64,000 bases of DNA, from assembly GCA_019136655.1 (NCBI GenBank), contig JAGVTU010000009.1, forward strand, positions 1 to 64,000, given 5' to 3'. Position 1 is the first letter of the stretch; each line of letters begins with the position of its first letter. Under the pieces are notes generated by a model. It had not been told where the DNA came from, ran no database searches, and was given only the letters and a program-made list of their open reading frames with translations. Shown here piece by piece: positions 1-64,000 of this stretch. The stretch comes from Bacteroidota bacterium (GTDB lineage Bacteria; Bacteroidota; Bacteroidia; AKYH767-A; OLB10). A program made the position numbers and the translations under genes.

Positions 1-1300
1 CCATTACTGAACGATATGCACCTGTACCACATGAATTGATTCCTTCTACTCGAATTACATAGGTTGAATTTACTGTGGTTCCAAACTCTACATCTCTTGT
101 GCTGCTGCCATCAGCAGTTAAAAAGTTTACCCCTGTAATATTTATTCCCGGATACCAGTGATAACTGGTAGCTCCTGTTGCACTTGTGCTTAAAGTATAT
201 GGCCCGTCTGTTGGGTTAGGACATACACTTGATGGTGCTCCTGTAATTGGATCGGGTTGGGAGGGAACATCACCAACAGTGATAGTTGTTGTATTATTTG
301 CACTGATGGCATTGTTGCAACCTGCTTCTGTTAAATGCGTAACAGTAATATCGCTATTACCAACTGAAGTAAGGCCTGTAGCTGTAAACGTTCCTGTGCC
401 TGCAGTTGTAACAGTCATTGAAGCTGTTAATCCGCTGGCTGCAGGTAAACTTCTGTCATAGGTAACAGTATAGCTGCCTACCGGAAGCATACCGTTAATC
501 GTAATATCGGACTGACCTGCAGATACACAAATTGGTGTTACACCGCTTGTTGAGGTTAATGAATAGGTAACACAATAAGTTACTCTTACCTGACCACGGA
601 ATCCATTACCGCCTGTTCTGTCTGTACCATTACTTGAACGGCCACCGCTACCACCGGCAGAAAGTGCTGTTGCACTAGTACCATTTCCAGTACTTAAAAA
701 CCGACCACTTGCTCCGGCTCCTCCACCTCCTGTTCCTCCTGTACCACCAGTACTGCCTGATGCATTTCCACCATTACCGGCATTACCGGCTCCTCCACCA
801 CCTCCTCCTGAATAAAACGAAGCAAAAGCAGCAGCTCCATTTCCACCATTATATGTACCGGTAGCTCCGGCTCCCCCCGCACCTGAATTGGAACCGCTTT
901 TGCCAGCTTTACCTCCTGCTCCACCATTAGCAGTAACCAAACCACCAAATGATGACTGACCACCGGGGCCTCCGTCAGCAGCAGACACTCCTGTACCTCC
1001 TGCTCCAACAGTTACGGTTATATTATTACCCGGAGTCACGCTTACTGAATTATTCAGTACAAAAGCACCTCCGCCTCCACCTCCACCTGCACGATTTACG
1101 CCAGATGCACCATCAACTCCACCTCCGGCACCACCACCGCCCCAGGCTTCCACTTTAACAGAATAGACCCCTGCAGGCACCGTAAAAGTTCCTGAAGATG
1201 TAAAAGTTTGTGTTGTTTGAGCAAGCAATGAGCTTCCTCCCAACATGAATGTCAGCAATAAAGCTGATTTCACTAATTGTTTGACTTTTCTCATAATCAT
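1..1300 (-). CDS. Glycine-rich secreted surface protein, N-terminal part (runs off the window)
   Basis: The minus strand is open without a stop from the ATG at 1300 (an in-frame ATG at 1294 is equally possible) to base 1, about 433 codons. It begins with a signal peptide (MIMRKVKQ, hydrophobic core, SLLAQ). Next is a module of the type TFTSSGTFTVPAGVYSVKV followed by roughly 150 residues very rich in Gly, Ser and Asn; this matches the glycine-rich domain found at the start of many Bacteroidota secreted proteins. From about residue 220 there are Ser/Thr-rich beta modules with paired cysteines (CVSAGQ, GCNN, CPNPTDGPY, INSCGTG) like the Ig-like repeats of large T9SS adhesins. The C-terminus, where a sorting domain would be, lies outside the window. 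An adhesin or matrix role is inferred. Confidence 0.8.
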   Translation of the reverse strand, partial: MIMRKVKQLVKSALLLTFMLGGSSLLAQTTQTFTSSGTFTVPAGVYSVKVEAWGGGGAGGGVDGASGVNRAGGGGGGGAFVLNNSVSVTPGNNITVTVGAGGTGVSAADGGPGGQSSFGGLVTANGGAGGKAGKSGSNSGAGGAGATGTYNGGNGAAAFASFYSGGGGGGAGNAGNGGNASGSTGGTGGTGGGGAGASGRFLSTGNGTSATALSAGGSGGRSSNGTDRTGGNGFRGQVRVTYCVTYSLTSTSGVTPICVSAGQSDITINGMLPVGSYTVTYDRSLPAASGLTASMTVTTAGTGTFTATGLTSVGNSDITVTHLTEAGCNNAISANNTTTITVGDVPSQPDPITGAPSSVCPNPTDGPYTLSTSATGATSYHWYPGINITGVNFLTADGSSTRDVEFGTTVNSTYVIRVEGINSCGTGAYRSVM

Positions 1301-1597
1301 TTGTTTTTGCAATTTAATTTCTATTATTTTTTGGAATTATAAAATCAATGTAAAATAGAACTCACCGGAATAGGGAGTGACAATAACTTCGTAAACGAAA
1401 GCTTTTTATGGGTGAACTTTACCCGTTAGAAGGTGATTGTTGGGGTTATTTTCTTTATTCATATTTGTCAGTTATTAAACTTTGCAAGTGATATAAATCA
1501 TCTTGCAATTCAAAAATACATGAAAATCAACCTTTTTGTCAAGTAAACATTTCACAAGTTATCAACAAGTTGACATCTGATAACAATTTTTACGCTT
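1301..1597. other. AT-rich intergenic leader region
   Basis: This 297-bp gap holds no gene. On the minus strand a TATTTTTG box (1518 down to 1511) fits the Bacteroidota -7 consensus, with a TTG 21 bp upstream; if used, the glycine-rich gene would have a leader of about 200 nt. A weak quasi-palindrome, GGGTGAACTTTACCC, sits at about 1411-1425 inside that leader. I see no terminator for the epimerase gene. Confidence 0.35.
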
Positions 1598-2491
1598 TCA
1601 GAATACCGGCCATTGCATGTTTTCGGCTCTTGTAAACTTAAAAATGTAACCTGATGAGGTTATTTTTTCTGATGAAACCTTCTGACTGGCAAGAAGCATT
1701 TCGCTACGGTTTCCCATCATCAAATTGAGCAGTATGCCGGGAATTTGAAATTTAATGCCCTGCTTTTTACAAGTTAACTGAATAGCAGTCATCAATTCTT
1801 TAGCTCTAACAGGATTTGGAGCTACTCCGTTATAAATTCCGCTGAGCTGATGTTCAAACAAATGAATTATAATACCGCAGAGGTCGTCAATATGTATCCA
1901 GCTTTGCCACTGTTTACCATTGCCAAATACAGGAGCTATTCCAAATCGCAATGGCTTAAGAATTTCTTTCAGCATACCACCGTCAGGACTCATCACCAAC
2001 CCAATTCTCACTATGGAAGTACTAATATTTAGTTCGGCCATACGGAATGATTCCTTCTCCCAATGCTCACACAGGTTGCCCAAAAAAGAATGACTCACAC
2101 TGTTTTCTTCCGTCAGATTTTCACCCTCATTATAAAATCCAATTGCCGATGCTCCCACATAACACTTCACCTTGTGCAGGTGTGTTTTCAATGTATTAAA
2201 CAGTAATTGTGCAGTGTTTATACGGCTATTAAATAAATCTCTTTTTCTTTTTTCTGTCCATGGCCTTTCGGCAATATTGCTTCCTGCCAGATTAATTAAT
2301 ACATCTGCTTTTTCCAAACAAGTATTATCAATCTCTTGCTCTTGCGGATTCCAATAAAAACCTTTTACGTGCAACCCCTGATGTGGTTTTCTGCTCAATA
2401 CTGCAACATCATAACCTTTATCTAAAAGAAGTTGTGACAGTCTGCTTCCTATAAATCCACTTCCTCCGGCTATTAAAACTGTTTGTTGCAT
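1598..2491 (-). CDS. TIGR01777-family NAD(P)-dependent epimerase/SDR protein
   Basis: 297 residues, the usual length for this family (YfcH, SDR39U1). The N-terminus MQQTVLIAGGSGFIGSRL carries the Rossmann GxxGFIG dinucleotide-binding motif at residues 9-15. Other family marks are DVLINLAGSNIAERPW, the strand YVGASAIGFYN, and VRIGLVMSPDGGMLKEIL followed by WIHIDDL. The C-terminal DUF1731-like part is shorter than in some homologues. The protein is cytoplasmic and its substrate is unknown. It stands alone on the minus strand, so the neighbours do not help. Family assignment is secure, function is not. Confidence 0.9.
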   Translation of the reverse strand: MQQTVLIAGGSGFIGSRLSQLLLDKGYDVAVLSRKPHQGLHVKGFYWNPQEQEIDNTCLEKADVLINLAGSNIAERPWTEKRKRDLFNSRINTAQLLFNTLKTHLHKVKCYVGASAIGFYNEGENLTEENSVSHSFLGNLCEHWEKESFRMAELNISTSIVRIGLVMSPDGGMLKEILKPLRFGIAPVFGNGKQWQSWIHIDDLCGIIIHLFEHQLSGIYNGVAPNPVRAKELMTAIQLTCKKQGIKFQIPGILLNLMMGNRSEMLLASQKVSSEKITSSGYIFKFTRAENMQWPVF

Positions 2492-2530
2492 GTTGTAATA
2501 CAGTTAACGTGTAACAGTAAAACACTTATT

Positions 2531-3544
2531 CTAAAGTTTAGTTGGGTCGTCCAGATCATAATAATCCAACCGTTCATCATTAAGCAGAAAATTATCGCCA
2601 TTACGCTTCCAGCGCGTATCGCCCAACAATATTCTGAATGCGAACTTTACATAAGGAGCAGATTGCAAATCCGACTTAATAATATTTGACTTGTCACTCA
2701 CCTCACCTTCGGTAAATGACAAACGTCTGTTCAGTGCCATTCCAACTTCAGGTTTTATGAGCAGCCTGTTGCTTAATCCAATTTCATAGCTGAATCCTGT
2801 TTTAAAACTTCGGTAACGCATACGCAAGGACAATGGATCGTTTGCCGCAAAAATCGGTTCATCATATCCTGAAAACATATATTGGTCACCATCCGGTCTG
2901 ATAAATACTGATAGCATATCATACTCATTTGTTTTGTAATAAAACGAAACACTTACCGGCAATGAAATTTTAAGTTTCGATTTGTCCGAAGTTCTGATTA
3001 CACATCCCAATAAAGGCAATAGTACGGGCCGTGCATACACATAAGAATAAACCGCTCCCAGGTGATAGGAAAAATTACCGCTTACTTTTCGTTTGAACAA
3101 TGCATGACCTGTAAAGCGTATGGTAATTTCAGAAAAAATATCCATATCCTGAGCAATACCTGCAGCAAAGCCTGCAAGCCAGGTGTTTTTATTTCCACTG
3201 TTAAATATAAGTGACGGACCTGCAGTAGCACTGAGAAACTGATGTTTGTTTTCAAGAAATGTAATATTGGGCAACGTATAGTTAGCATTGGCATTCACCA
3301 GCAATACAAATGATTTGTAAGTTAAATCATTTGTAAGTGCATATCGCCTGCTGATTACAGGAAAAACAAAACCTGCATACGCTTTCGTCATACTGAACTT
3401 TCCCTCCACAGAATCGCCTTTGAACTTTGACTGAGGAAGATACTCTGCACTGAACTTTAATTGTGGATTCAGGAATTTTCTGTCCTGCGCAAAGGAAGTT
3501 GTCACTCCCGTTAGTAAAATGAAAATAATTAGATTTCTTACCAT
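2531..3544 (-). CDS. Secreted, probably outer-membrane beta-barrel protein, unknown function
   Basis: The frame stays open up to 3823, but I place the start at the ATG at 3544. There a clear signal peptide begins (MVRNLIIFILLTGVTTSFAQ), and a longer start would run into the divergent transporter gene. The 337-residue product alternates polar and aromatic residues in short strands (LKISLPVSVSFYYKT, FKTGFSYEIGL, PYVKFAFRILLG), as in outer-membrane barrels with repeated strands and turns. No catalytic motif is visible. It may belong to one of the small DUF barrel families of Bacteroidota; I cannot name which. Confidence 0.7.
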   Translation of the reverse strand: MVRNLIIFILLTGVTTSFAQDRKFLNPQLKFSAEYLPQSKFKGDSVEGKFSMTKAYAGFVFPVISRRYALTNDLTYKSFVLLVNANANYTLPNITFLENKHQFLSATAGPSLIFNSGNKNTWLAGFAAGIAQDMDIFSEITIRFTGHALFKRKVSGNFSYHLGAVYSYVYARPVLLPLLGCVIRTSDKSKLKISLPVSVSFYYKTNEYDMLSVFIRPDGDQYMFSGYDEPIFAANDPLSLRMRYRSFKTGFSYEIGLSNRLLIKPEVGMALNRRLSFTEGEVSDKSNIIKSDLQSAPYVKFAFRILLGDTRWKRNGDNFLLNDERLDYYDLDDPTKL

Positions 3545-3607
3545 ATCAGAAGACAAAGTAATTGCTCCACATAAAACGGTACAATCATTTTTATATTGAA
3601 AAATATC

Positions 3608-3615
3608 TATTTTTG
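3608..3615 (+). promoter_or_regulatory. Possible -7 box for the nucleoside transporter gene
   Basis: TATTTTTG matches TAnnTTTG and lies 57 bp before the ATG at 3672. No convincing TTG element is found 19 bp upstream, so this is tentative. Confidence 0.35.
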
Positions 3616-3671
3616 AACACTTGGCATTAAGCAATATTTTCATCCACATACAATAATCAGATTTAAATTTT

Positions 3672-4946
3672 ATGGATCGTTTTTTCGGAATCTTCGGTTT
3701 TATATTTATTCTTGGTATTGCCTTTCTACTTTCAAACAACAGAAAGGCTATTAATTTAAGGGTTGTACTGAGTGGCTTAGGGCTGCAATTTTTATTAGCT
3801 GTTTTTATTCTGAAAACAACCATCGGCCAAATGATCTTTCACAAGATTGCTGACTTCATCACCAAAATACTCGATTATGCATTGAGTGGAGGAGAGTTTG
3901 TATTCGGGGCGCTGATAAAAAAAGAAATTATGGATCAGATATTCGGTCCTTCGAACAGTTTCATTTTTATGTTTCAGATAATGCCAACCATCATCTTTGT
4001 TGCGGTGCTGGTTAGTATTGCTTATCATATTGGATTGATGCAACGCATTGTTTCCATTTTTGCAAAAGGGATGAAAGCCATCATGAATGTAAGTGGTGCT
4101 GAGGCTTTGAGTAATGTGTCTTCTGCATTTGTGGGTCAGGTAGAAGCACAGATTCTTATCAAACCATACATCAGCAAAATGACCATGAGCGAATTGCTGG
4201 CATCTATGACAGGAAGTATGGCTTGTATTGCAGGTGGTGTAATGGCTGTATATATTTCAATGGGTGTGCCGGCAGAATATCTTCTTGCAGCAAGTATTAT
4301 GGCTGCACCCGCTGCTTTGGTAATAGCTAAAATTGTTTACCCCGAAACTGAAGAATCAGAAACCAAGGGAACCGTAAAACTGGAGGTTAAGAAAACACAC
4401 AGCAACCTGATGGATGCAGTATCACATGGTGCCAGCGATGGATTAAAAGTTTCGCTTAATGTAATTGCCATGCTCATTGGTGTGATTGCATTAATTGCAT
4501 TGATTGATGCTACACTTGGATTTTGCGGAAGACATCTGGCTGCATGGGGAATGAGCCTTAGTGTCATTCATATTGACCTGAACAATCTTAGTCTGAAAGA
4601 AATTCTCGGTGCATTATTTTCTGTGTTTGCTTATCTGATGGGTGTTCCATCGCAAGATGTGCACACAGCAGGGCAACTACTCGGAACTAAATTTGCCGTG
4701 AATGAGTTTGTGGCTTATGTTGATTTTACCACTGCCATGAAAAGTCTTTCACCAAAATCAATCACCATACTGAGTATTGCGCTTTGCGGATTTGCGAACT
4801 TCAGTTCTGTAGCCATTCAAGTAGGTGGAATTGGCGAACTTGCTCCCTCTCGCAGAGCCGATTTGGCCAAGCTGGGACTTAAAGCACTCGTATGCGGTAC
4901 GCTTGCTTCCTATCTTTCCGCAACTCTTGCAGGAATTTTGATGTAA
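3672..4946 (+). CDS. nupC: Concentrative nucleoside transporter (CNT/NupC family)
   Basis: 424 residues, matching the CNT family length. The protein is highly hydrophobic with about ten membrane segments. Family marks include FVFGALI near residue 80, SNVSSAFVGQVEAQILIKPYI near 150, where NupC proteins have their first nucleoside-binding loop, and FTTAMKSLSPKSITILSIALCGFANFSS in the last third, the second conserved region. It would import nucleosides by symport with Na+ or H+; the coupling ion cannot be read here. It is divergent from the beta-barrel gene and convergent with ruvC, so it is probably a single-gene unit. The symbol is used for the family. Confidence 0.9.
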   Translation: MDRFFGIFGFIFILGIAFLLSNNRKAINLRVVLSGLGLQFLLAVFILKTTIGQMIFHKIADFITKILDYALSGGEFVFGALIKKEIMDQIFGPSNSFIFMFQIMPTIIFVAVLVSIAYHIGLMQRIVSIFAKGMKAIMNVSGAEALSNVSSAFVGQVEAQILIKPYISKMTMSELLASMTGSMACIAGGVMAVYISMGVPAEYLLAASIMAAPAALVIAKIVYPETEESETKGTVKLEVKKTHSNLMDAVSHGASDGLKVSLNVIAMLIGVIALIALIDATLGFCGRHLAAWGMSLSVIHIDLNNLSLKEILGALFSVFAYLMGVPSQDVHTAGQLLGTKFAVNEFVAYVDFTTAMKSLSPKSITILSIALCGFANFSSVAIQVGGIGELAPSRRADLAKLGLKALVCGTLASYLSATLAGILM

Positions 4947-4948
4947 TA

Positions 4949-4966
4949 GCTGAATTTAATTTCAGC
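4949..4966. terminator. Weak hairpin between convergent nupC and ruvC
   Basis: A 6-bp inverted repeat (GCTGAA, 6-nt loop, TTCAGC) spans the 15-bp gap between the two stop codons. AT-rich flanks would allow termination in both directions, but the stem is short. Confidence 0.35.
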
Positions 4967-5540
4967 CAATTATTTTATCAGGGTTATCATCAACGAATGA
5001 TTTCCATCCGCCTTTTTTAGTCCCTGAAATTTTACTGCCGTTTGTATTTTGAAAATGATGGCAAACTGCAACTGCAAGGCCATCTGTAGCGTCCAGATAT
5101 TTTGGCATCTCTTCGAAGTGTAGCAACTGTTGCAGCATAGCAGCAACCTGCTCCTTGGTAGCACTGCCATTTCCTGTAACCGACTGTTTTATTTTTTTGG
5201 GACTGTATTCAAACACGGGAATATTTTTGAACAAAGCAGCTGCAAGAGCTACACCCTGTGCACGTCCTAACTTCAGCATTGACTGAACATTCTTGCCGAA
5301 GAAAGGAGCTTCTATTGCCATTTCATCGGGAAGGTAACTTTCTATCAGACGCAAAGTTTTTTCAAAAATGTGTTTCAGTTTCAAAGGATGGTTTTCAATT
5401 TTCTCAAGGTGAATAATACCCGCTGTTTCAAGTTTCATTTCAGGGCCTTTAATGTGAAGCACACCATAACCCATAACATTGGTCCCGGGGTCAATGCCCA
5501 GAACAATTTTTTCTGCTGATGTAATTTCGTGTAGAGCCAA
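4962..5540 (-). CDS. ruvC: Crossover junction endodeoxyribonuclease RuvC
   Basis: 192 residues. RuvC resolves Holliday junctions as a dimer with RuvAB. The RNase H-like catalytic carboxylates are visible: Asp17 in GIDPGT, Glu77 in IEAPFFGKN, and Asp150/Asp153 in DATDGLAVAVCHHF. The stretch SMLKLGRAQGVALAAA is also typical. The C-terminus has a short extra tail (about 25 residues, Lys/Gly/Ser-rich) after the catalytic helix. ruvA and ruvB are not in the window, which is common in this phylum. The first codons lie 31 bp from the divergent flippase-like gene. Confidence 0.95.
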   Translation of the reverse strand: MALHEITSAEKIVLGIDPGTNVMGYGVLHIKGPEMKLETAGIIHLEKIENHPLKLKHIFEKTLRLIESYLPDEMAIEAPFFGKNVQSMLKLGRAQGVALAAALFKNIPVFEYSPKKIKQSVTGNGSATKEQVAAMLQQLLHFEEMPKYLDATDGLAVAVCHHFQNTNGSKISGTKKGGWKSFVDDNPDKIIG

Positions 5541-5571
5541 AATAATTCTTTAATCTTGCAACAAATCCGAA

Positions 5572-6555
5572 GTGTTGCAACAACCAAAAGTACATATAAA
5601 AAAGTTGCTGTTGAATATTCTGAAAATTACAACAGCCCTGCTTGCTTTGTGGTTTATTTATAAACGGGTAATAGAGAAAGAACAGTTTCATGTTTTCATA
5701 GACTTTATAAAGCAGAAATCACAATCGCCACAAACCATATTCTATATTTTGCTTGCTACGGTTCTGATGTTTGTCAACTGGGGCATTGAAGCCATTAAAT
5801 GGCGATTGCTGGTAATGCAGTTATGGCACATTTCGCTCAAAGAAAGTTTCAAAGCAATATTTGCAGGAGCTACCATCAGTTTTTTTACACCAAACCGTGT
5901 AGGTGATTTTGCCGGACGTATTTTCTTTCTGCCAAATAGAGTGAGATTACCATCCATTATTTCAACTTTTATTGGCAACCTAAGTCAGTTAATTATTACT
6001 CTGAGTGCAGGACTTTTTTGCAATGCTTTTTTTCTGTCTGAATATTTTCAGTGGAGCAATGCACTTATGACTTTCACAAAATTTGCTGCCTGCATTTCAG
6101 GTATTGGTTTACTTGCAGCATTTCCTTTCATCAAATACATTGCTTACCTGCCTCCGTTGCAAAGATTAAAAAACAAATACAACAGTTATATCACACTTCT
6201 TGAGAATTACACTCCCCGACAACTGGCTTATACTTTGTTCTTATCACTGTTACGATATTCGGTTTTCAGCATTCAGTATCTTATTCTTTTCCATATTGCA
6301 GGTATCCACATGTCACCGACTCTTGTTGCTATAGTTTGTATAATATTTTTTGTTCAGGCTGTAATCCCAACTGTTGCAATCACTGAATTTGCTTTCAGAG
6401 GTTCTGTTGCTATTCTGGTTGCTGCACCTTTTTTCACAGCCGACAATGAAATCATTACAGCATCATTTGCACTTTGGCTTATCAATCTGGCATTACCTGC
6501 AGCTGTTGGTTCGCTGATGATATTGTACGCTAAATTTCAAAATAATTCCAATTGA
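5572..6555 (+). CDS. Flippase-like/lysylphosphatidylglycerol synthase TM-domain protein
   Basis: 327 residues with seven to eight predicted membrane helices. The mark is the conserved WGIEAIKWRLL near residue 67, followed by FKAIFAGATISFFTPNRVGDFAGRIFFL, typical of the AglD2/UPF0104 membrane family, here without the soluble catalytic domain of MprF. Its role is unproven; relatives are thought to move or modify lipid-linked sugars. Its stop overlaps the start of the next gene, a membrane glycosyltransferase, so the pair is probably translationally coupled and may make or export a glycolipid. Confidence 0.85.
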   Translation: MLQQPKVHIKKLLLNILKITTALLALWFIYKRVIEKEQFHVFIDFIKQKSQSPQTIFYILLATVLMFVNWGIEAIKWRLLVMQLWHISLKESFKAIFAGATISFFTPNRVGDFAGRIFFLPNRVRLPSIISTFIGNLSQLIITLSAGLFCNAFFLSEYFQWSNALMTFTKFAACISGIGLLAAFPFIKYIAYLPPLQRLKNKYNSYITLLENYTPRQLAYTLFLSLLRYSVFSIQYLILFHIAGIHMSPTLVAIVCIIFFVQAVIPTVAITEFAFRGSVAILVAAPFFTADNEIITASFALWLINLALPAAVGSLMILYAKFQNNSN

Positions 6556-7667
6556 TTTTCCTGCTTCTCATACCGCTGATTTATTCCATTCTGATGCTCA
6601 GGATACTGTCAGGTTTTGAAAAAACCAAATTAAATTCTATTCCTTCAGAAATAAGTGAATATGTCAGTGTCAGTATTGTAATTGCAGCACGCAATGAAGA
6701 AAAAAACATACCGATACTGATCAAGTCTTTAGCGTCCCTGAATTTTCCACCTTCTCATTTCGAAATTATTATTGCTGATGATCATAGCGAAGACAACACT
6801 GTAAACATCTGCAATAACTTATTCCAACAACATCAGTTGCGTGGAAAAGTAATTCAATCCTCAGGTGAGGGCAAGAAAATTGCAATTGCTAGCGGCATTA
6901 AAGAAGCCACAGGTAAACTCATTGTTACAACTGATGCAGATTGCACTTTTCATCCTGACTGGATTCATACAATTTTAGAATATTATAAAACCACATCAGC
7001 AGGAATGATGCTGATGCCTGTTGTTTTAACAGGAGAAAATTTATTTGCCCGTTTGCAGCATGTAGAATCTTTAGCACTTGCAGGTGTGGCTGCAGGGTCG
7101 TTGCAAAATGGTTATCCATTGTTAAGCAATGGAGCAGCCATGGCTTTTGAAAAACAAGTTTATGAGCAATATAATAAAAACGATTTGCGATTTGATATTG
7201 CCAGTGGTGATGATATGTTCCTTATGCTAAACCACTACAAGCAATTTCCAAATAAAGTAATCTTTATCAATCATCCGCTTGCTACAGTGAATGCGAATGC
7301 TCAAACCTCAATAGCTGATTTTGTGCAACAACGAGTACGATGGGCTGCAAAAACAAAACAATACACACAAAAATATATAATTCTCTTTGGGCTACTTATT
7401 ATTCTTTATGCCATGTTAATCATTCCATCTGTCGTATTATTTTTATACCATCCTTCCATCTCAAATTTATGGTTATTAAGTATTCCGTTGATTAAAATGT
7501 TTATAGACTATATTTTTCTGCAAAGGGTTTCCGAAAAACTTAAGCAGCCTTTTTACAGAAAGGAATTTTTTGCATGGCAATTTATATATCCTGTGTACAT
7601 ACTGATAACAGGGCTTATGTCAATAGCAGGTGTTTATAAATGGAAAGGCAGAAGCTATCGTAACTAA
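6552..7667 (+). CDS. Family 2 glycosyltransferase, membrane-bound
   Basis: 371 residues from a TTG start whose TTGA overlaps the previous stop by four bases; no ATG of comparable fit lies upstream. The N-terminal hydrophobic segment (IFLLLIPLIYSILML) is followed by a GT-A domain: VSIVIAARNEEKNI, IIADDHSEDNT (nucleotide-binding Asp) and TTDADC (DxD-like). QQRVRWAAK matches the Q(Q/R)xRW motif of processive family 2 enzymes. At least three C-terminal helices anchor it. It probably transfers a sugar to a lipid or growing glycan at the inner membrane; donor and acceptor are unknown. Confidence 0.9.
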   Translation: MIFLLLIPLIYSILMLRILSGFEKTKLNSIPSEISEYVSVSIVIAARNEEKNIPILIKSLASLNFPPSHFEIIIADDHSEDNTVNICNNLFQQHQLRGKVIQSSGEGKKIAIASGIKEATGKLIVTTDADCTFHPDWIHTILEYYKTTSAGMMLMPVVLTGENLFARLQHVESLALAGVAAGSLQNGYPLLSNGAAMAFEKQVYEQYNKNDLRFDIASGDDMFLMLNHYKQFPNKVIFINHPLATVNANAQTSIADFVQQRVRWAAKTKQYTQKYIILFGLLIILYAMLIIPSVVLFLYHPSISNLWLLSIPLIKMFIDYIFLQRVSEKLKQPFYRKEFFAWQFIYPVYILITGLMSIAGVYKWKGRSYRN

Positions 7668-7695
7668 ACAATTTTATAATCGAAATGCAGATTTG

Positions 7696-7703
7696 TAATT
7701 TTG
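7696..7703 (+). promoter_or_regulatory. Possible -7 box for the gamma carbonic anhydrase gene
   Basis: TAATTTTG matches TAnnTTTG and ends 15 bp before the ATG at 7718. The upstream element at the right spacing is only TTTT, so the call is moderate. Confidence 0.45.
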
Positions 7704-7717
7704 AAAAAAAATAAAAT

Positions 7718-8251
7718 ATGGCACTTATAAAATCAGTAAAAGGAATAAATCCTGTTTTTGGAGAAAACTTTTACGCTGCTGAAAATGCTACCATTGTTGG
7801 CAATGTGGTAATGGGAAACGATTGTACTGTATGGTTCAATGCCGTTGTGAGAGGTGATGTCAATTCAATTGTGATAGGCAATAAAGTAAACATACAGGAC
7901 AATGCTGTTATTCATTGTACTTTTCAGAATCTCGAAGCAGGGCAGCAGGGAGCCAAAACTGTTATTGGAAACAATGTTTCGATTGGTCACAGTGCCATTG
8001 TGCATGGCTGCACACTCGAAGATAATGTGCTGATAGGAATGGGAGCCATTGTGATGGATAATGCCATTATTAAAAAAAATTCAATTATAGCAGCCGGAGC
8101 TGTGGTTCTGGAAAACACTGTTGTTGAATCAGGTTGCATCTATGCCGGTGTTCCTGCAAAAAAAGTCAAAGAAGTCAGCCCTGAACATTTCAGAGATTTG
8201 AATGAACGCATTGCAAACAATTATGTAATGTATGCAAGTTGGTTTAAGTAA
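7718..8251 (+). CDS. Gamma-class carbonic anhydrase-like hexapeptide protein
   Basis: 177 residues, the usual length of the YrdA/PaaY/CaiE group. It is a left-handed beta helix built of hexapeptide repeats (VVMGNDCTVWFNAVVRGD, VIGNKVNIQDNAVIHC, IGNNVSIGHSAIVHGC, VLIGMGAIVMDNAII). The three zinc/iron-ligand histidines of gamma carbonic anhydrases are present: one in AVIHC and two in GHSAIVHG. It is therefore probably metal-binding; carbonic anhydrase activity is inferred, since some relatives act as acyl or CoA-ester hydrolases. The C-terminal helix (SPEHFRDLNERIANNYV) is typical. Confidence 0.9.
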   Translation: MALIKSVKGINPVFGENFYAAENATIVGNVVMGNDCTVWFNAVVRGDVNSIVIGNKVNIQDNAVIHCTFQNLEAGQQGAKTVIGNNVSIGHSAIVHGCTLEDNVLIGMGAIVMDNAIIKKNSIIAAGAVVLENTVVESGCIYAGVPAKKVKEVSPEHFRDLNERIANNYVMYASWFK

Positions 8252-8319
8252 ATATTTTTCAATACACTTTTGAATAACATTACAAACTTCAGTTCTACAA
8301 TTAATATAAAAATACTTTC

Positions 8320-9687
8320 ATGAAATATTTCGTATTACTGTTAATAACACCTATCATTTTTTCATGTAACAATAGTGTTAAAGAAAAATCTGCAGAAGCC
8401 AAACAGGACACCTTGCAGCAAGCTATTGCTTATAATAAAATCAATTGCATTGCAGGAGAGTCATTAAATATTCAGTCACAAACAAATCCTGCAATTTCAT
8501 TTTCAATATATACTCCAAAAAATTTCAGTGAATCACAGTCTCTTCCTGTTATTTATTTCTTTGATCCACATGCTGACGGCAAATTACCTCTTGATAAATA
8601 CAGTGCATTGGCTGATGAATTGAATTTATTTTTAGTAGGATGCAACAGCTCACAAAACGGAATGAGTATGGAAGAATCAGGCGCTGCTGCCAATGCTATG
8701 ATAACTGATTGCAGCAAGCGAATGCCTATTAATACAGCTGCACAAATAGTTGCAGGTTTTTCAGGAGGCAGCAAGGTGGCTTGTGTAACAGCTATGCAGC
8801 ATCATTTCCTTTCAGGTTTAATTGCCTGCTCCGGTTCTGTTTTCGAAGAAAATGCTTTCGCTGACTCACTTGCTATTGCTTCTGTTGTTGGTCAAAAAGA
8901 TTTTAATTATCATGAAATGGTTGCTTTTAATAAAGCTGTATCATCCAATCCACATATTTATATTGAAACTTCCAACACACATGAATGGCCTCCTGCTGAT
9001 GCTATGAAAATGGCTTTTCAGTTTCAAATTCTTCAGACCGTTGCTCAAAAGAAGTTAGCCTCTGATGAATCACTTGTAAAGAAATGGCGCCATGAATGGA
9101 ATGATGTTATATCACATTATGAAATGAAAAAGGATGTGAACATGACGCATCAAACTTTGTCCAACGCTGTTGAATCATTCAAAACAACCGGTGATATTTC
9201 TGCATGGCAAAATAAATTAATGGTCATTGAAAAATCATCTGATTATAACAGATATGTTACAAAGCAACGCAACATTATCTATCAGGAAAAAGAAATGCTG
9301 AAAATGCTTAAGGATGCATTCGTCAACCAAAACATTAGCTGGTGGGAGAAGGAAATATCAGATTTAAAAACCGGAGAAAAGCAGGCAGGCGATCCTATGA
9401 TTTCGAGTATGAACGGAAGATTATTAGGCTACATAGGAATAGCTGCTTATTCATATTCAAAACAACTGGTAAACGAAAATCATAAGGAAGCAGGAAAAGT
9501 TCTGGCCATTTACAAAACTGCCGAACCTGATAATGCCGAAGGCTGGTTTCTGTCAGCAGTGTATGAAGCCAACAACAATCATAACGAACAGGCGCTTCAT
9601 GATTTTCAGAAAGCATTGGAAAAAGGTTTTAAAGAACAATCGCGGATAAATGATTACCCGCGATTGAAAAATCTGATTGCTCCTTAA
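8320..9687 (+). CDS. Lipoprotein with alpha/beta-hydrolase-like domain and TPR-like tail
   Basis: 455 residues. The start MKYFVLLLITPIIFSCNN is a lipoprotein signal with the lipobox Cys at residue 16. Residues 50-220 resemble an esterase-type alpha/beta hydrolase: SFSIYTPKNF, LPVIYFFDPHADG, and a nucleophile elbow VAGFSGGSKVA with a candidate Ser. A candidate His is in TSNTHEWPP. The last 100 residues (AEPDNAEGWFLSAVYEANNNHNEQALHDFQKALEKGF) look like TPR helices. It is probably anchored on the periplasmic or surface side of a membrane. Substrate unknown; activity is inferred from the motif only. Confidence 0.7.
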   Translation: MKYFVLLLITPIIFSCNNSVKEKSAEAKQDTLQQAIAYNKINCIAGESLNIQSQTNPAISFSIYTPKNFSESQSLPVIYFFDPHADGKLPLDKYSALADELNLFLVGCNSSQNGMSMEESGAAANAMITDCSKRMPINTAAQIVAGFSGGSKVACVTAMQHHFLSGLIACSGSVFEENAFADSLAIASVVGQKDFNYHEMVAFNKAVSSNPHIYIETSNTHEWPPADAMKMAFQFQILQTVAQKKLASDESLVKKWRHEWNDVISHYEMKKDVNMTHQTLSNAVESFKTTGDISAWQNKLMVIEKSSDYNRYVTKQRNIIYQEKEMLKMLKDAFVNQNISWWEKEISDLKTGEKQAGDPMISSMNGRLLGYIGIAAYSYSKQLVNENHKEAGKVLAIYKTAEPDNAEGWFLSAVYEANNNHNEQALHDFQKALEKGFKEQSRINDYPRLKNLIAP

Positions 9688-9702
9688 AGCAAATAAAATT
9701 TA

Positions 9703-10581
9703 TTATCCTTTCAATGCTTCGGCACCTGCTACAATTTCGAGAATCTCATTGGTAATTGCAGCCTGACGTGCTTTGTTATACTGCAAGCGTAAGTCTTTCA
9801 GCAATTCGCCTGCATTATCAGTTGCTTTGTTCATAGCTGTCATACGCGCACCATGTTCACTGGCATGTGAGTCGAGTACTGCTTTATATAACTGTGTTTT
9901 TACTGCTGCAGGCAACAAATCATTTACTATAGATTCCTTATTCGGTTCAAAAATATAATCACTTACTGTTTTGCTTTTCTCCGTACTTGCAGGAGGTGCA
10001 ATGGGCAACAACTGTTCTGTCTGCAGAATCTGAACTGCTGCATTCTTGAACTGGTTGTAAACGATAATCACCTTATCCCATTTTTCTTTGGCAAACTCAT
10101 CCATTATACGCTCTGCTATAGCAGCAGTATGAGTGAAGTCAAGATTGTTATACAGATTATTCTCATTACCATAATATACAGAAGGATTCTTCGCAAAAAA
10201 ATCAGCTGATTTCTTACCAATACCAAGAACCTTCACCTTACCTTCCTTAGCCTGTTTGCTGTAGGTATCATTAACCAATCTTGCAGTGGCTTTAATTACT
10301 GAAGAGTTAAATGCACCTGCCAGTCCTCTGTTGGATGAAACAGAAATGATAAGCACATTATTCACCGGACGTATTTTTGTAAAAGGACTTCCGTCTGATG
10401 AAATACTTTGTGAGAGGTTTTCCAGTATTTCACGTAGTTTGGCTGCATATGGTCTCATCTGCAGAATTGCATCCTGTGCTCTGCGCAGTTTAGCTGCCGA
10501 AACCATTTTCATGGCTTTGGTAATTTGCTGTGTAGAATTTACCGATGCAATGCGTAAACGTACTTCTTTTAAATTAGCCAT
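9703..10581 (-). CDS. atpG: ATP synthase gamma subunit
   Basis: 292 residues. It is the central rotor shaft of F1, turning inside the alpha3beta3 head. The N-terminus (MANLKEVRLRIASVNSTQQITKAMKMVSAAKLRRAQ) and C-terminus (YNKARQAAITNEILEIVAGAEAL) are the two conserved helices forming the coiled-coil shaft. It is the last gene of the operon; the usual next genes for beta and epsilon are absent, and it runs convergently into the lipoprotein gene with a 15-bp gap. Confidence 0.97.
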   Translation of the reverse strand: MANLKEVRLRIASVNSTQQITKAMKMVSAAKLRRAQDAILQMRPYAAKLREILENLSQSISSDGSPFTKIRPVNNVLIISVSSNRGLAGAFNSSVIKATARLVNDTYSKQAKEGKVKVLGIGKKSADFFAKNPSVYYGNENNLYNNLDFTHTAAIAERIMDEFAKEKWDKVIIVYNQFKNAAVQILQTEQLLPIAPPASTEKSKTVSDYIFEPNKESIVNDLLPAAVKTQLYKAVLDSHASEHGARMTAMNKATDNAGELLKDLRLQYNKARQAAITNEILEIVAGAEALKG

Positions 10582-10632
10582 TTCCTTCTGTTGTCTTAAT
10601 CAGTCTAAGCAGTTTTTCTATCTGTAATTTAA

Positions 10633-12210
10633 TTACGCATATTTTGCAGCAAGGTCTTTTGCAACTTTTTCAAGTACTGATGTAATGCTGTCATCATACT
10701 CACCCTTCTTCAAACGATCAAGAATCGGTTTTTGTGTTGCTTCGAGAACGCTGAGGTAGTTTGTTTCAAAGTCTCTTACTTTTCTGACATCTACATCACG
10801 GAGTAATCCTTTTGTACCTAAATAAATGATTGCAATTTGTTGTTCAACACGAAGTGGTGAATACTGACCTTGCTTAAGCACTTCCACATTTCGTGCACCT
10901 TTGTCAATTACATTTTTCGTAGCTGCGTCCAAATCAGATCCAAACTTTGCAAAAGCTTCAAGCTCGCGGTACTGTGCCTGATCGAGCTTTAATGTTCCTG
11001 CAACTTTTTTCATTGATTTAATCTGAGCATTACCACCTACACGCGATACGGAAATACCTACGTTGATAGCAGGGCGCACACCACTATTGAACAGGTTAGC
11101 TTCAAGGAATATCTGACCATCAGTAATTGAAATTACGTTGGTAGGAATATAAGCTGATACGTCACCTGCCTGTGTTTCAATAATTGGTAATGCTGTAAGT
11201 GATCCACCTCCTTTAACTTTACCCTTGAGTGATTCAGGAAGGTCATTCATCTGACGGGCAATATCATCAGAAGCATTTATTTTGGCAGCACGCTCAAGCA
11301 GACGGCTATGTAAGTAGAATACATCACCCGGATAAGCCTCACGTCCTGGAGGTCTTCTCAAAAGAAGTGAAACTTCACGGTAAGCTACTGCCTGCTTCGA
11401 CAAATCATCATATACAATGAGTGCAGGACGTCCGGTGTCGCGGAAATACTCGCCAATTGCAGCGCCTGCAAATGGTGCATAGAACTGCATTGGTGCCGGA
11501 TCAGATGCAGAAGCCGATACAATTATAGTATATGGCATTGCTCCACGCTCTTCAAGTGTTTTTACAATATTGGCAACAGTTGAACCTTTCTGTCCGATGG
11601 CTACATAAATACAATATACCGGTTTGCCTGCATCATAAAACTCACGTTGGTTGATAATGGTATCAATACAAACAGCAGTTTTACCTGTCTGACGGTCGCC
11701 AATTACCAACTCACGTTGTCCGCGACCAATTGGAATCATGGCATCAATAGCTTTGATACCTGTTTGAAGAGGTTCGTTTACGGGTTGGCGGAAAATTACA
11801 CCGGGAGCTTTACGCTCAAGTGGCATTTCAAAAGTTTCACCCTGAATAGGACCTTTACCATCAATTGGATTTCCCAATGTGTCCACTACGCGTCCAAGCA
11901 TTCCTTCACCTACTTTGATAGATGCAATTAATCCGGTGCGTTTTGCTGTATCACCTTCTTTGATGTCGGTTGAAGCACCAAGTAATACTGCACCAACGTT
12001 ATCTTCTTCAAGGTTTAATACAACACCTTTAAGTCCGTTTTCAAATTCTATAAGTTCACCGGACTGAACGTTTGTCAAACCGTAAATACGGGCGATACCG
12101 TCACCTACCTGCAATACAGTTCCTACTTCCTGCAAATCGGATGATGTTTTAAATCCGGCTAATTGTTGTCTTAATATGGCTGATACCTCATCAGGTCTTA
12201 TCTCTACCAT
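10633..12210 (-). CDS. atpA: ATP synthase alpha subunit
   Basis: 525 residues. It is the non-catalytic nucleotide-binding subunit of F1. The Walker A motif GDRQTGKT is at residues 171-178, [17 protein letters not shown] carries the Walker B strand, and the arginine-finger region reads [13 protein letters not shown]. The N-terminal beta barrel ([18 protein letters not shown]) and C-terminal helical domain are complete. It sits 51 bp upstream of atpG and 33 bp after atpH. Confidence 0.98.
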
Positions 12211-12243
12211 TGTATTTTTGTGTTAAGTGTTTTAAAATTATTA

Positions 12244-12798
12244 TTAATAGTTTTTTTCGTACAGGTTAATTTTTAATTCTCTTCTTATCTCTCTGAGCTT
12301 TGATTCAATACTGGTGTCCACCTGACGGTTATTCATTTTCAAAATAAATCCACCAATCAAATCCTTATCAATTTGTTCAACAAGTTCTACTTTTCCTTTT
12401 GCTGATGCAGAAACTATTTTAAGTATTTCAGCGCGAAGTTTATCATCCAGTGCAAATGGAGTTGTTACAAAGGCTGTTTCAATTCCCACATGTGCTTTAT
12501 ACATGGAAACAAACTGACGTGAAATATCTTCGAGATAATACTCTCTTTTCTTGCTGATGATAATATTCAAAAATGCAAGTGTGATATCTGAAACTTTGCC
12601 CTTGAACAGTGAGTCAATTATTTTTAGCTTTTTGTCAGTATTGACAATAGGATTGCGCAAAAGCAGTGCAAGTTCCCTACTAGCTCCTGCTGTTGAAGAT
12701 ATCAACTGCATATCTTCAAAAATTCTTGTTTCAGCTTTCTGGTCAATAGCTAAACCAAGCAATGATTTAGCATAACGTCCTGCTACTTTCGATTCCAT
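12244..12798 (-). CDS. atpH: ATP synthase delta subunit
   Basis: 184 residues, normal for the delta/OSCP family. It joins the peripheral stalk (b subunit) to the top of F1. Typical features are the N-terminal ESKVAGRYAKSLLGLAIDQ, the central LAFLNIIISKKREYYLEDI, and the C-terminal IDKDLIGGFILKMNNRQVDTSIESKLREIRREL. It lies 10 bp after atpF and before atpA, the standard order. Confidence 0.95.
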   Translation of the reverse strand: MESKVAGRYAKSLLGLAIDQKAETRIFEDMQLISSTAGASRELALLLRNPIVNTDKKLKIIDSLFKGKVSDITLAFLNIIISKKREYYLEDISRQFVSMYKAHVGIETAFVTTPFALDDKLRAEILKIVSASAKGKVELVEQIDKDLIGGFILKMNNRQVDTSIESKLREIRRELKINLYEKNY

Positions 12799-12808
12799 TC
12801 TTATCCTA

Positions 12809-13303
12809 TCAGTTCATTTTAACGCCTTTGAGCAAATCTGCTACAAGCGCTTTTTGTTTATCATCATTGGCAAGTTGTTGTTTCATTACTTTTTCTGCAA
12901 TTTCAACAGATAGCAATGCAACCTGATTTTTCAAATCAGTTATAGCAGCCATTTTCTCATTATGAATGCCTTCACGTGCCAATGCAAGTAACCTGTCTGC
13001 TTCTACAGTAGCTTTATTACGTGCTTCGTTGATGATGTTATCTTTTGTGATTCTGGCTTCCTTGAGAATCTGATCACGCTCTTGTCTTGCTTCTGCAAGC
13101 AACTTTTCATTATCAGATTTAAGTCCTTCAATTTCTGCTTTAGCTTTCTTAGCAGCATTCAGAGCATCTTCAATCGAATTTTCTCTTTCCTGTAATGCTT
13201 TCAGGATTGGCTTCCATGCAAACTTTGTCAAGAGAAACAGGACGATGAGGAATCCAAGCACCATCCAAAAGGTAAGACCAAAGGCGGGTTTTACTAACTC
13301 CAT
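12809..13303 (-). CDS. atpF: ATP synthase b subunit
   Basis: 164 residues. One N-terminal membrane helix (FWMVLGFLIVLFLLTKFAWKP) is followed by a long charged helix (ENSIEDALNAAKKAKAEIEGLKSDNEKLLAEARQERDQILKEAR), the dimeric peripheral stalk. Only one b-type gene is seen, so the stalk is probably a homodimer. The ATG follows a 76-bp gap after atpE that contains a strong hairpin (see separate entry). Confidence 0.96.
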   Translation of the reverse strand: MELVKPAFGLTFWMVLGFLIVLFLLTKFAWKPILKALQERENSIEDALNAAKKAKAEIEGLKSDNEKLLAEARQERDQILKEARITKDNIINEARNKATVEADRLLALAREGIHNEKMAAITDLKNQVALLSVEIAEKVMKQQLANDDKQKALVADLLKGVKMN

Positions 13304-13330
13304 ATATTTTTATTTTTTATTTTTTTGTAA

Positions 13331-13365
13331 TCCGGTATAGGCAACCAATCGTTGCCCATACCGGA
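13331..13365 (-). promoter_or_regulatory. Strong intercistronic hairpin between atpE and atpF
   Basis: TCCGGTAT and ATACCGGA (8 bp) plus GGCAAC and GTTGCC (6 bp) form a 14-bp stem broken by one A/C mismatch, with a CAATC loop. In the mRNA direction it follows the atpE stop by 14 nt and is followed by A-rich sequence, not a U-run, so it is not an intrinsic terminator. A likely role is stopping 3' exonucleases so that the c-subunit message outlasts the rest; this is inferred. Confidence 0.7.
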
Positions 13366-13379
13366 AATTGTGTTTCGGA

Positions 13380-13649
<270 letters not shown>

Positions 13650-13666
13650 TTAATTAATTTCACTAT

Positions 13667-14800
13667 TTAAATTATTAAAGCCTCTTCTACATGTGCATCG
13701 TGGCCATGAGAATCGTGATCATGCTCTTCAACTGCTGCGCCTATATATATGGCAGAAAGAAGTGTAAAAACATAAGCCTGAAGAAATCCAACCAACAATT
13801 CTAGTGTAGTCATAAATACCATAAAAACCAATGAAACCACACCCACACTAGCACCAACAGCTGCATGTATCTCTCCAAATATAAAGATGAGTGCCACAAA
13901 AGAAAGTGCAATAATGTGTCCTGCCATAATATTTGCAAAGAGTCGAATCATTAGTACAAACGGACGCAGGAACACTCCAAGAATTTCAATTGGAGTAAGA
14001 ATGATCAATACCCAAACAGGTACACCCGGCATAGCAAAAACGTGAAGCCAGTAATGCTTATTTGCGCTAAATATGGTTATCAATAAAGTCATTACGGCCA
14101 ACGACATGGTAACTGCAATGTTACCTGTAAGATTGGCTCCCCCCGGAAACAATGGAATTAGCCCAAGTAAATTATTAAGCCAAATAAAGAAAAACACAGA
14201 AAGTAAATAAGGCATGTACTTTTTATATTTGGGTCCAATTGATGACTTTGCAATATCATCACGCACAAATATTATCAATGGTTCCATTAACGACTGCAGG
14301 CCTTTAGGTGCCTGATTTGGTCGCGTCTTATATGCTTTGGCTACACTGATAAAAATGATAAGTAATAAAACAATACTTACCAATAATGCCATCACATTTT
14401 TAGTTATAGAAATATCATATACTCCTTCTGTGATTTGATCATTTATTGTAGCTGAATGAGCATCTGTCACTTCCATTTCATTAACCGCAACAATTTTGTT
14501 GCCGTGGATCATATAACCATTATAAGTTTTATGACCATGTTCAAAATGAGAAGAAGAAAAAACTGATAATCCTCTGTCCTTAGAATAAATTATAATTGGA
14601 AGGGGAATTTCTGTATGACCCCATAAATGCCAACCATGCGCATCACTGATGTGATCAGTAATCATTTTACCCGGATCAAATTTTTCATTTCCGGCTTCAG
14701 TATGGGTATTATTTACAGCAACAGAATCCTGAGCATTAACAAGGGAAGATATGGTTGTAAAAACCACTAATAACAACAACAGTATCGGAGACTTCTTCAT
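13667..14800 (-). CDS. atpB: ATP synthase a subunit with N-terminal extension
   Basis: 377 residues, much longer than the 230-270 of most a subunits. The extra N-terminus has a signal-like segment (MKKSPILLLLLVVFTTISSLVNAQ) and about 110 polar residues before the first clear membrane helix; long forms of this kind occur in Bacteroidota. The proton-path arginine is Arg286 in VLMIRLFANIMAGH, and the last helices include GFLQAYVFTLLSAIYIG. The C-terminus is His/Asp-rich (EEHDHDSHGHDAH). It is the first gene of the operon; no atpI is seen upstream. Confidence 0.96.
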   Translation of the reverse strand: MKKSPILLLLLVVFTTISSLVNAQDSVAVNNTHTEAGNEKFDPGKMITDHISDAHGWHLWGHTEIPLPIIIYSKDRGLSVFSSSHFEHGHKTYNGYMIHGNKIVAVNEMEVTDAHSATINDQITEGVYDISITKNVMALLVSIVLLLIIFISVAKAYKTRPNQAPKGLQSLMEPLIIFVRDDIAKSSIGPKYKKYMPYLLSVFFFIWLNNLLGLIPLFPGGANLTGNIAVTMSLAVMTLLITIFSANKHYWLHVFAMPGVPVWVLIILTPIEILGVFLRPFVLMIRLFANIMAGHIIALSFVALIFIFGEIHAAVGASVGVVSLVFMVFMTTLELLVGFLQAYVFTLLSAIYIGAAVEEHDHDSHGHDAHVEEALII

Positions 14801-14841
14801 TCGTATTTTGTCTAAGTCAGCATGCCTTTTTAAAACGGCTG

Positions 14842-14871
14842 CAAAAGTAGAAAATAATCCTTAAAAACCAA
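14842..14871 (-). promoter_or_regulatory. Promoter of the atpBEFHAG operon
   Basis: Read on the minus strand, TTG (14871-14869), a spacer of exactly 19 bp, then TACTTTTG (14849-14842). This fits the Bacteroidota housekeeping promoter consensus. The box ends 41 bp before the atpB ATG. Confidence 0.75.
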
Positions 14872-14909
14872 TTTAAGTTCTTAAAAGTTATTGCACACTC
14901 TTTTTGACT

Positions 14910-14917
14910 TAATTTTG
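14910..14917 (+). promoter_or_regulatory. Possible -7 box for bshB1
   Basis: TAATTTTG matches TAnnTTTG and ends 14 bp before the ATG at 14932. A TTG lies 16 bp upstream, shorter than the preferred 19, so the call is tentative. Confidence 0.4.
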
Positions 14918-14931
14918 ACCAAATTTTTATC

Positions 14932-15648
14932 ATGAAATTAGATATTCTGGCCTTTGGAGCCCATCCGGATGATGTGGAACTGGCTTGTTCAGGCACACTG
15001 GCAAAACATCAGGCCATGGGACACAAAACAGGAGTTATAGACCTTACCCGTGGCGAATTAGGCACGCGTGGGTCAGCAGAACTTCGCGATAAGGAAGCAG
15101 CTGCTGCAGCACAAATCTTAGGATTAGATATTAGGGAAAATTTAGGATTCAAAGATGGTTTCTTCCTGAATGACGAAAATCATCGTTTAAAAGTAATAGA
15201 AGTTATCAGAACTTATCAGCCTGATATTGTTTTGACCAATGCCCCTTCAGACCGTCATCCCGATCATGGGAAAGGTTATCAATTAGTAAGCGACTCCTGT
15301 TTTTTAGCTGGACTCAACAAGATAATAACTAAGGTTGATGGTATATCACAGCAGGCTTGGCGACCAAAGCTCGTTTTACATTACATACAGGATAAATATT
15401 TCAAACCAGATGTGGTTATTGACATTTCTGATTTTTTCGAAACCCGTATGAAATCTATACTCGCTTATCAGTCACAGTTTCACAACCCATCCTCAGGCGA
15501 ACAGGAAACTTACATCTCCAAACCTGAATTTCTTGATTCTTTGAAAACACGTCAGGCAGAATGGGGACGATTAATAGGAGTTAAATATGCTGAAGGGTTT
15601 TTATTCAGTAGAATAACCGGGATTAGCAATTTAACATCTTTAATTTAA
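14932..15648 (+). CDS. bshB1: Bacillithiol biosynthesis deacetylase BshB1 (LmbE/PIG-L family)
   Basis: 238 residues. BshB1 removes the acetyl group from N-acetylglucosaminyl-malate in the synthesis of bacillithiol, the low-molecular-weight thiol of Bacilli and many Bacteroidota. The zinc-binding AHPDDVE starts at residue 10 (His11, Asp14), and the second ligand motif is SDRHPDHGKG. DLTRGELGTRGSAELRDKEA is characteristic of BshB rather than of other LmbE proteins. bshA and bshC are not in the window. It is monocistronic, ending at a bidirectional terminator. Confidence 0.93.
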   Translation: MKLDILAFGAHPDDVELACSGTLAKHQAMGHKTGVIDLTRGELGTRGSAELRDKEAAAAAQILGLDIRENLGFKDGFFLNDENHRLKVIEVIRTYQPDIVLTNAPSDRHPDHGKGYQLVSDSCFLAGLNKIITKVDGISQQAWRPKLVLHYIQDKYFKPDVVIDISDFFETRMKSILAYQSQFHNPSSGEQETYISKPEFLDSLKTRQAEWGRLIGVKYAEGFLFSRITGISNLTSLI

Positions 15649-15651
15649 ATA

Positions 15652-15683
15652 AAAAGAGGCTATCATTGATGATAGCCTCTTTT
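15652..15683. terminator. Bidirectional terminator between bshB1 and a T9SS gene
   Basis: AAAAGAGGCTATCAT and its exact complement ATGATAGCCTCTTTT form a 15-bp perfect stem between two convergent genes, with A- and T-rich arms that supply the U-run in both directions. Confidence 0.9.
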
Positions 15684-15706
15684 AAATTTTTAAAACTGTT
15701 TGCTTT

Positions 15707-17662
15707 TTACTTAACAACAAACAATTTTGTTACTCTGTTACCATCAGTTTTAATGGTATATAAATATGTGCCGCTTGATAAAGATGACACATCCAGTTTC
15801 AGAGTCTGATATCCTGAAAGTTTTCCATAGTTAAATGTTGCAACTGTCTGTCCAATGATATTGGTTACATCAACACTTACATTTGAAGAAGTAATAAAGT
15901 TTGCTGGAATGTTCAACATATCACTTGTTGGGTTAGGGTATGCCACACCAACATCTACTCTGTCAATATTCTTAACAGCTGTAACTGTAGTAAGCTGAAC
16001 AATATTACCGGGATCAACTGCTTCAGTAAACGCAGCATCATCAACTTGTCCGCAAACATAATGATGGGTACATGGCGTTCCTACACTTGGTGTTCCTGCT
16101 GTACCATTTGAAAGTTCCTGATAAGTAATTGGAATATTGGTAGTTGTTCCATTTGTAACAACAACATTGGATACGTTGGCAATTAAGCATGAACTTTCAG
16201 CTAATGAACCTGCTGTTAGATTCATTAACGGGGTTTGCATATTTGTTGTTAAATCAAACCCGATACACCATGCATCTGGTAATGTATTGGCTTGGGCAGC
16301 TGAAGTTGTACTTGGATCATAAGGATTAGTAATGGTATCTGTGTCAAAATATGTATAGAACAATTTAGTGCCTGCTGCATTTTTAGTTACAGAAGTTCTA
16401 AGCTTCTCCGAAACGGTACCACCTGAGTTATCATCAAACACTCCCATATAGGTTTGAGTAGTTGTTAAGAATTTAGCAAACCATGTAGTTCCGCCATCAG
16501 TGGTATATACATCAGCAATACCAAATGATCCGGGGCCAATAAGGTACTGACCGGCTACCATATCCAACATGTGGATTGCACCTACAATGTGCAGATTGTT
16601 TTGATTGTCCAATGTCATGTCCACATCATAAACAAAAGACCATACATATCCTGTGTCAGGTGTACCGAATAAATTATCAAGGTTATTGAAACTTACCATA
16701 TAAGGATTACTCCATGTTGCACCACCATCGGTAGTTTTTATAATACATGGGAAATAACCATTCTGACTAGCTGCAAAATTAGGGTCATTAACATGTGAAA
16801 GAGTAACAACATATCCTGTTAATCCATCTGCCGACCACAAAGTCTGAACATCATTACGGAAGATTGGTGTACCATCATTTGGGTCAATATCAGCAGTAAA
16901 AGGTAGATAGGTATGTGTGTAATCATACTTGTATGCACCAGAATTCCACACACCTTTTGTAAGAGTGAGGTTTGCATTGTCAAAATCAGGTCCACCAACT
17001 GCTGCTGTTTGAAAATCGGCAACATAAACATTACCTACCTGATCAGTTTCCATTGAACTTGGAATGTATCCCATGAATCCATTTGCCACAAAATCTTCAA
17101 TTTCCTGATTAGCATTGGTGCCATCCAACTTAGAAGTACAGTGTGCCTGACTTATCCAACCTGAGCCACCTGTACACGCTCCAAAACCTGCTACCCATGC
17201 ATTTGCAGGATCTGTGTTACCTGTAGGATTGTAAATTACACCCATTGGATAACGACCATTGTTACTGTTTGCAGGAGTATAAGAAGGACCTTGATTAATA
17301 TTCCATGTGCTTCCTCCATCTGTTGAAACATCCCAAAAATACTGACCTGAGCTGGTACCCACGCCACCTGCGGGATTACCTCTGTGAATAAAAGCAATGG
17401 TATTAATTGATGGATCGTAGAAAACGTTTGAACGTGGACCATTAATTGCAGTATAACTATTAGCAGAACTTCCTAATGTTGTCTCACATCCTGCTGTAAA
17501 CATTGTGTTTGAACCAGCTCGCATTGGTGTTGGCGATTTCACCTTTGTTATTTTTGCGCCACTTGGTATAGCCTGCAGTTGAACAGAAGCAGGCATTCCA
17601 TCCTGTGCATTAGCAGTAATAGCAGTACCTAATGCCAGAGTAATGAGTAAATTTCTTTTCAT
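15707..17662 (-). CDS. T9SS-exported Asp-box (BNR) propeller protein, copy 1
   Basis: 651 residues from the ATG at 17662 (signal peptide MKRNLLITLALGTAITANAQ); an in-frame ATG at 17686 would only add eight polar residues in front of it. The body has Asp-box repeats (STDGGSTW, TTDGGATW, TTDGGTTW) of sialidase-like beta propellers. The last 80 residues are a T9SS type A sorting domain: VAYPNPTSDMLNIP, GQTVATF, LKLDVSSLSSGTYLYTI and VTKLFVVK. It should be exported across the outer membrane and then released or anchored. No sialidase RIP/Arg triad is visible, so it is more likely a binding or adhesion protein. It is a close paralogue of the next gene. Confidence 0.88.
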   Translation of the reverse strand: MKRNLLITLALGTAITANAQDGMPASVQLQAIPSGAKITKVKSPTPMRAGSNTMFTAGCETTLGSSANSYTAINGPRSNVFYDPSINTIAFIHRGNPAGGVGTSSGQYFWDVSTDGGSTWNINQGPSYTPANSNNGRYPMGVIYNPTGNTDPANAWVAGFGACTGGSGWISQAHCTSKLDGTNANQEIEDFVANGFMGYIPSSMETDQVGNVYVADFQTAAVGGPDFDNANLTLTKGVWNSGAYKYDYTHTYLPFTADIDPNDGTPIFRNDVQTLWSADGLTGYVVTLSHVNDPNFAASQNGYFPCIIKTTDGGATWSNPYMVSFNNLDNLFGTPDTGYVWSFVYDVDMTLDNQNNLHIVGAIHMLDMVAGQYLIGPGSFGIADVYTTDGGTTWFAKFLTTTQTYMGVFDDNSGGTVSEKLRTSVTKNAAGTKLFYTYFDTDTITNPYDPSTTSAAQANTLPDAWCIGFDLTTNMQTPLMNLTAGSLAESSCLIANVSNVVVTNGTTTNIPITYQELSNGTAGTPSVGTPCTHHYVCGQVDDAAFTEAVDPGNIVQLTTVTAVKNIDRVDVGVAYPNPTSDMLNIPANFITSSNVSVDVTNIIGQTVATFNYGKLSGYQTLKLDVSSLSSGTYLYTIKTDGNRVTKLFVVK

Positions 17663-17696
17663 TTTTTGTATTATTTTTTGATACATGATTAGCTGA

Positions 17697-17727
17697 CAAA
17701 ATTATAAATTCTTATAAAAAAAACAAA
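17697..17727 (-). promoter_or_regulatory. Promoter of T9SS propeller copy 1
   Basis: On the minus strand TTTG (17727-17724), a 19-bp spacer, then TAATTTTG (17704-17697): a full match to the Bacteroidota consensus. It lies 34 bp before the ATG at 17662, which also supports that start. Confidence 0.75.
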
Positions 17728-17790
17728 TTGCTTCACTAAATGAAGATTTTAATTATTTGCAGTAAAATCTACATCTGACAGAGCCTAATA

Positions 17791-17819
17791 AAAAAGGTGA
17801 CCTAAAAGGTCACCTTTTT
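17791..17819. terminator. Terminator between the two T9SS paralogues
   Basis: AAAAAGGTGACC and GGTCACCTTTTT form a perfect 12-bp stem with a 5-nt loop. On the minus strand it ends in a T-run 20 bp after the stop of copy 2 and upstream of the copy 1 promoter, so the two paralogues are separate transcription units. Confidence 0.9.
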
Positions 17820-17839
17820 ATAGCTTCATTGTATTCAAA

Positions 17840-19783
17840 TTATTTCACAACAAACATTTTGGTAATCTTAGTACCATTTGTATTGATAGTGTAAAGGTAG
17901 GTTCCTGCTGCAATTGTTGAAACATCCAGTTTCAAAGTTTGCAATCCTGATAATTTACCAAAATCATAGTTAGCAACATTTTGACCAACCAGATTAGAAA
18001 CAGAAACAGATACATTACCTGCAGTTAAAAAATTCACAGGAATATTTAACACATCTGCTGTTGGGTTAGGATATGCTACTCCAACCAGCGCACTCTCAAT
18101 GTTTTTAATTCCTGTGGTTGTCACTGTAGTTAACAGAGTTACGTTTAATGGATCAATAGCTTCAGTAAATGAAGCGTCATCTACCTGACCGCAAACATAT
18201 TTATGTGTGGCAGGTGTTCCAAAACTTGGAGTTCCTGCACTTCCGTTTGATAATTCCTGATAAGTAATTGGAATTGATGTTGTAGATCCGCTGGTAATAG
18301 ACAGATTAGCTACGTTACCCACAATACAAGATGCTTCTGCCAATGAACCTGCAGTAAGATTCATTAACGGAGTTTGCATATTTGTATTCAAATCATAACC
18401 AATACACCATGCATCAGGTAATACGTTTTCTGATCCCGGATTTACAATGGTATCTGTATCAAAATACACATAAAACAACTTATCTCCGGCAGCATTCTTA
18501 GTTACTGCAGTACGATTTCTTTCAGCTACGGTTCCACCGGCATTATCATCCCATACTCCTTGATAAGTTTGTGTGGTAGATAAGAATTTTCCATACCAGG
18601 TTGTTCCACCATCAGTTGAATAGATATCGCAAATAGCAAATGCTCCTGCACCGGCAAGATATTGGCCTGCAACAGGGTCAAGCATATACACCCCTCCTAC
18701 AACATGTGGATTTCCTGCATTGTCAAGTGTTAAAGCAAACTCGAACAGCATAGTCCAGTTGTAACCAGTTTGAGGCGCACCTAAAACAGCATCAAAATTA
18801 TTGAAGCTAACCATGGTAGGATTACTCCAGGTAACACCACCATCAGTTGTTTTAATAAAGCATGGAAGATAAGCATTTTGGCTTGATGTAAAGTTTGGGT
18901 CGTTAATGTGTGAAATAGTGAATACCCAACCTGTAAGTCCGTCAGCAGACCATGCAGTTTTTACCTCGTTATGAAACAAAGGAGTTCCGTCATTTGGGTC
19001 AAGATCTGCTACAAATGGCACTGCAATATTGTTGTAGTCGTATTTATTGGCACCACTGTTCCAAACACCTTTTGTTACCCAAAGGTTAACATTGCCATAT
19101 GCCTGTGAATTTACAGCGTCATCCTGAAAATCGGCAACATAGGCATTACCAACATTATCAGATGTCATACTTGAAGGGATGTCTCCCATAAAGCCACCTG
19201 TAACAAAACTTTGAACTTCCTGATTTGCATTAGTTCCATCAAGTTTAGATGTACAGTGTGGTTGACTTAACCAACCTGCACCATCAGTTGCAGTGCCGAA
19301 ACCTGCAACCCATGCATTTGCAGGGTCTGTGTTGCCTGTTGGATTGTAGATAACACCCATTGGGTAACGGCCTAAATTACCTGGCGATCCTGAAACAGAA
19401 TAAGCAGGTCCCTGATTGATATTCCAGGTATTTCCTCCATCTGTTGAAATATCCCAAAAATAATCACCTGAACTTGCACCAACACCACCTGAAGGATTAC
19501 CACGGTGAATAAATGCAACCGTATTAAGTTCAGGACTATAAATAAGGTTCGAACGTACACCGTTTATTGATGTATAACTATTACCTGAACTTCCTAAAGT
19601 ATTTTCGCATCCTGCAGTAAAAGTTGAATTGTTTCCTGCTCTTAAAACTGCACTATGATGCCCACCTGTAATTTTAGTTCCATTATAAACCGCGTCCAAC
19701 TTAACAGCAGGACGTCTACCTTCCTGCGCATTGGCCATCATAGCTGTGCCCAATGCCAAAGTAATTAGTAAACTTTTTCTCAT
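17840..19783 (-). CDS. T9SS-exported Asp-box (BNR) propeller protein, copy 2
   Basis: 647 residues. Its order is the same as copy 1: signal peptide (MRKSLLITLALGTAMMANAQ), a propeller with Asp-boxes (STDGGNTW, TTDGGVTW, STDGGTTW), and a T9SS type A tail (VAYPNPTADVLNIP, LKLDVSTIAAGTYLYTI, ITKMFVVK). Long stretches are nearly identical to copy 1, for example GRYPMGVIYNPTGNTDPAN and CTSKLDGTNANQE. The signal peptide and tail are also shared, so this is a full-length tandem duplication that has since diverged. Ligand unknown. Confidence 0.88.
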   Translation of the reverse strand: MRKSLLITLALGTAMMANAQEGRRPAVKLDAVYNGTKITGGHHSAVLRAGNNSTFTAGCENTLGSSGNSYTSINGVRSNLIYSPELNTVAFIHRGNPSGGVGASSGDYFWDISTDGGNTWNINQGPAYSVSGSPGNLGRYPMGVIYNPTGNTDPANAWVAGFGTATDGAGWLSQPHCTSKLDGTNANQEVQSFVTGGFMGDIPSSMTSDNVGNAYVADFQDDAVNSQAYGNVNLWVTKGVWNSGANKYDYNNIAVPFVADLDPNDGTPLFHNEVKTAWSADGLTGWVFTISHINDPNFTSSQNAYLPCFIKTTDGGVTWSNPTMVSFNNFDAVLGAPQTGYNWTMLFEFALTLDNAGNPHVVGGVYMLDPVAGQYLAGAGAFAICDIYSTDGGTTWYGKFLSTTQTYQGVWDDNAGGTVAERNRTAVTKNAAGDKLFYVYFDTDTIVNPGSENVLPDAWCIGYDLNTNMQTPLMNLTAGSLAEASCIVGNVANLSITSGSTTSIPITYQELSNGSAGTPSFGTPATHKYVCGQVDDASFTEAIDPLNVTLLTTVTTTGIKNIESALVGVAYPNPTADVLNIPVNFLTAGNVSVSVSNLVGQNVANYDFGKLSGLQTLKLDVSTIAAGTYLYTINTNGTKITKMFVVK

Positions 19784-19820
19784 TTTCTTATGATTTTAAT
19801 TTGATATTTGATTAACACGA

Positions 19821-19828
19821 CAAAAGTA
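19821..19828 (-). promoter_or_regulatory. Possible -7 box for T9SS propeller copy 2
   Basis: TACTTTTG on the minus strand, 37 bp before the ATG. The upstream element at 19 bp is TTT rather than TTG. Its placement mirrors that of copy 1. Confidence 0.5.
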
Positions 19829-19936
19829 ATTAATTTTATAAATATTAAAAATGCAAAATTTAAGAATTGAAAAACATAATGTGTTTTTTGACGTGTCAGA
19901 TACAATCTTCATTCATGCTTATTATATTTTTAACTA

Positions 19937-19967
19937 TTTGATGAATTCAATTTTTCATTTACTTTTG
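19937..19967 (+). promoter_or_regulatory. Promoter of tRNA-His
   Basis: TTTG (19937-19940), a spacer of exactly 19 bp, then TACTTTTG (19960-19967). The tRNA begins about 63 bp further on, leaving a short 5' leader for RNase P. Confidence 0.75.
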
Positions 19968-20030
19968 CACCTCGTTTTCAAGAACATGATATGTAATTTT
20001 ATTTTTCAATATCATTCTGAAAACAATATG

Positions 20031-20104
20031 GTGAATGTAGCTCAGTTGGTTAGAGCATCAGATTGTGGTTCTGAGGGTCGTGGGTTCGAGCCCCATCTTT
20101 CACC
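20031..20104 (+). tRNA. tRNA-His (anticodon GTG)
   Basis: A full cloverleaf can be drawn. The acceptor is GTGAATG with CTTTCAC, D arm GCTC/GAGC, anticodon stem TCAGA/TCTGA with loop TTGTGGT (GTG at 34-36), and T arm GTGGG/CCCAT with loop TTCGAGC. A G at 20030 can serve as the extra G-1 opposite C73, the histidine identity mark. Acceptor pair 6-67 is a U-U mismatch. CCA is not encoded. Confidence 0.95.
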
Positions 20105-20121
20105 CTGATTTTTACAACTAA

Positions 20122-20153
20122 CGGATTTTTAAGAAATCGGATTTCTTTTTCCG
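20122..20153 (+). terminator. Possible tRNA-His terminator
   Basis: AAGAAAT, a CGG loop and ATTTCTT make a 7-bp stem followed by Ts; outer CGG and CCG can also pair. The stem is AT-rich, so the call is moderate. Confidence 0.45.
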
Positions 20154-20183
20154 AATCACCAGTTTAAATAATATATTTATTTC

Positions 20184-20798
20184 ATGGAATACAATACCCA
20201 GAGGCCTGAATTAATTATTTCAGAATACGGACGAAACATTCAGCGTATGGTTGACCATGCTCTACAATTAGAAACCCGTGAGGAAAGAACCAAAGCCGCA
20301 CATGCCATAGTCAACGCAATGGTAGTACTCAATCCTCAAATAAAAGAATATAATGATTACAGACTTAAACTATGGGATCACTTATTCATCATGTCTGACT
20401 ATAAACTGGACTGCGACTCTCCATACCCCATGCCATCGCCTGAAAAAAGAACTCTTAAGCCTGAGAAAGTTCCATATCCTACCTACAACATCAAATATCG
20501 TCATTACGGAACAATAGTCATCAAGATGATTGAAGAAGCCTGCAAGTTGGAAGACGGTCCTGCAAAAGATCAGGTAGCACTTATGATTGCCAATTTTATG
20601 AAACAATCGTATGTCAATTACAATCGTGATAATGTAAATGATGAAGTAATAATCGAGCAGTTGCGGAAAATTTCCAACGGAAAAATCAATCTGCAGGAAG
20701 ATGTTCGTTTACGTTATGTATCTGACGTAAAACCTGCAGGGTTTTCGACAGGTGGTAAAAAGAAAAAGAAAAAGAAGAAAAAACATTCTACACAGTAA
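20184..20798 (+). CDS. DUF4290 protein with lysine-rich tail
   Basis: 204 residues. The conserved part (EYNTQRPELIISEYGRNIQRMVDHA, then LKLWDHLFIMSDYKLDCDSPYP) matches DUF4290, a cytoplasmic family of Bacteroidota with no known activity. In this phylum it is commonly placed just before murA, as here (3-bp gap), so a link to cell-wall synthesis is inferred. The C-terminus is a run of nine lysines followed by HSTQ, written mostly as AAA/AAG codons; it could bind nucleic acid or acidic surfaces. Confidence 0.88.
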   Translation: MEYNTQRPELIISEYGRNIQRMVDHALQLETREERTKAAHAIVNAMVVLNPQIKEYNDYRLKLWDHLFIMSDYKLDCDSPYPMPSPEKRTLKPEKVPYPTYNIKYRHYGTIVIKMIEEACKLEDGPAKDQVALMIANFMKQSYVNYNRDNVNDEVIIEQLRKISNGKINLQEDVRLRYVSDVKPAGFSTGGKKKKKKKKKHSTQ

Positions 20799-20801
20799 CA
20801 G

Positions 20802-22109
20802 ATGGCTAACAGTTTTGAAATCATTGGTGGTCAGCCTTTGCATGGTGAGATAGAACCACAGGGGGCCAAAAATGAAGCATTGCAAATACTTTGTGCTGTT
20901 CTCTTAACTGACGAACAGGTTACTATTCATAATATTCCTGATATAAGGGATGTAAATAAACTTATTGAGTTATTACAAAGTCTTGGTGTAAAGATTGAAA
21001 AAGTAAAACAGGGAAGTTATACTTTTAAAGCAGATGAAGTAAATCTCAATTTTATGAAAACCGATGATTTCCTTAAACAAGCCGGTTCATTGCGAGGGTC
21101 TATTATGATTGCAGGCCCGTTGTTATCGCGATTTGGAATTGCTTATGTACCTAAACCCGGTGGAGATAAAATAGGCCGCAGAAGATTAGATACGCACTTC
21201 ATAGGTTTTCAAAATCTGGGAGCTAAATTTGATTTCGATTCCAACACTAAAATTTTCAGCGTATCTGCAAAAAAGCTCAAAGGAAGCTATATGTTGCTTG
21301 ATGAGGCATCAGTAACAGGAACTGCCAACATCATCATGGCCGCGGTCATGGCGGATGGAGTAACAACTATTTACAATGCTGCTTGCGAACCTTACATTCA
21401 GCAGCTTTGTAAAATGCTTAACAAGATGGGTGCTGATATTAGTGGTGTTGGTTCAAATCTCCTCACCATTAAAGGTGTGACTAAATTAAAAGGCTGCACT
21501 CATACTATGTTGCCCGATATGATTGAAGTTGGAAGTTTTATTGGACTGGCAGCTATGACACAGTCTGACATTACCATTAAAAACTGCAGTATAGCCAATC
21601 TGGGTATCATCCCTTCTACTTTTCAAAGATTGGGAATTAAACTCAATATAAAGGGAGATGATATTCACGTACCGGCTCAAAAAAATTATGAGATTGATAC
21701 CTTCATAGATGGTTCAATACTGACTATTGCCGATGCCATCTGGCCGGGCCTTACCCCCGATTTACTCAGCGTCATACTGGTAACAGCAACCCAGGCAAAT
21801 GGTACGGTATTGATTCATCAGAAAATGTTTGAAAGCCGCTTATTCTTCGTGGACAAACTCATTGATATGGGAGCACAAATTATACTTTGCGACCCACACC
21901 GTGCTACCGTTATTGGACTTAACCGGAAACATTCTCTTAAAGGCATTCAGATGACGTCTCCTGATATACGTGCAGGTGTAGCGTTGCTGATAGCCGCCCT
22001 GTCAGCCAAAGGAAAGAGCGTTATTCATAACATTGAACAGATAGACAGAGGGTACGAAAGGATTGATGAACGCTTGATAAATTTAGGCGCAAAAATCAAA
22101 CGTATTTAA
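20802..22109 (+). CDS. murA: UDP-N-acetylglucosamine 1-carboxyvinyltransferase
   Basis: 435 residues. MurA transfers enolpyruvate from PEP to UDP-GlcNAc, the first committed step of peptidoglycan synthesis. Marks include GAKNEALQILCAVLL (substrate-binding Lys-Asn) and DIRAGVALLIAALSAKGKSVI near the end. The active-site loop reads PGGDKIGRRRLDTH: the usual Cys (E. coli Cys115, target of fosfomycin) is Asp122. Cys-to-Asp MurA proteins are active and fosfomycin-insensitive in other bacteria, so intrinsic resistance is expected. Cotranscribed with DUF4290. Confidence 0.95.
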   Translation: MANSFEIIGGQPLHGEIEPQGAKNEALQILCAVLLTDEQVTIHNIPDIRDVNKLIELLQSLGVKIEKVKQGSYTFKADEVNLNFMKTDDFLKQAGSLRGSIMIAGPLLSRFGIAYVPKPGGDKIGRRRLDTHFIGFQNLGAKFDFDSNTKIFSVSAKKLKGSYMLLDEASVTGTANIIMAAVMADGVTTIYNAACEPYIQQLCKMLNKMGADISGVGSNLLTIKGVTKLKGCTHTMLPDMIEVGSFIGLAAMTQSDITIKNCSIANLGIIPSTFQRLGIKLNIKGDDIHVPAQKNYEIDTFIDGSILTIADAIWPGLTPDLLSVILVTATQANGTVLIHQKMFESRLFFVDKLIDMGAQIILCDPHRATVIGLNRKHSLKGIQMTSPDIRAGVALLIAALSAKGKSVIHNIEQIDRGYERIDERLINLGAKIKRI

Positions 22110-22199
22110 AACATTTTTCTATTTTAGCGTTAATTAAAATTCAAGTGAAGGCGTTTAAGAATGGTATATAAATTGACAATCGTCTAATTAAAAAACAAC

Positions 22200-22733
22200 A
22201 TGAATAAAAAAATCAAATCAGTATTAGTTTTAATTGCAATCATTGGCTCATCCTTTTATTCACAGGCACAAAAACTGATTGAAGGAACAGCCATAGGAAA
22301 CAAAGCTCCAGAACTGGCATTTACATCACCTGAAGGTAAAACCATCGCATTATCTTCATTGAAAGGTAAAGTGGTGCTGATTGATTTTTGGGCGTCATGG
22401 TGTGGTCCATGTCGAATGGAAAATCCCAATGTTGTTGCTGCATTCAACAAATACAAGGACAAAAAATTCAAAGGTGCTAAAGGTGGATTTACTGTCTATA
22501 GTGTATCATTAGATCAGGATAAAAACCGCTGGATGCAAGCTATCAAACAAGATAACCTGAGCTGGCCATATCATGTAAGTGATTTAGCCGGATGGTATAG
22601 CAAAGCTGCACAGATTTATAAAGTTAATTCCATTCCATCAAGCTGGCTTATAGATGCCAATGGTGTGATTGTAGGAAGCAACCTTCGTGGGCAGGCTCTT
22701 ACCGATGCTTTGGAAAAATTAGTGGTAAACTGA
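22200..22733 (+). CDS. TlpA-like periplasmic thiol-disulfide protein
   Basis: 177 residues with a signal peptide (MNKKIKSVLVLIAIIGSSFYSQAQ). The thioredoxin fold has the active site WASWCGPCRMENP near residue 63 and the cis-proline in NSIPSSWLID. The form is typical of TlpA/ResA reductases that keep periplasmic cysteines reduced, for example during cytochrome c maturation or oxidative stress; the exact partner is unknown. It is a single-gene unit bounded by a strong terminator. Confidence 0.88.
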   Translation: MNKKIKSVLVLIAIIGSSFYSQAQKLIEGTAIGNKAPELAFTSPEGKTIALSSLKGKVVLIDFWASWCGPCRMENPNVVAAFNKYKDKKFKGAKGGFTVYSVSLDQDKNRWMQAIKQDNLSWPYHVSDLAGWYSKAAQIYKVNSIPSSWLIDANGVIVGSNLRGQALTDALEKLVVN

Positions 22734-22757
22734 TATTGTTAGTTTTATAATTATAGT

Positions 22758-22786
22758 AAAAACAGCCGGTAATTCCGGCTGTTTTT
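22758..22786 (+). terminator. Rho-independent terminator after the TlpA-like gene
   Basis: AAAAACAGCCGG and CCGGCTGTTTTT form a perfect 12-bp stem with loop TAATT, ending in a T-run, 24 bp after the stop codon. Confidence 0.92.
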
Positions 22787-22830
22787 ATTTGGTATAAGAG
22801 GTAAATTGACCATTTAAAGCATAGAATAGT

Positions 22831-22838
22831 TAACTTTG
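22831..22838 (+). promoter_or_regulatory. Possible -7 box for grpE-dnaJ
   Basis: TAACTTTG matches TAnnTTTG, 51 bp before the grpE ATG. A TTG lies 22 bp upstream, longer than the preferred 19. No CIRCE-type inverted repeat is seen. Confidence 0.45.
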
Positions 22839-22889
22839 CCTGCCAATTTGACCCAAAAACTACAATGGCAGTGTTTTTGAAAAACAATA

Positions 22890-23474
22890 ATGAAATTTTT
22901 TAAGAAAAATAAAATGCAGAGTAATAAAGATGTAGCTGACACCAATGAATCTGCTCCACAGGAAGAAATTCTTAATCAGCAAGAAGAGCAGAAAGTTGAT
23001 GAGCAAACTGTCCCCGTTGAAAATCCGGTAGAATTGTTAAAGGAAGAACTGGCTATTGCCAACGACAAGTATCTTCGTTTATACAGCGATTTTGAGAACT
23101 ATAAAAAACGAATGATGCGTGAGCGAGTTGATTTAATCAAAACAGCAGGTGCCGATGTTATTGCCTCATTACTTCCTGTATTAGATGATCTTGAACGCGC
23201 TTTGAAAGCAATGGATAATACAACCACCAATGTAGAAGCTGTGAAAGAAGGAGTGATCTTAATTCAGACAAAACTGAAGAATCAGTTAGCGCAACATGGG
23301 CTTCAGGCGCTTGAATCTGTCAATAAACCTTTTGATACAGATTTGCATGAGGCCGTAACCAACCTTCCTGTTGAAGAGGAAAGTAAAAAAGGGATTGTGT
23401 TAGATGAAATAGAAAAAGGCTATATGCTGAATGATAAAGTGCTGCGTCATGCTAAGGTTGTTGTAGGCGGATAA
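22890..23474 (+). CDS. grpE: Nucleotide exchange factor GrpE
   Basis: 194 residues. GrpE releases ADP from DnaK. The first 55 residues are acidic and Gln/Glu-rich; then comes the long dimer helix ([30 protein letters not shown]) and the beta-wing domain ([47 protein letters not shown]). The GrpE signature FENYKKR and the end HAKVVVGG are clear. dnaJ follows after 14 bp; dnaK is not in the window. Confidence 0.96.
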
Positions 23475-23488
23475 AACTTTTCACACAA

Positions 23489-24643
23489 ATGGCAAAGAGA
23501 GATTATTACGAAATACTTGGTGTATCGCGCAACGCTACAGAAGCAGAAATAAAAAAGGCTTACCGGCAGATGGCAATAAAATACCATCCTGATAAAAATC
23601 CCGGTAATAAAGAGGCTGAAGAAAAATTTAAAGAAGCTGCTGAAGCGTATGAGGTATTGAGTAATCCCGAAAAGAAAAGCAAATATGACCAGTTTGGTCA
23701 TCAGGGAATGAATGGCGCAGGATATGGAGGTGGCAGCCACATGAATATGGAAGACATCTTCAGTCAGTTTGGCGACATTTTTGGCGGACATAATCCATTC
23801 GAAAGTTTTTTTGGTGGTGGCGGTGGTCAGCGTGCAGGTGGACGAAGAGTAAACCGAGGTACCAATCTTCGGATAAAAGTAAAACTCAACCTGAAGGAAA
23901 TAGCCAATGGCGTTGAGAAAAAAATCAAAGTCAGCAAAAAAGTTGCCTGCCATACTTGTCATGGCAGTGGCGCTCAAGGTAGCAACTCTTTCAGCAAGTG
24001 CCCTAATTGCAAAGGTTCAGGGCAGGTAAGGCGTGTTACCAACACCATACTTGGCCAGATGCAAACCGTGACTACCTGTAATGTATGTAACGGTGAAGGG
24101 CAAGTTATTGCCAACATTTGCAAAACATGCCATGGAAGTGGTATTGAGCAGGGTGAAGAAACCATCAACATTCCAATTCCGGCAGGTGTAGCTGATGGCA
24201 TGCAACTTAACGTAAGTGGCAAGGGTAATATGGGTGAAAGAAACGGAGTGCCCGGTGACTTATTAATTGTTATTGATGAAATTGAAGACCCACAGCTAAA
24301 ACGTGATGGAGATAATTTACTTTTTGATTTATATATCACTTTTGTGGATGCAGCATTAGGCACACAGGCAGAAGTTCCTACTGTTGACGGTAAAGCAAAA
24401 ATTAAAATTGATCCCGGCACACAAGGCGGAAAAGTATTACGGCTGAAAGGCAAAGGACTTCCGCGAGTGAACAGTTATCACAAAGGTGATTTGCTGGTAA
24501 ATATTAACGTGTGGACACCTCAGCAACTTTCTGCCGAAGAGAAAAAAATACTTGAAAAATTGCGCGATTCCGAAAATTTTAAACCTAAACCGGGAAAAGG
24601 CGACAAGAGTTTTTTTGAGAAGATGAAAGAGTTCTTTAACTGA
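23489..24643 (+). CDS. dnaJ: Chaperone protein DnaJ
   Basis: 384 residues, type I (DnaJ proper). The J domain has YHPDKNPGN with the HPD tripeptide that stimulates DnaK, then a Gly/Phe-rich linker. The zinc-binding region holds four CXXCXGXG motifs ([32 protein letters not shown]), and the C-terminal substrate-binding domains are complete. In operon with grpE. Confidence 0.97.
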
Positions 24644-24750
24644 TGCCTCCTTCCTTTTGTACACTCAATTCCATCTTAGTTTCTTGCCTTTATAAGAATA
24701 CAGGAACTATGTATCTAAACATCCAATATCTCTAGTTTTATTTTTATCGG

Positions 24751-25863
24751 ATGAAGGTAATACATTACATGTGGTCAGGCAATATGGGTGGGATTGAAAA
24801 ACTCACCATCTGGCTTGCCGAAAATCAACTTAAAAGAAAAGACTTATCTAACCTCATCCTCATTGGAACAAATAAAGGCACCCTGTTTGAAACCCTTAAA
24901 CAAAAAAATATTTCTTATGATATTCTCGGATTGAAAAATGGGTGGGGTTTTAATCTTAAATTCTGGAGAAAACTTCGTCATCACTTCAAATCAACCGATA
25001 TCATACACATACACACCTTTAATCCTTGGGTATTATTTGCAGCAATAATTTCAGGTAAAAAAATTGTTTATACGCTGCACGGAAACTTTGTGTATGGTCG
25101 AAAAGTAAAATTGACAGATAAAGTCAATCAATATTGTATTGGTCTTGTGCTGAATCATTTTACTGACATAGTCACTTTTAATTCAAAGTTTACGGAATCA
25201 ACAGCGCATAAAAGATATGGATTGAAATCTGTAAGAAAACAATTGGTATATAATGGTGTAGATTTTTCAAACTTAATACTTACCGATAATGACGATGTAA
25301 AACGTTTCAGAGAACAGCATAAAAACAAATTCATTATTGGTACTGTTGCTCGGTTTGCCGGTGTTAAACGTATTGACCGACTGATTGATGCATTTAAAAT
25401 ATTTTCAAAAGATAAAAGTGATGCATTGCTTCTTCTTACAGGTGATGGTCCGTTAAGACAATCATTGGAACAAAAAGTAAAAGAAGATAAACTGGAGGAG
25501 AAGGTAGTGTTTACCGGATTTCAAAAAAATGCAGCTGACTGGGAATCACTGATGGATGTTTGCGTTTTCCCCTCTCAAAATGAATCTTTCGGTTTGGTAG
25601 CTGTGGAAGCTATGTACCTTGGAAAACCGGTGATTGTTTTTAATGATGGTGGCGGATTAGTTGAAATTACACACTCCATTTCGCCTGAAGATATAACCGG
25701 TAATATCCACGAAGCAGCAGAACGAATGCAGTTTTATTACAATCTAAATAATCAGACTGAACAAAAGGATGCGATTCAGAAAAGAAAGTTATATGCACTA
25801 AACTTTTCTATCGAAAATATGGAGCGTAATTTTTATGAAATTTATCAGTCGTTACTAAGTTAA
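24751..25863 (+). CDS. Family 4-type glycosyltransferase (GT-B)
   Basis: 370 residues. The N-terminal half has MWSGNMGGIEKLTIWLA, the glycine-rich acceptor loop of GT4 enzymes. The C-terminal half has IGTVARFAGVKRIDRLIDAF, LLTGDGPLRQSLEQ and FPSQNESFGLVAVEAMYLGKPVIVFNDGGG, the EX7E-type nucleotide-sugar site. It is probably cytoplasmic or membrane-associated and involved in surface polysaccharide synthesis together with the Wzc-like gene downstream. Donor and acceptor unknown. Confidence 0.9.
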   Translation: MKVIHYMWSGNMGGIEKLTIWLAENQLKRKDLSNLILIGTNKGTLFETLKQKNISYDILGLKNGWGFNLKFWRKLRHHFKSTDIIHIHTFNPWVLFAAIISGKKIVYTLHGNFVYGRKVKLTDKVNQYCIGLVLNHFTDIVTFNSKFTESTAHKRYGLKSVRKQLVYNGVDFSNLILTDNDDVKRFREQHKNKFIIGTVARFAGVKRIDRLIDAFKIFSKDKSDALLLLTGDGPLRQSLEQKVKEDKLEEKVVFTGFQKNAADWESLMDVCVFPSQNESFGLVAVEAMYLGKPVIVFNDGGGLVEITHSISPEDITGNIHEAAERMQFYYNLNNQTEQKDAIQKRKLYALNFSIENMERNFYEIYQSLLS

Positions 25864-26004
25864 TTATACAAATTAGCGTAAGTATAATCCTTGTTTTTGT
25901 CTTTTGAAATTTTTCAAATAGTTACACTGTTTGATGTCAACTATTTTCTCCTTTAATTACTGTGAAATAAATTCAACTGCCCTTTAACGAATTTTCCCTG
26001 TTAA

Positions 26005-26054
26005 GGTTACATTTATTTATCCAATTCTATTTACAGAATGAACAGTGTGTAACC
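26005..26054. promoter_or_regulatory. Inverted repeat upstream of the Wzc-like gene
   Basis: GGTTACA and TGTAACC, 7 bp each and 36 nt apart, lie in the 235-bp gap before the Wzc-like gene. They could form a leader stem or an operator; nothing else in the gap (no ORF, no clear TAnnTTTG box) explains its length. Confidence 0.3.
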
Positions 26055-26098
26055 CTATTGCCAAAAGTGAAGTATAGATAGGCAAAAATTAAGGGAAG

Positions 26099-28354
26099 AT
26101 GACAAATACATTCTGGTCACAACGCATGATGTTGCGCATTAAAGCACATCGCAGATTTTTAATCTTATGCCTTGCTGCAGGTTCATTAGGTGCAGGCGCT
26201 TACTTGTATTTTACTCCCAAAGAGTATGAATCCAAAGCACTGCTGAAACCTATTTCAGAATCGTCTGATAACATGTATGCCGAAGCTGCAGTCATTCAGT
26301 CACCTGCTGCCATACGCCATGCAATTCATGGCAAAGGGTTGAACACGGAATACTACCGCAACCGTTTGTTCAAAACGCAGGAACTGTTTACCGAAACTCC
26401 GGTGAAGGTTTCATTCCAACAGAAAGACGACAGCTTCAGCAAACAGGCTATTGGCATCACTTTCGAAAACGACAAAACGTATTTACTGAATTATGAATAC
26501 AACTATTCTGCCGTTCAAAAACGAGGCAACTATGATGAACCTCTCGATTTGAATTTTGCAGAAGTTACCATCAGCAAAACACCTTACATGAATACGGTGC
26601 AGGCCAACGACAATTATTCATTCATCATTTACTCTGATGCTGCCCTGGCTCAAAAAATTGCTGACGGCAATCTTGTATCGCAACCTGTTCGCAGTGATAA
26701 TTTGGTTGAAATTTCTTACCGAAACGAAAACCCAGTAAAAGCTTATCGTGTGGTTCATGCTCTCTCCAATGGCTACGGGCAAAACGGTACGGTAATGAAT
26801 GAGGAAAAAATGCAGGCCAACGTTTCGCTGATCAATCAGCAACTGGCACGTGTATCACAGGAATTGGATGATGCACAACAGCAGTTATCAAAATTTCAGG
26901 CCGAGAATAATGCCTTTGAAATTCCGCAGCAGGCAGGTGCAGCACTGCAAACAGTAAGTCAGCTGCAAATACAAAAAGTGGAAGCCGACATGCAATTAGC
27001 CGCACTCGACAACCTGAGTGACTATTTACGCAAGAACAGAAACGTAAACACCATTTCGCCTGAATATGGAACCATCAACGATATTGTTTACACCGAAACC
27101 TATCTGAAATTAAATGATAAAGTAGCCGAGCGTCAGCAGTTGAAAGAACAAGGTGCTGATGTAAGCCATGTTGACAGAGAAATAAACAGCCTGAAAGATA
27201 TGTTGGCTGAAAGCATTCGCAACACTCGCAAAAAATTAGTTATAAAACAGGAAACTCTTGCTGATGCTATTGTAAACGCAAAGCTGCGTATGCAAAACCT
27301 GCCCGAAGCTGAAAGCAAAATGCAGCAACTGAGCAGAAACATTTATCTGTACAACAAACTCTATGATTTTCTCATCGAGAAACGTGCTGAAGCAATGGTC
27401 ACTGCACCTGCTATTCCTGCATCATCCTATCTGGTAAACGATGCTTCCATGCCTCTCGCACCCATCAGCCCCAATCCTGTTCAAGTATGGCTTGTGGCAC
27501 TTGCACTGTCACTTGCTGCAGGCATGAGCTACATCAGCCTTAAACCATACTTCCGTACCAAAATTACCAATCGCAAAGATTTGCAACAACATTGCAACAT
27601 ACCATTCCTTGCTACCATCGAAAACAGTGGCCGCAGAAATGAATTGTCGGAATCGTTTATGAACTTATGCACCAAGGTGCTGATGTTAGGCAACAGCCAG
27701 CCTGTGAAAATGATTACCGTTACTTCCATAAAAGCTGAAGAAGGAAAAACTACCATCTCGCAAAATCTGGCAAAAACATTAGGTTCACTTGGCAAAAAAG
27801 TGCTGTTGGTGGACATGAATCCCGTAAATCCTACGCTCCGAAACAACCTTTCGTCCGAAAATGAACATACCATGGCCGAAGTTTATACCGAAGAAAAAAA
27901 TCTTCATCAGGCTGTTCAGATTACTTCTGATGCCAATGTAGATTTACTCACTGCCGGTTATCTGCCTCACGGTATCAACACCCTGCTCGTTTCCGACAAA
28001 ACTGGCAATATTCTTGCAGAGATAAAATCGTTGTATGATTTTGTAATTTTTGATACCCCTGAAACAAGCAATTACATGGATGCCGTACCTTTAATGAAAA
28101 CCAGCGACCTTAGCTTTTACGTTCTGAAAGCCAACGAATCTTCTCTGGAACAACTGGAACAGGCATCAGTAATCAAACAGGATTACAGCATCGAAAATCT
28201 TTACATCATCATCAACGCAACACAAAAGATAGAAAATTTCTCAGGCTTGCAAACTACAGGTCAATACCGAGTACTTAAAAACCGCGAGCAGGCCGATGCA
28301 GAAATCAAATTTATTCCACGAATGATGAAAAAAGCAGCATTGTGGTTTTATTAA
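26099..28354 (+). CDS. Wzc-like polysaccharide copolymerase with P-loop (BY-kinase-like) domain
   Basis: 751 residues. An N-terminal membrane helix (FLILCLAAGSLGAGAYLYF) is followed by a Wzz-type region, a long periplasmic coiled coil (residues about 225-420) and a second helix near 465. The C-terminal ATPase domain has Walker A SIKAEEGKTT at about 543-552, Walker A' KVLLVDMNP and Walker B FVIFDTPETSNYMD. The usual (P/G)GEGK(S/T)T is changed to AEEGKTT, and the Tyr-rich tail of BY-kinases is missing (end: MMKKAALWFY). It should set the chain length of an exported polysaccharide. No Wza-type gene is adjacent. Confidence 0.85.
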   Translation: MTNTFWSQRMMLRIKAHRRFLILCLAAGSLGAGAYLYFTPKEYESKALLKPISESSDNMYAEAAVIQSPAAIRHAIHGKGLNTEYYRNRLFKTQELFTETPVKVSFQQKDDSFSKQAIGITFENDKTYLLNYEYNYSAVQKRGNYDEPLDLNFAEVTISKTPYMNTVQANDNYSFIIYSDAALAQKIADGNLVSQPVRSDNLVEISYRNENPVKAYRVVHALSNGYGQNGTVMNEEKMQANVSLINQQLARVSQELDDAQQQLSKFQAENNAFEIPQQAGAALQTVSQLQIQKVEADMQLAALDNLSDYLRKNRNVNTISPEYGTINDIVYTETYLKLNDKVAERQQLKEQGADVSHVDREINSLKDMLAESIRNTRKKLVIKQETLADAIVNAKLRMQNLPEAESKMQQLSRNIYLYNKLYDFLIEKRAEAMVTAPAIPASSYLVNDASMPLAPISPNPVQVWLVALALSLAAGMSYISLKPYFRTKITNRKDLQQHCNIPFLATIENSGRRNELSESFMNLCTKVLMLGNSQPVKMITVTSIKAEEGKTTISQNLAKTLGSLGKKVLLVDMNPVNPTLRNNLSSENEHTMAEVYTEEKNLHQAVQITSDANVDLLTAGYLPHGINTLLVSDKTGNILAEIKSLYDFVIFDTPETSNYMDAVPLMKTSDLSFYVLKANESSLEQLEQASVIKQDYSIENLYIIINATQKIENFSGLQTTGQYRVLKNREQADAEIKFIPRMMKKAALWFY

Positions 28355-28361
28355 CAGTAAC

Positions 28362-29099
28362 ATGAGTGAAAGAGTATCGTTTTTAACCCATTTTTTCAGC
28401 AAGATTGCAAATCTGAATTATGCAGCATTAGGATTTACTGCTGCATCCATTGATGAGTGCAATGATGAAACTATTCAGTTGGTAGTGGCCAAAAATGATA
28501 TTCGCAAAATCTTAAATGTTATTGAACTCTCGCCTTATCTGCGAAGAATAAGTTATCATGAAAAACCATTTATCTCAACGCTGAGATTAACACTGAGCAA
28601 TGGGCATCATTTGAACATACATTTGATAAACCGGTTTGTGCGCAAGGGAGTTTGCTACATCAACGAAAACGAAGTTTTAAAAACTTCAACACTGAATTCG
28701 TTGAACATAAAAGTGGCAGAACCAAGTTACAACTTCGAATATGTCTGGTTGATACACTGCCTCAACCAAAGAGGTGTACCTGATAATCAAAGTCGGTTTT
28801 TTGCACAATACGACCGCGAAACCCGATCCAAAATCTTTGCCCACATCAGAGGTCGCTACTTTCTTGAACTGAACACACTCGATGAACTATTTCCTTTTCA
28901 CCGGAAGTTTTATAAAAAAATAACTGAAAAAATTTTAAGAAGGAAAGAAAATAAATGGTTCAGGCAGTGGATGCGAAAATCGCTCTATGTATTTTATGCC
29001 GCTGCCAACACCGTGCGCAACAACAAACTCAAAGTGCAGTTTCAGCCTAAGGGTTATGCAAAAGCACTTGGCACCGAAGAGCCTATACGGCTGTTGTAA
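28362..29099 (+). CDS. Unknown protein, possible degenerate nucleotidyltransferase-like fold
   Basis: 245 residues, 7 bp after the Wzc-like gene and so probably in its operon. I do not firmly recognise it. The pattern IQLVVAKNDIRKILNVIEL, then LRLTLSNGHHLNIHLINRF, and later YNFEYVWLIHCLNQRGVP resembles the nucleotidyltransferase-like proteins encoded near Bacteroidota polysaccharide loci, but the Asp pair needed for catalysis is not evident. The C-terminal 60 residues are basic (KKITEKILRRKENKWFRQW). No signal peptide; probably cytoplasmic. Confidence 0.6.
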   Translation: MSERVSFLTHFFSKIANLNYAALGFTAASIDECNDETIQLVVAKNDIRKILNVIELSPYLRRISYHEKPFISTLRLTLSNGHHLNIHLINRFVRKGVCYINENEVLKTSTLNSLNIKVAEPSYNFEYVWLIHCLNQRGVPDNQSRFFAQYDRETRSKIFAHIRGRYFLELNTLDELFPFHRKFYKKITEKILRRKENKWFRQWMRKSLYVFYAAANTVRNNKLKVQFQPKGYAKALGTEEPIRLL

Positions 29100-29507
29100 T
29101 CAGGCAGGGCGGTTCGCCTCCACCCACTTTCGTATATAATCTATTACCTCATCGGTATTCGTACCCGAAATAAACAACTTCCCTACCCCCATCTCATTAA
29201 GCTTTTTCATATCGGCATCGGGTATTATTCCTCCTCCGGTAAGCAACACATCTGTCATCCCCTTTTCTTTCAGCAATTCTATCAACTTACTGAAAACCGT
29301 CATGTGCGCACCCGACAAAATAGAAACACCTATCACATCCACATCTTCCTGCAGGGCAGTATTCACCACCATCTGCGGAGTCTGACGCAGGCCCGAATAA
29401 ATAACTTCCATACCGGCATCGCGCAAAAACGATGCAATAACTTTGGCACCACGGTCATGCCCGTCAAGGCCCACCTTGGCAATCAGTACTCTGATAGGTC
29501 TGTTCAT
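29100..29507 (-). CDS. Stand-alone cobalamin (B12)-binding domain protein
   Basis: 135 residues, matching the C-terminal B12 domain of methylmalonyl-CoA mutase: [20 protein letters not shown] (DxHxxG with the cobalt-ligand His), [12 protein letters not shown] (SxL) and [13 protein letters not shown] (GG). The catalytic TIM-barrel half is not adjacent. Such small subunits can pair with a separately coded mutase large subunit (methylmalonyl-CoA or isobutyryl-CoA mutase type). The start at 29507 follows a possible TATTTTTG box (29521-29514). Confidence 0.9.
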
Positions 29508-29513
29508 AGACTA

Positions 29514-29521
29514 CAAAAATA
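29514..29521 (-). promoter_or_regulatory. Possible -7 box for the B12-binding protein gene
   Basis: TATTTTTG on the minus strand ends 6 bp before the ATG, which would make the message nearly leaderless. No good -33 element was found. Confidence 0.35.
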
Positions 29522-29611
29522 GAAAACCAATCAAACAAAAATAAATCCCACTCCCGTAAGAGCTTGCCTCTTGCCCGGTTTTGATAGCATGCACAACAAA
29601 AACATTTCACC

Positions 29612-29626
29612 GACTCCGTAGGAGTT
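29612..29626. repeat. Small palindrome resembling Bacteroidota intergenic repeats
   Basis: GACTCCGTAGGAGTT has ACTCC and GGAGT arms around GTA, in a 209-bp gap between divergent genes. A second hairpin-like motif, AAGAG-CTTGC-CTCTT, lies nearby at about 29559-29573. Both have the look of dispersed REP-like elements; only one copy of each is seen here. Confidence 0.4.
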
Positions 29627-29690
29627 GTATATTTCCTTTAATTAATCTTTCTTAAACAAATCCTCCACTCCTCCATTCACACTTTTAATT

Positions 29691-29698
29691 TATTTTTG
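29691..29698 (+). promoter_or_regulatory. Possible -7 box for the acyl-CoA dehydrogenase gene
   Basis: TATTTTTG, 18 bp before the ATG at 29717. There is no TTG at the preferred distance. Its presence argues against a longer start at the TTG at 29696, which would lie inside the box. Confidence 0.5.
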
Positions 29699-29716
29699 CG
29701 CCACAAAATTCCAACA

Positions 29717-30898
29717 ATGGCAAAAGACAGATTTCAGGCACCCGACTATTATTTAATTGACGAACTCCTCACAGACGAACACAAACTCATCAGAGACAGT
29801 GCGCGCGAGTGGGTCAAACGCGAAGTTTCTCCCATCATAGAAGATGCCTGTCAGAAGGCCGAATTCCCTAAACACCTCATCAAAGGACTTGCCGAAGTAG
29901 GTGCCTTTGGGCCTTATATCCCCACCGAATATGGCGGTGGTGGCCTCGACCAAATCAGCTACGGACTCATTATGCAGGAGCTTGAACGTGGCGACAGCGG
30001 CATCCGCTCCACTGCATCCGTGCAAAGTTCACTGGTCATGTATCCTATCTATACCTACGGAACCGAAGAACAGCGCAAAAAATATCTCCCTAAACTTGCC
30101 ACCGGCCAGTGGATGGGATGTTTCGGCCTCACCGAACCTGACCATGGCTCCAACCCTGGCGGCATGGTCACCAACATCAAAGATAAAGGAAGCCATTACC
30201 TCCTCAACGGTGCCAAAATGTGGATCAGCAATGCCCCTTTTGCCGACATAGCAGTTGTATGGGCCAAAGACGAAGAAGGCACCATCAGGGGATTGATAGT
30301 TGAACGCGGAATGAAAGGCTTCACCACTCCCGAAACCCATGGCAAGTGGAGCCTCAGAGCCAGTGCCACTGGCGAGTTGGTCTTCGATAATGTTGAAGTA
30401 CCGAAAGAAAATTTATTGCCCAACGTAAAAGGCCTTAAAGGTCCGTTAGGATGCCTCAACAGTGCGCGCTATGGCATAGCATGGGGAGCACTCGGTGCTG
30501 CCATGGATTGCTACGACAGTGCACTGCGCTACTCCAAAGAGCGCAAACAATTCGGAAGACCCATAGGCGGATTTCAGCTGCAACAAAAAAAATTAGCCGA
30601 AATGCTTACTGAAATCACCAAAGGCCAGCTGCTCGTATGGCGTTTAGGCAAACTGAAAAATGAAAACAGAGCTACTCCTGCTCAGATAAGCATGGCCAAA
30701 CGCAACAACGTTTACACTGCACTATGGTGTGCACGCGAAGCACGACAGATACATGGCGGCATGGGCATCACTGGCGAATATCCAATCATGCGCCACATGA
30801 TGAACCTCGAGTCAGTCATTACTTACGAAGGAACGCATGACATACACCTGCTCATAACCGGTATGGACATCACCGGTGAAAATGCTTTTGGAGGATAA
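29717..30898 (+). CDS. Acyl-CoA dehydrogenase, glutaryl-CoA dehydrogenase type
   Basis: 393 residues from the ATG at 29717 (a TTG at 29696 is in frame but falls in the probable promoter). FAD enzyme of amino-acid or fatty-acid breakdown. Motifs: YGGGGLDQISYGLIMQELERGDSGIRS, CFGLTEPDHGSNPGGM (FAD loop), KERKQFGRPIGGFQLQQKKLAEM, QIHGGMGITGEYPI and TYEGTHDIH with catalytic Glu371. The RSTASVQ and YEGTHD signatures favour glutaryl-CoA dehydrogenase over short-chain types. Codons end in C more often than in neighbouring genes, perhaps from high expression. Confidence 0.92.
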   Translation: MAKDRFQAPDYYLIDELLTDEHKLIRDSAREWVKREVSPIIEDACQKAEFPKHLIKGLAEVGAFGPYIPTEYGGGGLDQISYGLIMQELERGDSGIRSTASVQSSLVMYPIYTYGTEEQRKKYLPKLATGQWMGCFGLTEPDHGSNPGGMVTNIKDKGSHYLLNGAKMWISNAPFADIAVVWAKDEEGTIRGLIVERGMKGFTTPETHGKWSLRASATGELVFDNVEVPKENLLPNVKGLKGPLGCLNSARYGIAWGALGAAMDCYDSALRYSKERKQFGRPIGGFQLQQKKLAEMLTEITKGQLLVWRLGKLKNENRATPAQISMAKRNNVYTALWCAREARQIHGGMGITGEYPIMRHMMNLESVITYEGTHDIHLLITGMDITGENAFGG

Positions 30899-31645
30899 TT
30901 ACTTAAAAAAGTATTGCGTAGCAGCAGTAATCTTTTTTGTCTGCTTATTCTGAATGTAAGCTACCATTCTGAATCCATTCCCCGGTTTTAATTTCCTGAC
31001 GGGAAACTTTATTTCATCTTTTGCAATATTGATTGGAAATATCTGCAGCAGCCGCACCACATTTTCCTGCTCCAATGTTTTCCCTATGTTCTCACCTTTG
31101 GTAATGCGTGTAGAAGTTTTGTTTTCCGAAATCACAATCACCAGGCTGCTGTTACGATCAGCCTTCGAAGCAGCATAACCAACCGTCATCGTATCATTCA
31201 CCACCGCTGAAACATGTGTCAGTACAATGGTTTGTTTAGGAGATGATTTTAAAGCCTTATTTATTTCTGCATTGAGTTTAGCTTTGTCTGAGCCAACAAA
31301 ACCTCCTGCACCATTTATAAAAACCTGCGGTGTAAAAACCTCATCATTACTTGTTGCACTCACATAATTACTTTGTCTGCGCGTATATCGTATATCGCTG
31401 TATGGGTCGTTCCATCCATATTTGTTCCAGTAGTCCACATGATAGGCCAGCGAAATCACTTGCTTTCCTTCTGCAACAGCCTTATCAGTTATCAGTTTAA
31501 TTTCATTCTCAGCAGCAGGGCTTTTGCCACAACCCTGTGATGAGAAAAGCTCTACAACAGCAAAACCATGAGGCTCCTTACTATTCTGTGCTGTTGCCGA
31601 ACCTGCCCACATCAAAATACTTACAGAGAGTAAAAACTTTATCAT
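30899..31645 (-). CDS. DUF1223 thioredoxin-like secreted protein
   Basis: 248 residues with a signal peptide (MIKFLLSVSILMWAGSATAQ). DUF1223 marks are VVELFSSQGC, SLAYHVDYWNKYGWNDPYSD, and FTPQVFINGAGGFVGSD. In most members the motif is SQGCSSCP, a CXXC pair; here it reads SQGCGKSP, so the second Cys is gone and a disulfide exchange role is doubtful. It is convergent with the dehydrogenase, stop to stop with no spacer. Periplasmic; function unknown. Confidence 0.87.
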   Translation of the reverse strand: MIKFLLSVSILMWAGSATAQNSKEPHGFAVVELFSSQGCGKSPAAENEIKLITDKAVAEGKQVISLAYHVDYWNKYGWNDPYSDIRYTRRQSNYVSATSNDEVFTPQVFINGAGGFVGSDKAKLNAEINKALKSSPKQTIVLTHVSAVVNDTMTVGYAASKADRNSSLVIVISENKTSTRITKGENIGKTLEQENVVRLLQIFPINIAKDEIKFPVRKLKPGNGFRMVAYIQNKQTKKITAATQYFFK

Positions 31646-31750
31646 CAGATGGTACTATAACGCAAAAGTGACTAAAAAATGCGATGCAACCATGAAAAAA
31701 ACATAACGATTCACCAAAGGTTTAAACAACAAAACTGTTTACAACACACA

Positions 31751-32347
31751 TTATTTCGAATCGCGCCATCTCCACAAATACATGCAGGCATAAGTGCGGT
31801 AAGGTGCCCACGTTTCCGATATTTTTAAAATTTTCACCTTTAATTTCTTTTTGTCTTTCACTCTGATGTTATACAATCGGATAACAGCTTGCTGAATACC
31901 ATAATCATCAAAAGAAAAAACATCTTCGCGTGCCATAGTAAACATCAATATCATTTCAGCAGTCCAGCGACCTACTCCTTTTATCTGAGTTACATATTCA
32001 ATAAACTCCTCATTGGTCATTTTGTTGAGTTTTGAATAACCCAATCCTGTTGCAACGGCAAATTCTGCAACATTTTTAATGTAACCGGCTTTTGAATTAC
32101 TAAGACCAATACTGCGCAATTTATCTGTGTTGATGTCAATTAGTTTTTGAGGAGTAGGTTTGCCGTCAAACAAATCATAAAATCGCTGATGAATAACTGC
32201 AGCCACCTTGGTTGACAGTTGTTGCGACATTATAGAACCACACAAACTCAAAAAAACATCATTTCTTTTTTTCAGTTCAATTCGTCCTGTTTGTTTAATT
32301 ACCGGTGCTAATTTTTTATCGCTCTTTAAATGTTTAATGTAAGGCAT
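31751..32347 (-). CDS. DNA-3-methyladenine glycosylase II-type (HhH-GPD) protein
   Basis: 198 residues. A helix-hairpin-helix base-excision glycosylase related to AlkA/Mag1. The hairpin is TQIKGVGRWTAEMILMF, followed by EDVFSFDDYGIQQAV carrying the catalytic Asp. No iron-sulfur Cys cluster is present, unlike MutY/Nth. It should remove alkylated purines such as 3-methyladenine. The protein lacks the extra N-terminal beta domain of E. coli AlkA, as in the short Mag1-like group. Single gene. Confidence 0.9.
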   Translation of the reverse strand: MPYIKHLKSDKKLAPVIKQTGRIELKKRNDVFLSLCGSIMSQQLSTKVAAVIHQRFYDLFDGKPTPQKLIDINTDKLRSIGLSNSKAGYIKNVAEFAVATGLGYSKLNKMTNEEFIEYVTQIKGVGRWTAEMILMFTMAREDVFSFDDYGIQQAVIRLYNIRVKDKKKLKVKILKISETWAPYRTYACMYLWRWRDSK

Positions 32348-32455
32348 AAACTGATCAATGTTAGAAAACGCTAAGGTACTTTATTCGTAATTTTACACAC
32401 TCGGAATATCATCCTGTTCCAACAAATTTAACATTTACGAAAAATAAGCTCCTGC

Positions 32456-33091
32456 ATGCAGATACATAAATTCACCTTCAACCCTTTTGATGAAAACACC
32501 TACATTGTATATGACGACACCGGGGAATGTATCATCATTGACCCGGGTTGTTATATGCCTGAAGAAAAAGAAGAGTTGTTGTCGTTCATCAACAGTCAAC
32601 AACTAAAACCTGTAATGCTTGTCAACACACATTGTCATGTAGATCACATCTTCGGCAACAAACTTATATACGATACTTTTGGTTTAAAACCGGTCTTTCA
32701 CCGCAATGAGTTGGTTCTCCTCGAAGCAGCGGGAGAATACAGCAAACAATGGGGCATCTATCTGGACCCTTCACCCCTTGCCGAAAAATATATTGACGAA
32801 GGTGATGTTATCAGTTTCGGAAACACATCTTTTGAATTGTTGTTTACTCCCGGTCACAGTCCGGGCAGTTTATGCCTGTATAATGCCGGAGAAAAAATTA
32901 TCATCTCAGGCGATGTACTTTTTCAGATGAGTATAGGACGCTATGATTTACCCGGTGGCGATGAACAAACATTGCTCGACAGCATACGTCAAAAACTATT
33001 AGTGCTTCCCGCTGATGTAAAAGTTTATCCGGGTCATGGGTCGTCCACAACCATTGGCTTCGAAAAAATGTACAATCCTTTTTTGGTGTAA
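32456..33091 (+). CDS. MBL-fold metallo-hydrolase (glyoxalase II-like)
   Basis: 211 residues, the length of YcbL-type proteins. Metal motifs: NTHCHVDHIFGN (HxHxDH), FTPGHSPGSLCL (His), ISGDVLF (bridging Asp) and VYPGHGSST (last His), so a two-metal site is complete. The C-terminal substrate domain of true glyoxalase II is missing. It probably hydrolyses a thioester such as S-lactoyl-thiol, or a related ester; the substrate is inferred. The stop abuts the stop of the convergent gene. Confidence 0.9.
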   Translation: MQIHKFTFNPFDENTYIVYDDTGECIIIDPGCYMPEEKEELLSFINSQQLKPVMLVNTHCHVDHIFGNKLIYDTFGLKPVFHRNELVLLEAAGEYSKQWGIYLDPSPLAEKYIDEGDVISFGNTSFELLFTPGHSPGSLCLYNAGEKIIISGDVLFQMSIGRYDLPGGDEQTLLDSIRQKLLVLPADVKVYPGHGSSTTIGFEKMYNPFLV

Positions 33092-33730
33092 TTACTTCTT
33101 ACATTCTTCAAGCAGCGACATAGCGCGCTCTTTGCCCCAGTCAGGCATCAGCTTGTTTTTGGGTTTAAAGCTGTTGAATTTCTCTACTGCTTTTTCCAAA
33201 ACTTTCTGTGCTTTATCCTTTCCTCCGCCAAACTGTTCAGGTGTGTAAAACAATCCTGTGCCCTGTAACAAATACGGTCTTGGATTTTCTGGATCAAGCT
33301 CTATAGCACGCGAAGTAAGTACAGATGCTTCCATTCCCAACTTCTGACCACGGTTCATTGGGTCAACAGAAATTTTCATTGACGTAATCCATGACTGCAG
33401 TGTAACAATTTCAGAATTGTCAGGAGAAATTGCTTCAGCAGCTTTGGCAACCTCCATTGCTTTGTCAAGTACTGCATCTTTCTTTGTGCCGTCACTCACA
33501 TCATTAGCAGAAAGAATTAGAGCAAAAGCCTCATAGTAGGAGGGTAACCATTCTTTGGTTTCTGCTTTGGCAATGCGCTCAAATGCATTGGCAACGTTGG
33601 TATAATCTTCTCCGGTTTTTGCATCATTCAGCAAGGTGAGATTTTTTTCCATTGCTTTTTCAAACTTTTTATTTTCCTGTGCAAAACCGCTTGTGGTAAT
33701 AAACAGTAACAGTACGAGAAACTTTTTCAT
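33092..33730 (-). CDS. Secreted TPR-like protein next to a TonB receptor
   Basis: 212 residues with a signal peptide (MKKFLVLLLFITTSGFAQ). The rest is helical with TPR-like pairs (YTNVANAFERIAKAETKEWLPSYYEA, ASVLTSRAIELDPENPRPYLLQG). It starts 26 bp after the TonB-dependent receptor gene on the same strand, so the two are probably cotranscribed and it may assist the receptor in the periplasm. No enzymatic motif; partner role is inferred from position. Confidence 0.75.
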   Translation of the reverse strand: MKKFLVLLLFITTSGFAQENKKFEKAMEKNLTLLNDAKTGEDYTNVANAFERIAKAETKEWLPSYYEAFALILSANDVSDGTKKDAVLDKAMEVAKAAEAISPDNSEIVTLQSWITSMKISVDPMNRGQKLGMEASVLTSRAIELDPENPRPYLLQGTGLFYTPEQFGGGKDKAQKVLEKAVEKFNSFKPKNKLMPDWGKERAMSLLEECKK

Positions 33731-33756
33731 TTTATATGGTTTTAATAATTTGAAAT

Positions 33757-35907
33757 TTATTCAGTGTCATCATCTCTTCCGATATTTATAAATACTCCAA
33801 GAAATATCGTTCGTTTAGAAGTTGGGCCAATAGCATTCCTTCGCAAACCATCACTACTATAGTTATAGGTATAAACATTGTCGAATCCGGCAACATTGCC
33901 AACAGTAAGTGAAACAACCGTAAAATATTTATAAATTGTAGTGAGATAATTGGCGGTAATACTCAGGTTATGATAGTCGTGCGCACGGTCAGAAAGAATA
34001 TTACTTTCATCTACTTTATAATACGGTCTTCCTGAAGCATAGGCATAAGTAAATCCAAAGCTGCTTCTTAATTTTGGAAACCATCTTTTCCAAACAACAT
34101 TCACAATATGATTGGATGTGAATGTTGGCTGCAATTCCTCAGGATAGTAATAAAGATACATTCGTTTTGCATCAATATAAGAATAGGAAATCCAGTAGTC
34201 AGTATATTTCAATGTTTTCTTATCGCGCCAGAAAACATCTACACCTCGTGCATAACCTTTGCCTTTGGAGTCTTCAGCAAATACCGGTTGATAAGGGTTG
34301 CTCACCGGTTTTTTTATTCTCACTAAATTATGGTAAAGCTTATAATATCCTTCAATACGAAAAGTACGTTTCTCATCCACATACTGATAGTTGAGAATGT
34401 AGTGAGTAGCTTTTTCGAAATGGTCAAGATTGGTTTGAATAAGATAATTGCGGTCAGGTGTCTGGTAAAAATCACCATAAGCAAAATTCAGCTGATCGTA
34501 TTTTCCAAGTTTATATGCAACACTCAATCGCGGTGCAATGTTACTTGCGCGAAGAAGATAAGAATTTTCAACTCGCAATCCGGCACGTGCAACAAGTTTG
34601 CGCGTAATGTATGCATCGCCTTCCAGAAATACAGCTGAATACAATTCCGTACTATCAATACGATAATTGTTATACAAATTGCTGAATGGATTGTATTGCA
34701 CTTCAGCCCCAGCGCGTATAACACTTAACTCACCTAATGAATGAGCAACTGATCCTCTTGCCTGCCACAGTTGATTACTAAAAACCAAACTTTGCGGTGA
34801 GGGCCTTACACGCGACAAATCTTTGCTGTAAGATCCTGCAAGATTGAGCGTCCACTTCTTGTCCAAAACTTCTTTATAAGACAACATGGAGAAGATGTTG
34901 TAATTGTTCAACCCAAAATGCATTTTAGAGTTATTAGTTACATCATCAATATTCGGATAATTAAGAGATAAATCGCTGTACTGATAATTCATAAAAGCTT
35001 TGAGCATTCCTGTCTCCGAAGTTTTTTGTCGGAATACCAGAGAGCCACTGAATGATTGTGGCGGAGAATCCCAGTCACGGTTTTGTTTCATCACTGCAAA
35101 ATATGGAGCGAGATTAATATACGTTGCATTGGCTCCTAAAGATGTGTTTTCCCAGCGTTTGGTATATCCACCTCCTCCACCAACTGTCATTAATGCAATG
35201 TTACCCATTGAACGCGGAGGCAAATCTTCGCTTTCTAAAACTAAAACAGAAGACATTGCCTGACCATACTGAGCAGAATATCCACCTGTGCTGAAGTTAG
35301 TTCCTTTGAAAAGAAAAGGAGAAAACCTTCCACGCTGTGGCACATCAGGCACACTTGAAAAATAAGGATTGGCAACAAGCATTCCATCAATAAGGGTTTT
35401 TGCCTCTGAAGCATCACCACCTCTTACAAACAATCCTTCCTGTTCCTGTGTGGGTTGTGCTCCGGGCAGTGTTTGCAATGCTCCGTAAATATCACCAACT
35501 GCACTTGCTGTAGTAACAATATCGAGTGGTGAGAGTATTACCATCTTTTTTTCATCACTTGCTTCAAAAGCTCCGGCCGTAATAGTTACAGTATTCAGTT
35601 CATTGCTTGCTTCCTTCAGATTGAAATTAACCACTACTTCTCCACCTGATAAATGCAATCTTTTTTCAGCAGAAGTAAAACCCACCATTGATGCTACAAC
35701 AATTACATCACCCTCATCACTGGTAGAAAATTTATAAGAGCCATTGGCATCAGCACTTGCACCGTCATACGAATCTTTAATGGTTACATTTGCTCCGGCA
35801 ACAGGTTGATTTTTTGCATCAGTAATGCGTCCACTGATAGTCGTTTGACTTAATGCAGTGACTGGAAATAAAATCAATATTGCATAAAGATTTAATAAAG
35901 GTCGCAT
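33757..35907 (-). CDS. TonB-dependent outer-membrane receptor
   Basis: 716 residues. A signal peptide is followed by a carboxypeptidase regulatory-like domain (TTISGRITDAKNQPVAGANVTIKDSYDGASADANGSY, residues 22-95). The plug comes next (VGDIYGALQTLPGAQPTQEQEGLFVRGGDASEAKTLIDGM), then a 22-strand-type barrel. The C-terminus (RTIFLGVFINIGRDDDTE) is a barrel strand with a short acidic tail. No SusD partner is adjacent, so it is not a Sus-type glycan system; the ligand (siderophore, metal, vitamin or peptide) is unknown. Confidence 0.92.
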   Translation of the reverse strand: MRPLLNLYAILILFPVTALSQTTISGRITDAKNQPVAGANVTIKDSYDGASADANGSYKFSTSDEGDVIVVASMVGFTSAEKRLHLSGGEVVVNFNLKEASNELNTVTITAGAFEASDEKKMVILSPLDIVTTASAVGDIYGALQTLPGAQPTQEQEGLFVRGGDASEAKTLIDGMLVANPYFSSVPDVPQRGRFSPFLFKGTNFSTGGYSAQYGQAMSSVLVLESEDLPPRSMGNIALMTVGGGGGYTKRWENTSLGANATYINLAPYFAVMKQNRDWDSPPQSFSGSLVFRQKTSETGMLKAFMNYQYSDLSLNYPNIDDVTNNSKMHFGLNNYNIFSMLSYKEVLDKKWTLNLAGSYSKDLSRVRPSPQSLVFSNQLWQARGSVAHSLGELSVIRAGAEVQYNPFSNLYNNYRIDSTELYSAVFLEGDAYITRKLVARAGLRVENSYLLRASNIAPRLSVAYKLGKYDQLNFAYGDFYQTPDRNYLIQTNLDHFEKATHYILNYQYVDEKRTFRIEGYYKLYHNLVRIKKPVSNPYQPVFAEDSKGKGYARGVDVFWRDKKTLKYTDYWISYSYIDAKRMYLYYYPEELQPTFTSNHIVNVVWKRWFPKLRSSFGFTYAYASGRPYYKVDESNILSDRAHDYHNLSITANYLTTIYKYFTVVSLTVGNVAGFDNVYTYNYSSDGLRRNAIGPTSKRTIFLGVFINIGRDDDTE

Positions 35908-35969
35908 AACTGAAAGTTTTAAAAGGTGGACAAAAGTAAGATTCCATTATCGGAAAGGCAATATAATTT

Positions 35970-36557
35970 TCACCTTTTCTCCTTCGTCAGCTCTAAAAAC
36001 TCATTGGCATACTTCTCCAATTTGCTATACCATGATTCGCCATATTTTCTTATTAAAGCAGATTTCAGAAATTCATACACTCTAACTTTCTTTCTCTTCC
36101 CCAACTTACAGGCATGACTGCATACTTCCCAACGATGATAATTTAAGGCTTCTCCTGCTCTCATCTTTTCGATACGTATAGGATAGAGATGACAACTGAT
36201 TGGTTTTTGAAATTTTATTTTTCCATCGCGCCAGGCTTTTTCTATTCCACAAAATGCAATTCCATTTTCGAAGATAGTATAAGCACACGGGCCACCGGGC
36301 CACATCAACGGAGTGACCCATTCATCATCACTGTCTTTAACATAAAACCCCTGTTCTTCTATTGCCTGCTTGCCCTCCTTAGTTAAATAAGGTTTTACCT
36401 TGGGATATATTTTCTCAAGTTCTGAAAGTTCTTTGTCCTCCAATGGTGCTCCGGACTCACCTTCAACACAACATGCGCCTTTGCATTTCTCGAGGTCGCA
36501 GATAAAACTTTCGCACACCAGTTCGTCTGACACCAATACTTTATCAACCTTTATCAC
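35970..36557 (-). CDS. DUF3109 cysteine-rich protein (zinc/iron chelating type)
   Basis: The frame is open to an ATG at 36632 (220 residues), but the family normally begins with (M)IKVDKVLVSDE. A GTG at 36557 starts exactly there, giving about 195 residues, so I prefer GTG; the extra 25 residues would be unusual. Marks are FICDLEKCKGACCVEGESGAPL, GPCAYTIFENGIAFCGIEKAW, and ISCHLYPIRI with CSHACKLGKRKK, an array of Cys likely to bind a metal cluster. Cytoplasmic; function unknown. Confidence 0.85.
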   Translation of the reverse strand: MIKVDKVLVSDELVCESFICDLEKCKGACCVEGESGAPLEDKELSELEKIYPKVKPYLTKEGKQAIEEQGFYVKDSDDEWVTPLMWPGGPCAYTIFENGIAFCGIEKAWRDGKIKFQKPISCHLYPIRIEKMRAGEALNYHRWEVCSHACKLGKRKKVRVYEFLKSALIRKYGESWYSKLEKYANEFLELTKEKR

Positions 36558-36701
36558 TGATTTCTTTTTTGGCAAAGGTAATGATTGTGCAACAGCAGGA
36601 ATATTCCACATTGTGGATTTGGGCATTATCAATACATTGTATTCTCAAGAATTCTTCCTTAATCATTGAAATATTAAGCTATGTGTACTTTTCATTTACT
36701 G

Positions 36702-36709
36702 TATCTTTG
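36702..36709 (+). promoter_or_regulatory. Possible -7 box for the ABC ATPase gene
   Basis: TATCTTTG matches TAnnTTTG and ends 5 bp before the ATG at 36715, implying an almost leaderless message. The upstream element is poor. Confidence 0.4.
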
Positions 36710-36714
36710 CCTTC

Positions 36715-37470
36715 ATGAAACATATTATTACCGTCAGTAACCTGAATAAAAATTACGATTCATTTCAGGCAGTAAAAGGAATATCTTTTGAAGTAGTAGA
36801 AGGGGAAATATTCGGTTTGCTCGGACCAAATGGTGCAGGCAAAACCACCACACTTGAAATAATGGAGACACTTCGCGAAAAAACATCAGGTGAAGTTTAT
36901 ATCAATGGATTTCAGGTAGGCAAAGATGATAATGAGATTAAAAAAATAATAGGTGTTCAGTTACAGTCGGCAGGATACTATCCAAGTCTTACTTTACTTG
37001 AATTGATTGAACTTTTTGCAGGTTTGTATTGTCAGTCAGTAAATGGACTAGAACTATTAAAAAAAGTAGGACTTCAGGATAAAGCACATGCAAAATATAA
37101 AGAGCTTTCAGGAGGACAAAAACAGCGTTTTTCTATTGCCACTACTTTAATCAATAAACCACTGATTGTTTTTCTGGATGAACCAACAACAGGGCTTGAC
37201 CCACAGGCGAGAAGAAATTTATGGGATCTGATACGAAACATCAGAGATGAGGGCACTACTGTAGTGATAACAACTCACTACATGGATGAAGCTGAAGAAT
37301 TATGTAACCGAGTAGCTATTGTTGAAAGCGGAAAAATAATTGCTCTTGCAACACCTGATCAGTTGATTGACGATCTTATCGCAAAAGGATTTGAAAGAAA
37401 GAAGGAAGTTAAGAAAGCCAATCTGGAAGATGTATTTCTCAGCCTTACGGGTCAGGAATGGCGAGAATAA
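36715..37470 (+). CDS. ABC-2-type transporter ATP-binding protein without adjacent permease
   Basis: 251 residues. All ATPase motifs are intact: Walker A GPNGAGKTT, Q-loop VQLQSAGYYP, signature LSGGQKQRF, Walker B IVFLDEPTTGLDP, and the switch His in ITTHYMDEAEE. The C-terminal KKANLEDVFLSLTGQEW is typical of ABC-2 exporter ATPases (drug, lipid or polysaccharide export). The permease usually follows directly; here the next gene is convergent and unrelated, so its partner must be elsewhere. Confidence 0.9.
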   Translation: MKHIITVSNLNKNYDSFQAVKGISFEVVEGEIFGLLGPNGAGKTTTLEIMETLREKTSGEVYINGFQVGKDDNEIKKIIGVQLQSAGYYPSLTLLELIELFAGLYCQSVNGLELLKKVGLQDKAHAKYKELSGGQKQRFSIATTLINKPLIVFLDEPTTGLDPQARRNLWDLIRNIRDEGTTVVITTHYMDEAEELCNRVAIVESGKIIALATPDQLIDDLIAKGFERKKEVKKANLEDVFLSLTGQEWRE

Positions 37471-37476
37471 ACTTAC

Positions 37477-38091
37477 TTAACGCTGATGTGGTAAATAGTT
37501 TTTTGTGATTTTGATGGTAATGCTGAAATCAACCAAAATAATCCAGTAGATACCTTTATTAGTGTAAACATCGTAATTAAGAATTCCATTTTTCTTATAA
37601 AAAATCGGTTCCTCTTTTTTGGCATAATAAACTCCTGCATTCCCTCCATACCTTATGCCAATCCTGTCTGTTAATTCTGTTTGAATATTCAACCCAGGCA
37701 TTAAGGCAGCACCATTAAATTGTGAATCATATAAATTTCCGGGATAAGACACCTTTTTATAGGTAAAATTGACATATCCACCGAAAAGAGTTGCTCTGAA
37801 ATCTAGCCTGTTTTTAAACAAGGTAAAAACTCTTGCCGAAACACAGGGACCTATAGCATAATTAGTCACTTCCTGATAACTTTCCGAACGGAAATTATAC
37901 ATACCTCGAATAGAGTAAATCATCTTCTGACTGCGTTTGTTCACACTGTAGTTGAGCCAGAAATTTTGTGATCCTTTAAAAGAAGGATAATATCCAAAAC
38001 CTATTCTTTGCTCTTTAAAAATGGATTCGCGTGCCAGAAGCGGATACGACAATACTAAAAGAAAGCAGAAAAAAATAATGCGTTTGGCCAC
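37477..38091 (-). CDS. Secreted beta-barrel-like protein, unknown
   Basis: 204 residues with a signal peptide (MAKRIIFFCFLLVLSYPLLA). Short alternating strands (QKMIYSIRGMYNFRS, RLDFRATLFGGYVNFTY, GIYWIILVDFSITIKITK) suggest a small outer-membrane barrel. I do not recognise the family. The stop lies 6 bp from the stop of the convergent ABC gene. Confidence 0.6.
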   Translation of the reverse strand: MAKRIIFFCFLLVLSYPLLARESIFKEQRIGFGYYPSFKGSQNFWLNYSVNKRSQKMIYSIRGMYNFRSESYQEVTNYAIGPCVSARVFTLFKNRLDFRATLFGGYVNFTYKKVSYPGNLYDSQFNGAALMPGLNIQTELTDRIGIRYGGNAGVYYAKKEEPIFYKKNGILNYDVYTNKGIYWIILVDFSITIKITKNYLPHQR

Positions 38092-38189
38092 TCTGTTCGA
38101 AATTGACGACCAATATATAAAGACAGAATGAATTACAGAACCAACGACCTAAAATATTTATAAAAGAAATGACAGGCTAACATTGTTTT

Positions 38190-38197
38190 TACCTTTG
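38190..38197 (+). promoter_or_regulatory. Possible -7 box for rnpA-yidD
   Basis: TACCTTTG matches TAnnTTTG, only 4 bp before the rnpA ATG. No TTG at 19 bp. Confidence 0.35.
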
Positions 38198-38201
38198 CCA
38201 C

Positions 38202-38591
38202 ATGGAGCTTGCGCCACGAAACACCTTTCGAAAGGGTGAAAGAATATACAAAAAATCTGAGCTGGAAAATCTGGTAAAGACCGGGAATTCATTTGTCGTG
38301 GCTCCAATTCGTGTTGTTTGGTCAGTAAGAGAAGGTTCTTCAAACTATGCAGTAAAAATTGCCATCAGTGTTCCAAAAAGAAGAATCAGAAATGCAACCG
38401 ACAGAAACCGAATTAAACGGCTCATTAGAGAAAGTTACCGAGTTCATAAACATACGCTGGTTGGTCAATTCCATTCAAGACAACAAACACTCCATATCCT
38501 GTTAATTTATAATGGAAACCTTAACCCTTCGTTCACAGAAGTTGAAAGGAAAATAATCCTAATTTTACAACGTTTAAAAGAAATTGCATGA
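38202..38591 (+). CDS. rnpA: Ribonuclease P protein component
   Basis: 129 residues. The small basic subunit helps RNase P RNA remove tRNA 5' leaders. Marks are the N-terminal [25 protein letters not shown], the core [30 protein letters not shown] (RNR motif) and the final helix. rpmH, its common upstream neighbour, is not here. The stop overlaps yidD by four bases. Confidence 0.95.
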
Positions 38592-38809
38592 GCAAGCTTT
38601 TAGGACGTATAATGATTGCACTGATAACTGTTTACAAGAAAGGAATATCACCACTGTTACCGGCATCCTGTCGTTACTATCCTACATGCAGCGAATACGG
38701 AATAGAAGCCATCAGAAAATATGGCCCGTTTAAAGGAGGTTATCTCACAATCAAACGCATATTGTCATGTAATCCTTTTGGCGGGCACGGACATGACCCT
38801 GTTCCATAA
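38588..38809 (+). CDS. yidD: Membrane protein insertion efficiency factor YidD
   Basis: 73 residues, the normal size. [56 protein letters not shown] is the YidD signature with its three cysteines. It assists YidC-dependent insertion at the inner membrane. It overlaps rnpA (ATGA), the usual arrangement; yidC is not in the window. Confidence 0.95.
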
Positions 38810-38842
38810 ATCAATTTAAAAATTGTTTACACTTTTAATAAT

Positions 38843-40531
38843 ATGTTTAAAGAAATAAAAAAGAAAATCAGGTGGATTGTGGTAGTATTTCTCATATCAA
38901 CTGCCAGTATTTCAATTTATAGTTTTAGTGAAGACTATTTCGAGATTTCACGAAATCTCGATATTTTTTCTACCATGTTCAGAGAATTGAATATTTATTA
39001 TGTGGATGATGTCAAACCGGGCGAACTGATGAAAAAGGGGATGGACTCGATGCTTGAATCATTGGATCCATACACTAATTATATTCCTGAAAGCGAAATA
39101 GAAGATTATCGTTTTATGACTACAGGCCAATACGGTGGTATTGGTGCCCTGATAGGTCAAAGAAATAACGAAGTAATCATCACCGATCCTTATGAAGGAT
39201 TTCCCGCTCAAAAAGCCGACCTTCGTGCAGGTGATGTAATCATAGCACTTGACGGAAAAAGTATTGAAGGAAAAAAATATGATGAGATAAGTAAATTATT
39301 AAAAGGACAGCCGAAGACTCCTGTTAAGATTACTGTAAAGCGTGAAGGAGAAGCCAATCCTATTGAAAAAAATCTACTTCGAGAAGAAATAAAAATCAAC
39401 AGTGTAACTTATAGTGGCATTTTAAGCGACAGTATTGGATATATACGGCTAACAAGTTTCACTGAAAATGCCGGAATGGAAGTTAAGAATGCTCTGACTA
39501 CACTTGAAGGTAAAACAAAGTTAAAAGGTGTAATTCTTGATTTAAGAGGAAATCCGGGAGGATTGCTCAATGAAGCCGTAAACATTGTAAACATTTTCGT
39601 GAATAAAGGATCGGAAGTAGTAAGTACGAAAGGAAAAGCAAAAGAATGGGATAAAACATATCATGCGCTGAACAATCCTGTTGATACAGAAATTCCGGTT
39701 GCTGTACTGGTAAGTAGTAGCAGTGCATCCGCTTCAGAAATCGTTTCAGGCAGTCTTCAGGATTTCGACAGGGGAATTGTTATTGGTCAGCGAACCTTTG
39801 GCAAAGGCCTTGTGCAAACTACACGTCCGTTGAGTTACGGTGCTCAGTTAAAAGTAACTACAGCCAAATATTATATTCCGAGTGGACGTTGTATTCAGGC
39901 ACTGGATTATTCGCACCGAAACGAAGATGGCAGTGTAGGAAAAATTCCCGATTCGCTGATTACACAATTTAAAACAAAAAGTGGACGCATTGTATTTGAC
40001 GGTGGCGGTGTGATGCCGGATTATGTTACTGAAATTCGAATGTTGAGTCCTATCACTCAAAGTTTGATTACCAAATACCTGATTTTCAATTATGCAACTT
40101 ACTACAGAATAAATCATGCAACAATTGCACCGTCAAAAGAATTTCACTTAAGCGATGCAGAATATAATGATTTCGTAAAGTGGTTATCAGGAAAAGATTA
40201 TGACTATACCACTAAGAGTGAAAAATTGTTAGATGATTTTAAAACAGCATCTGAAAAGGAAAAATATTTTTCATCAGCTGAAAAAGAATATGATTTGCTG
40301 AAAAAGAAAGTTGCACATGATAAAGTAGCAGACCTTCAGAAGTTTAAAGATGAGATAAAAGAAGTTTTGGAAAATGAAATCGTTTCACGTTACTATTTCC
40401 AGAACGGACAAATAGAAGCTTCGTTTAATGATGATGTGGAAATTAAGAAAGCTATAGAAGCACTTAATAACAAATCTATTTATGATTCTATTCTCACCCA
40501 CTCCATGGCATCAATGAGAGAAAAGCACTGA
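38843..40531 (+). CDS. S41 family carboxyl-terminal processing protease
   Basis: 562 residues. An N-terminal membrane anchor or signal (IRWIVVVFLISTASISIYSF) is followed by a CTP N-domain, a PDZ domain (GGIGALIGQRNNEVIITDPYEGFPAQKADLRAGDVIIALDG, about 98-180) and the protease core. The catalytic Ser is in SSSSASASEIVSG and the Lys in IGQRTFGKGLVQT. A long helical C-terminal part (about 420-562) is typical of Bacteroidota CtpA homologues. It should degrade or trim periplasmic proteins. Confidence 0.93.
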   Translation: MFKEIKKKIRWIVVVFLISTASISIYSFSEDYFEISRNLDIFSTMFRELNIYYVDDVKPGELMKKGMDSMLESLDPYTNYIPESEIEDYRFMTTGQYGGIGALIGQRNNEVIITDPYEGFPAQKADLRAGDVIIALDGKSIEGKKYDEISKLLKGQPKTPVKITVKREGEANPIEKNLLREEIKINSVTYSGILSDSIGYIRLTSFTENAGMEVKNALTTLEGKTKLKGVILDLRGNPGGLLNEAVNIVNIFVNKGSEVVSTKGKAKEWDKTYHALNNPVDTEIPVAVLVSSSSASASEIVSGSLQDFDRGIVIGQRTFGKGLVQTTRPLSYGAQLKVTTAKYYIPSGRCIQALDYSHRNEDGSVGKIPDSLITQFKTKSGRIVFDGGGVMPDYVTEIRMLSPITQSLITKYLIFNYATYYRINHATIAPSKEFHLSDAEYNDFVKWLSGKDYDYTTKSEKLLDDFKTASEKEKYFSSAEKEYDLLKKKVAHDKVADLQKFKDEIKEVLENEIVSRYYFQNGQIEASFNDDVEIKKAIEALNNKSIYDSILTHSMASMREKH

Positions 40532-40558
40532 TTTGCCAGAATAAATTTTTAACCTGAA

Positions 40559-42121
40559 ATGAATAATCCGGCAAAAAATAAGTTTGAACAATTATTTTTT
40601 GCCGGATTGTTATTGTTTGCAGCTTCATTACCGCTCTCCATGTTTATGATGAGCGTGTCACAGTTTATACTTCTTGGCAGCTGGTTGTTGCAAGGCAATT
40701 TTTCAAACCGACTCAGACAGGCATTTTCCAACAAAGCAGTTTGGATATTATGTTCCGTTTATATTTTGCATTTAATCGGGTTAATTTATTCGGCAGACTA
40801 TGCTTATGCCTTCAAAGATTTACGTGTAAAATTACCATTGCTTTTACTTCCTGTTTTGTTTGCTTCTTCGACACCTCTCACAAACAGGCAACTGAACATA
40901 TTACTCACCGTATTTATCAGCGCAACATTCATTTCAACATTTATCAGTTATCTCATTTATCTGGATGTAATTCATAAACCCATTCGTGATATTCGTGATA
41001 TTTCTGTTTTCATTTCTCATATCCGATTATCACTCTTTGTATGTATAGCTGTTTATGCAGCATTGTGGTTATTGAAACAATCATCATTGCTATTCAAAGT
41101 ACTTCTTATAGCTGTCATTGTTTGGTTCATCTTTTTCTTAATACTGATAGAATCTATGACCGGACTTGGAATATTGACAATTACGTTAGTTGTTATCCTT
41201 TTAAAATATATAGTAGTTAATACTTCCCTGACCTTAAAAATCATTACCGTCTTAATTTTCATTGCTGCAGGATTTTTTTCTTATCAGTATATTGATAAAA
41301 TATGGATTAGAATAAATACTGTCAATAAAGATGAGTTGTTGCACCTTAAAAAAATTACTGCCGAAGGCAATATTTATCTGTATGATACATTGAAAACAGA
41401 TTCTGAAAACGGACATCTGATATGGATTAACCTTTGCGAAAACGAGATGCGTCCGGCATGGAATAAAAGAAGCCATTTGCCTTATGACAGTCTCAATCTC
41501 AAAGGTGATGAATTAAGAATGACCATCATTCGTTATCTCACTTCAAAAGGCACTGCCAAAGATGGTGCAGCCATTAACAGTCTTTCCTTAAAAGAAATTA
41601 CAGCAATAGAAAAAGGCGTTGCCAATGTGGATGATTTACACACATTCGGCATACGATCAAGAATACGGGCTACACTGTGGGAAATTTATCAGTATCAACA
41701 TTTCAATAATCCCAATGGACATTCATTGGCAATGCGTTTTGAATTTTGGAAAACTGCATTTAGTATAATCAGCAACCATCCTATCACAGGAGTTGGAACG
41801 GGTGATGTTCCAACAGCTTTTAAAAATAAATACGATGAACTTAAAAGTCCGCTTTCACCTCAATATCGTTTGCGTTCACACAACCAATATCTCACTGTTG
41901 CAGTAGCGCTTGGTATTCCTGTTTTAATCTGGTTCTTGATTTCACTCATTCTACCCGGTGTTCTTTTAAATCGCTTTCATCATTTTCTATATTTTACATT
42001 TTGGTTAACTGCCATGCTTTCCATGATTACAGAAGATACTCTTGAAACTCAGGCAGGTGTCAGTTTTTTCGCATTCTTTAATAGTGTGTATTTGTTCTTA
42101 TTAGCGAAAAATGACAAATAA
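40559..42121 (+). CDS. O-antigen ligase/polymerase-like membrane protein
   Basis: 520 residues with about ten to eleven membrane helices. The large periplasmic loop (about 250-400) ends with MRFEFWKTAFSIISNHPITGVGTGDVPTAF and SHNQYLTVAVALGIP, the Wzy_C pattern of the O-antigen ligase family (WaaL/PglL type) with its conserved Arg and His. It would join a lipid-linked glycan to lipid A or protein; the acceptor cannot be told. It lies 27 bp after the S41 protease, and no sugar genes are adjacent. Confidence 0.85.
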   Translation: MNNPAKNKFEQLFFAGLLLFAASLPLSMFMMSVSQFILLGSWLLQGNFSNRLRQAFSNKAVWILCSVYILHLIGLIYSADYAYAFKDLRVKLPLLLLPVLFASSTPLTNRQLNILLTVFISATFISTFISYLIYLDVIHKPIRDIRDISVFISHIRLSLFVCIAVYAALWLLKQSSLLFKVLLIAVIVWFIFFLILIESMTGLGILTITLVVILLKYIVVNTSLTLKIITVLIFIAAGFFSYQYIDKIWIRINTVNKDELLHLKKITAEGNIYLYDTLKTDSENGHLIWINLCENEMRPAWNKRSHLPYDSLNLKGDELRMTIIRYLTSKGTAKDGAAINSLSLKEITAIEKGVANVDDLHTFGIRSRIRATLWEIYQYQHFNNPNGHSLAMRFEFWKTAFSIISNHPITGVGTGDVPTAFKNKYDELKSPLSPQYRLRSHNQYLTVAVALGIPVLIWFLISLILPGVLLNRFHHFLYFTFWLTAMLSMITEDTLETQAGVSFFAFFNSVYLFLLAKNDK

Positions 42122-42148
42122 TTTTATTTAGAACCATTCTAAATAAAA
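42122..42148. promoter_or_regulatory. Perfect inverted repeat, probable iron-responsive operator
   Basis: TTTTATTTAGAA, spacer CCA, then TTCTAAATAAAA: 12-bp arms without mismatch. The core TTTAGAA-N3-TTCTAAA is the same as the iron-control element reported for Irr, a Fur-family regulator of alphaproteobacteria. It overlaps the -33 region of the downstream promoter, as expected for a repressor site. It also follows the stop of the O-antigen ligase gene and could act as a weak terminator. Confidence 0.7.
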
Positions 42149-42157
42149 AAATCTATG

Positions 42158-42165
42158 TATTTTTG
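42158..42165 (+). promoter_or_regulatory. -7 box of the porin-Rieske-imelysin-DHOR operon
   Basis: TATTTTTG matches TAnnTTTG, 23 bp before the ATG at 42189 and 9 bp after the inverted repeat. The -33 position falls inside the right arm of that repeat. Confidence 0.6.
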
Positions 42166-42188
42166 CCATCCAATTTTTAATAGCAACG

Positions 42189-43376
42189 ATGAAGCATTTA
42201 GTTTGGTTGTTACTGTTGGTAACAACTTCGCCACTGATGGCACAAACAGCAGAAGATTCTCTTCAAAATAACACAGCTAAGGAAAGGCAAACCTATATTT
42301 CTGGTTATGGTGAGGCTAAGGGTTCGTACAACACTCGCTATCGGACAGCACAGGCAAATCTAACGCGAGCAGTAGTTTTTATCGGCCATAAATTTAATTC
42401 CAGAATTTCATTTCTTTCTGAAACCGAACTTGAAAGTGCAAGAGTGGAAGGTGGCAAACCGGGCGGAGAAATTGCTCTCGAACAGGCATATCTTCGTTTT
42501 GAACTGAACCGCACACACTATCTGCAAGCAGGTTTATTCATACCACGAATTGGAATCATCAACGAAAATCATTTGCCCACTACTTTTAACGGTAATGACA
42601 GACCATTTACTGAAACACTTTTAATTCCATCTACATGGCGCGAAATTGGAATTGGTTTTTATGGATCATCCGATCGTCTGCAAGGACTTAGTTATTCTTT
42701 AGCTTTAGTTAACGGACTAAATTCCGGTGATTTTGTCAATGGAAGTGGAATAAGAGAAGGACGGTTTGAAGGAAGTAATGCAACAGCCTCTAATATTGCA
42801 CTGACTGGTTCTGTTACTTATCTCATTCGTGATTTCACAGTTCAAATGTCAGCTTATTACGGAGGTAGTGCAGGACTAAATAATCGCGAAGCAGACAGTC
42901 TTCAACTTAACTCAGGACTCTTTGGTACTCCTGTATCGTTAGGTGAAATTAATGTAAGGTACAATCATAACCGTTTTGCATTTCGTGCACTGGGCGCAGC
43001 ATTATATATTCCGGATGCACAAAAAATAAACAGAGCTTATGCAAATAATACTGCTGAACTTGCAGTAGGTGGTTATGGCGAAGTTTCGTATCGTGTTTTT
43101 ACTAAAACTAAAACAACAGTGTTTCTGCGTTATGAAGCATTTAATCTTAATCAGGAAATTCCTGACAATGGTATTCGCAACAACACATTAGACCAACAGT
43201 ATATTACTGCAGGGTTCTCAGTGTTTCCGGCTGCAGGTGTAGTTATAAAGGCTGACTATGTTTACAAACAAACCGGTAAATTAAATCCTGCACTCAACCT
43301 GAATCCATTTCCGAATGCTCCACCCTACTATACATCAAACAGTTTTATCAATCTTGGTTTAGGTTATAGTTTCTAA
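42189..43376 (+). CDS. Porin-like outer-membrane protein of the iron operon
   Basis: 395 residues with a signal peptide (MKHLVWLLLLVTTSPLMAQ). Alternating strands throughout (ISFLSETELESARVE, YLQAGLFIPRIGIINENHLP, FRALGAALYIPDAQ) and the final strand SFINLGLGYSF with C-terminal Phe mark an outer-membrane barrel of the phosphate-porin/general porin type. It is not a TonB receptor (no plug, no TonB box). First gene of the operon; its stop TAA shares a base with the next ATG (TAATG), so the two are translationally coupled. It may let iron or an iron ligand into the periplasm. Confidence 0.8.
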   Translation: MKHLVWLLLLVTTSPLMAQTAEDSLQNNTAKERQTYISGYGEAKGSYNTRYRTAQANLTRAVVFIGHKFNSRISFLSETELESARVEGGKPGGEIALEQAYLRFELNRTHYLQAGLFIPRIGIINENHLPTTFNGNDRPFTETLLIPSTWREIGIGFYGSSDRLQGLSYSLALVNGLNSGDFVNGSGIREGRFEGSNATASNIALTGSVTYLIRDFTVQMSAYYGGSAGLNNREADSLQLNSGLFGTPVSLGEINVRYNHNRFAFRALGAALYIPDAQKINRAYANNTAELAVGGYGEVSYRVFTKTKTTVFLRYEAFNLNQEIPDNGIRNNTLDQQYITAGFSVFPAAGVVIKADYVYKQTGKLNPALNLNPFPNAPPYYTSNSFINLGLGYSF

Positions 43377-43804
43377 TGGGTAACAGAAGAACATTTATAA
43401 AAAATGGTTGTGCCTTATGCGGTGCGCTGGCAATCGGAATTCCGGCAATGAATTTTTTACAAGCCTGCAAAACAAGTTCAGGCTTGATTCATGCTGACCT
43501 TCATCAGAATAAAATTGTAATCCCGGTAATTACTCTTGCAGATAAATCTGTTCAGGTGATAAGAAGCAAAGGACTCGAATACGATATTTTACTTGTGAAA
43601 GAAAACGAAAAAAAATACCATGCATTACTTATGAAATGCACTCATCAGGCAAATCCCTTGATTTCTACCCAAACAGGTTTGTACTGCAACCTTCATGGCA
43701 GCAGATTTGACCTCAACGGAAATGTGGTAGAAGAACCTGCAAAGCGGCCACTTGAAAAATACAACGTCACAATAGACAACGACAACATTATTATTCATAT
43801 TTAA
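43376..43804 (+). CDS. Tat-exported Rieske [2Fe-2S] protein
   Basis: 142 residues. The N-terminus NRRTFIKNGCALCGALAIG is a Tat signal, and the following LQAC could be a lipobox (Cys31). The Rieske ligands are C-T-H in LMKCTHQANPL and C-x2-H in GLYCNLHGSRFDLNG. The Rieske half has fewer residues between the two ligand pairs than respiratory Rieske proteins, and there is no cytochrome b gene nearby, so it is not a bc1 subunit. It probably carries electrons in the periplasm for the imelysin/DHOR pair; this is inferred. Confidence 0.88.
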   Translation: MGNRRTFIKNGCALCGALAIGIPAMNFLQACKTSSGLIHADLHQNKIVIPVITLADKSVQVIRSKGLEYDILLVKENEKKYHALLMKCTHQANPLISTQTGLYCNLHGSRFDLNGNVVEEPAKRPLEKYNVTIDNDNIIIHI

Positions 43805-43815
43805 TTATATCTAAC

Positions 43816-44868
43816 ATGTTCAAATTAAAAACAACTTTAGCATTATTTATTTTAAGCATCGCTTTCGTAAGCTGTAAAAAAGATGATTCATCCGATAAAG
43901 ATTTTACGAATAAAGAAATACTAACTGATTTTTCTGTCAATGTAGCTCAGGGAACCTACAACGATTTAAATGCAAAGGCAAACCTGTTATACAATGGAAT
44001 AGATGCACTTGCATTAAATCCAACATCTACACAATTAGAGCAATGTCGTCAACTTTGGAAAGACAGCAGAAAAGCCTGGGAGCAGTCAGAAGGATTTTTG
44101 TTTGGCCCTGTTTCTACTGAAAATATAGATCCACGTATTGACACCTGGCCGGTTGATTATAATTCACTTGATTCAGTGTTGAACAGTTCTGCAGTATTTG
44201 ATGATGCTTATATCAATTCATTAGATGATGCCCTGAAAGGTTTCCATCCGATTGAATATTTATTGTGGGGAACTAACGGCACCAAAACTACTGCAGAATT
44301 CACAACACGTCAGTTTGAATATCTTAAAGCATTGGCTTCTAACTTAAGAAACTTAACTCAGGAGTTAAGTGTTGCATGGGAGCCAGGTGCATACCATAAT
44401 GTATTTACTGAAGCAGGCAACGGAAGTGTTGAATACAGCACTGAACAGGCAGCGTTTCTTGAGATGGTGAGTGCAATGGCAGCCATTTGCGAAGAAGTTG
44501 CTGATGGAAAAATAAATGATCCTTTTACAGCACAGGATGCTTCATTGGAAGAATCTCCTTTCTCAGGAAATTCAATCACTGATTTTACCAATAACATCAT
44601 CAGTGTTGAGAATGTGTATATGGGTAAATATATCAATCAGGGAAAGTCGCTTGAAACATTTGTTAAATATTATAATCTGTCATTGGATGCAGATATAAAA
44701 CTTAAAATCAACAATGCAAAATCTGCATTGCAGGCTATAACAGTTCCATTTGGACAGGCCATCTTTACACAACAAACACAGGTTACCAATGCACAACAGG
44801 CAATAAATGATTTAAGAAGTGTATTGGAAAATGACCTTACACAACTTGTACAACAACGCATTCAGTAG
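43816..44868 (+). CDS. Imelysin-family (IrpA/EfeO-like) lipoprotein
   Basis: 350 residues. The signal TLALFILSIAFVSCKKDD has a lipobox Cys at 16. The imelysin fold shows two helical repeats; the conserved GxHxxE-type metal motif is FHPIEYLLWG near residue 137, preceded by WPVDYNSLD. This family (peptidase M75/imelysin, IrpA) is iron-regulated and works in iron uptake. The next gene overlaps by one base, so the pair is coupled, as irpA and irpB are elsewhere. Confidence 0.9.
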   Translation: MFKLKTTLALFILSIAFVSCKKDDSSDKDFTNKEILTDFSVNVAQGTYNDLNAKANLLYNGIDALALNPTSTQLEQCRQLWKDSRKAWEQSEGFLFGPVSTENIDPRIDTWPVDYNSLDSVLNSSAVFDDAYINSLDDALKGFHPIEYLLWGTNGTKTTAEFTTRQFEYLKALASNLRNLTQELSVAWEPGAYHNVFTEAGNGSVEYSTEQAAFLEMVSAMAAICEEVADGKINDPFTAQDASLEESPFSGNSITDFTNNIISVENVYMGKYINQGKSLETFVKYYNLSLDADIKLKINNAKSALQAITVPFGQAIFTQQTQVTNAQQAINDLRSVLENDLTQLVQQRIQ

Positions 44869-46253
44869 TGAAAATAAACAAGCTAAGCATACTTGCAGGA
44901 GTAGTAACGGTTGTGGCATTGCTGCACTCCTGCAGAAAAGCAGAACTTCTTTCAGAATCTGACTGGAACGAGTGGCTCTCCGGTGGTAAGCAAACATTGT
45001 TTGATGAATCTGCGAGAGCATTTTCATCTATGTTTCCTGATATGTCACCGTTCAATCAATTCATACATGGCATAGGTGATAAGGCATTTTCAGCAACTCA
45101 TGTAAGTGCACCCGCACCAATTAATCCGGGATTGGGTCCGATATTTAACAATGTTTCCTGTTCGTCATGCCACATAGCTGACGGCAGAGGAAGACCTCCA
45201 TTGAATCCTTCTGAGCCAATAAGTGCCATGCTGATCAGATTAAGTATTCCGGGCGTGGGTGCTCATGGTGAACCATTAAATGTTCCGGGATTTGGAACAC
45301 AATTACAACAACGGGCTATAGCAGGAAGTATAAAAGAAGCAGATGTATTGGTTACTTATACAGATCAGAATTATACTTTTCCTGACGGAGAAACTTATTC
45401 ATTACGTACGCCACACTATCAGCTTACCAATCCTTATATGGCATTGCCGTCCAACGTTATGATTTCACCGCGTATGGCTCCGCCTGTTTTCGGACTGGGT
45501 TTGCTGGAAGCAGTTGACGAATCAACCATACTGACATATGCTGATGAGTATGATGCCAACGGTGACGGCATTTCCGGCAAGCCCAACTATGTTTGGGATG
45601 TTCTTAGCAACAGCACTAAACTTGGTCGCTTTGGATGGAAAGCAAACAACCCAACTATTCTGCAACAATCAGCAGGTGCTTATAATGAAGATATGGGAAT
45701 TACAAATTATGTTTTCCCAACAGAATCTTCGCATGGACAAATACAATACGATACCCGTAATGATGATCCTGAATTACCTGACAGTTTATTAAGAGCTGTT
45801 TCTTTTTACGTTCAGACATTAGCTGTTCCTGTGCGCAGAAATGCATCAGACCCTGAAGTGTTACACGGAAAAGAATTATTTACCAAAGCGTCATGCGCAT
45901 CATGCCACCGACCTTCTATGGTCACCGGTGTTCATGTTGAGTTTCCTGAAGTAAGCAACACACGAATTTTTCCTTATACAGATTTATTGTTGCACGATAT
46001 AGGTGAAGGATTAGCTGACCATCGTCCGGATTTTAAAGCTGACGGACGTGAATGGCGAACACCACCACTGTGGGGAATTGGTTTGACACAAAAAGTAAAT
46101 GGCCATAATTTTTTCTTGCATGATGGTCGTGCACGTTCACTTGAAGAAGCCATATTGTGGCATGGTGGCGAAGCTGAAAATTCTGTTCAATATTATAAGA
46201 ATCTGTCTAAATCTGACAGACAGGCATTACTGAAGTTTCTTCAATCACTTTAA
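44868..46253 (+). CDS. Di-heme oxidoreductase (DHOR/IrpB-like) lipoprotein
   Basis: 461 residues from a GTG start that shares its G with the imelysin TAG. The signal LAGVVTVVALLHSCRK is a lipoprotein type (Cys22). Two heme c sites are visible: CSSCHIADGRGRP near residue 98 and CASCHRPSMV near 343. The C-terminal block HDGRARSLEEAILWHGGEAENS is the DHOR family signature. In other bacteria the partner of imelysin in iron uptake is this family. Redox partner here may be the Rieske protein. Confidence 0.9.
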   Translation: MKINKLSILAGVVTVVALLHSCRKAELLSESDWNEWLSGGKQTLFDESARAFSSMFPDMSPFNQFIHGIGDKAFSATHVSAPAPINPGLGPIFNNVSCSSCHIADGRGRPPLNPSEPISAMLIRLSIPGVGAHGEPLNVPGFGTQLQQRAIAGSIKEADVLVTYTDQNYTFPDGETYSLRTPHYQLTNPYMALPSNVMISPRMAPPVFGLGLLEAVDESTILTYADEYDANGDGISGKPNYVWDVLSNSTKLGRFGWKANNPTILQQSAGAYNEDMGITNYVFPTESSHGQIQYDTRNDDPELPDSLLRAVSFYVQTLAVPVRRNASDPEVLHGKELFTKASCASCHRPSMVTGVHVEFPEVSNTRIFPYTDLLLHDIGEGLADHRPDFKADGREWRTPPLWGIGLTQKVNGHNFFLHDGRARSLEEAILWHGGEAENSVQYYKNLSKSDRQALLKFLQSL

Positions 46254-46261
46254 TCAGTTAA

Positions 46262-47731
46262 TTAAAACTGAAGATAAACCGGCATTACAGGAGCTGCCTG
46301 TTTGAGAAAAATGATGATAATGATAATTGCTGAAGCAATAGAGGCTTTGGCTAACCAGTGCATGGAAGTTGTTTTCTGAATAATCATTTCATCTGTCTTC
46401 AGCGGAATAAAATGCAGTATGTAACCAAGCAGCATAACTCCAAGCACAGGTGCGTAGTTAGCATAAAACATTGGCCATCCCTCAGGGTAAAAATCAAAAA
46501 CAATCTGGTGTATCATATTGAAACTATCACTGAAGGTTGCACATTTGAAAAATATCCAGCAGAAACATACAAAGTGAAAAACAAAAAACACTTTGATTGG
46601 CCGAAGCCACGGCACAACTTTTTGCTTAGGAAAACTCTCCATCCACAATTTATGAAAAGCCAATGCCAGACCATGCATACCACCCCATGCTACAAAATTT
46701 AAACTCGCTCCATGCCACAATCCTCCAAGCAACATGGTGATAAGTAAGTTTATATAAGTGCGAAAATGTCCTTTGCGATTACCTCCTAAAGGAATGTATA
46801 AATAATCGCGCAACCAGCTTGAAAGTGAAATATGCCATCTCCTCCAGAACTCTGTAATGGAAGCTGACTGATAAGGTGCAAGAAAATTTATATTGATATC
46901 AATACCCATCCACTTGGCAATCCCGATGGCCATATCGCTATATCCTGAAAAATCACAATATATTACCATAGCATATGCATACACAGCAAACAAACATTCC
47001 AGTCCGGTATGCCGTGATGGATCATCAAAAACATATTGCACTAAATTCAAATAGAGATAATCTGATATAACTACTTTCTTAAACAGTCCGGTTATTATCA
47101 AAAACAAACCTTTGGTTACATCATAAGCATTAAGCACTACCTGTTTTCTAATCTGAGGAATAAAATCAGCTGCTCTGACAATTGGCCCCATCATCAGCTT
47201 TGGAAAAAATGAAAGGAAAAACAAATAGTCAATAAATCTCTTTACAGGAACAAAAGTTCCGCGATAAACATCAATTGTATAACTTAAATTCTCAAAAGTG
47301 TAAAATGAAATACCTATTGGCAAATAAAGATCTATTGGCTGAACGGTTCCGTCAGCAATAGAATTGAATAAATCAATCAGCAGATTGGTGTATTTGAAAT
47401 AACTCAACAGTCCAAGATTGATTACAATACTAAAAATCAATAATCCTGTTTTTTGTGATTTGGTTTTGCTTTTGTAAATCAGGTTACTTAAATTGAAATC
47501 TACAACAGCAGCAAGCAATACAAGTAATACATAAATACCGGATGCTTTGTAAAAAAAATAAAGTGAAAAAAGAACTACTGCGACAACCCGCAACGTACCG
47601 GTGCGATATAACAATCGGTAAACTGCCATAAATGCCAACAGATAAAACAGAAAAAAAGAACTGTTGAACAAAAGCGGGTTACTTTTATCGTATAAAAACT
47701 GATTTAAGAAATTATTCCAGTCAACACTCAT
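46262..47731 (-). CDS. MBOAT-family membrane O-acyltransferase
   Basis: 489 residues with about eleven membrane helices. Signature regions: SFYTFENLSYTIDVYRG, FCDFSGYSDMAIGIAKWMG, FWRRWHISLSSWLRDYLYIPLGGNRKG and LGGLWHGASLNFVAWG, the last carrying the catalytic His. This is the AlgI/DltB/PatA type that moves acyl groups across the inner membrane to periplasmic glycans. Its ATG overlaps the stop of the SGNH gene (TAATG), so they are coupled and probably form a transfer pair. Confidence 0.93.
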   Translation of the reverse strand: MSVDWNNFLNQFLYDKSNPLLFNSSFFLFYLLAFMAVYRLLYRTGTLRVVAVVLFSLYFFYKASGIYVLLVLLAAVVDFNLSNLIYKSKTKSQKTGLLIFSIVINLGLLSYFKYTNLLIDLFNSIADGTVQPIDLYLPIGISFYTFENLSYTIDVYRGTFVPVKRFIDYLFFLSFFPKLMMGPIVRAADFIPQIRKQVVLNAYDVTKGLFLIITGLFKKVVISDYLYLNLVQYVFDDPSRHTGLECLFAVYAYAMVIYCDFSGYSDMAIGIAKWMGIDININFLAPYQSASITEFWRRWHISLSSWLRDYLYIPLGGNRKGHFRTYINLLITMLLGGLWHGASLNFVAWGGMHGLALAFHKLWMESFPKQKVVPWLRPIKVFFVFHFVCFCWIFFKCATFSDSFNMIHQIVFDFYPEGWPMFYANYAPVLGVMLLGYILHFIPLKTDEMIIQKTTSMHWLAKASIASAIIIIIIFLKQAAPVMPVYLQF

Positions 47732-48963
47732 TATTGCTCAGAATTTTTCATCAGTGCATCCAACAACATGAGTCCCTGTATTTCATATCCCAACCGTGTA
47801 AAATGTATTCTTCTTGCATCAGTCATGTGAGCTCTTGAAAATTTGAGCATGCTACCCTTACCGCCAACACATTCATACAAGTCGAAAAAGGCAATTGCTT
47901 TAGAATCGCAATAATTTTTCAGGGCATTTCTAATCAACAATACTTTAGGATTTGGAGCATATCTTCCTCTTCTGATTCTGACACATGATTCCGCAGGACT
48001 TGTAATAAGAAATTCAGCATTTGGAGATATCCTTTTCAACATTTGAATAGTTGAATCAATAGTCTGAATAAATATACTTACATCGAATGATTTACTGAAA
48101 GCTTCATTGGTGCCGAAAGATAATATGTATAAATCCGTGTTCAGATTTTTTAGCTGCACCGGCAAAAGTGGTTGATGCAGAAAATGACTGCACTCTGCTC
48201 CATTAACTCCAATTGTATGATATACTACTCCTGAACTGTCATTCAACAAATTCATTCCATACAATTTAAATGCAGTTGTATTCTTCTGAACATCCATTTT
48301 AAAGTTTGTAACCTGCGATGGAAAAATAAATTTGTCCGGGCAAGATGAATCCGGTTTGGCACTCATCAAACCGGTACTGTCAGTTACACTTACTTGGGCT
48401 AAACCCAAATCACCTGAATATAATTCCACCTTATTGAAAGTATAATTAACTCCTTCATTATTTCGAAGACTTATTCCTACAGAAATTGATGTATCATTTG
48501 TAGTTACTACAAAACCCATTAACCCTGCAGCTATGGTATCAGGATTATTTACATTGCGGTATCCTTTCCATTGGTTGGATGAAAACGAAACATAATCATG
48601 TGGCCCGTTTGATTTTGCCAGGCGATAAGGAAACACCAAACCTCGTCCGGCATTGCCGAAGTACTGTTGCAGGCCTCGCCTTACTATTCCGCTGAAATAT
48701 CCAGCCTGAATATGAGAGTCGCCAAGATGTACAATACTTACAGTTCCTTTGTTTTGTGACTTCAGCAAATTAAGTTTACGGAAAAAATTCTTAAGCTGTT
48801 CAGTATGTTGAATGTTTGCCTTTTCAGGAATAAGAAAACTTAAGTTTTGCGACTTTTGCCTTATATAGGCATTGTAATTTTCAACTGAGAGTACAGTATC
48901 CTTAATCTGCGCATCACAAGCACTATAAAGAATTATCAGAATAAGTGTAATGGTAAATCGCAT
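47731..48963 (-). CDS. SGNH/GDSL-type periplasmic acyl esterase or transferase, 1
   Basis: 410 residues with a signal sequence (FTITLILIILYSACDAQ; possible lipobox). SGNH blocks are complete: VHLGDSHIQAGYFSG (nucleophile Ser), GNAGRGLVF (Gly/Asn region), LSFGTNEAF (Asn), and DARRIHFTRLGYEIQG (Asp-His). About 200 residues between blocks hold a beta domain. Likely acts with the MBOAT protein like PatB or AlgJ/X to add or remove acetyl groups on a glycan. It begins one base after the other SGNH gene. Confidence 0.85.
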   Translation of the reverse strand: MRFTITLILIILYSACDAQIKDTVLSVENYNAYIRQKSQNLSFLIPEKANIQHTEQLKNFFRKLNLLKSQNKGTVSIVHLGDSHIQAGYFSGIVRRGLQQYFGNAGRGLVFPYRLAKSNGPHDYVSFSSNQWKGYRNVNNPDTIAAGLMGFVVTTNDTSISVGISLRNNEGVNYTFNKVELYSGDLGLAQVSVTDSTGLMSAKPDSSCPDKFIFPSQVTNFKMDVQKNTTAFKLYGMNLLNDSSGVVYHTIGVNGAECSHFLHQPLLPVQLKNLNTDLYILSFGTNEAFSKSFDVSIFIQTIDSTIQMLKRISPNAEFLITSPAESCVRIRRGRYAPNPKVLLIRNALKNYCDSKAIAFFDLYECVGGKGSMLKFSRAHMTDARRIHFTRLGYEIQGLMLLDALMKNSEQ

Positions 48964-48964
48964 A

Positions 48965-50362
48965 CTACTGAATTGTTGTTTTAACTGAATCCATTACCAT
49001 TTTCTTACTATCAGTTTCTATTAAATAACGTTCGTAGCTTTTCATAATGTCATCAAATATAAGTTGTGCAATTTTTCTGCCGCCTGCAAAATTGGGGTGT
49101 GTATAATCGAGATTGGCGAGTTTAGGGTTTCCTTCAGCCCATTTCACCATACTGTTATATCCTCCCATTGCTTCGTACAAATTCCAAAAAGTTACACCTC
49201 CGGATGCTGCCAATTGCTTTTGCATATTTACAAAAATGGGGATATCGGGTTCAGTCTTATATCCATCTTCGTCACGATAACTCTTATCCCCTACGCTCAT
49301 TAATAAAATGGATGCATCGGGAAAAGCAGCTTTAATATATGCCAAAGTCTTTGCAAAAGAAGCTTTATACCATGAATATTTTTTCACATCATGCGCCACC
49401 ACATTCAATCCATAACTCAATATAACTAAGCGGTAATTTTCTTTCTTGCCAATTTCAGTCAATTCGCTGAAAGGAATAGTTGACAGAGGAATTCCTGAGT
49501 TACCCCGAAATGAAAAATTATCTACGTAAATTCCATCTCCGTTATCAAGATAAACTCCGTGAATTTCGCAATTACTTTTTTCAAACTGAAACTTAATACT
49601 TTTAATTGGCTTAGCTATCGGCATAGAGATATCCTGAAGATTGCCAACAATGTGTTCAGGCATCAAGAAATTTAATGAATCTGAAATAACCATTAAACTG
49701 TTTTGCTCGCACTGGCGACAGATTAATCTTACTTCACTGAACAATGGGTACATTCTTGTTCCTTTAAACTCTACCCAACTTTTTTCGCCTGAGATAAATG
49801 TATTTCCTGAAATTCCCAGTTTGATTCCATCAGGTGGCCTTTTAATAAAATTATAAACTGTCCAGTCGTCAGAGAATGTTTGTCTGATGGTTTGTCTGAA
49901 CTGAGCAACCGGAGACGTTACAGGAACAAACCCAACTCCATTTCCTCCAAACTGTTTCTGCATTAACTTTCGGAAATCCTGAGTTATCAAATCACCTTCA
50001 ATCATTGAATCACCAAACCATGCTATTCTTATTTTTTGTTTGTTCTCACTTAAACTTTTTAAGTCAACAAAAAAAGAATCGAGATTTAGTTCTCCCGGTT
50101 TCCACATTATTATATGCTGTGCGGTAGTATCTATTACTAATTGCTTGGATGCTGAAGTGTCTTCTGCAATTGAATCTGTCAACTGAACTATATCCATTGA
50201 ATCATTTACTGATTCAAAGTTTTCTTTGAATATAATATCAGAAAAAAGATTAATCTTCTTTTGAAGATTGAGAGAAATGAATCCTAATGAAATTACAACC
50301 AGAACAGTTGTAATAAACAACATGATAAACAGAGGCTCATTATTTCTTCCTGTTGATGCCAC
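48965..50362 (-). CDS. SGNH/GDSL-type periplasmic protein, 2
   Basis: 465 residues. An N-terminal anchor (FIMLFITTVLVVISLGFISLNL) is followed by the SGNH fold: RIAWFGDSMIEGD, GGNGVGFVPV, VILSYGLNVV (Gly-x-Asn) and NLDYTHPNFAGGRKIA (Asp-x-x-His). The protein is probably membrane-tethered in the periplasm. It is paralogous in architecture to its neighbour and the two could work as an acetylation pair; which acts as transferase or esterase cannot be seen. Confidence 0.85.
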   Translation of the reverse strand: MASTGRNNEPLFIMLFITTVLVVISLGFISLNLQKKINLFSDIIFKENFESVNDSMDIVQLTDSIAEDTSASKQLVIDTTAQHIIMWKPGELNLDSFFVDLKSLSENKQKIRIAWFGDSMIEGDLITQDFRKLMQKQFGGNGVGFVPVTSPVAQFRQTIRQTFSDDWTVYNFIKRPPDGIKLGISGNTFISGEKSWVEFKGTRMYPLFSEVRLICRQCEQNSLMVISDSLNFLMPEHIVGNLQDISMPIAKPIKSIKFQFEKSNCEIHGVYLDNGDGIYVDNFSFRGNSGIPLSTIPFSELTEIGKKENYRLVILSYGLNVVAHDVKKYSWYKASFAKTLAYIKAAFPDASILLMSVGDKSYRDEDGYKTEPDIPIFVNMQKQLAASGGVTFWNLYEAMGGYNSMVKWAEGNPKLANLDYTHPNFAGGRKIAQLIFDDIMKSYERYLIETDSKKMVMDSVKTTIQ

Positions 50363-50371
50363 GTATTAATT

Positions 50372-50845
50372 TCAATTCTTCTTTACTCTAACTTGTTTTA
50401 AAACGTTAATATAATTTTTAGCTCTCGCATATCGGACACGTTTCAAAAACAAATAATAATCTTCTTTATCGTTAGTATAAAACCTATCCTGCCAATTCTT
50501 ATAATAGTCAACACTTTTTTCCCAGTGACTAAATCTCATGTAATGTTTAGTAAATCTAAATGCAAACAGATTATTCCTGTCCATCAAAAGTCTCGCACGA
50601 AAATGACCTGTTTCAAGCAATGCCTGTTTTATCACCACTTCAGAATGTTTTATTCCAATACTGTCCATATATGCAATAACGTCATTCACATCAATTCTTG
50701 GTTTAGTGTAATACTTATCATGCGAATGTGTAACCTTATGTTTAACAGCAACAGAATCCTTTTGCGCAAAACAAGAAAATGAAAAAGCAAGACAGAAAAT
50801 AAAAAACGCTGCCTTGTTCATCCATTTATAATTCTTCCATTGCAT
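50372..50845 (-). CDS. Glucosaminidase-domain (Mannosyl-glycoprotein endo-beta-N-acetylglucosaminidase-like) protein
   Basis: 157 residues with a signal peptide (KAAFFIFCLAFSFSCFAQ). The glucosaminidase core is HSEVVIKQALLETGHFRARLLMDRNNLFAF, with the catalytic Glu in ETGH, followed by WEKSVDYYKNWQDRFY, and ending in repeated YARAKNYINVLKQV. It should cut GlcNAc-MurNAc bonds or bind them. It heads the SGNH-SGNH-MBOAT set with 9 bp to the next gene, which links the set to peptidoglycan. Confidence 0.85.
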   Translation of the reverse strand: MQWKNYKWMNKAAFFIFCLAFSFSCFAQKDSVAVKHKVTHSHDKYYTKPRIDVNDVIAYMDSIGIKHSEVVIKQALLETGHFRARLLMDRNNLFAFRFTKHYMRFSHWEKSVDYYKNWQDRFYTNDKEDYYLFLKRVRYARAKNYINVLKQVRVKKN

Positions 50846-50894
50846 GCTATTTTCTGTTCACTGATTTTTTTAATGCTTATATTTTAAAAAGAAA

Positions 50895-50923
50895 ACGCCT
50901 CCAGGCTCTGTGCAAGGAGGCGT
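50895..50923 (-). terminator. Terminator of the act-cta operon
   Basis: ACGCCTCC and GGAGGCGT form an 8-bp GC-rich stem with a 13-nt loop; on the minus strand it is followed by TTTTCTTTTT, 19 bp after the ctaD stop. Confidence 0.85.
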
Positions 50924-50942
50924 ATAGAAAATTTTGTTATTG

Positions 50943-52763
50943 TCATTCTTCTCCGGGGAGATTCGAACTTTTCGTTTCAGAGAATGGAACGGTCTGCGGA
51001 ATAAAGTCTTTTTCTGCACCGGGCTTACTGTAATCATATGGCCAGCGATAAACTGTCGGTGTTGGACCAGCCCAATTGCCATGAATACCCGGACCTACAG
51101 GCGATGTCCATTCTATTGTTGTGCTATTCCAAGGGTTCTGTGTTGCTTTCTTACCTTTAAACGCAGAGTAAATAAAGTTGAACAAGAAAATAAATTGAGC
51201 TATACCGCCAATAATTGCAAAAACAGTGATGAGTTGATTCACGCTTAAGAAATAATCAAATCCTTCGTATGCACTATTGGCATAATATCTGCGCGGAACA
51301 CCTGCCAGACCAACAAAGTGCATTGGGAAGAAAACTCCATATACACTTATAATTGTAAACCAGAAATGCACATAACCCAAAGTCTTATTCATCATACGTC
51401 CAAACATACGTGGGAACCAGTGATAAACACCGGCAAGCATTCCAAATGTTGCTACTGCACCCATTACCACATGGAAGTGTGCTACAACAAAATATGTATC
51501 ATGTACATTAATGTCAAGTGCCGAATCACCGAGAATAATACCCGTAAGTCCACCTGAAATAAATAACGAAACAAGTCCTATTGCAAAGCACATTGCAGGT
51601 GAAAACTGAATATTAGCACGCCATAGTGTAGCAAGATAGTTAAACACTTTTACTGCTGATGGAATAGCAACCATAAGAGTAGTTATGGTAAATACCGTTC
51701 CAAGAAATGGATTCATACCTGTAACAAACATGTGGTGCCCCCATACAATACAAGACAGAAATGCAATTGCACAAAGTGACCCCACCATGGCTTTGTAACC
51801 AAAGATTGGTTTACGCGACATTGTAGAAATAATCTCAGAAGTAAGACCTAAAGCAGGAAGAAGAACGATATAAACTTCAGGATGGCCTAAAAACCAAAAC
51901 AAGTGCTCATATAAAATTGGACTACCTCCTGTTTGTGGAAGTGGAACACCTCCAATGAAAATATCTGACAAGTAAAAGCTTGTTCCAAAACTTCTGTCAA
52001 AAACCAAAAGTAAAACTGCTGCAAGCAATACAGGGAAAGTCAATAATCCTAAAATTGCTGTTATCAAGAAAGCCCAAATTGTAAGTGGTAATCTTGACAT
52101 TGCCATCCCTTTTGTTCTTAAATTGAGAACCGTAACAATATAATTAATACCCCCCATTAATGATTGAACAATAAAGAATGCCATACTCAACAACCAAAGC
52201 GTCATTCCAAATCCCGAACCAGGCATTGCCTGAGGAAGTGCACTTAATGGTGGATAAACTGTCCAACCACCCGCAGCAGGACCCGTTTCAATAAAAACAG
52301 ACCACAACATTACGACACTACTTAAAAAGAAAAACCAGAAACTGAGCATATTCAGAAAACCGGAAGCCATATCTCGAGCTCCTACCTGAAATGGAATAAG
52401 TAAGTTACTAAATGTACCACTTAACCCGGCAGTCAACACAAAAAATACCATTATAGTACCATGTATTGTTACCAATGCAAGGTAAAATCCGGGATCTAAT
52501 TTTCCTCCTTTACCCCACTTGCCGAGTACACTTTCCAAAAACCCGAATTTTGTATCAGGAAATCCTAACTGCAGTCGGAATATTATAGACATAAACATTC
52601 CGATAAATGCCATAACAATTGCAAGTGTCAGATATTGCTTTGCAATCATTTTGTGATCCTGACTGAAAATATATTTTGTCCAGAATGATTCGTGGTGATG
52701 TTCATCGTCATGATGATCTACGTGATGAACATGTTCTGCCGTTACTGTATTTTTAACTTCCAT
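50943..52763 (-). CDS. ctaD: Cytochrome c oxidase subunit I (A-type heme-copper oxidase)
   Basis: 606 residues. Proton-pumping terminal oxidase core. The Cu_B ligands are in GHPEVYIVLLPALG (His with cross-linked Tyr; the Glu is the A1-type D-channel end) and WGHHMFVTG. The heme ligands are in HGTIMVFFVLTAG and YFVVAHFHVVMGAV. A His-rich N-terminus (VHHVDHHDDEHHHES) precedes the first helix and could bind metal. Twelve helices. It is the last gene of the operon; subunits III and IV and heme assembly genes are not seen. Confidence 0.97.
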   Translation of the reverse strand: MEVKNTVTAEHVHHVDHHDDEHHHESFWTKYIFSQDHKMIAKQYLTLAIVMAFIGMFMSIIFRLQLGFPDTKFGFLESVLGKWGKGGKLDPGFYLALVTIHGTIMVFFVLTAGLSGTFSNLLIPFQVGARDMASGFLNMLSFWFFFLSSVVMLWSVFIETGPAAGGWTVYPPLSALPQAMPGSGFGMTLWLLSMAFFIVQSLMGGINYIVTVLNLRTKGMAMSRLPLTIWAFLITAILGLLTFPVLLAAVLLLVFDRSFGTSFYLSDIFIGGVPLPQTGGSPILYEHLFWFLGHPEVYIVLLPALGLTSEIISTMSRKPIFGYKAMVGSLCAIAFLSCIVWGHHMFVTGMNPFLGTVFTITTLMVAIPSAVKVFNYLATLWRANIQFSPAMCFAIGLVSLFISGGLTGIILGDSALDINVHDTYFVVAHFHVVMGAVATFGMLAGVYHWFPRMFGRMMNKTLGYVHFWFTIISVYGVFFPMHFVGLAGVPRRYYANSAYEGFDYFLSVNQLITVFAIIGGIAQFIFLFNFIYSAFKGKKATQNPWNSTTIEWTSPVGPGIHGNWAGPTPTVYRWPYDYSKPGAEKDFIPQTVPFSETKSSNLPGEE

Positions 52764-52816
52764 TATTAATTATTCTTAGCCTAAAATTATAGCAAACATT
52801 TAATAGATTCAAATTT

Positions 52817-53848
52817 TTAAAGTGTAGCTGTAACATCCTTATTGATGTTACCCTCTTCTGCCATAGAAGGTGTAGTTGGAATTTCTTTAGCTTTCTTTTG
52901 TTTTCTTACCCATTTCTTGAAATCTTCAGGTGTATCAACTACCACTTTCATTGCCATTGTATAGTGAGCTACGCCACAAATTTTATTACATAGCAATATA
53001 TAATCAAACTTTTCATTCTTAGTTATCTTTCGCATTTCTTCTGTGGTTATTGTTGGCTTAAAACTGAAGAATGTATTCATTCCCGGTACAAGATTCATTT
53101 GTGCACGAAAATGTGGAAAGTATGCACTATGAATAACGTCTCTTGCATTAAACTGAAAATTAATTTCCTTTCCTAATGGAATATGCATTTCATTTCCTGT
53201 AGTATAAACATCATCTTTCATTGCAGGATCAGAAGTGTCAAGCCCAAGTGGATTATCATCAGTAATTAATTTATAATTAGATTTTCCTAAAACATTGTCG
53301 TTTCCACTATATCGGGTTATCCATGCAAACTGATAGCCATAAACCTGAACATTTATAGCATCTTTCTTATCAGCCATTAAAATTTTGTGCCACTCTCTTA
53401 AACCGGTGATAATAAGAATAGATAAAACTATGGTTGGTATTACGGTCCAAATAATTTCAAGCTTATGATTCATTGGGTAGAAATATGCTTTCTTACCTTT
53501 TGTATGACGATACTTATGAGCAAAATAAAACAATACTATTTGGGTTGCAAAAAATACAAAACCAATAATAAACCAGTTTACATTAAGCAATTTGTCAAGG
53601 CTAACACCATGTTCAGAAGCAGAAACCGGCAACAAATGAGATCCATATACATAAATCATTAAAACAGTTAAACCCAGCCCAACTATCATAAAAACCATTA
53701 GGCCTAATGCTGCCCAGTTATTTTCTCTTATCTGGTCATCTTCAGTTTCTTCATAACCGGAAACTTGAGTGGAAAGCTGAACAATATTCATCAGCCTTAC
53801 CAGAACCATAACTCCCAGTACTACTGCTAATAATATTAAAATTGTCAT
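52817..53848 (-). CDS. ctaC: Cytochrome c oxidase subunit II
   Basis: 343 residues. Four hydrophobic segments are seen: two near the N-terminus (MTILILLAVVLGVMVLVRLM, NWAALGLMVFMIVGLGLTVL) and the usual two (WFIIGFVFFATQIVLFYF, IIWTVIPTIVLSILIITG). The Cu_A domain has HSAYFPHFRAQMNLVPGM and CNKICGVAHYTM with all the Cu ligands. There is no fused C-terminal cytochrome c, so this is an aa3-type rather than caa3-type oxidase; electrons may come from ActE or a soluble cytochrome. Confidence 0.95.
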   Translation of the reverse strand: MTILILLAVVLGVMVLVRLMNIVQLSTQVSGYEETEDDQIRENNWAALGLMVFMIVGLGLTVLMIYVYGSHLLPVSASEHGVSLDKLLNVNWFIIGFVFFATQIVLFYFAHKYRHTKGKKAYFYPMNHKLEIIWTVIPTIVLSILIITGLREWHKILMADKKDAINVQVYGYQFAWITRYSGNDNVLGKSNYKLITDDNPLGLDTSDPAMKDDVYTTGNEMHIPLGKEINFQFNARDVIHSAYFPHFRAQMNLVPGMNTFFSFKPTITTEEMRKITKNEKFDYILLCNKICGVAHYTMAMKVVVDTPEDFKKWVRKQKKAKEIPTTPSMAEEGNINKDVTATL

Positions 53849-53900
53849 ATCTGTAAGAAGCTATTGTGATTGAATAATTTTTTAAACTGTATTTTTCTAA

Positions 53901-55103
53901 TTATAATGTGAAATGTTCGCTCTCGGCCAACATTGGATGACGTGTAGGCAATAATGATAATTTGGAAAGTGCATTGAAAACAACGAAAATAAACAATCCC
54001 ATAAATCCTATTGTAGTTCCAATTTCAAAGACACCTATTGTCCAGTGCTCGTTCATTACTCCTGGTATCACCATAAGGAAAGTATCAATCCAGTGGCCGA
54101 TAAACAAGGTAGTACCGAGCAATGTCAGCAGCAGAAGTTTACGCTTCGAATCACGTGTCATCAGAATCAAGAAAGGAAGAATGAAATTGATTAAAAAGTT
54201 GACAATAAACAATGTCTTATAATAATCCTGACGTACCATGAAATAGGTTACCTCCTCAGGCAGGTTGGCATACCAAATCAACATAAACTGCGCGAACCAC
54301 AAGTATGTCCAGAATATACTGAACGCAAACATAAACTTGCCTACATCATGGAGGTGATTCTCATTAAGATGTTGCAAATAACCTTGTTTACGTAAATAAA
54401 CAATAATTAAAGCCATTACTGCAAGGGAGCTAATAAATATTCCTGCAAAAGTGTACCATCCAAACAATGTACTAAACCAATGCGAATCAATTGACATTAC
54501 AAAATCCCAGGCAGAAGTTGAGGAAGTTACTGCAAACAACACTAAAAACACGATACTCAGTTTACGGCTACGCTGATAGTGTTCACCTGCACCACTCATG
54601 TCTTCTGCACTGGCATGTTTTCGCAATAAATGTGCAAATCCATACCAAATTACAAAATATAGTACCATTCTTATGAGAAAGAAAGGTACATTCAGATAAG
54701 CACTCTTGCCGGCAAGTATTTCGTCATATTCAGGGTTAGGTTTTCCATCAGGCAAAGTTTCAACAAACAATTCGTGATGTGTCCAATGCCATATATGATG
54801 TCCAGCGGCTAAAAATATTATCAGCATTATGATTCCACTTACCCATAAAAACTGTGACATTGCAAGAGGAATTCGTATAACGTAAACACTCCATCCTACT
54901 TCAGCAGCATACTGCACGGCATAAAAAAACAAACCGCCTAATGCAATAGCAAGAAAATAGAAATTATTGTGCATAATATTTGCCCATGTCTGTTCATGAT
55001 GTGTTGCAAATCCTGCTGCTATTGCAACCGCACCAATTGCCATCATAATAAATGACAGCGTCTTTAGCTTATTGGGGAATGTATAGTTTAAATTGTTTTG
55101 CAT
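53901..55103 (-). CDS. actF: Alternative complex III subunit ActF
   Basis: 400 residues with about ten membrane helices. It resembles ActC in overall design and to NrfD-like quinol-binding proteins. Marks include LSIVFLVLFAVTSSTSAWDFVMSIDSHWFSTLFGWYTFAG, typical of ActF. Part of the inner-membrane quinol:cytochrome c/HiPIP oxidoreductase. It lies 40 bp after actE and 52 bp before ctaC. Confidence 0.93.
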   Translation of the reverse strand: MQNNLNYTFPNKLKTLSFIMMAIGAVAIAAGFATHHEQTWANIMHNNFYFLAIALGGLFFYAVQYAAEVGWSVYVIRIPLAMSQFLWVSGIIMLIIFLAAGHHIWHWTHHELFVETLPDGKPNPEYDEILAGKSAYLNVPFFLIRMVLYFVIWYGFAHLLRKHASAEDMSGAGEHYQRSRKLSIVFLVLFAVTSSTSAWDFVMSIDSHWFSTLFGWYTFAGIFISSLAVMALIIVYLRKQGYLQHLNENHLHDVGKFMFAFSIFWTYLWFAQFMLIWYANLPEEVTYFMVRQDYYKTLFIVNFLINFILPFLILMTRDSKRKLLLLTLLGTTLFIGHWIDTFLMVIPGVMNEHWTIGVFEIGTTIGFMGLFIFVVFNALSKLSLLPTRHPMLAESEHFTL

Positions 55104-55143
55104 ATTATTTTATTAAGTAGGCTGCTTAAATTAATATAATCTA

Positions 55144-55734
55144 TCAGTTGGATGTAGTGTCGGCTGCACCAACAGCATGTTCTTTTTGTAATTCTTTAAT
55201 ATATAAAATAATTTTCCAGCGATCTTCAGGACTTAACTGTGATGCATGAGAACCCATTAGGTTCTTTCCATAAGTAATAGAAAAAAACATTTTCCCTTCT
55301 GACAAATCCTTATGAGTTTCATCAAAATAAGAAGGAACAGGAAACTTATCTCCTTTGATTTTTAACCATCCATTTCCATCACCATTCTCTCCGTGGCAAT
55401 GAGCACAATAAGTCATGTATTCTTCCTTGCCATAAGCAATTAATTCCGGTGTTGGAGTGAATGGGTTTTTCAATTCAACTCCTGCTGCTTCATATCCCTC
55501 ATTGGTGTTAGGATAGTTAAAATCAACATACTGACCCCGAGCAATTGTACCTGAAACAGGAGGTAATGCCGATACACTGTCTTTAAACACTTTGGATGGA
55601 GCATATGCTACCACTGCAGGTGTACGATACATATCCGGCATATATTCCAATCCTGGTGACTGTTTGTCACCGCAAGCAGAAAGAAGCATTATTCCTGCAC
55701 TGATTAAAAAGGAAATGTTATATATTCTTTTCAT
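55144..55734 (-). CDS. actE: Alternative complex III subunit ActE, monoheme cytochrome c lipoprotein
   Basis: 196 residues. The signal ISFLISAGIMLLSACGDK ends in a lipobox Cys. One heme c site CAHCHGENGDGNG lies near residue 131, with a candidate Met ligand in YGKNLMGSHASQL. It probably passes electrons out of the Act complex to the oxidase. Small gaps of 16 and 40 bp to its neighbours show a single transcript. Confidence 0.93.
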   Translation of the reverse strand: MKRIYNISFLISAGIMLLSACGDKQSPGLEYMPDMYRTPAVVAYAPSKVFKDSVSALPPVSGTIARGQYVDFNYPNTNEGYEAAGVELKNPFTPTPELIAYGKEEYMTYCAHCHGENGDGNGWLKIKGDKFPVPSYFDETHKDLSEGKMFFSITYGKNLMGSHASQLSPEDRWKIILYIKELQKEHAVGAADTTSN

Positions 55735-55750
55735 TTGTTCAAATTCTAAT

Positions 55751-56263
55751 TTAAGATCTTATCTCTACAGCTCCATATTGTTTTAATGCTTCACGTATTT
55801 GGGATTCATCACTTTCTTTTCCTTCAACAGTAAGCACAAAATGATCGTCATGCATGCGTTCATGAATTACATTGGGTTCAACACCCGGCAAAAGTTTACT
55901 TCTCAGGTAAAATGTAATCACCATACCATGAGCCGCGCACAAAACTGTGAACTCAAAAGTCACAGGTATGAATGCAGGAATATTTTTATATAAATTCCAA
56001 CTGGGCTTACCTCCTATATCCATAGGCCAATCCCATATATTCATATACCACATCATCAGAAGCGCAAGACTGGTTCCTGTTGCTCCATATAAAAAGCTTG
56101 CAATGGAGATACGGGTTCGCTTCAAGCCAAGGGCATGATCTAATCCATGTACCGGATAAGGAGAATATGCATTAACGCATTTTATTCCTTTAGCCCTTAA
56201 ATTCTTGATAGCACTTAACAGCACTTCATCATCATTGAAGATGCCATGTAATTTCTTACTCAT
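55751..56263 (-). CDS. actD: Alternative complex III subunit ActD (DUF3341)
   Basis: 170 residues. DUF3341 membrane subunit with two helices (ISIASFLYGATGTSLALLMMWY and IPVTFEFTVLCAAHGMVITFYL). The N-terminal GIFNDDEVLLSAIKNLRAKGIKCVNAYSPYPVHGLD is a conserved cytoplasmic ferredoxin-like part. Its start overlaps actC by 8 bp. Confidence 0.94.
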   Translation of the reverse strand: MSKKLHGIFNDDEVLLSAIKNLRAKGIKCVNAYSPYPVHGLDHALGLKRTRISIASFLYGATGTSLALLMMWYMNIWDWPMDIGGKPSWNLYKNIPAFIPVTFEFTVLCAAHGMVITFYLRSKLLPGVEPNVIHERMHDDHFVLTVEGKESDESQIREALKQYGAVEIRS

Positions 56264-57638
56264 GGGTCGCTCCTTTCTTTGATTGTGATCCGGATGACTT
56301 CAATATTGTTTTTAACTCACTCATAGCAATGACAGGGAAGAAACGTGTGAAAAGTAAAAATGGAACGAAAAACAATCCTAATGATCCAATGAATAATCCA
56401 ATTTCAACCCATGTTGGGTGAAACATTGTCCAACTGGAAGGTACATAATCGCGATGCAATGATGTCACGATAATTACAAATCGTTCAAACCACATTCCTA
56501 TATTTACAATGATTGATAAGAAGAATGTCATGAACAGATTTTTTCTGAGTTTCGAACTCCACATCAGCTGAGGAGAAATCACATTACAAGTCATCATGCT
56601 CCAATAAGCCCACCAATAAGGACCTGTTGCACGATTGATAAATGCATATTGCTCATATTCTACACCTGAATACCATGCAATGAAAAATTCAGTAAGATAA
56701 GCACAACCTACAATTGAACCGGTAATTAAAATAATTCGGTTCATCATATCAATGTGATAAATAGTAATGTACTCTTCAAGGTTAAGAACTTTACGTGTAA
56801 TCAGGAGCAGTGTTTGCACCATTGCAAACCCTGAAAAAATAGCACCTGCAACGAAGTAAGGTGGAAATATTGTGGTATGCCAGCCAGGAACAAGAGATGT
56901 GGCAAAGTCCATAGATACTACTGAGTGAACTGAAAGTACCAGAGGAGTTGCTAATCCTGCAAGTACTAATGACACTTCCTCAAATCTCTGCCAGTTTTTT
57001 GCTGAGCCCACCCATCCAAAACTAAGAATAGTGTACCAGAACTTGCGTGCTTTTGTCTTAGCGCGGTCACGAACGATAGCAAAGTCAGGAATAAGACCGG
57101 TGTACCAGAATACTAGTGATACCGAAAAATAAGTTGATATTGCAAATACGTCCCAAACCAGAGGTGAGTTGAAGTTAATCCACAATGAACCAAACTGGTT
57201 AGCAAAAGGGAAAGGCCAGTATGCTACCCAAGGACGACCCATGTGTACAACAATGAATGAGGCAGCACAGATAACTGCAAAAATTGTCATCGCTTCGGCA
57301 GAACGGTTAATTGACAATCTCCATTTTTGTCTGAACAGTAAAAGGATTGCTGAAATCAGAGTTCCGGCATGACCAATACCTACCCACCATACAAAGTTGG
57401 TGATATCCCATGCCCAACCTACTGTTTTATTCAGACCCCAGACACCTAGACCAGTACCTATTGTATAGGTAACAGCTAATAACCACCATAAAAATATAGC
57501 AGATGCAAGACCAAATGCCATCCACCAATATTTATTTGGCTTATCTTCTATCGGCCTACAAACATCTTCCGTAATATCATGAAGGGTTTTATCTCCCAAA
57601 ATGAGTGCCGGCCTGAGTGATGATTCTACATTCGACAT
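56256..57638 (-). CDS. actC: Alternative complex III subunit ActC (NrfD-like, quinol site)
   Basis: 460 residues, NrfD/PsrC family with about ten helices. It is thought to hold the quinol oxidation site together with the Fe-S subunit. Marks include KTVGWAWDITNFVWWVGIGHAGTLISAILLLFRQKWRLSINRSAEAMT and FERFVIIVTSLHRDYVPSSWTMF. The gene ends 8 bp inside actD. Confidence 0.95.
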   Translation of the reverse strand: MSNVESSLRPALILGDKTLHDITEDVCRPIEDKPNKYWWMAFGLASAIFLWWLLAVTYTIGTGLGVWGLNKTVGWAWDITNFVWWVGIGHAGTLISAILLLFRQKWRLSINRSAEAMTIFAVICAASFIVVHMGRPWVAYWPFPFANQFGSLWINFNSPLVWDVFAISTYFSVSLVFWYTGLIPDFAIVRDRAKTKARKFWYTILSFGWVGSAKNWQRFEEVSLVLAGLATPLVLSVHSVVSMDFATSLVPGWHTTIFPPYFVAGAIFSGFAMVQTLLLITRKVLNLEEYITIYHIDMMNRIILITGSIVGCAYLTEFFIAWYSGVEYEQYAFINRATGPYWWAYWSMMTCNVISPQLMWSSKLRKNLFMTFFLSIIVNIGMWFERFVIIVTSLHRDYVPSSWTMFHPTWVEIGLFIGSLGLFFVPFLLFTRFFPVIAMSELKTILKSSGSQSKKGATHE

Positions 57639-57672
57639 AGTAATGAAAAATTTCTATTTAATCGTTTAAATG

Positions 57673-60600
57673 TTATGCTTCTTTCTTTGAATTTGACTGA
57701 TGCGTATTTCTAACTTTCGTCAGATAATTTATTGAAGGCTGCACATTAAGTTCTTCCAAAAGATGATACATGCGTTCATTTTTGCTTTGCTTTGACAATG
57801 CACTGTCTTTTTCATTATAATCTCCGAAAGTGATTGCATGCGTTGGACAGGTTTGAGAACAAGCTGTTTGTATTTCACCATCTTTCAACTTTCGACCATT
57901 CTTCTTAGCTTCTAATTTATTGTACTGAATACGCTGAATACACATGGTACATTTCTCCATTACACCACGAGAACGAACAATTACGTCAGGATTTAATACC
58001 ATCTTGCCGTATTCATCATTCATATTATAATCAAACTGTGGATTATCAGAATACTTAAACCAGTTAAATCTTCTTACTTTATAAGGACAGTTATTAGCAC
58101 AGTATCGTGTTCCAACACAACGATTATATGCCATCATATTTAATCCTTCAGAGCTATGGGTAGTAGCAACAACAGGGCAAACTGTTTCACACGGAGCGTG
58201 ATTACAATGCTGACACATTACCGGTTGGAAAACAACTTTAGGATTTTCTGCCGGCTCCTCCATATACCCATACATGCTCAGTTTTCCTACTCCTTCTTCT
58301 TTGGCTTTCTCTTTGTCCATGTCACTGGTATAGTAACGGTCAATTCGAATCCAGTGCATTTCGCGGCTGCGGTGGATTTCATCTTTTCCAACTACAGGTA
58401 CATTATTTTCAGCTGAACATGCAACAACACAAGCTCCACAACCAATGCAGGCATTCAAGTCAATAGACATTCCCCATGCATGCAAAGGTTTTACAAATCC
58501 GGAATGTTTTTCTGTTGCCCATAAATCCAGTTCCTTAGGGCTAACCTTACCTTTATATGAAACAAGTTTTTCTTCTTCGTTACCTGCTCTTGGGTCTTTG
58601 CTATATTCTTCAAGTGTAGTTTCTTTTACAATGGCTCGTCCCATCATTGTATGATGAGTCTGAGTACTTGCCAGAGTATAGTTTGCATCACCGGTCTTAT
58701 TTATTGAAGCACCTGCAGCAGAATAATTAAAACTACCCTCTGAGAAATTCACGAAGGGATATGCGTTAAATCCTACTTTATTACCTGCCTTACCAACATG
58801 AGTACGTCCATATCCATAGGCTGCAGTAATAGTATCATTTGCCTGGCCGGGCTGTAAAGCAACAGGTCCTTTAATGGTTATATTTCCAACTTTAACTTCA
58901 ATAACATTACCTTGTTCCAATCCTTTAGCTTTGGCCATTGAAGGTGACATTGCAAAATAATTATCCCAACAAATTTTAGATACAGGATCGGGTAATTCTT
59001 GTAACCACGGATTATTGGCATGGGTGCCATTTCCTAATCCGGCTTTTTCATAAATAACTAATTCAATTCCGGAAGATTTGCGACCGGCAATTGCTTCGGC
59101 TGCGGTAGTCACATTTCCAATAAATGCAGGTTCTGCTTCGCTAATGCTAAATTCTGTAACTCCATCACGCAAAGATTTTTCCCAGTCAATTATTGACGCT
59201 CCACCTGTTGTATTGTTGAGTACTCCCTGACGCCAGTTTTGCATCAAGTATTCATGATAATCTGTAACAGGTGAATCAATCCATGAAAGGAGTAACTCTT
59301 GAGTTTGGCGTGTATCAAACAGTTTTTGTATAACAGGCTGGGTCAAACTATAAGAATTTCTCACAGGCTCTGCATCATTCCATGATTCCAAATAATTAGA
59401 GTCAGGACATATATAATCACATTTGGCAGCTGTTTCATCAACTCTGTCGGCAAATGAAACTTTTAATCCAACCTTGCCTAATGCACTTGCAAAAGCTGAG
59501 TTATCAGGATAAGAATAAAGTGGGTTGCTGTTATAGAATAATACTGCACCAACCTCTCCGCTGTTCATTTCGCGAAGTAATTCTGCCACTTCCTCGTCAT
59601 TACCCTGACGAACATTGCTATGACGGGCAATACTCATTGTGCTGCCATAACTACCCAATATATTATTGATTGCAGCTACAATTACTTGATCATTTACATT
59701 GTTGGTGCCGCATATAACCAATGCTTTTCCTTTGGCATTCCACAACTCATTAGCAGCAGAACTTAATGCATTATCAACCTCTGTTTTAGCCGAACTGTTG
59801 ATAGTTGCTATACCTGCCTTATTGGCTAAAGCATTGTAAAGACTGATGAGTGCAGCACCAGTTTGACCAGCTTTTAACTTAAAACGATCATCTGCATTGG
59901 ATCCGGAAAGTGTCATTTGTGCTTCAAACTGAATATGCCGTGACATAGTCTTCTTTCCGTCATTCAATTTGCGTGTTACAGCATACTGACGTGCATGTTC
60001 AACTGGAGATATCCAGTTATTGAGAAAATCAGCACCAAAACTTACTATTACATCTGCTTTGTCAAAATTATATGTTGGCAGTGCAGCTTTGCCAAATGCA
60101 AGCTGATGCGCTTTGATTAATCCATATTGGGATGCAGCATCATAAGTAATATGTTTTGCAGTAGGGTATTTTGCAATAAACTCTGCAATAACTTTCTTGG
60201 TGGTTGGACTTACTATTGTAGATGAAACTATTCTAATTTTTCTTTGATTGGCTGCAGTTTCAGTTAATTTGTTCTTAATATCAGAAATAACTGTATCCCA
60301 TTTTGCTTCAGCACCTTTTGCCATTGGACCTTTCAAGCGAGCACTGTCATAAAGATCAAGTACCGAAGCCTGAACACGTGCGCTTGCACTGCCTTTATTC
60401 ACTGATGAAAGTTCGTTGCCTTCAATTTTTATCGGGCGCCCTTCTCGTGTTTTTACTACTATGCTTGCATAGTCATGACCATCAAAAAATGTTGATGCAT
60501 AATAATTCGGAATACCCGGAACAACTTCATCTGGCTTTACGAGGTAAGGAATAGTTTTTCTAACAGGAGCCTCACAAGCTGCCAATGAAGCAGCTGCTAC

Positions 60601-60774
60601 TCCAAAGCCCATAAATTTCAGAAAATCTCTTCGGGGTGTAGCTTCTTTTGTATCCGCTTTATTACCCAGTACTTCGTCTACAGGCAGTTCTTCAAAAAAC
60701 TCATTGTTTTTTAAACGAACGAACTCTGCATCATTTCTGAGTTCTTCAACACCTTTCCAGTATCGTTTTTCCAT
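57673..60774 (-). CDS. actB: Alternative complex III subunit ActB (molybdopterin-like plus Fe-S)
   Basis: 1033 residues. A Tat-type leader (PRRDFLKFMGFGVAAASLAAC) lies internally near residues 48-67. Residues 70-730 look like a molybdopterin oxidoreductase fold that in Act complexes holds no cofactor. The C-terminal ferredoxin part has Cys sets CIGCGACVVAC, CQHCNHAPCETVCP, CVGTRYCANNCP and CTMCIQRI with CSQTCP. In the third set the second Cys of the usual CxxC is Thr, as expected for one [3Fe-4S] beside three [4Fe-4S] clusters. It relays electrons from quinol to ActA. Confidence 0.96.
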   Translation of the reverse strand: MEKRYWKGVEELRNDAEFVRLKNNEFFEELPVDEVLGNKADTKEATPRRDFLKFMGFGVAAASLAACEAPVRKTIPYLVKPDEVVPGIPNYYASTFFDGHDYASIVVKTREGRPIKIEGNELSSVNKGSASARVQASVLDLYDSARLKGPMAKGAEAKWDTVISDIKNKLTETAANQRKIRIVSSTIVSPTTKKVIAEFIAKYPTAKHITYDAASQYGLIKAHQLAFGKAALPTYNFDKADVIVSFGADFLNNWISPVEHARQYAVTRKLNDGKKTMSRHIQFEAQMTLSGSNADDRFKLKAGQTGAALISLYNALANKAGIATINSSAKTEVDNALSSAANELWNAKGKALVICGTNNVNDQVIVAAINNILGSYGSTMSIARHSNVRQGNDEEVAELLREMNSGEVGAVLFYNSNPLYSYPDNSAFASALGKVGLKVSFADRVDETAAKCDYICPDSNYLESWNDAEPVRNSYSLTQPVIQKLFDTRQTQELLLSWIDSPVTDYHEYLMQNWRQGVLNNTTGGASIIDWEKSLRDGVTEFSISEAEPAFIGNVTTAAEAIAGRKSSGIELVIYEKAGLGNGTHANNPWLQELPDPVSKICWDNYFAMSPSMAKAKGLEQGNVIEVKVGNITIKGPVALQPGQANDTITAAYGYGRTHVGKAGNKVGFNAYPFVNFSEGSFNYSAAGASINKTGDANYTLASTQTHHTMMGRAIVKETTLEEYSKDPRAGNEEEKLVSYKGKVSPKELDLWATEKHSGFVKPLHAWGMSIDLNACIGCGACVVACSAENNVPVVGKDEIHRSREMHWIRIDRYYTSDMDKEKAKEEGVGKLSMYGYMEEPAENPKVVFQPVMCQHCNHAPCETVCPVVATTHSSEGLNMMAYNRCVGTRYCANNCPYKVRRFNWFKYSDNPQFDYNMNDEYGKMVLNPDVIVRSRGVMEKCTMCIQRIQYNKLEAKKNGRKLKDGEIQTACSQTCPTHAITFGDYNEKDSALSKQSKNERMYHLLEELNVQPSINYLTKVRNTHQSNSKKEA

Positions 60775-60838
60775 ATATTATTCAAAATAGTTTGCTGTTG
60801 ATTCCTTATTTGAGAACAACTTTAAACGAGATTTATAA

Positions 60839-62089
60839 TTAATAATGACAGCGGTCACAATCCAGTCCGCCAATTTTATCTACCGTAATTTTAGCATCTT
60901 TGCCATACTTACCTTCTAAATCCTTATGAATTCCATCATAATAAGCATTTCCATCAACTTTAACTTCTGTTTCGCGATGGCAATTAATACACCATCCCAT
61001 TGTTAAAGGGGAAAACTGCTTCACTTCATCCATTTCTTCAACAGGACCATGGCATGTCTGACATTCAATTTTACCAACCTTGACATGTTGAGAGTGATTG
61101 AAATACGCCAATGAAGGTAAGCTGTGTACTCGTATCCATTGAATTGGCTTCTGATTAGTTCCGAATTTGGAACCATCCCAATCCAATGCAGTATAAATTT
61201 TCTTAATTTCCTGATCACCATATACAGGCCCCTCCTTAACATATTTATGGCAATTCATACATACATTTGCTGAAGGAATATTGGCATGACGGCTTTTATC
61301 GGCTCCACTGTGACAATATAAACAAGCTATTTTGTTATCACCGGCATGTAATTTATGTGAGAAATGAATAGGTTGCTCCGGCTGGTAATCTGTATATACC
61401 CCTATTCCTTTAAGTGCATACCATCCTTTTACATTACCCCAAACCAAAAATATTACTAACAATACAGCAATCAGCTTTTTGTTACTACGAATCCAGTTCT
61501 TACAAGCCTGCTTACCTGAAACAGGTAATGGATGTGGAACTCCTTCTTTATCACGAAGTGCATATTCTAAACCACGTTTTATTTTACCCAATGTGGCAAG
61601 AAGAGCAAGTAGTATTAAAGTAATTGCTATTACCCAATAAAGTGTTGTATTATCCTTAGCAGTTTCGGTTGCTCCTGAGGTTGCACCTGCAGGTGTACCT
61701 GCCGGAGCAGCAGCTACCGGAGCTTTATCTCCTTCTTGTTGTATCCATGCCAATAAAGCATCAATTTCTGCATCATTCAGGTTTTGGTTAGGCATAACCA
61801 GTTGATTATACTCTTTGAATACAGCAACAGCATCTTTATCACCGGCTTTAACTAAAGCCTGTGAATTTTTAATCCATTTATGTAACCAATCCTTACTGAA
61901 TTTTTGATTTACCCCTTTCAAAGGTGGACCAATGACCACATCATTCATAGCGTGGCACATTTTACAGTTTGCATCAAAAATAGCCTTGCCATCTTGTGCA
62001 TAAGCGCCCATGCTAACGGCTAATACCAATAGCAATATAAACAACCCTTTGCTCTTAGCAATCAGGTCATTAATTATTGTTCTATGCAT
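60839..62089 (-). CDS. actA: Alternative complex III subunit ActA, six-heme form
   Basis: 416 residues. Signal peptide (LFILLLVLAVSMGAYAQ), then a class I cytochrome c domain (CKMCH at 42-46, Met ligand in LVMPNQNLND), a Pro/Ala/Gly linker, a helix near 147-167 and another near 205-225. The multiheme part follows: CLYCH, CMNCH, CQTCH, CINCH and CDRCH, the last ending the protein one residue before the stop. The classical ActA is pentaheme; here a sixth heme is added by N-terminal fusion. First gene of the operon. Confidence 0.94.
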   Translation of the reverse strand: MHRTIINDLIAKSKGLFILLLVLAVSMGAYAQDGKAIFDANCKMCHAMNDVVIGPPLKGVNQKFSKDWLHKWIKNSQALVKAGDKDAVAVFKEYNQLVMPNQNLNDAEIDALLAWIQQEGDKAPVAAAPAGTPAGATSGATETAKDNTTLYWVIAITLILLALLATLGKIKRGLEYALRDKEGVPHPLPVSGKQACKNWIRSNKKLIAVLLVIFLVWGNVKGWYALKGIGVYTDYQPEQPIHFSHKLHAGDNKIACLYCHSGADKSRHANIPSANVCMNCHKYVKEGPVYGDQEIKKIYTALDWDGSKFGTNQKPIQWIRVHSLPSLAYFNHSQHVKVGKIECQTCHGPVEEMDEVKQFSPLTMGWCINCHRETEVKVDGNAYYDGIHKDLEGKYGKDAKITVDKIGGLDCDRCHY

Positions 62090-62172
62090 AAATCGTTAAT
62101 CTTGTTTCTTGTCAATGTCAAATTATTGTAGCTAAAGTGCCATTTTTCTGTAAAAATCCACCTTAGAGCGCG

Positions 62173-62180
62173 CAAATTTA
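62173..62180 (-). promoter_or_regulatory. Possible -7 box of the act-cta operon
   Basis: TAAATTTG on the minus strand matches TAnnTTTG, 83 bp before the actA ATG. No TTG is found at the right spacing, so the call is tentative. Confidence 0.4.
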
Positions 62181-62332
62181 TAACATACTTTTTGAATTCA
62201 TAATTTTTTCAAATTAAAAATCACCCTAACTTACAACCACTTAGCTATTTGTATTTGTTTGGTGTTTAAATTCTGTTGAAATCATAGAGGAATAAGTAAT
62301 TCTAAATTTTTATGATTATTATTGCGTTTCTA

Positions 62333-62725
62333 ATGAGAAAAAAGCAATTATTAAGGTTTATTTTAGTGTTATCGGCCTTTCTTTTCTTTGGCAAAGATGT
62401 TTTTGCCCAAAGTGATGACAGTTTGGCAAGAGAACTTATTAAAAAGCACATTGTAATAAATACGCTTCATCCATTATCCCCGGGTTACAGGGTACAACTT
62501 TATTTCGGACAGCAGCGTGATGCAGCTTATGAAATGCGAACTGATTTTCTGAGATTGTTTCCGCAATCAGGAGCCTATGTGGTTTATCAGCAACCAAACT
62601 TCAAGTTGCGAGTTGGTGATTATCGTACACGTTTAGAAGCGCAAAAAGCTTTGCATGAGTTTCAAACACATTACTCTTCTGCTTTTGTGGTAAAAGATGA
62701 TATACGATTGATAACCGATAAATAA
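62333..62725 (+). CDS. Secreted SPOR-domain protein
   Basis: Best start is the ATG at 62333 (130 residues, signal peptide MRKKQLLRFILVLSAFLFF ending FAQ); an ATG at 62312 is in frame but adds only seven residues before it. Residues from GYRVQLYFGQQRDAAYEMR to AFVVKDDIRLITDK form one SPOR domain, which binds denuded peptidoglycan strands at division sites. The protein is little more than the domain, so it may be a marker or adaptor in cell-wall remodelling. Confidence 0.82.
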   Translation: MRKKQLLRFILVLSAFLFFGKDVFAQSDDSLARELIKKHIVINTLHPLSPGYRVQLYFGQQRDAAYEMRTDFLRLFPQSGAYVVYQQPNFKLRVGDYRTRLEAQKALHEFQTHYSSAFVVKDDIRLITDK

Positions 62726-62754
62726 AAACAGGCCTTCTTTCGGAAGACCTGTTT
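62726..62754. terminator. Bidirectional terminator between SPOR and DUF4476 genes
   Basis: AAACAGG-C-CTTC and GAAG-A-CCTGTTT pair over 11 of 12 positions (one C/A mismatch) with loop TTTCG; A- and T-rich ends suit both convergent genes. Confidence 0.8.
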
Positions 62755-62776
62755 CAATTCTGAATATGCGGTTTTC

Positions 62777-63457
62777 TTAACCTTGTGTAGCAATAAATCT
62801 TGATAATTCCTCAATACTGCTTTCAAAACCAAACTCATCGTTCACTATAAAATAGTTTTGTTTGTCAATTGTGCGATTATAGGCATATTTAGCCAATTCC
62901 AGTTTGCTCGATTCGAAACTAAATACATTCATGAGTCTTGCCACCTGACGGGAGTTCAGAAAGTTGGTTGAAATAAATTGCTTTGCCATAGTCATTTTTG
63001 TGCTTTCAAAACTTCGTGACTGTACAGATTGAAGCAATTGATTAAAATCTTCTTCGCAAACATAATCCTGATATGGCTGATAATAATGTGGCTGTTCATA
63101 CACCTGAGGTGCTGGAGGCAATAAAGGACGCTGCTCCCTTATCCTGAAACTGTTTCTGCTCACCACTGCCACTACTTCTGTTGCATAAGGTATATAAATC
63201 ATTCCTGAAAATATTGTACGATAAACGGGATGATACCTGCTTCCGGACAGACGCATGATGCGGACAAAATGATCACCCTCATTCAGGTTATTAATAAAAA
63301 CTGTGCCTGAGGGATTGGTAGGGTGCATACGGTCAATTACTACAGATATCCGGCTTCCATCCAGAGACGTTACTGATAATACTGACTCAGAGTAATAACC
63401 GGCTTTTGCTGCAAGTGCTACACTTAGTATAGCAAGTGTGGTAAATAGTTTTTTCAT
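62777..63457 (-). CDS. Secreted DUF4476 protein
   Basis: 226 residues with signal peptide MKKLFTTLAILSVALAAKA. Residues 30-110 form a beta domain (SRISVVIDRMHPTNPSGTVFINNLNEGDHFVRI). The C-terminal 90 residues (FNQLLQSVQSRSFESTKMTMAKQFI, repeated as VFSFESSKLELAKYAYNRTID) are DUF4476, a helical repeat seen in Bacteroidota envelope proteins. Function unknown. Confidence 0.88.
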   Translation of the reverse strand: MKKLFTTLAILSVALAAKAGYYSESVLSVTSLDGSRISVVIDRMHPTNPSGTVFINNLNEGDHFVRIMRLSGSRYHPVYRTIFSGMIYIPYATEVVAVVSRNSFRIREQRPLLPPAPQVYEQPHYYQPYQDYVCEEDFNQLLQSVQSRSFESTKMTMAKQFISTNFLNSRQVARLMNVFSFESSKLELAKYAYNRTIDKQNYFIVNDEFGFESSIEELSRFIATQG

Positions 63458-63889
63458 ACATGTCCTCTCTTTCTTTTTTAGTTAGATACTATGACAGTTT
63501 CAACAGCCATGCCAAAGGAGTGATTGAATTTACATTATCGGAATTGTTCAGATTACATTCATTAAGGCATTTGCTCTTTCTGATGCCTATTGACACTGTA
63601 TTTCCATATCGGTGGCTGTGCATTATAACTCCTTAAAAGTCCATTTATTCCTACTCATTGAATTAACAGTGCATTTCTAGTATGATTTAATCATCATTGA
63701 GTATAAATCTTACAACATTCTATTAGATAAATACACACTGGTATCCGGTTTTTCACTCTTAAAAACTCTTTTCTCACTGCCAAGAATCAAATTTTCTTAC
63801 ATGCGCAAGGTATTGGAAATACCTCATCGTGAAAATGATTCTTCGGCAACGGCTTTGCAAATACCCTATCAAATTCAAAACAAAAAATT
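63458..63889. other. 432-bp intergenic region with one inverted repeat
   Basis: No gene or RNA is recognised. AGGTATT-GGA-AATACCT, a perfect 7-bp inverted repeat, lies at 63808-63824, 66 bp before the last partial gene. No clear TAnnTTTG box is seen in either direction, so the promoters here are undefined. Confidence 0.4.
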
Positions 63890-64000
63890 ATGGACTTAAT
63901 AATTGCAATCTTAATGTATCTGGGTGTTAACGCTACGCCTGCTGATTTAAACAACAAAGATTTTCAAACCAAAAATGCCAAAGAAATAGAACAGGCACAA
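63890..64000 (+). CDS. Unknown gene, first 37 codons (runs off the window)
   Basis: ATG at 63890 and 37 codons with no stop before the window end. It begins MDLIIAILMYLGVNATPAD, a short hydrophobic stretch, followed by a polar Asn/Lys/Gln-rich segment (NNKDFQTKNAKEIEQAQ). The upstream sequence is A-rich. Could be a small membrane or secreted protein; too short to identify, and a chance ORF is not excluded. Confidence 0.4.
   Translation, partial: MDLIIAILMYLGVNATPADLNNKDFQTKNAKEIEQAQ

Follow-up and report, generated by a model that had tools for sequence, protein, structure and literature searches.

A perfect palindrome ahead of a porin-first operon in a Bacteroidota bacterium is very probably the landing site of an ordinary iron-sensing Fur protein, in a position overlapping the promoter of an iron-starvation operon. 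It lies in a window of 64,000 nucleotides, the whole stretch of DNA analyzed here, and provides a footprint-supported predicted Fur operator for a porin-Rieske-imelysin-di-haem oxidoreductase operon in a Bacteroidota family that has received little study. Sites of this type have been described before in another species of the phylum; the one reported here is well supported but ordinary.

A perfect inverted repeat covers the promoter of the operon

The palindrome, TTTTATTTAGAACCATTCTAAATAAAA, has the form TTTTATTTAGAA-CCA-TTCTAAATAAAA with two perfect 12-bp arms, and positions 42127–42143 match TTTAGAA-N3-TTCTAAA (TTTAGAANNNTTCTAAA) with no mismatch. Its central part at 42126–42144 is an inverted repeat in the 7-1-7 format of Bacteroidota Fur boxes (ATTTAGAAT-N-ATTCTAAAT), again with perfect arms. 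The palindrome, the promoter and the operon are arranged as follows:

42122–42148, no strand: predicted operator, perfect inverted repeat with 12-bp arms and a 3-bp centre, kept in congeners
42126–42144, no strand: 19-bp Fur-box core ATTTAGAACCATTCTAAAT, 17 of 19 positions identical to the Riemerella anatipestifer Fur box ATTTAGAATTATTCTAAAT
42158–42165, plus strand: Bacteroidota-type −7 element TATTTTTG (TAnnTTTG), a perfect match; inferred promoter
42189–43376, plus strand: outer-membrane porin-like protein, first gene of the operon, weak Porin_O_P match
43376–43804, plus strand: Rieske [2Fe-2S] protein with an N-terminal export signal-like stretch
43816–44868, plus strand: imelysin / peptidase M75-like iron-uptake lipoprotein (PF09375, 3.9e-64)
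44868–46253, plus strand: di-haem oxidoreductase (DHOR, “thiol oxidoreductase”), last gene of the operon (PF06537, 2.8e-112)

The four operon genes are encoded on one strand with little or no intergenic space. The centre of the box (42135) is located 23 bp ahead of the start of the −7 element, and the −33 region is covered by the box. This spacing is identical in genomes G021 and G023, and the overlap of the box with the promoter of iron-type genes is likewise seen in relatives. The original prediction, which had described a perfect 12-bp inverted repeat, its identity to the TTTAGAA-N3-TTCTAAA core and a position over the −33 region of the iron operon, is borne out in all three respects.

From the sequence we infer both binding of Fur to the palindrome and an iron-dependent repressor action. 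In the presence of iron, a Fur dimer would bind the 7-1-7 inverted repeat over the −33 region and block RNA polymerase. In its absence, Fur would leave and the porin-Rieske-imelysin-di-haem oxidoreductase operon would be transcribed, its products presumably serving iron acquisition and the redox handling of iron.

The palindrome begins one base past the stop codon (42119–42121) of an O-antigen-ligase-like gene (40559–42121) and can fold at the RNA level (−8 kcal/mol, z −2.6), as a terminator hairpin of that upstream gene might. However, its stem is AT-rich, no T run stands behind it and no terminator-like match was found, so that it lacks the features of an intrinsic terminator, and the same palindrome occurs at feoAB, suf and TonB promoters. 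Moreover, the box still stands before the operon in G003, G004 and G013, where the adjacent upstream gene is divergently oriented, indicating that the palindrome is not part of the 3′ end of the upstream gene. The probability of a terminator role is thus practically negligible.

None of 25 dinucleotide-shuffled versions of the window contained a perfect repeat whose arms reach at least 12 bp with a loop of at most 6, and the window itself holds three further repeats of this class, all of them intergenic. Throughout the window's genome (2.96 Mb) the perfect TTTAGAA-N3-TTCTAAA occurs once, at 42127–42143, and the reversed control pattern does not occur. With up to three mismatches allowed, 56 places were found versus 66 for the control; these matches are noise, and only the perfect site and a site at sufB stand out. 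The latter, TTTAGAATACGTCTAAA, is the second-best site of the genome, lies 20–40 bp ahead of sufB and is conserved in each of the four congeners, and one further site with two mismatches falls within a coding ORF (L008). The regulon marked by clear boxes is thus small in this genome, comprising the porin-first operon and suf. A chance origin of the palindrome was ruled out by the shuffles, the reversed-pattern controls and conservation.

The box is conserved ahead of iron genes in the family

Conservation was analyzed in a family comparison set of 24 genomes. An imelysin gene is found in 8 of these, and in all eight the box directly precedes a porin-first operon. Across four genomes of the genus (the window's genome and three congeners), the core keeps its arms without change, while the centre (CCA, CCA, ACA, TTG) and the flanks vary. 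In G021, the imelysin gene is broken into two ORFs (L127 2516-3569), and the box of the operon is unchanged.

Searching the 24 genomes for the perfect core gave 24 raw matches, and the reversed control gave 4. Two of the raw matches (G005, G016) count a site again where contig ends overlap, which reduces the set to 22 distinct sites. The majority of them (17 of 22) lie before feoAB (6), TonB receptors (5, among them the doublets of G016 and G017), haem oxygenase (1) or the porin-Rieske-imelysin-DHOR operon (5). The other five are found beside DUF6662/cytochrome c genes (1), beside DUF6686 genes (2) and at the 3′ end of a transporter gene (2). Eight further genomes (G005, G006, G007, G008, G011, G012, G015 and G018) carry a box that is one or two bases off ahead of feoAB. 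The scan of the window's own genome alone, as originally proposed, would not have settled the matter, given its single perfect site and small clear-box regulon (imelysin operon and suf); the sites at feoAB, TonB receptors, haem oxygenase and the imelysin operon came from the relatives. Scattered sites or sites mainly at 3′ ends, which had been named as grounds to abandon the prediction, were not seen: the sites of the relatives are mostly at 5′ ends and overlap promoters.

The box at feoA lies a constant 15–16 bp behind a TAnnTTAG −7 element and would hence cover the transcription-start region, as expected of a repressor site. Within the window's genus, no Fur-box-like site was found in the 350 bp upstream of feoAB (L295–L297, L300), whereas 14 other family genomes have one. 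Control of feoAB by Fur must therefore be weak or different in this genus, whose iron regulon seems, judging from these promoters, to have been rewired.

Some promoters carry tandem boxes 41–61 bp apart, namely those of TonB receptors in G016 and G017 and of the imelysin operon in G003, G004 and G011, where two near-copies are separated by 41–45 bp. Such pairs suggest two Fur dimers per promoter.

Fur is the best candidate for the regulator

A closely similar box is known from R. anatipestifer. Its 19-bp Fur box is a prediction, and purified Fur gel-shifted promoter fragments of four regulated genes; some of the sites given there, such as that of sprT, are poor matches to the consensus, including some at gel-shifted promoters (PMC5609570). 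In the same species, feoAB is regulated by iron and Fur and has this box in its promoter (PMC10434265), and Mn2+ was required for binding to a further Riemerella promoter under Fur control (PMC7976709). The palindrome of the window resembles this box in phylum, in the 19-bp palindrome itself, in the kinds of targets (TonB receptors, feoAB) and in its location near the start codons of the targets. It differs in its centre (CCA versus TTA) and in its target, here the porin-Rieske-imelysin-DHOR operon, and it is known from sequence. PgFur, a divergent Fur from Porphyromonas, fails to bind the E. coli box (PMC6613475), and thus the Fur proteins of the phylum do not all behave alike.

Three candidate regulators are encoded in the genome of the window, two of the Fur family and one of the DtxR family. 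The first Fur has 158 aa, and its gene lies before a STAS-domain gene and purA (G000:C10). This purA-linked Fur is found in 22 of the 24 family genomes, in most of them as the only PF01475 match. Its metal region is canonical (QHDHLIC...EFCDPR, with CxxC present), and it has no haem-binding HHH stretch. The recognition helix, SRATVYNTIEHL, is of the kind associated with the box: SRAT[VIL]YN is common to the genomes that carry the box and yielded a Fur, and G001 and G002, from a genus with neither perfect boxes nor a feo box, have SLATVYN. The relation between helix and box presence is a correlation based on few independent cases. In G003, boxes are present and no Fur was found in an assembly that is 93% complete. 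By elimination, and together with the published Riemerella data, the palindrome can be assigned with high confidence to this purA-linked Fur as its predicted operator.

In operators of the DtxR family, TTAG and CTAA are 6 bases apart. The DtxR-family protein of the genome, an MntR encoded beside mntH (G000:C2), might read the TTTAG...CTAAA of the palindrome, and the promoter of its own gene bears a similar TTTAGACAAGCCTAAA. That site, however, has the 6-base spacer, whereas the palindrome has 7 bases, as in the 7-1-7 format of Fur, and so does not have the layout of an MntR/DtxR operator. Furthermore, three genomes with perfect boxes, G015, G021 and G023 (96–99% complete), yielded no DtxR-family gene. 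MntR is thus an improbable reader of the site.

Even less probable is the second Fur-family protein, which is encoded beside katG (G000:C3) and has PerR as its best NCBIfam match, despite the fact that PerR boxes also use the 7-1-7 format. PerR is present in only five family genomes (the window's genus and G013) and absent from most of those with a box at feoAB or TonB receptors, and the perR promoter region has no such box. In G021, the perR gene (L064, C42) is interrupted by internal stops, and the box of the operon is unchanged. We therefore retain the purA-linked Fur as the candidate regulator.

Identity to the Irr box and occurrence across the phylum

TTTAGAA-N3-TTCTAAA is also what we take to be the core of the alphaproteobacterial Irr box, or iron control element (ICE). 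The palindrome shares this core, the 7-1-7 format of the Fur superfamily and the association with iron genes. Among the matches listed from alphaproteobacterial contigs, the identical 19-mer precedes rubrerythrin/VIT (MbfA-like), Suf and peroxidase genes, which are Irr-type targets. A true haem-responsive regulator of the Irr type might therefore be envisaged here as well. In contrast to the situation at the ICE, which is read by Irr, the window's genome encodes no Irr protein detectable by the NCBIfam models NF045677 and NF045678, which gave 35.2/33.9 bits for Fur and 49.2/53.8 bits for PerR at cut-offs of 170/150; the missing HHH stretch and the canonical metal region of Fur also argue against it. 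Action of an Irr-type regulator is thus extremely improbable, and the resemblance, as read from the two motifs, is a likeness of two Fur-superfamily operators. In Bradyrhizobium, Irr is a haem-responsive protein that represses when iron is depleted (PMC3413700). The original prediction of a Fur-family operator with an Irr-like target accordingly holds for the Fur-family iron operator, but not for an Irr-like regulator or target: the Irr models fail, and the 19-bp palindrome is a published Fur box of a Bacteroidota species, R. anatipestifer (PMC5609570). An exact match to the Irr box outside alphaproteobacteria is no indication of Irr.

Among 395 genomes of the phylum, the exact 19-mer gave 20 matches compared to none for the control. 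On 68 named Bacteroidota contigs among the matches listed, only 3 sites fall within an ORF of at least 100 aa, and at 61 a gene start lies no more than 250 bp away. Genes adjacent to these listed sites are enriched for cytochromes c, TonB receptors, NqrA, glutamyl-tRNA reductase (hemA) and haem oxygenase, an enrichment that is not seen among control genes located farther away on the same contigs. The predicted Riemerella Fur box thus recurs at iron genes across the phylum, and for this reason Fur regulons of uncultured Bacteroidota should be readable from sequence.

Besides uptake genes, the perfect 19-mer often precedes iron-using genes (hemA, NqrA, multihaem cytochromes) among the phylum-wide matches listed. 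It is conceivable, if unlikely, that Bacteroidota Fur has both an operator identical to that of Irr and Irr-like work, controlling uptake genes together with suf, hemA, cytochromes c, NqrA and Rieske/di-haem proteins. If so, the duties of Fur and Irr would be merged in one regulator, through convergence or through shared descent of operator reading.

Related iron-responsive gene clusters

Similar gene sets are known from two other Bacteroidota. In an iron-deficiency transcriptome study of B. thetaiotaomicron, BT2473–BT2482, which include a porin, a thiol oxidoreductase and an M75 protein, were induced 63–324-fold (PMC10434189). This cluster has in common with the operon described here the combination of porin, imelysin (M75) and di-haem “thiol oxidoreductase”; it differs in that it contains further genes, among them some for cytochrome-c biogenesis, and in that no Rieske gene is named. 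In Bizionia argentinensis, the MliR regulon comprises a Rieske protein, cytochrome c, an imelysin-like protein and a TonB receptor that are co-regulated in iron homeostasis (PMC9478572). It shares the Rieske and imelysin-like content with our operon, but MliR is a MerR-like activator and is not known to involve a palindrome of the type found here.

Other inverted repeats of the window

Long perfect inverted repeats with arms of 13–15 bp are located between genes at 15652–15683, 17791–17819 and 22757–22787 and are probably terminators. A perfect 17-bp inverted repeat with a loop of 10 lies at 40565–40608, immediately after the start codon of the O-antigen-ligase-like gene. Its stem is partly lost in G021 and G022 and is kept in G023 by paired changes (CCGGCA/TGCCGG to CCCGCA/TGCGGG). 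This repeat may represent a leader hairpin acting on translation, or possibly a coincidence of coding.
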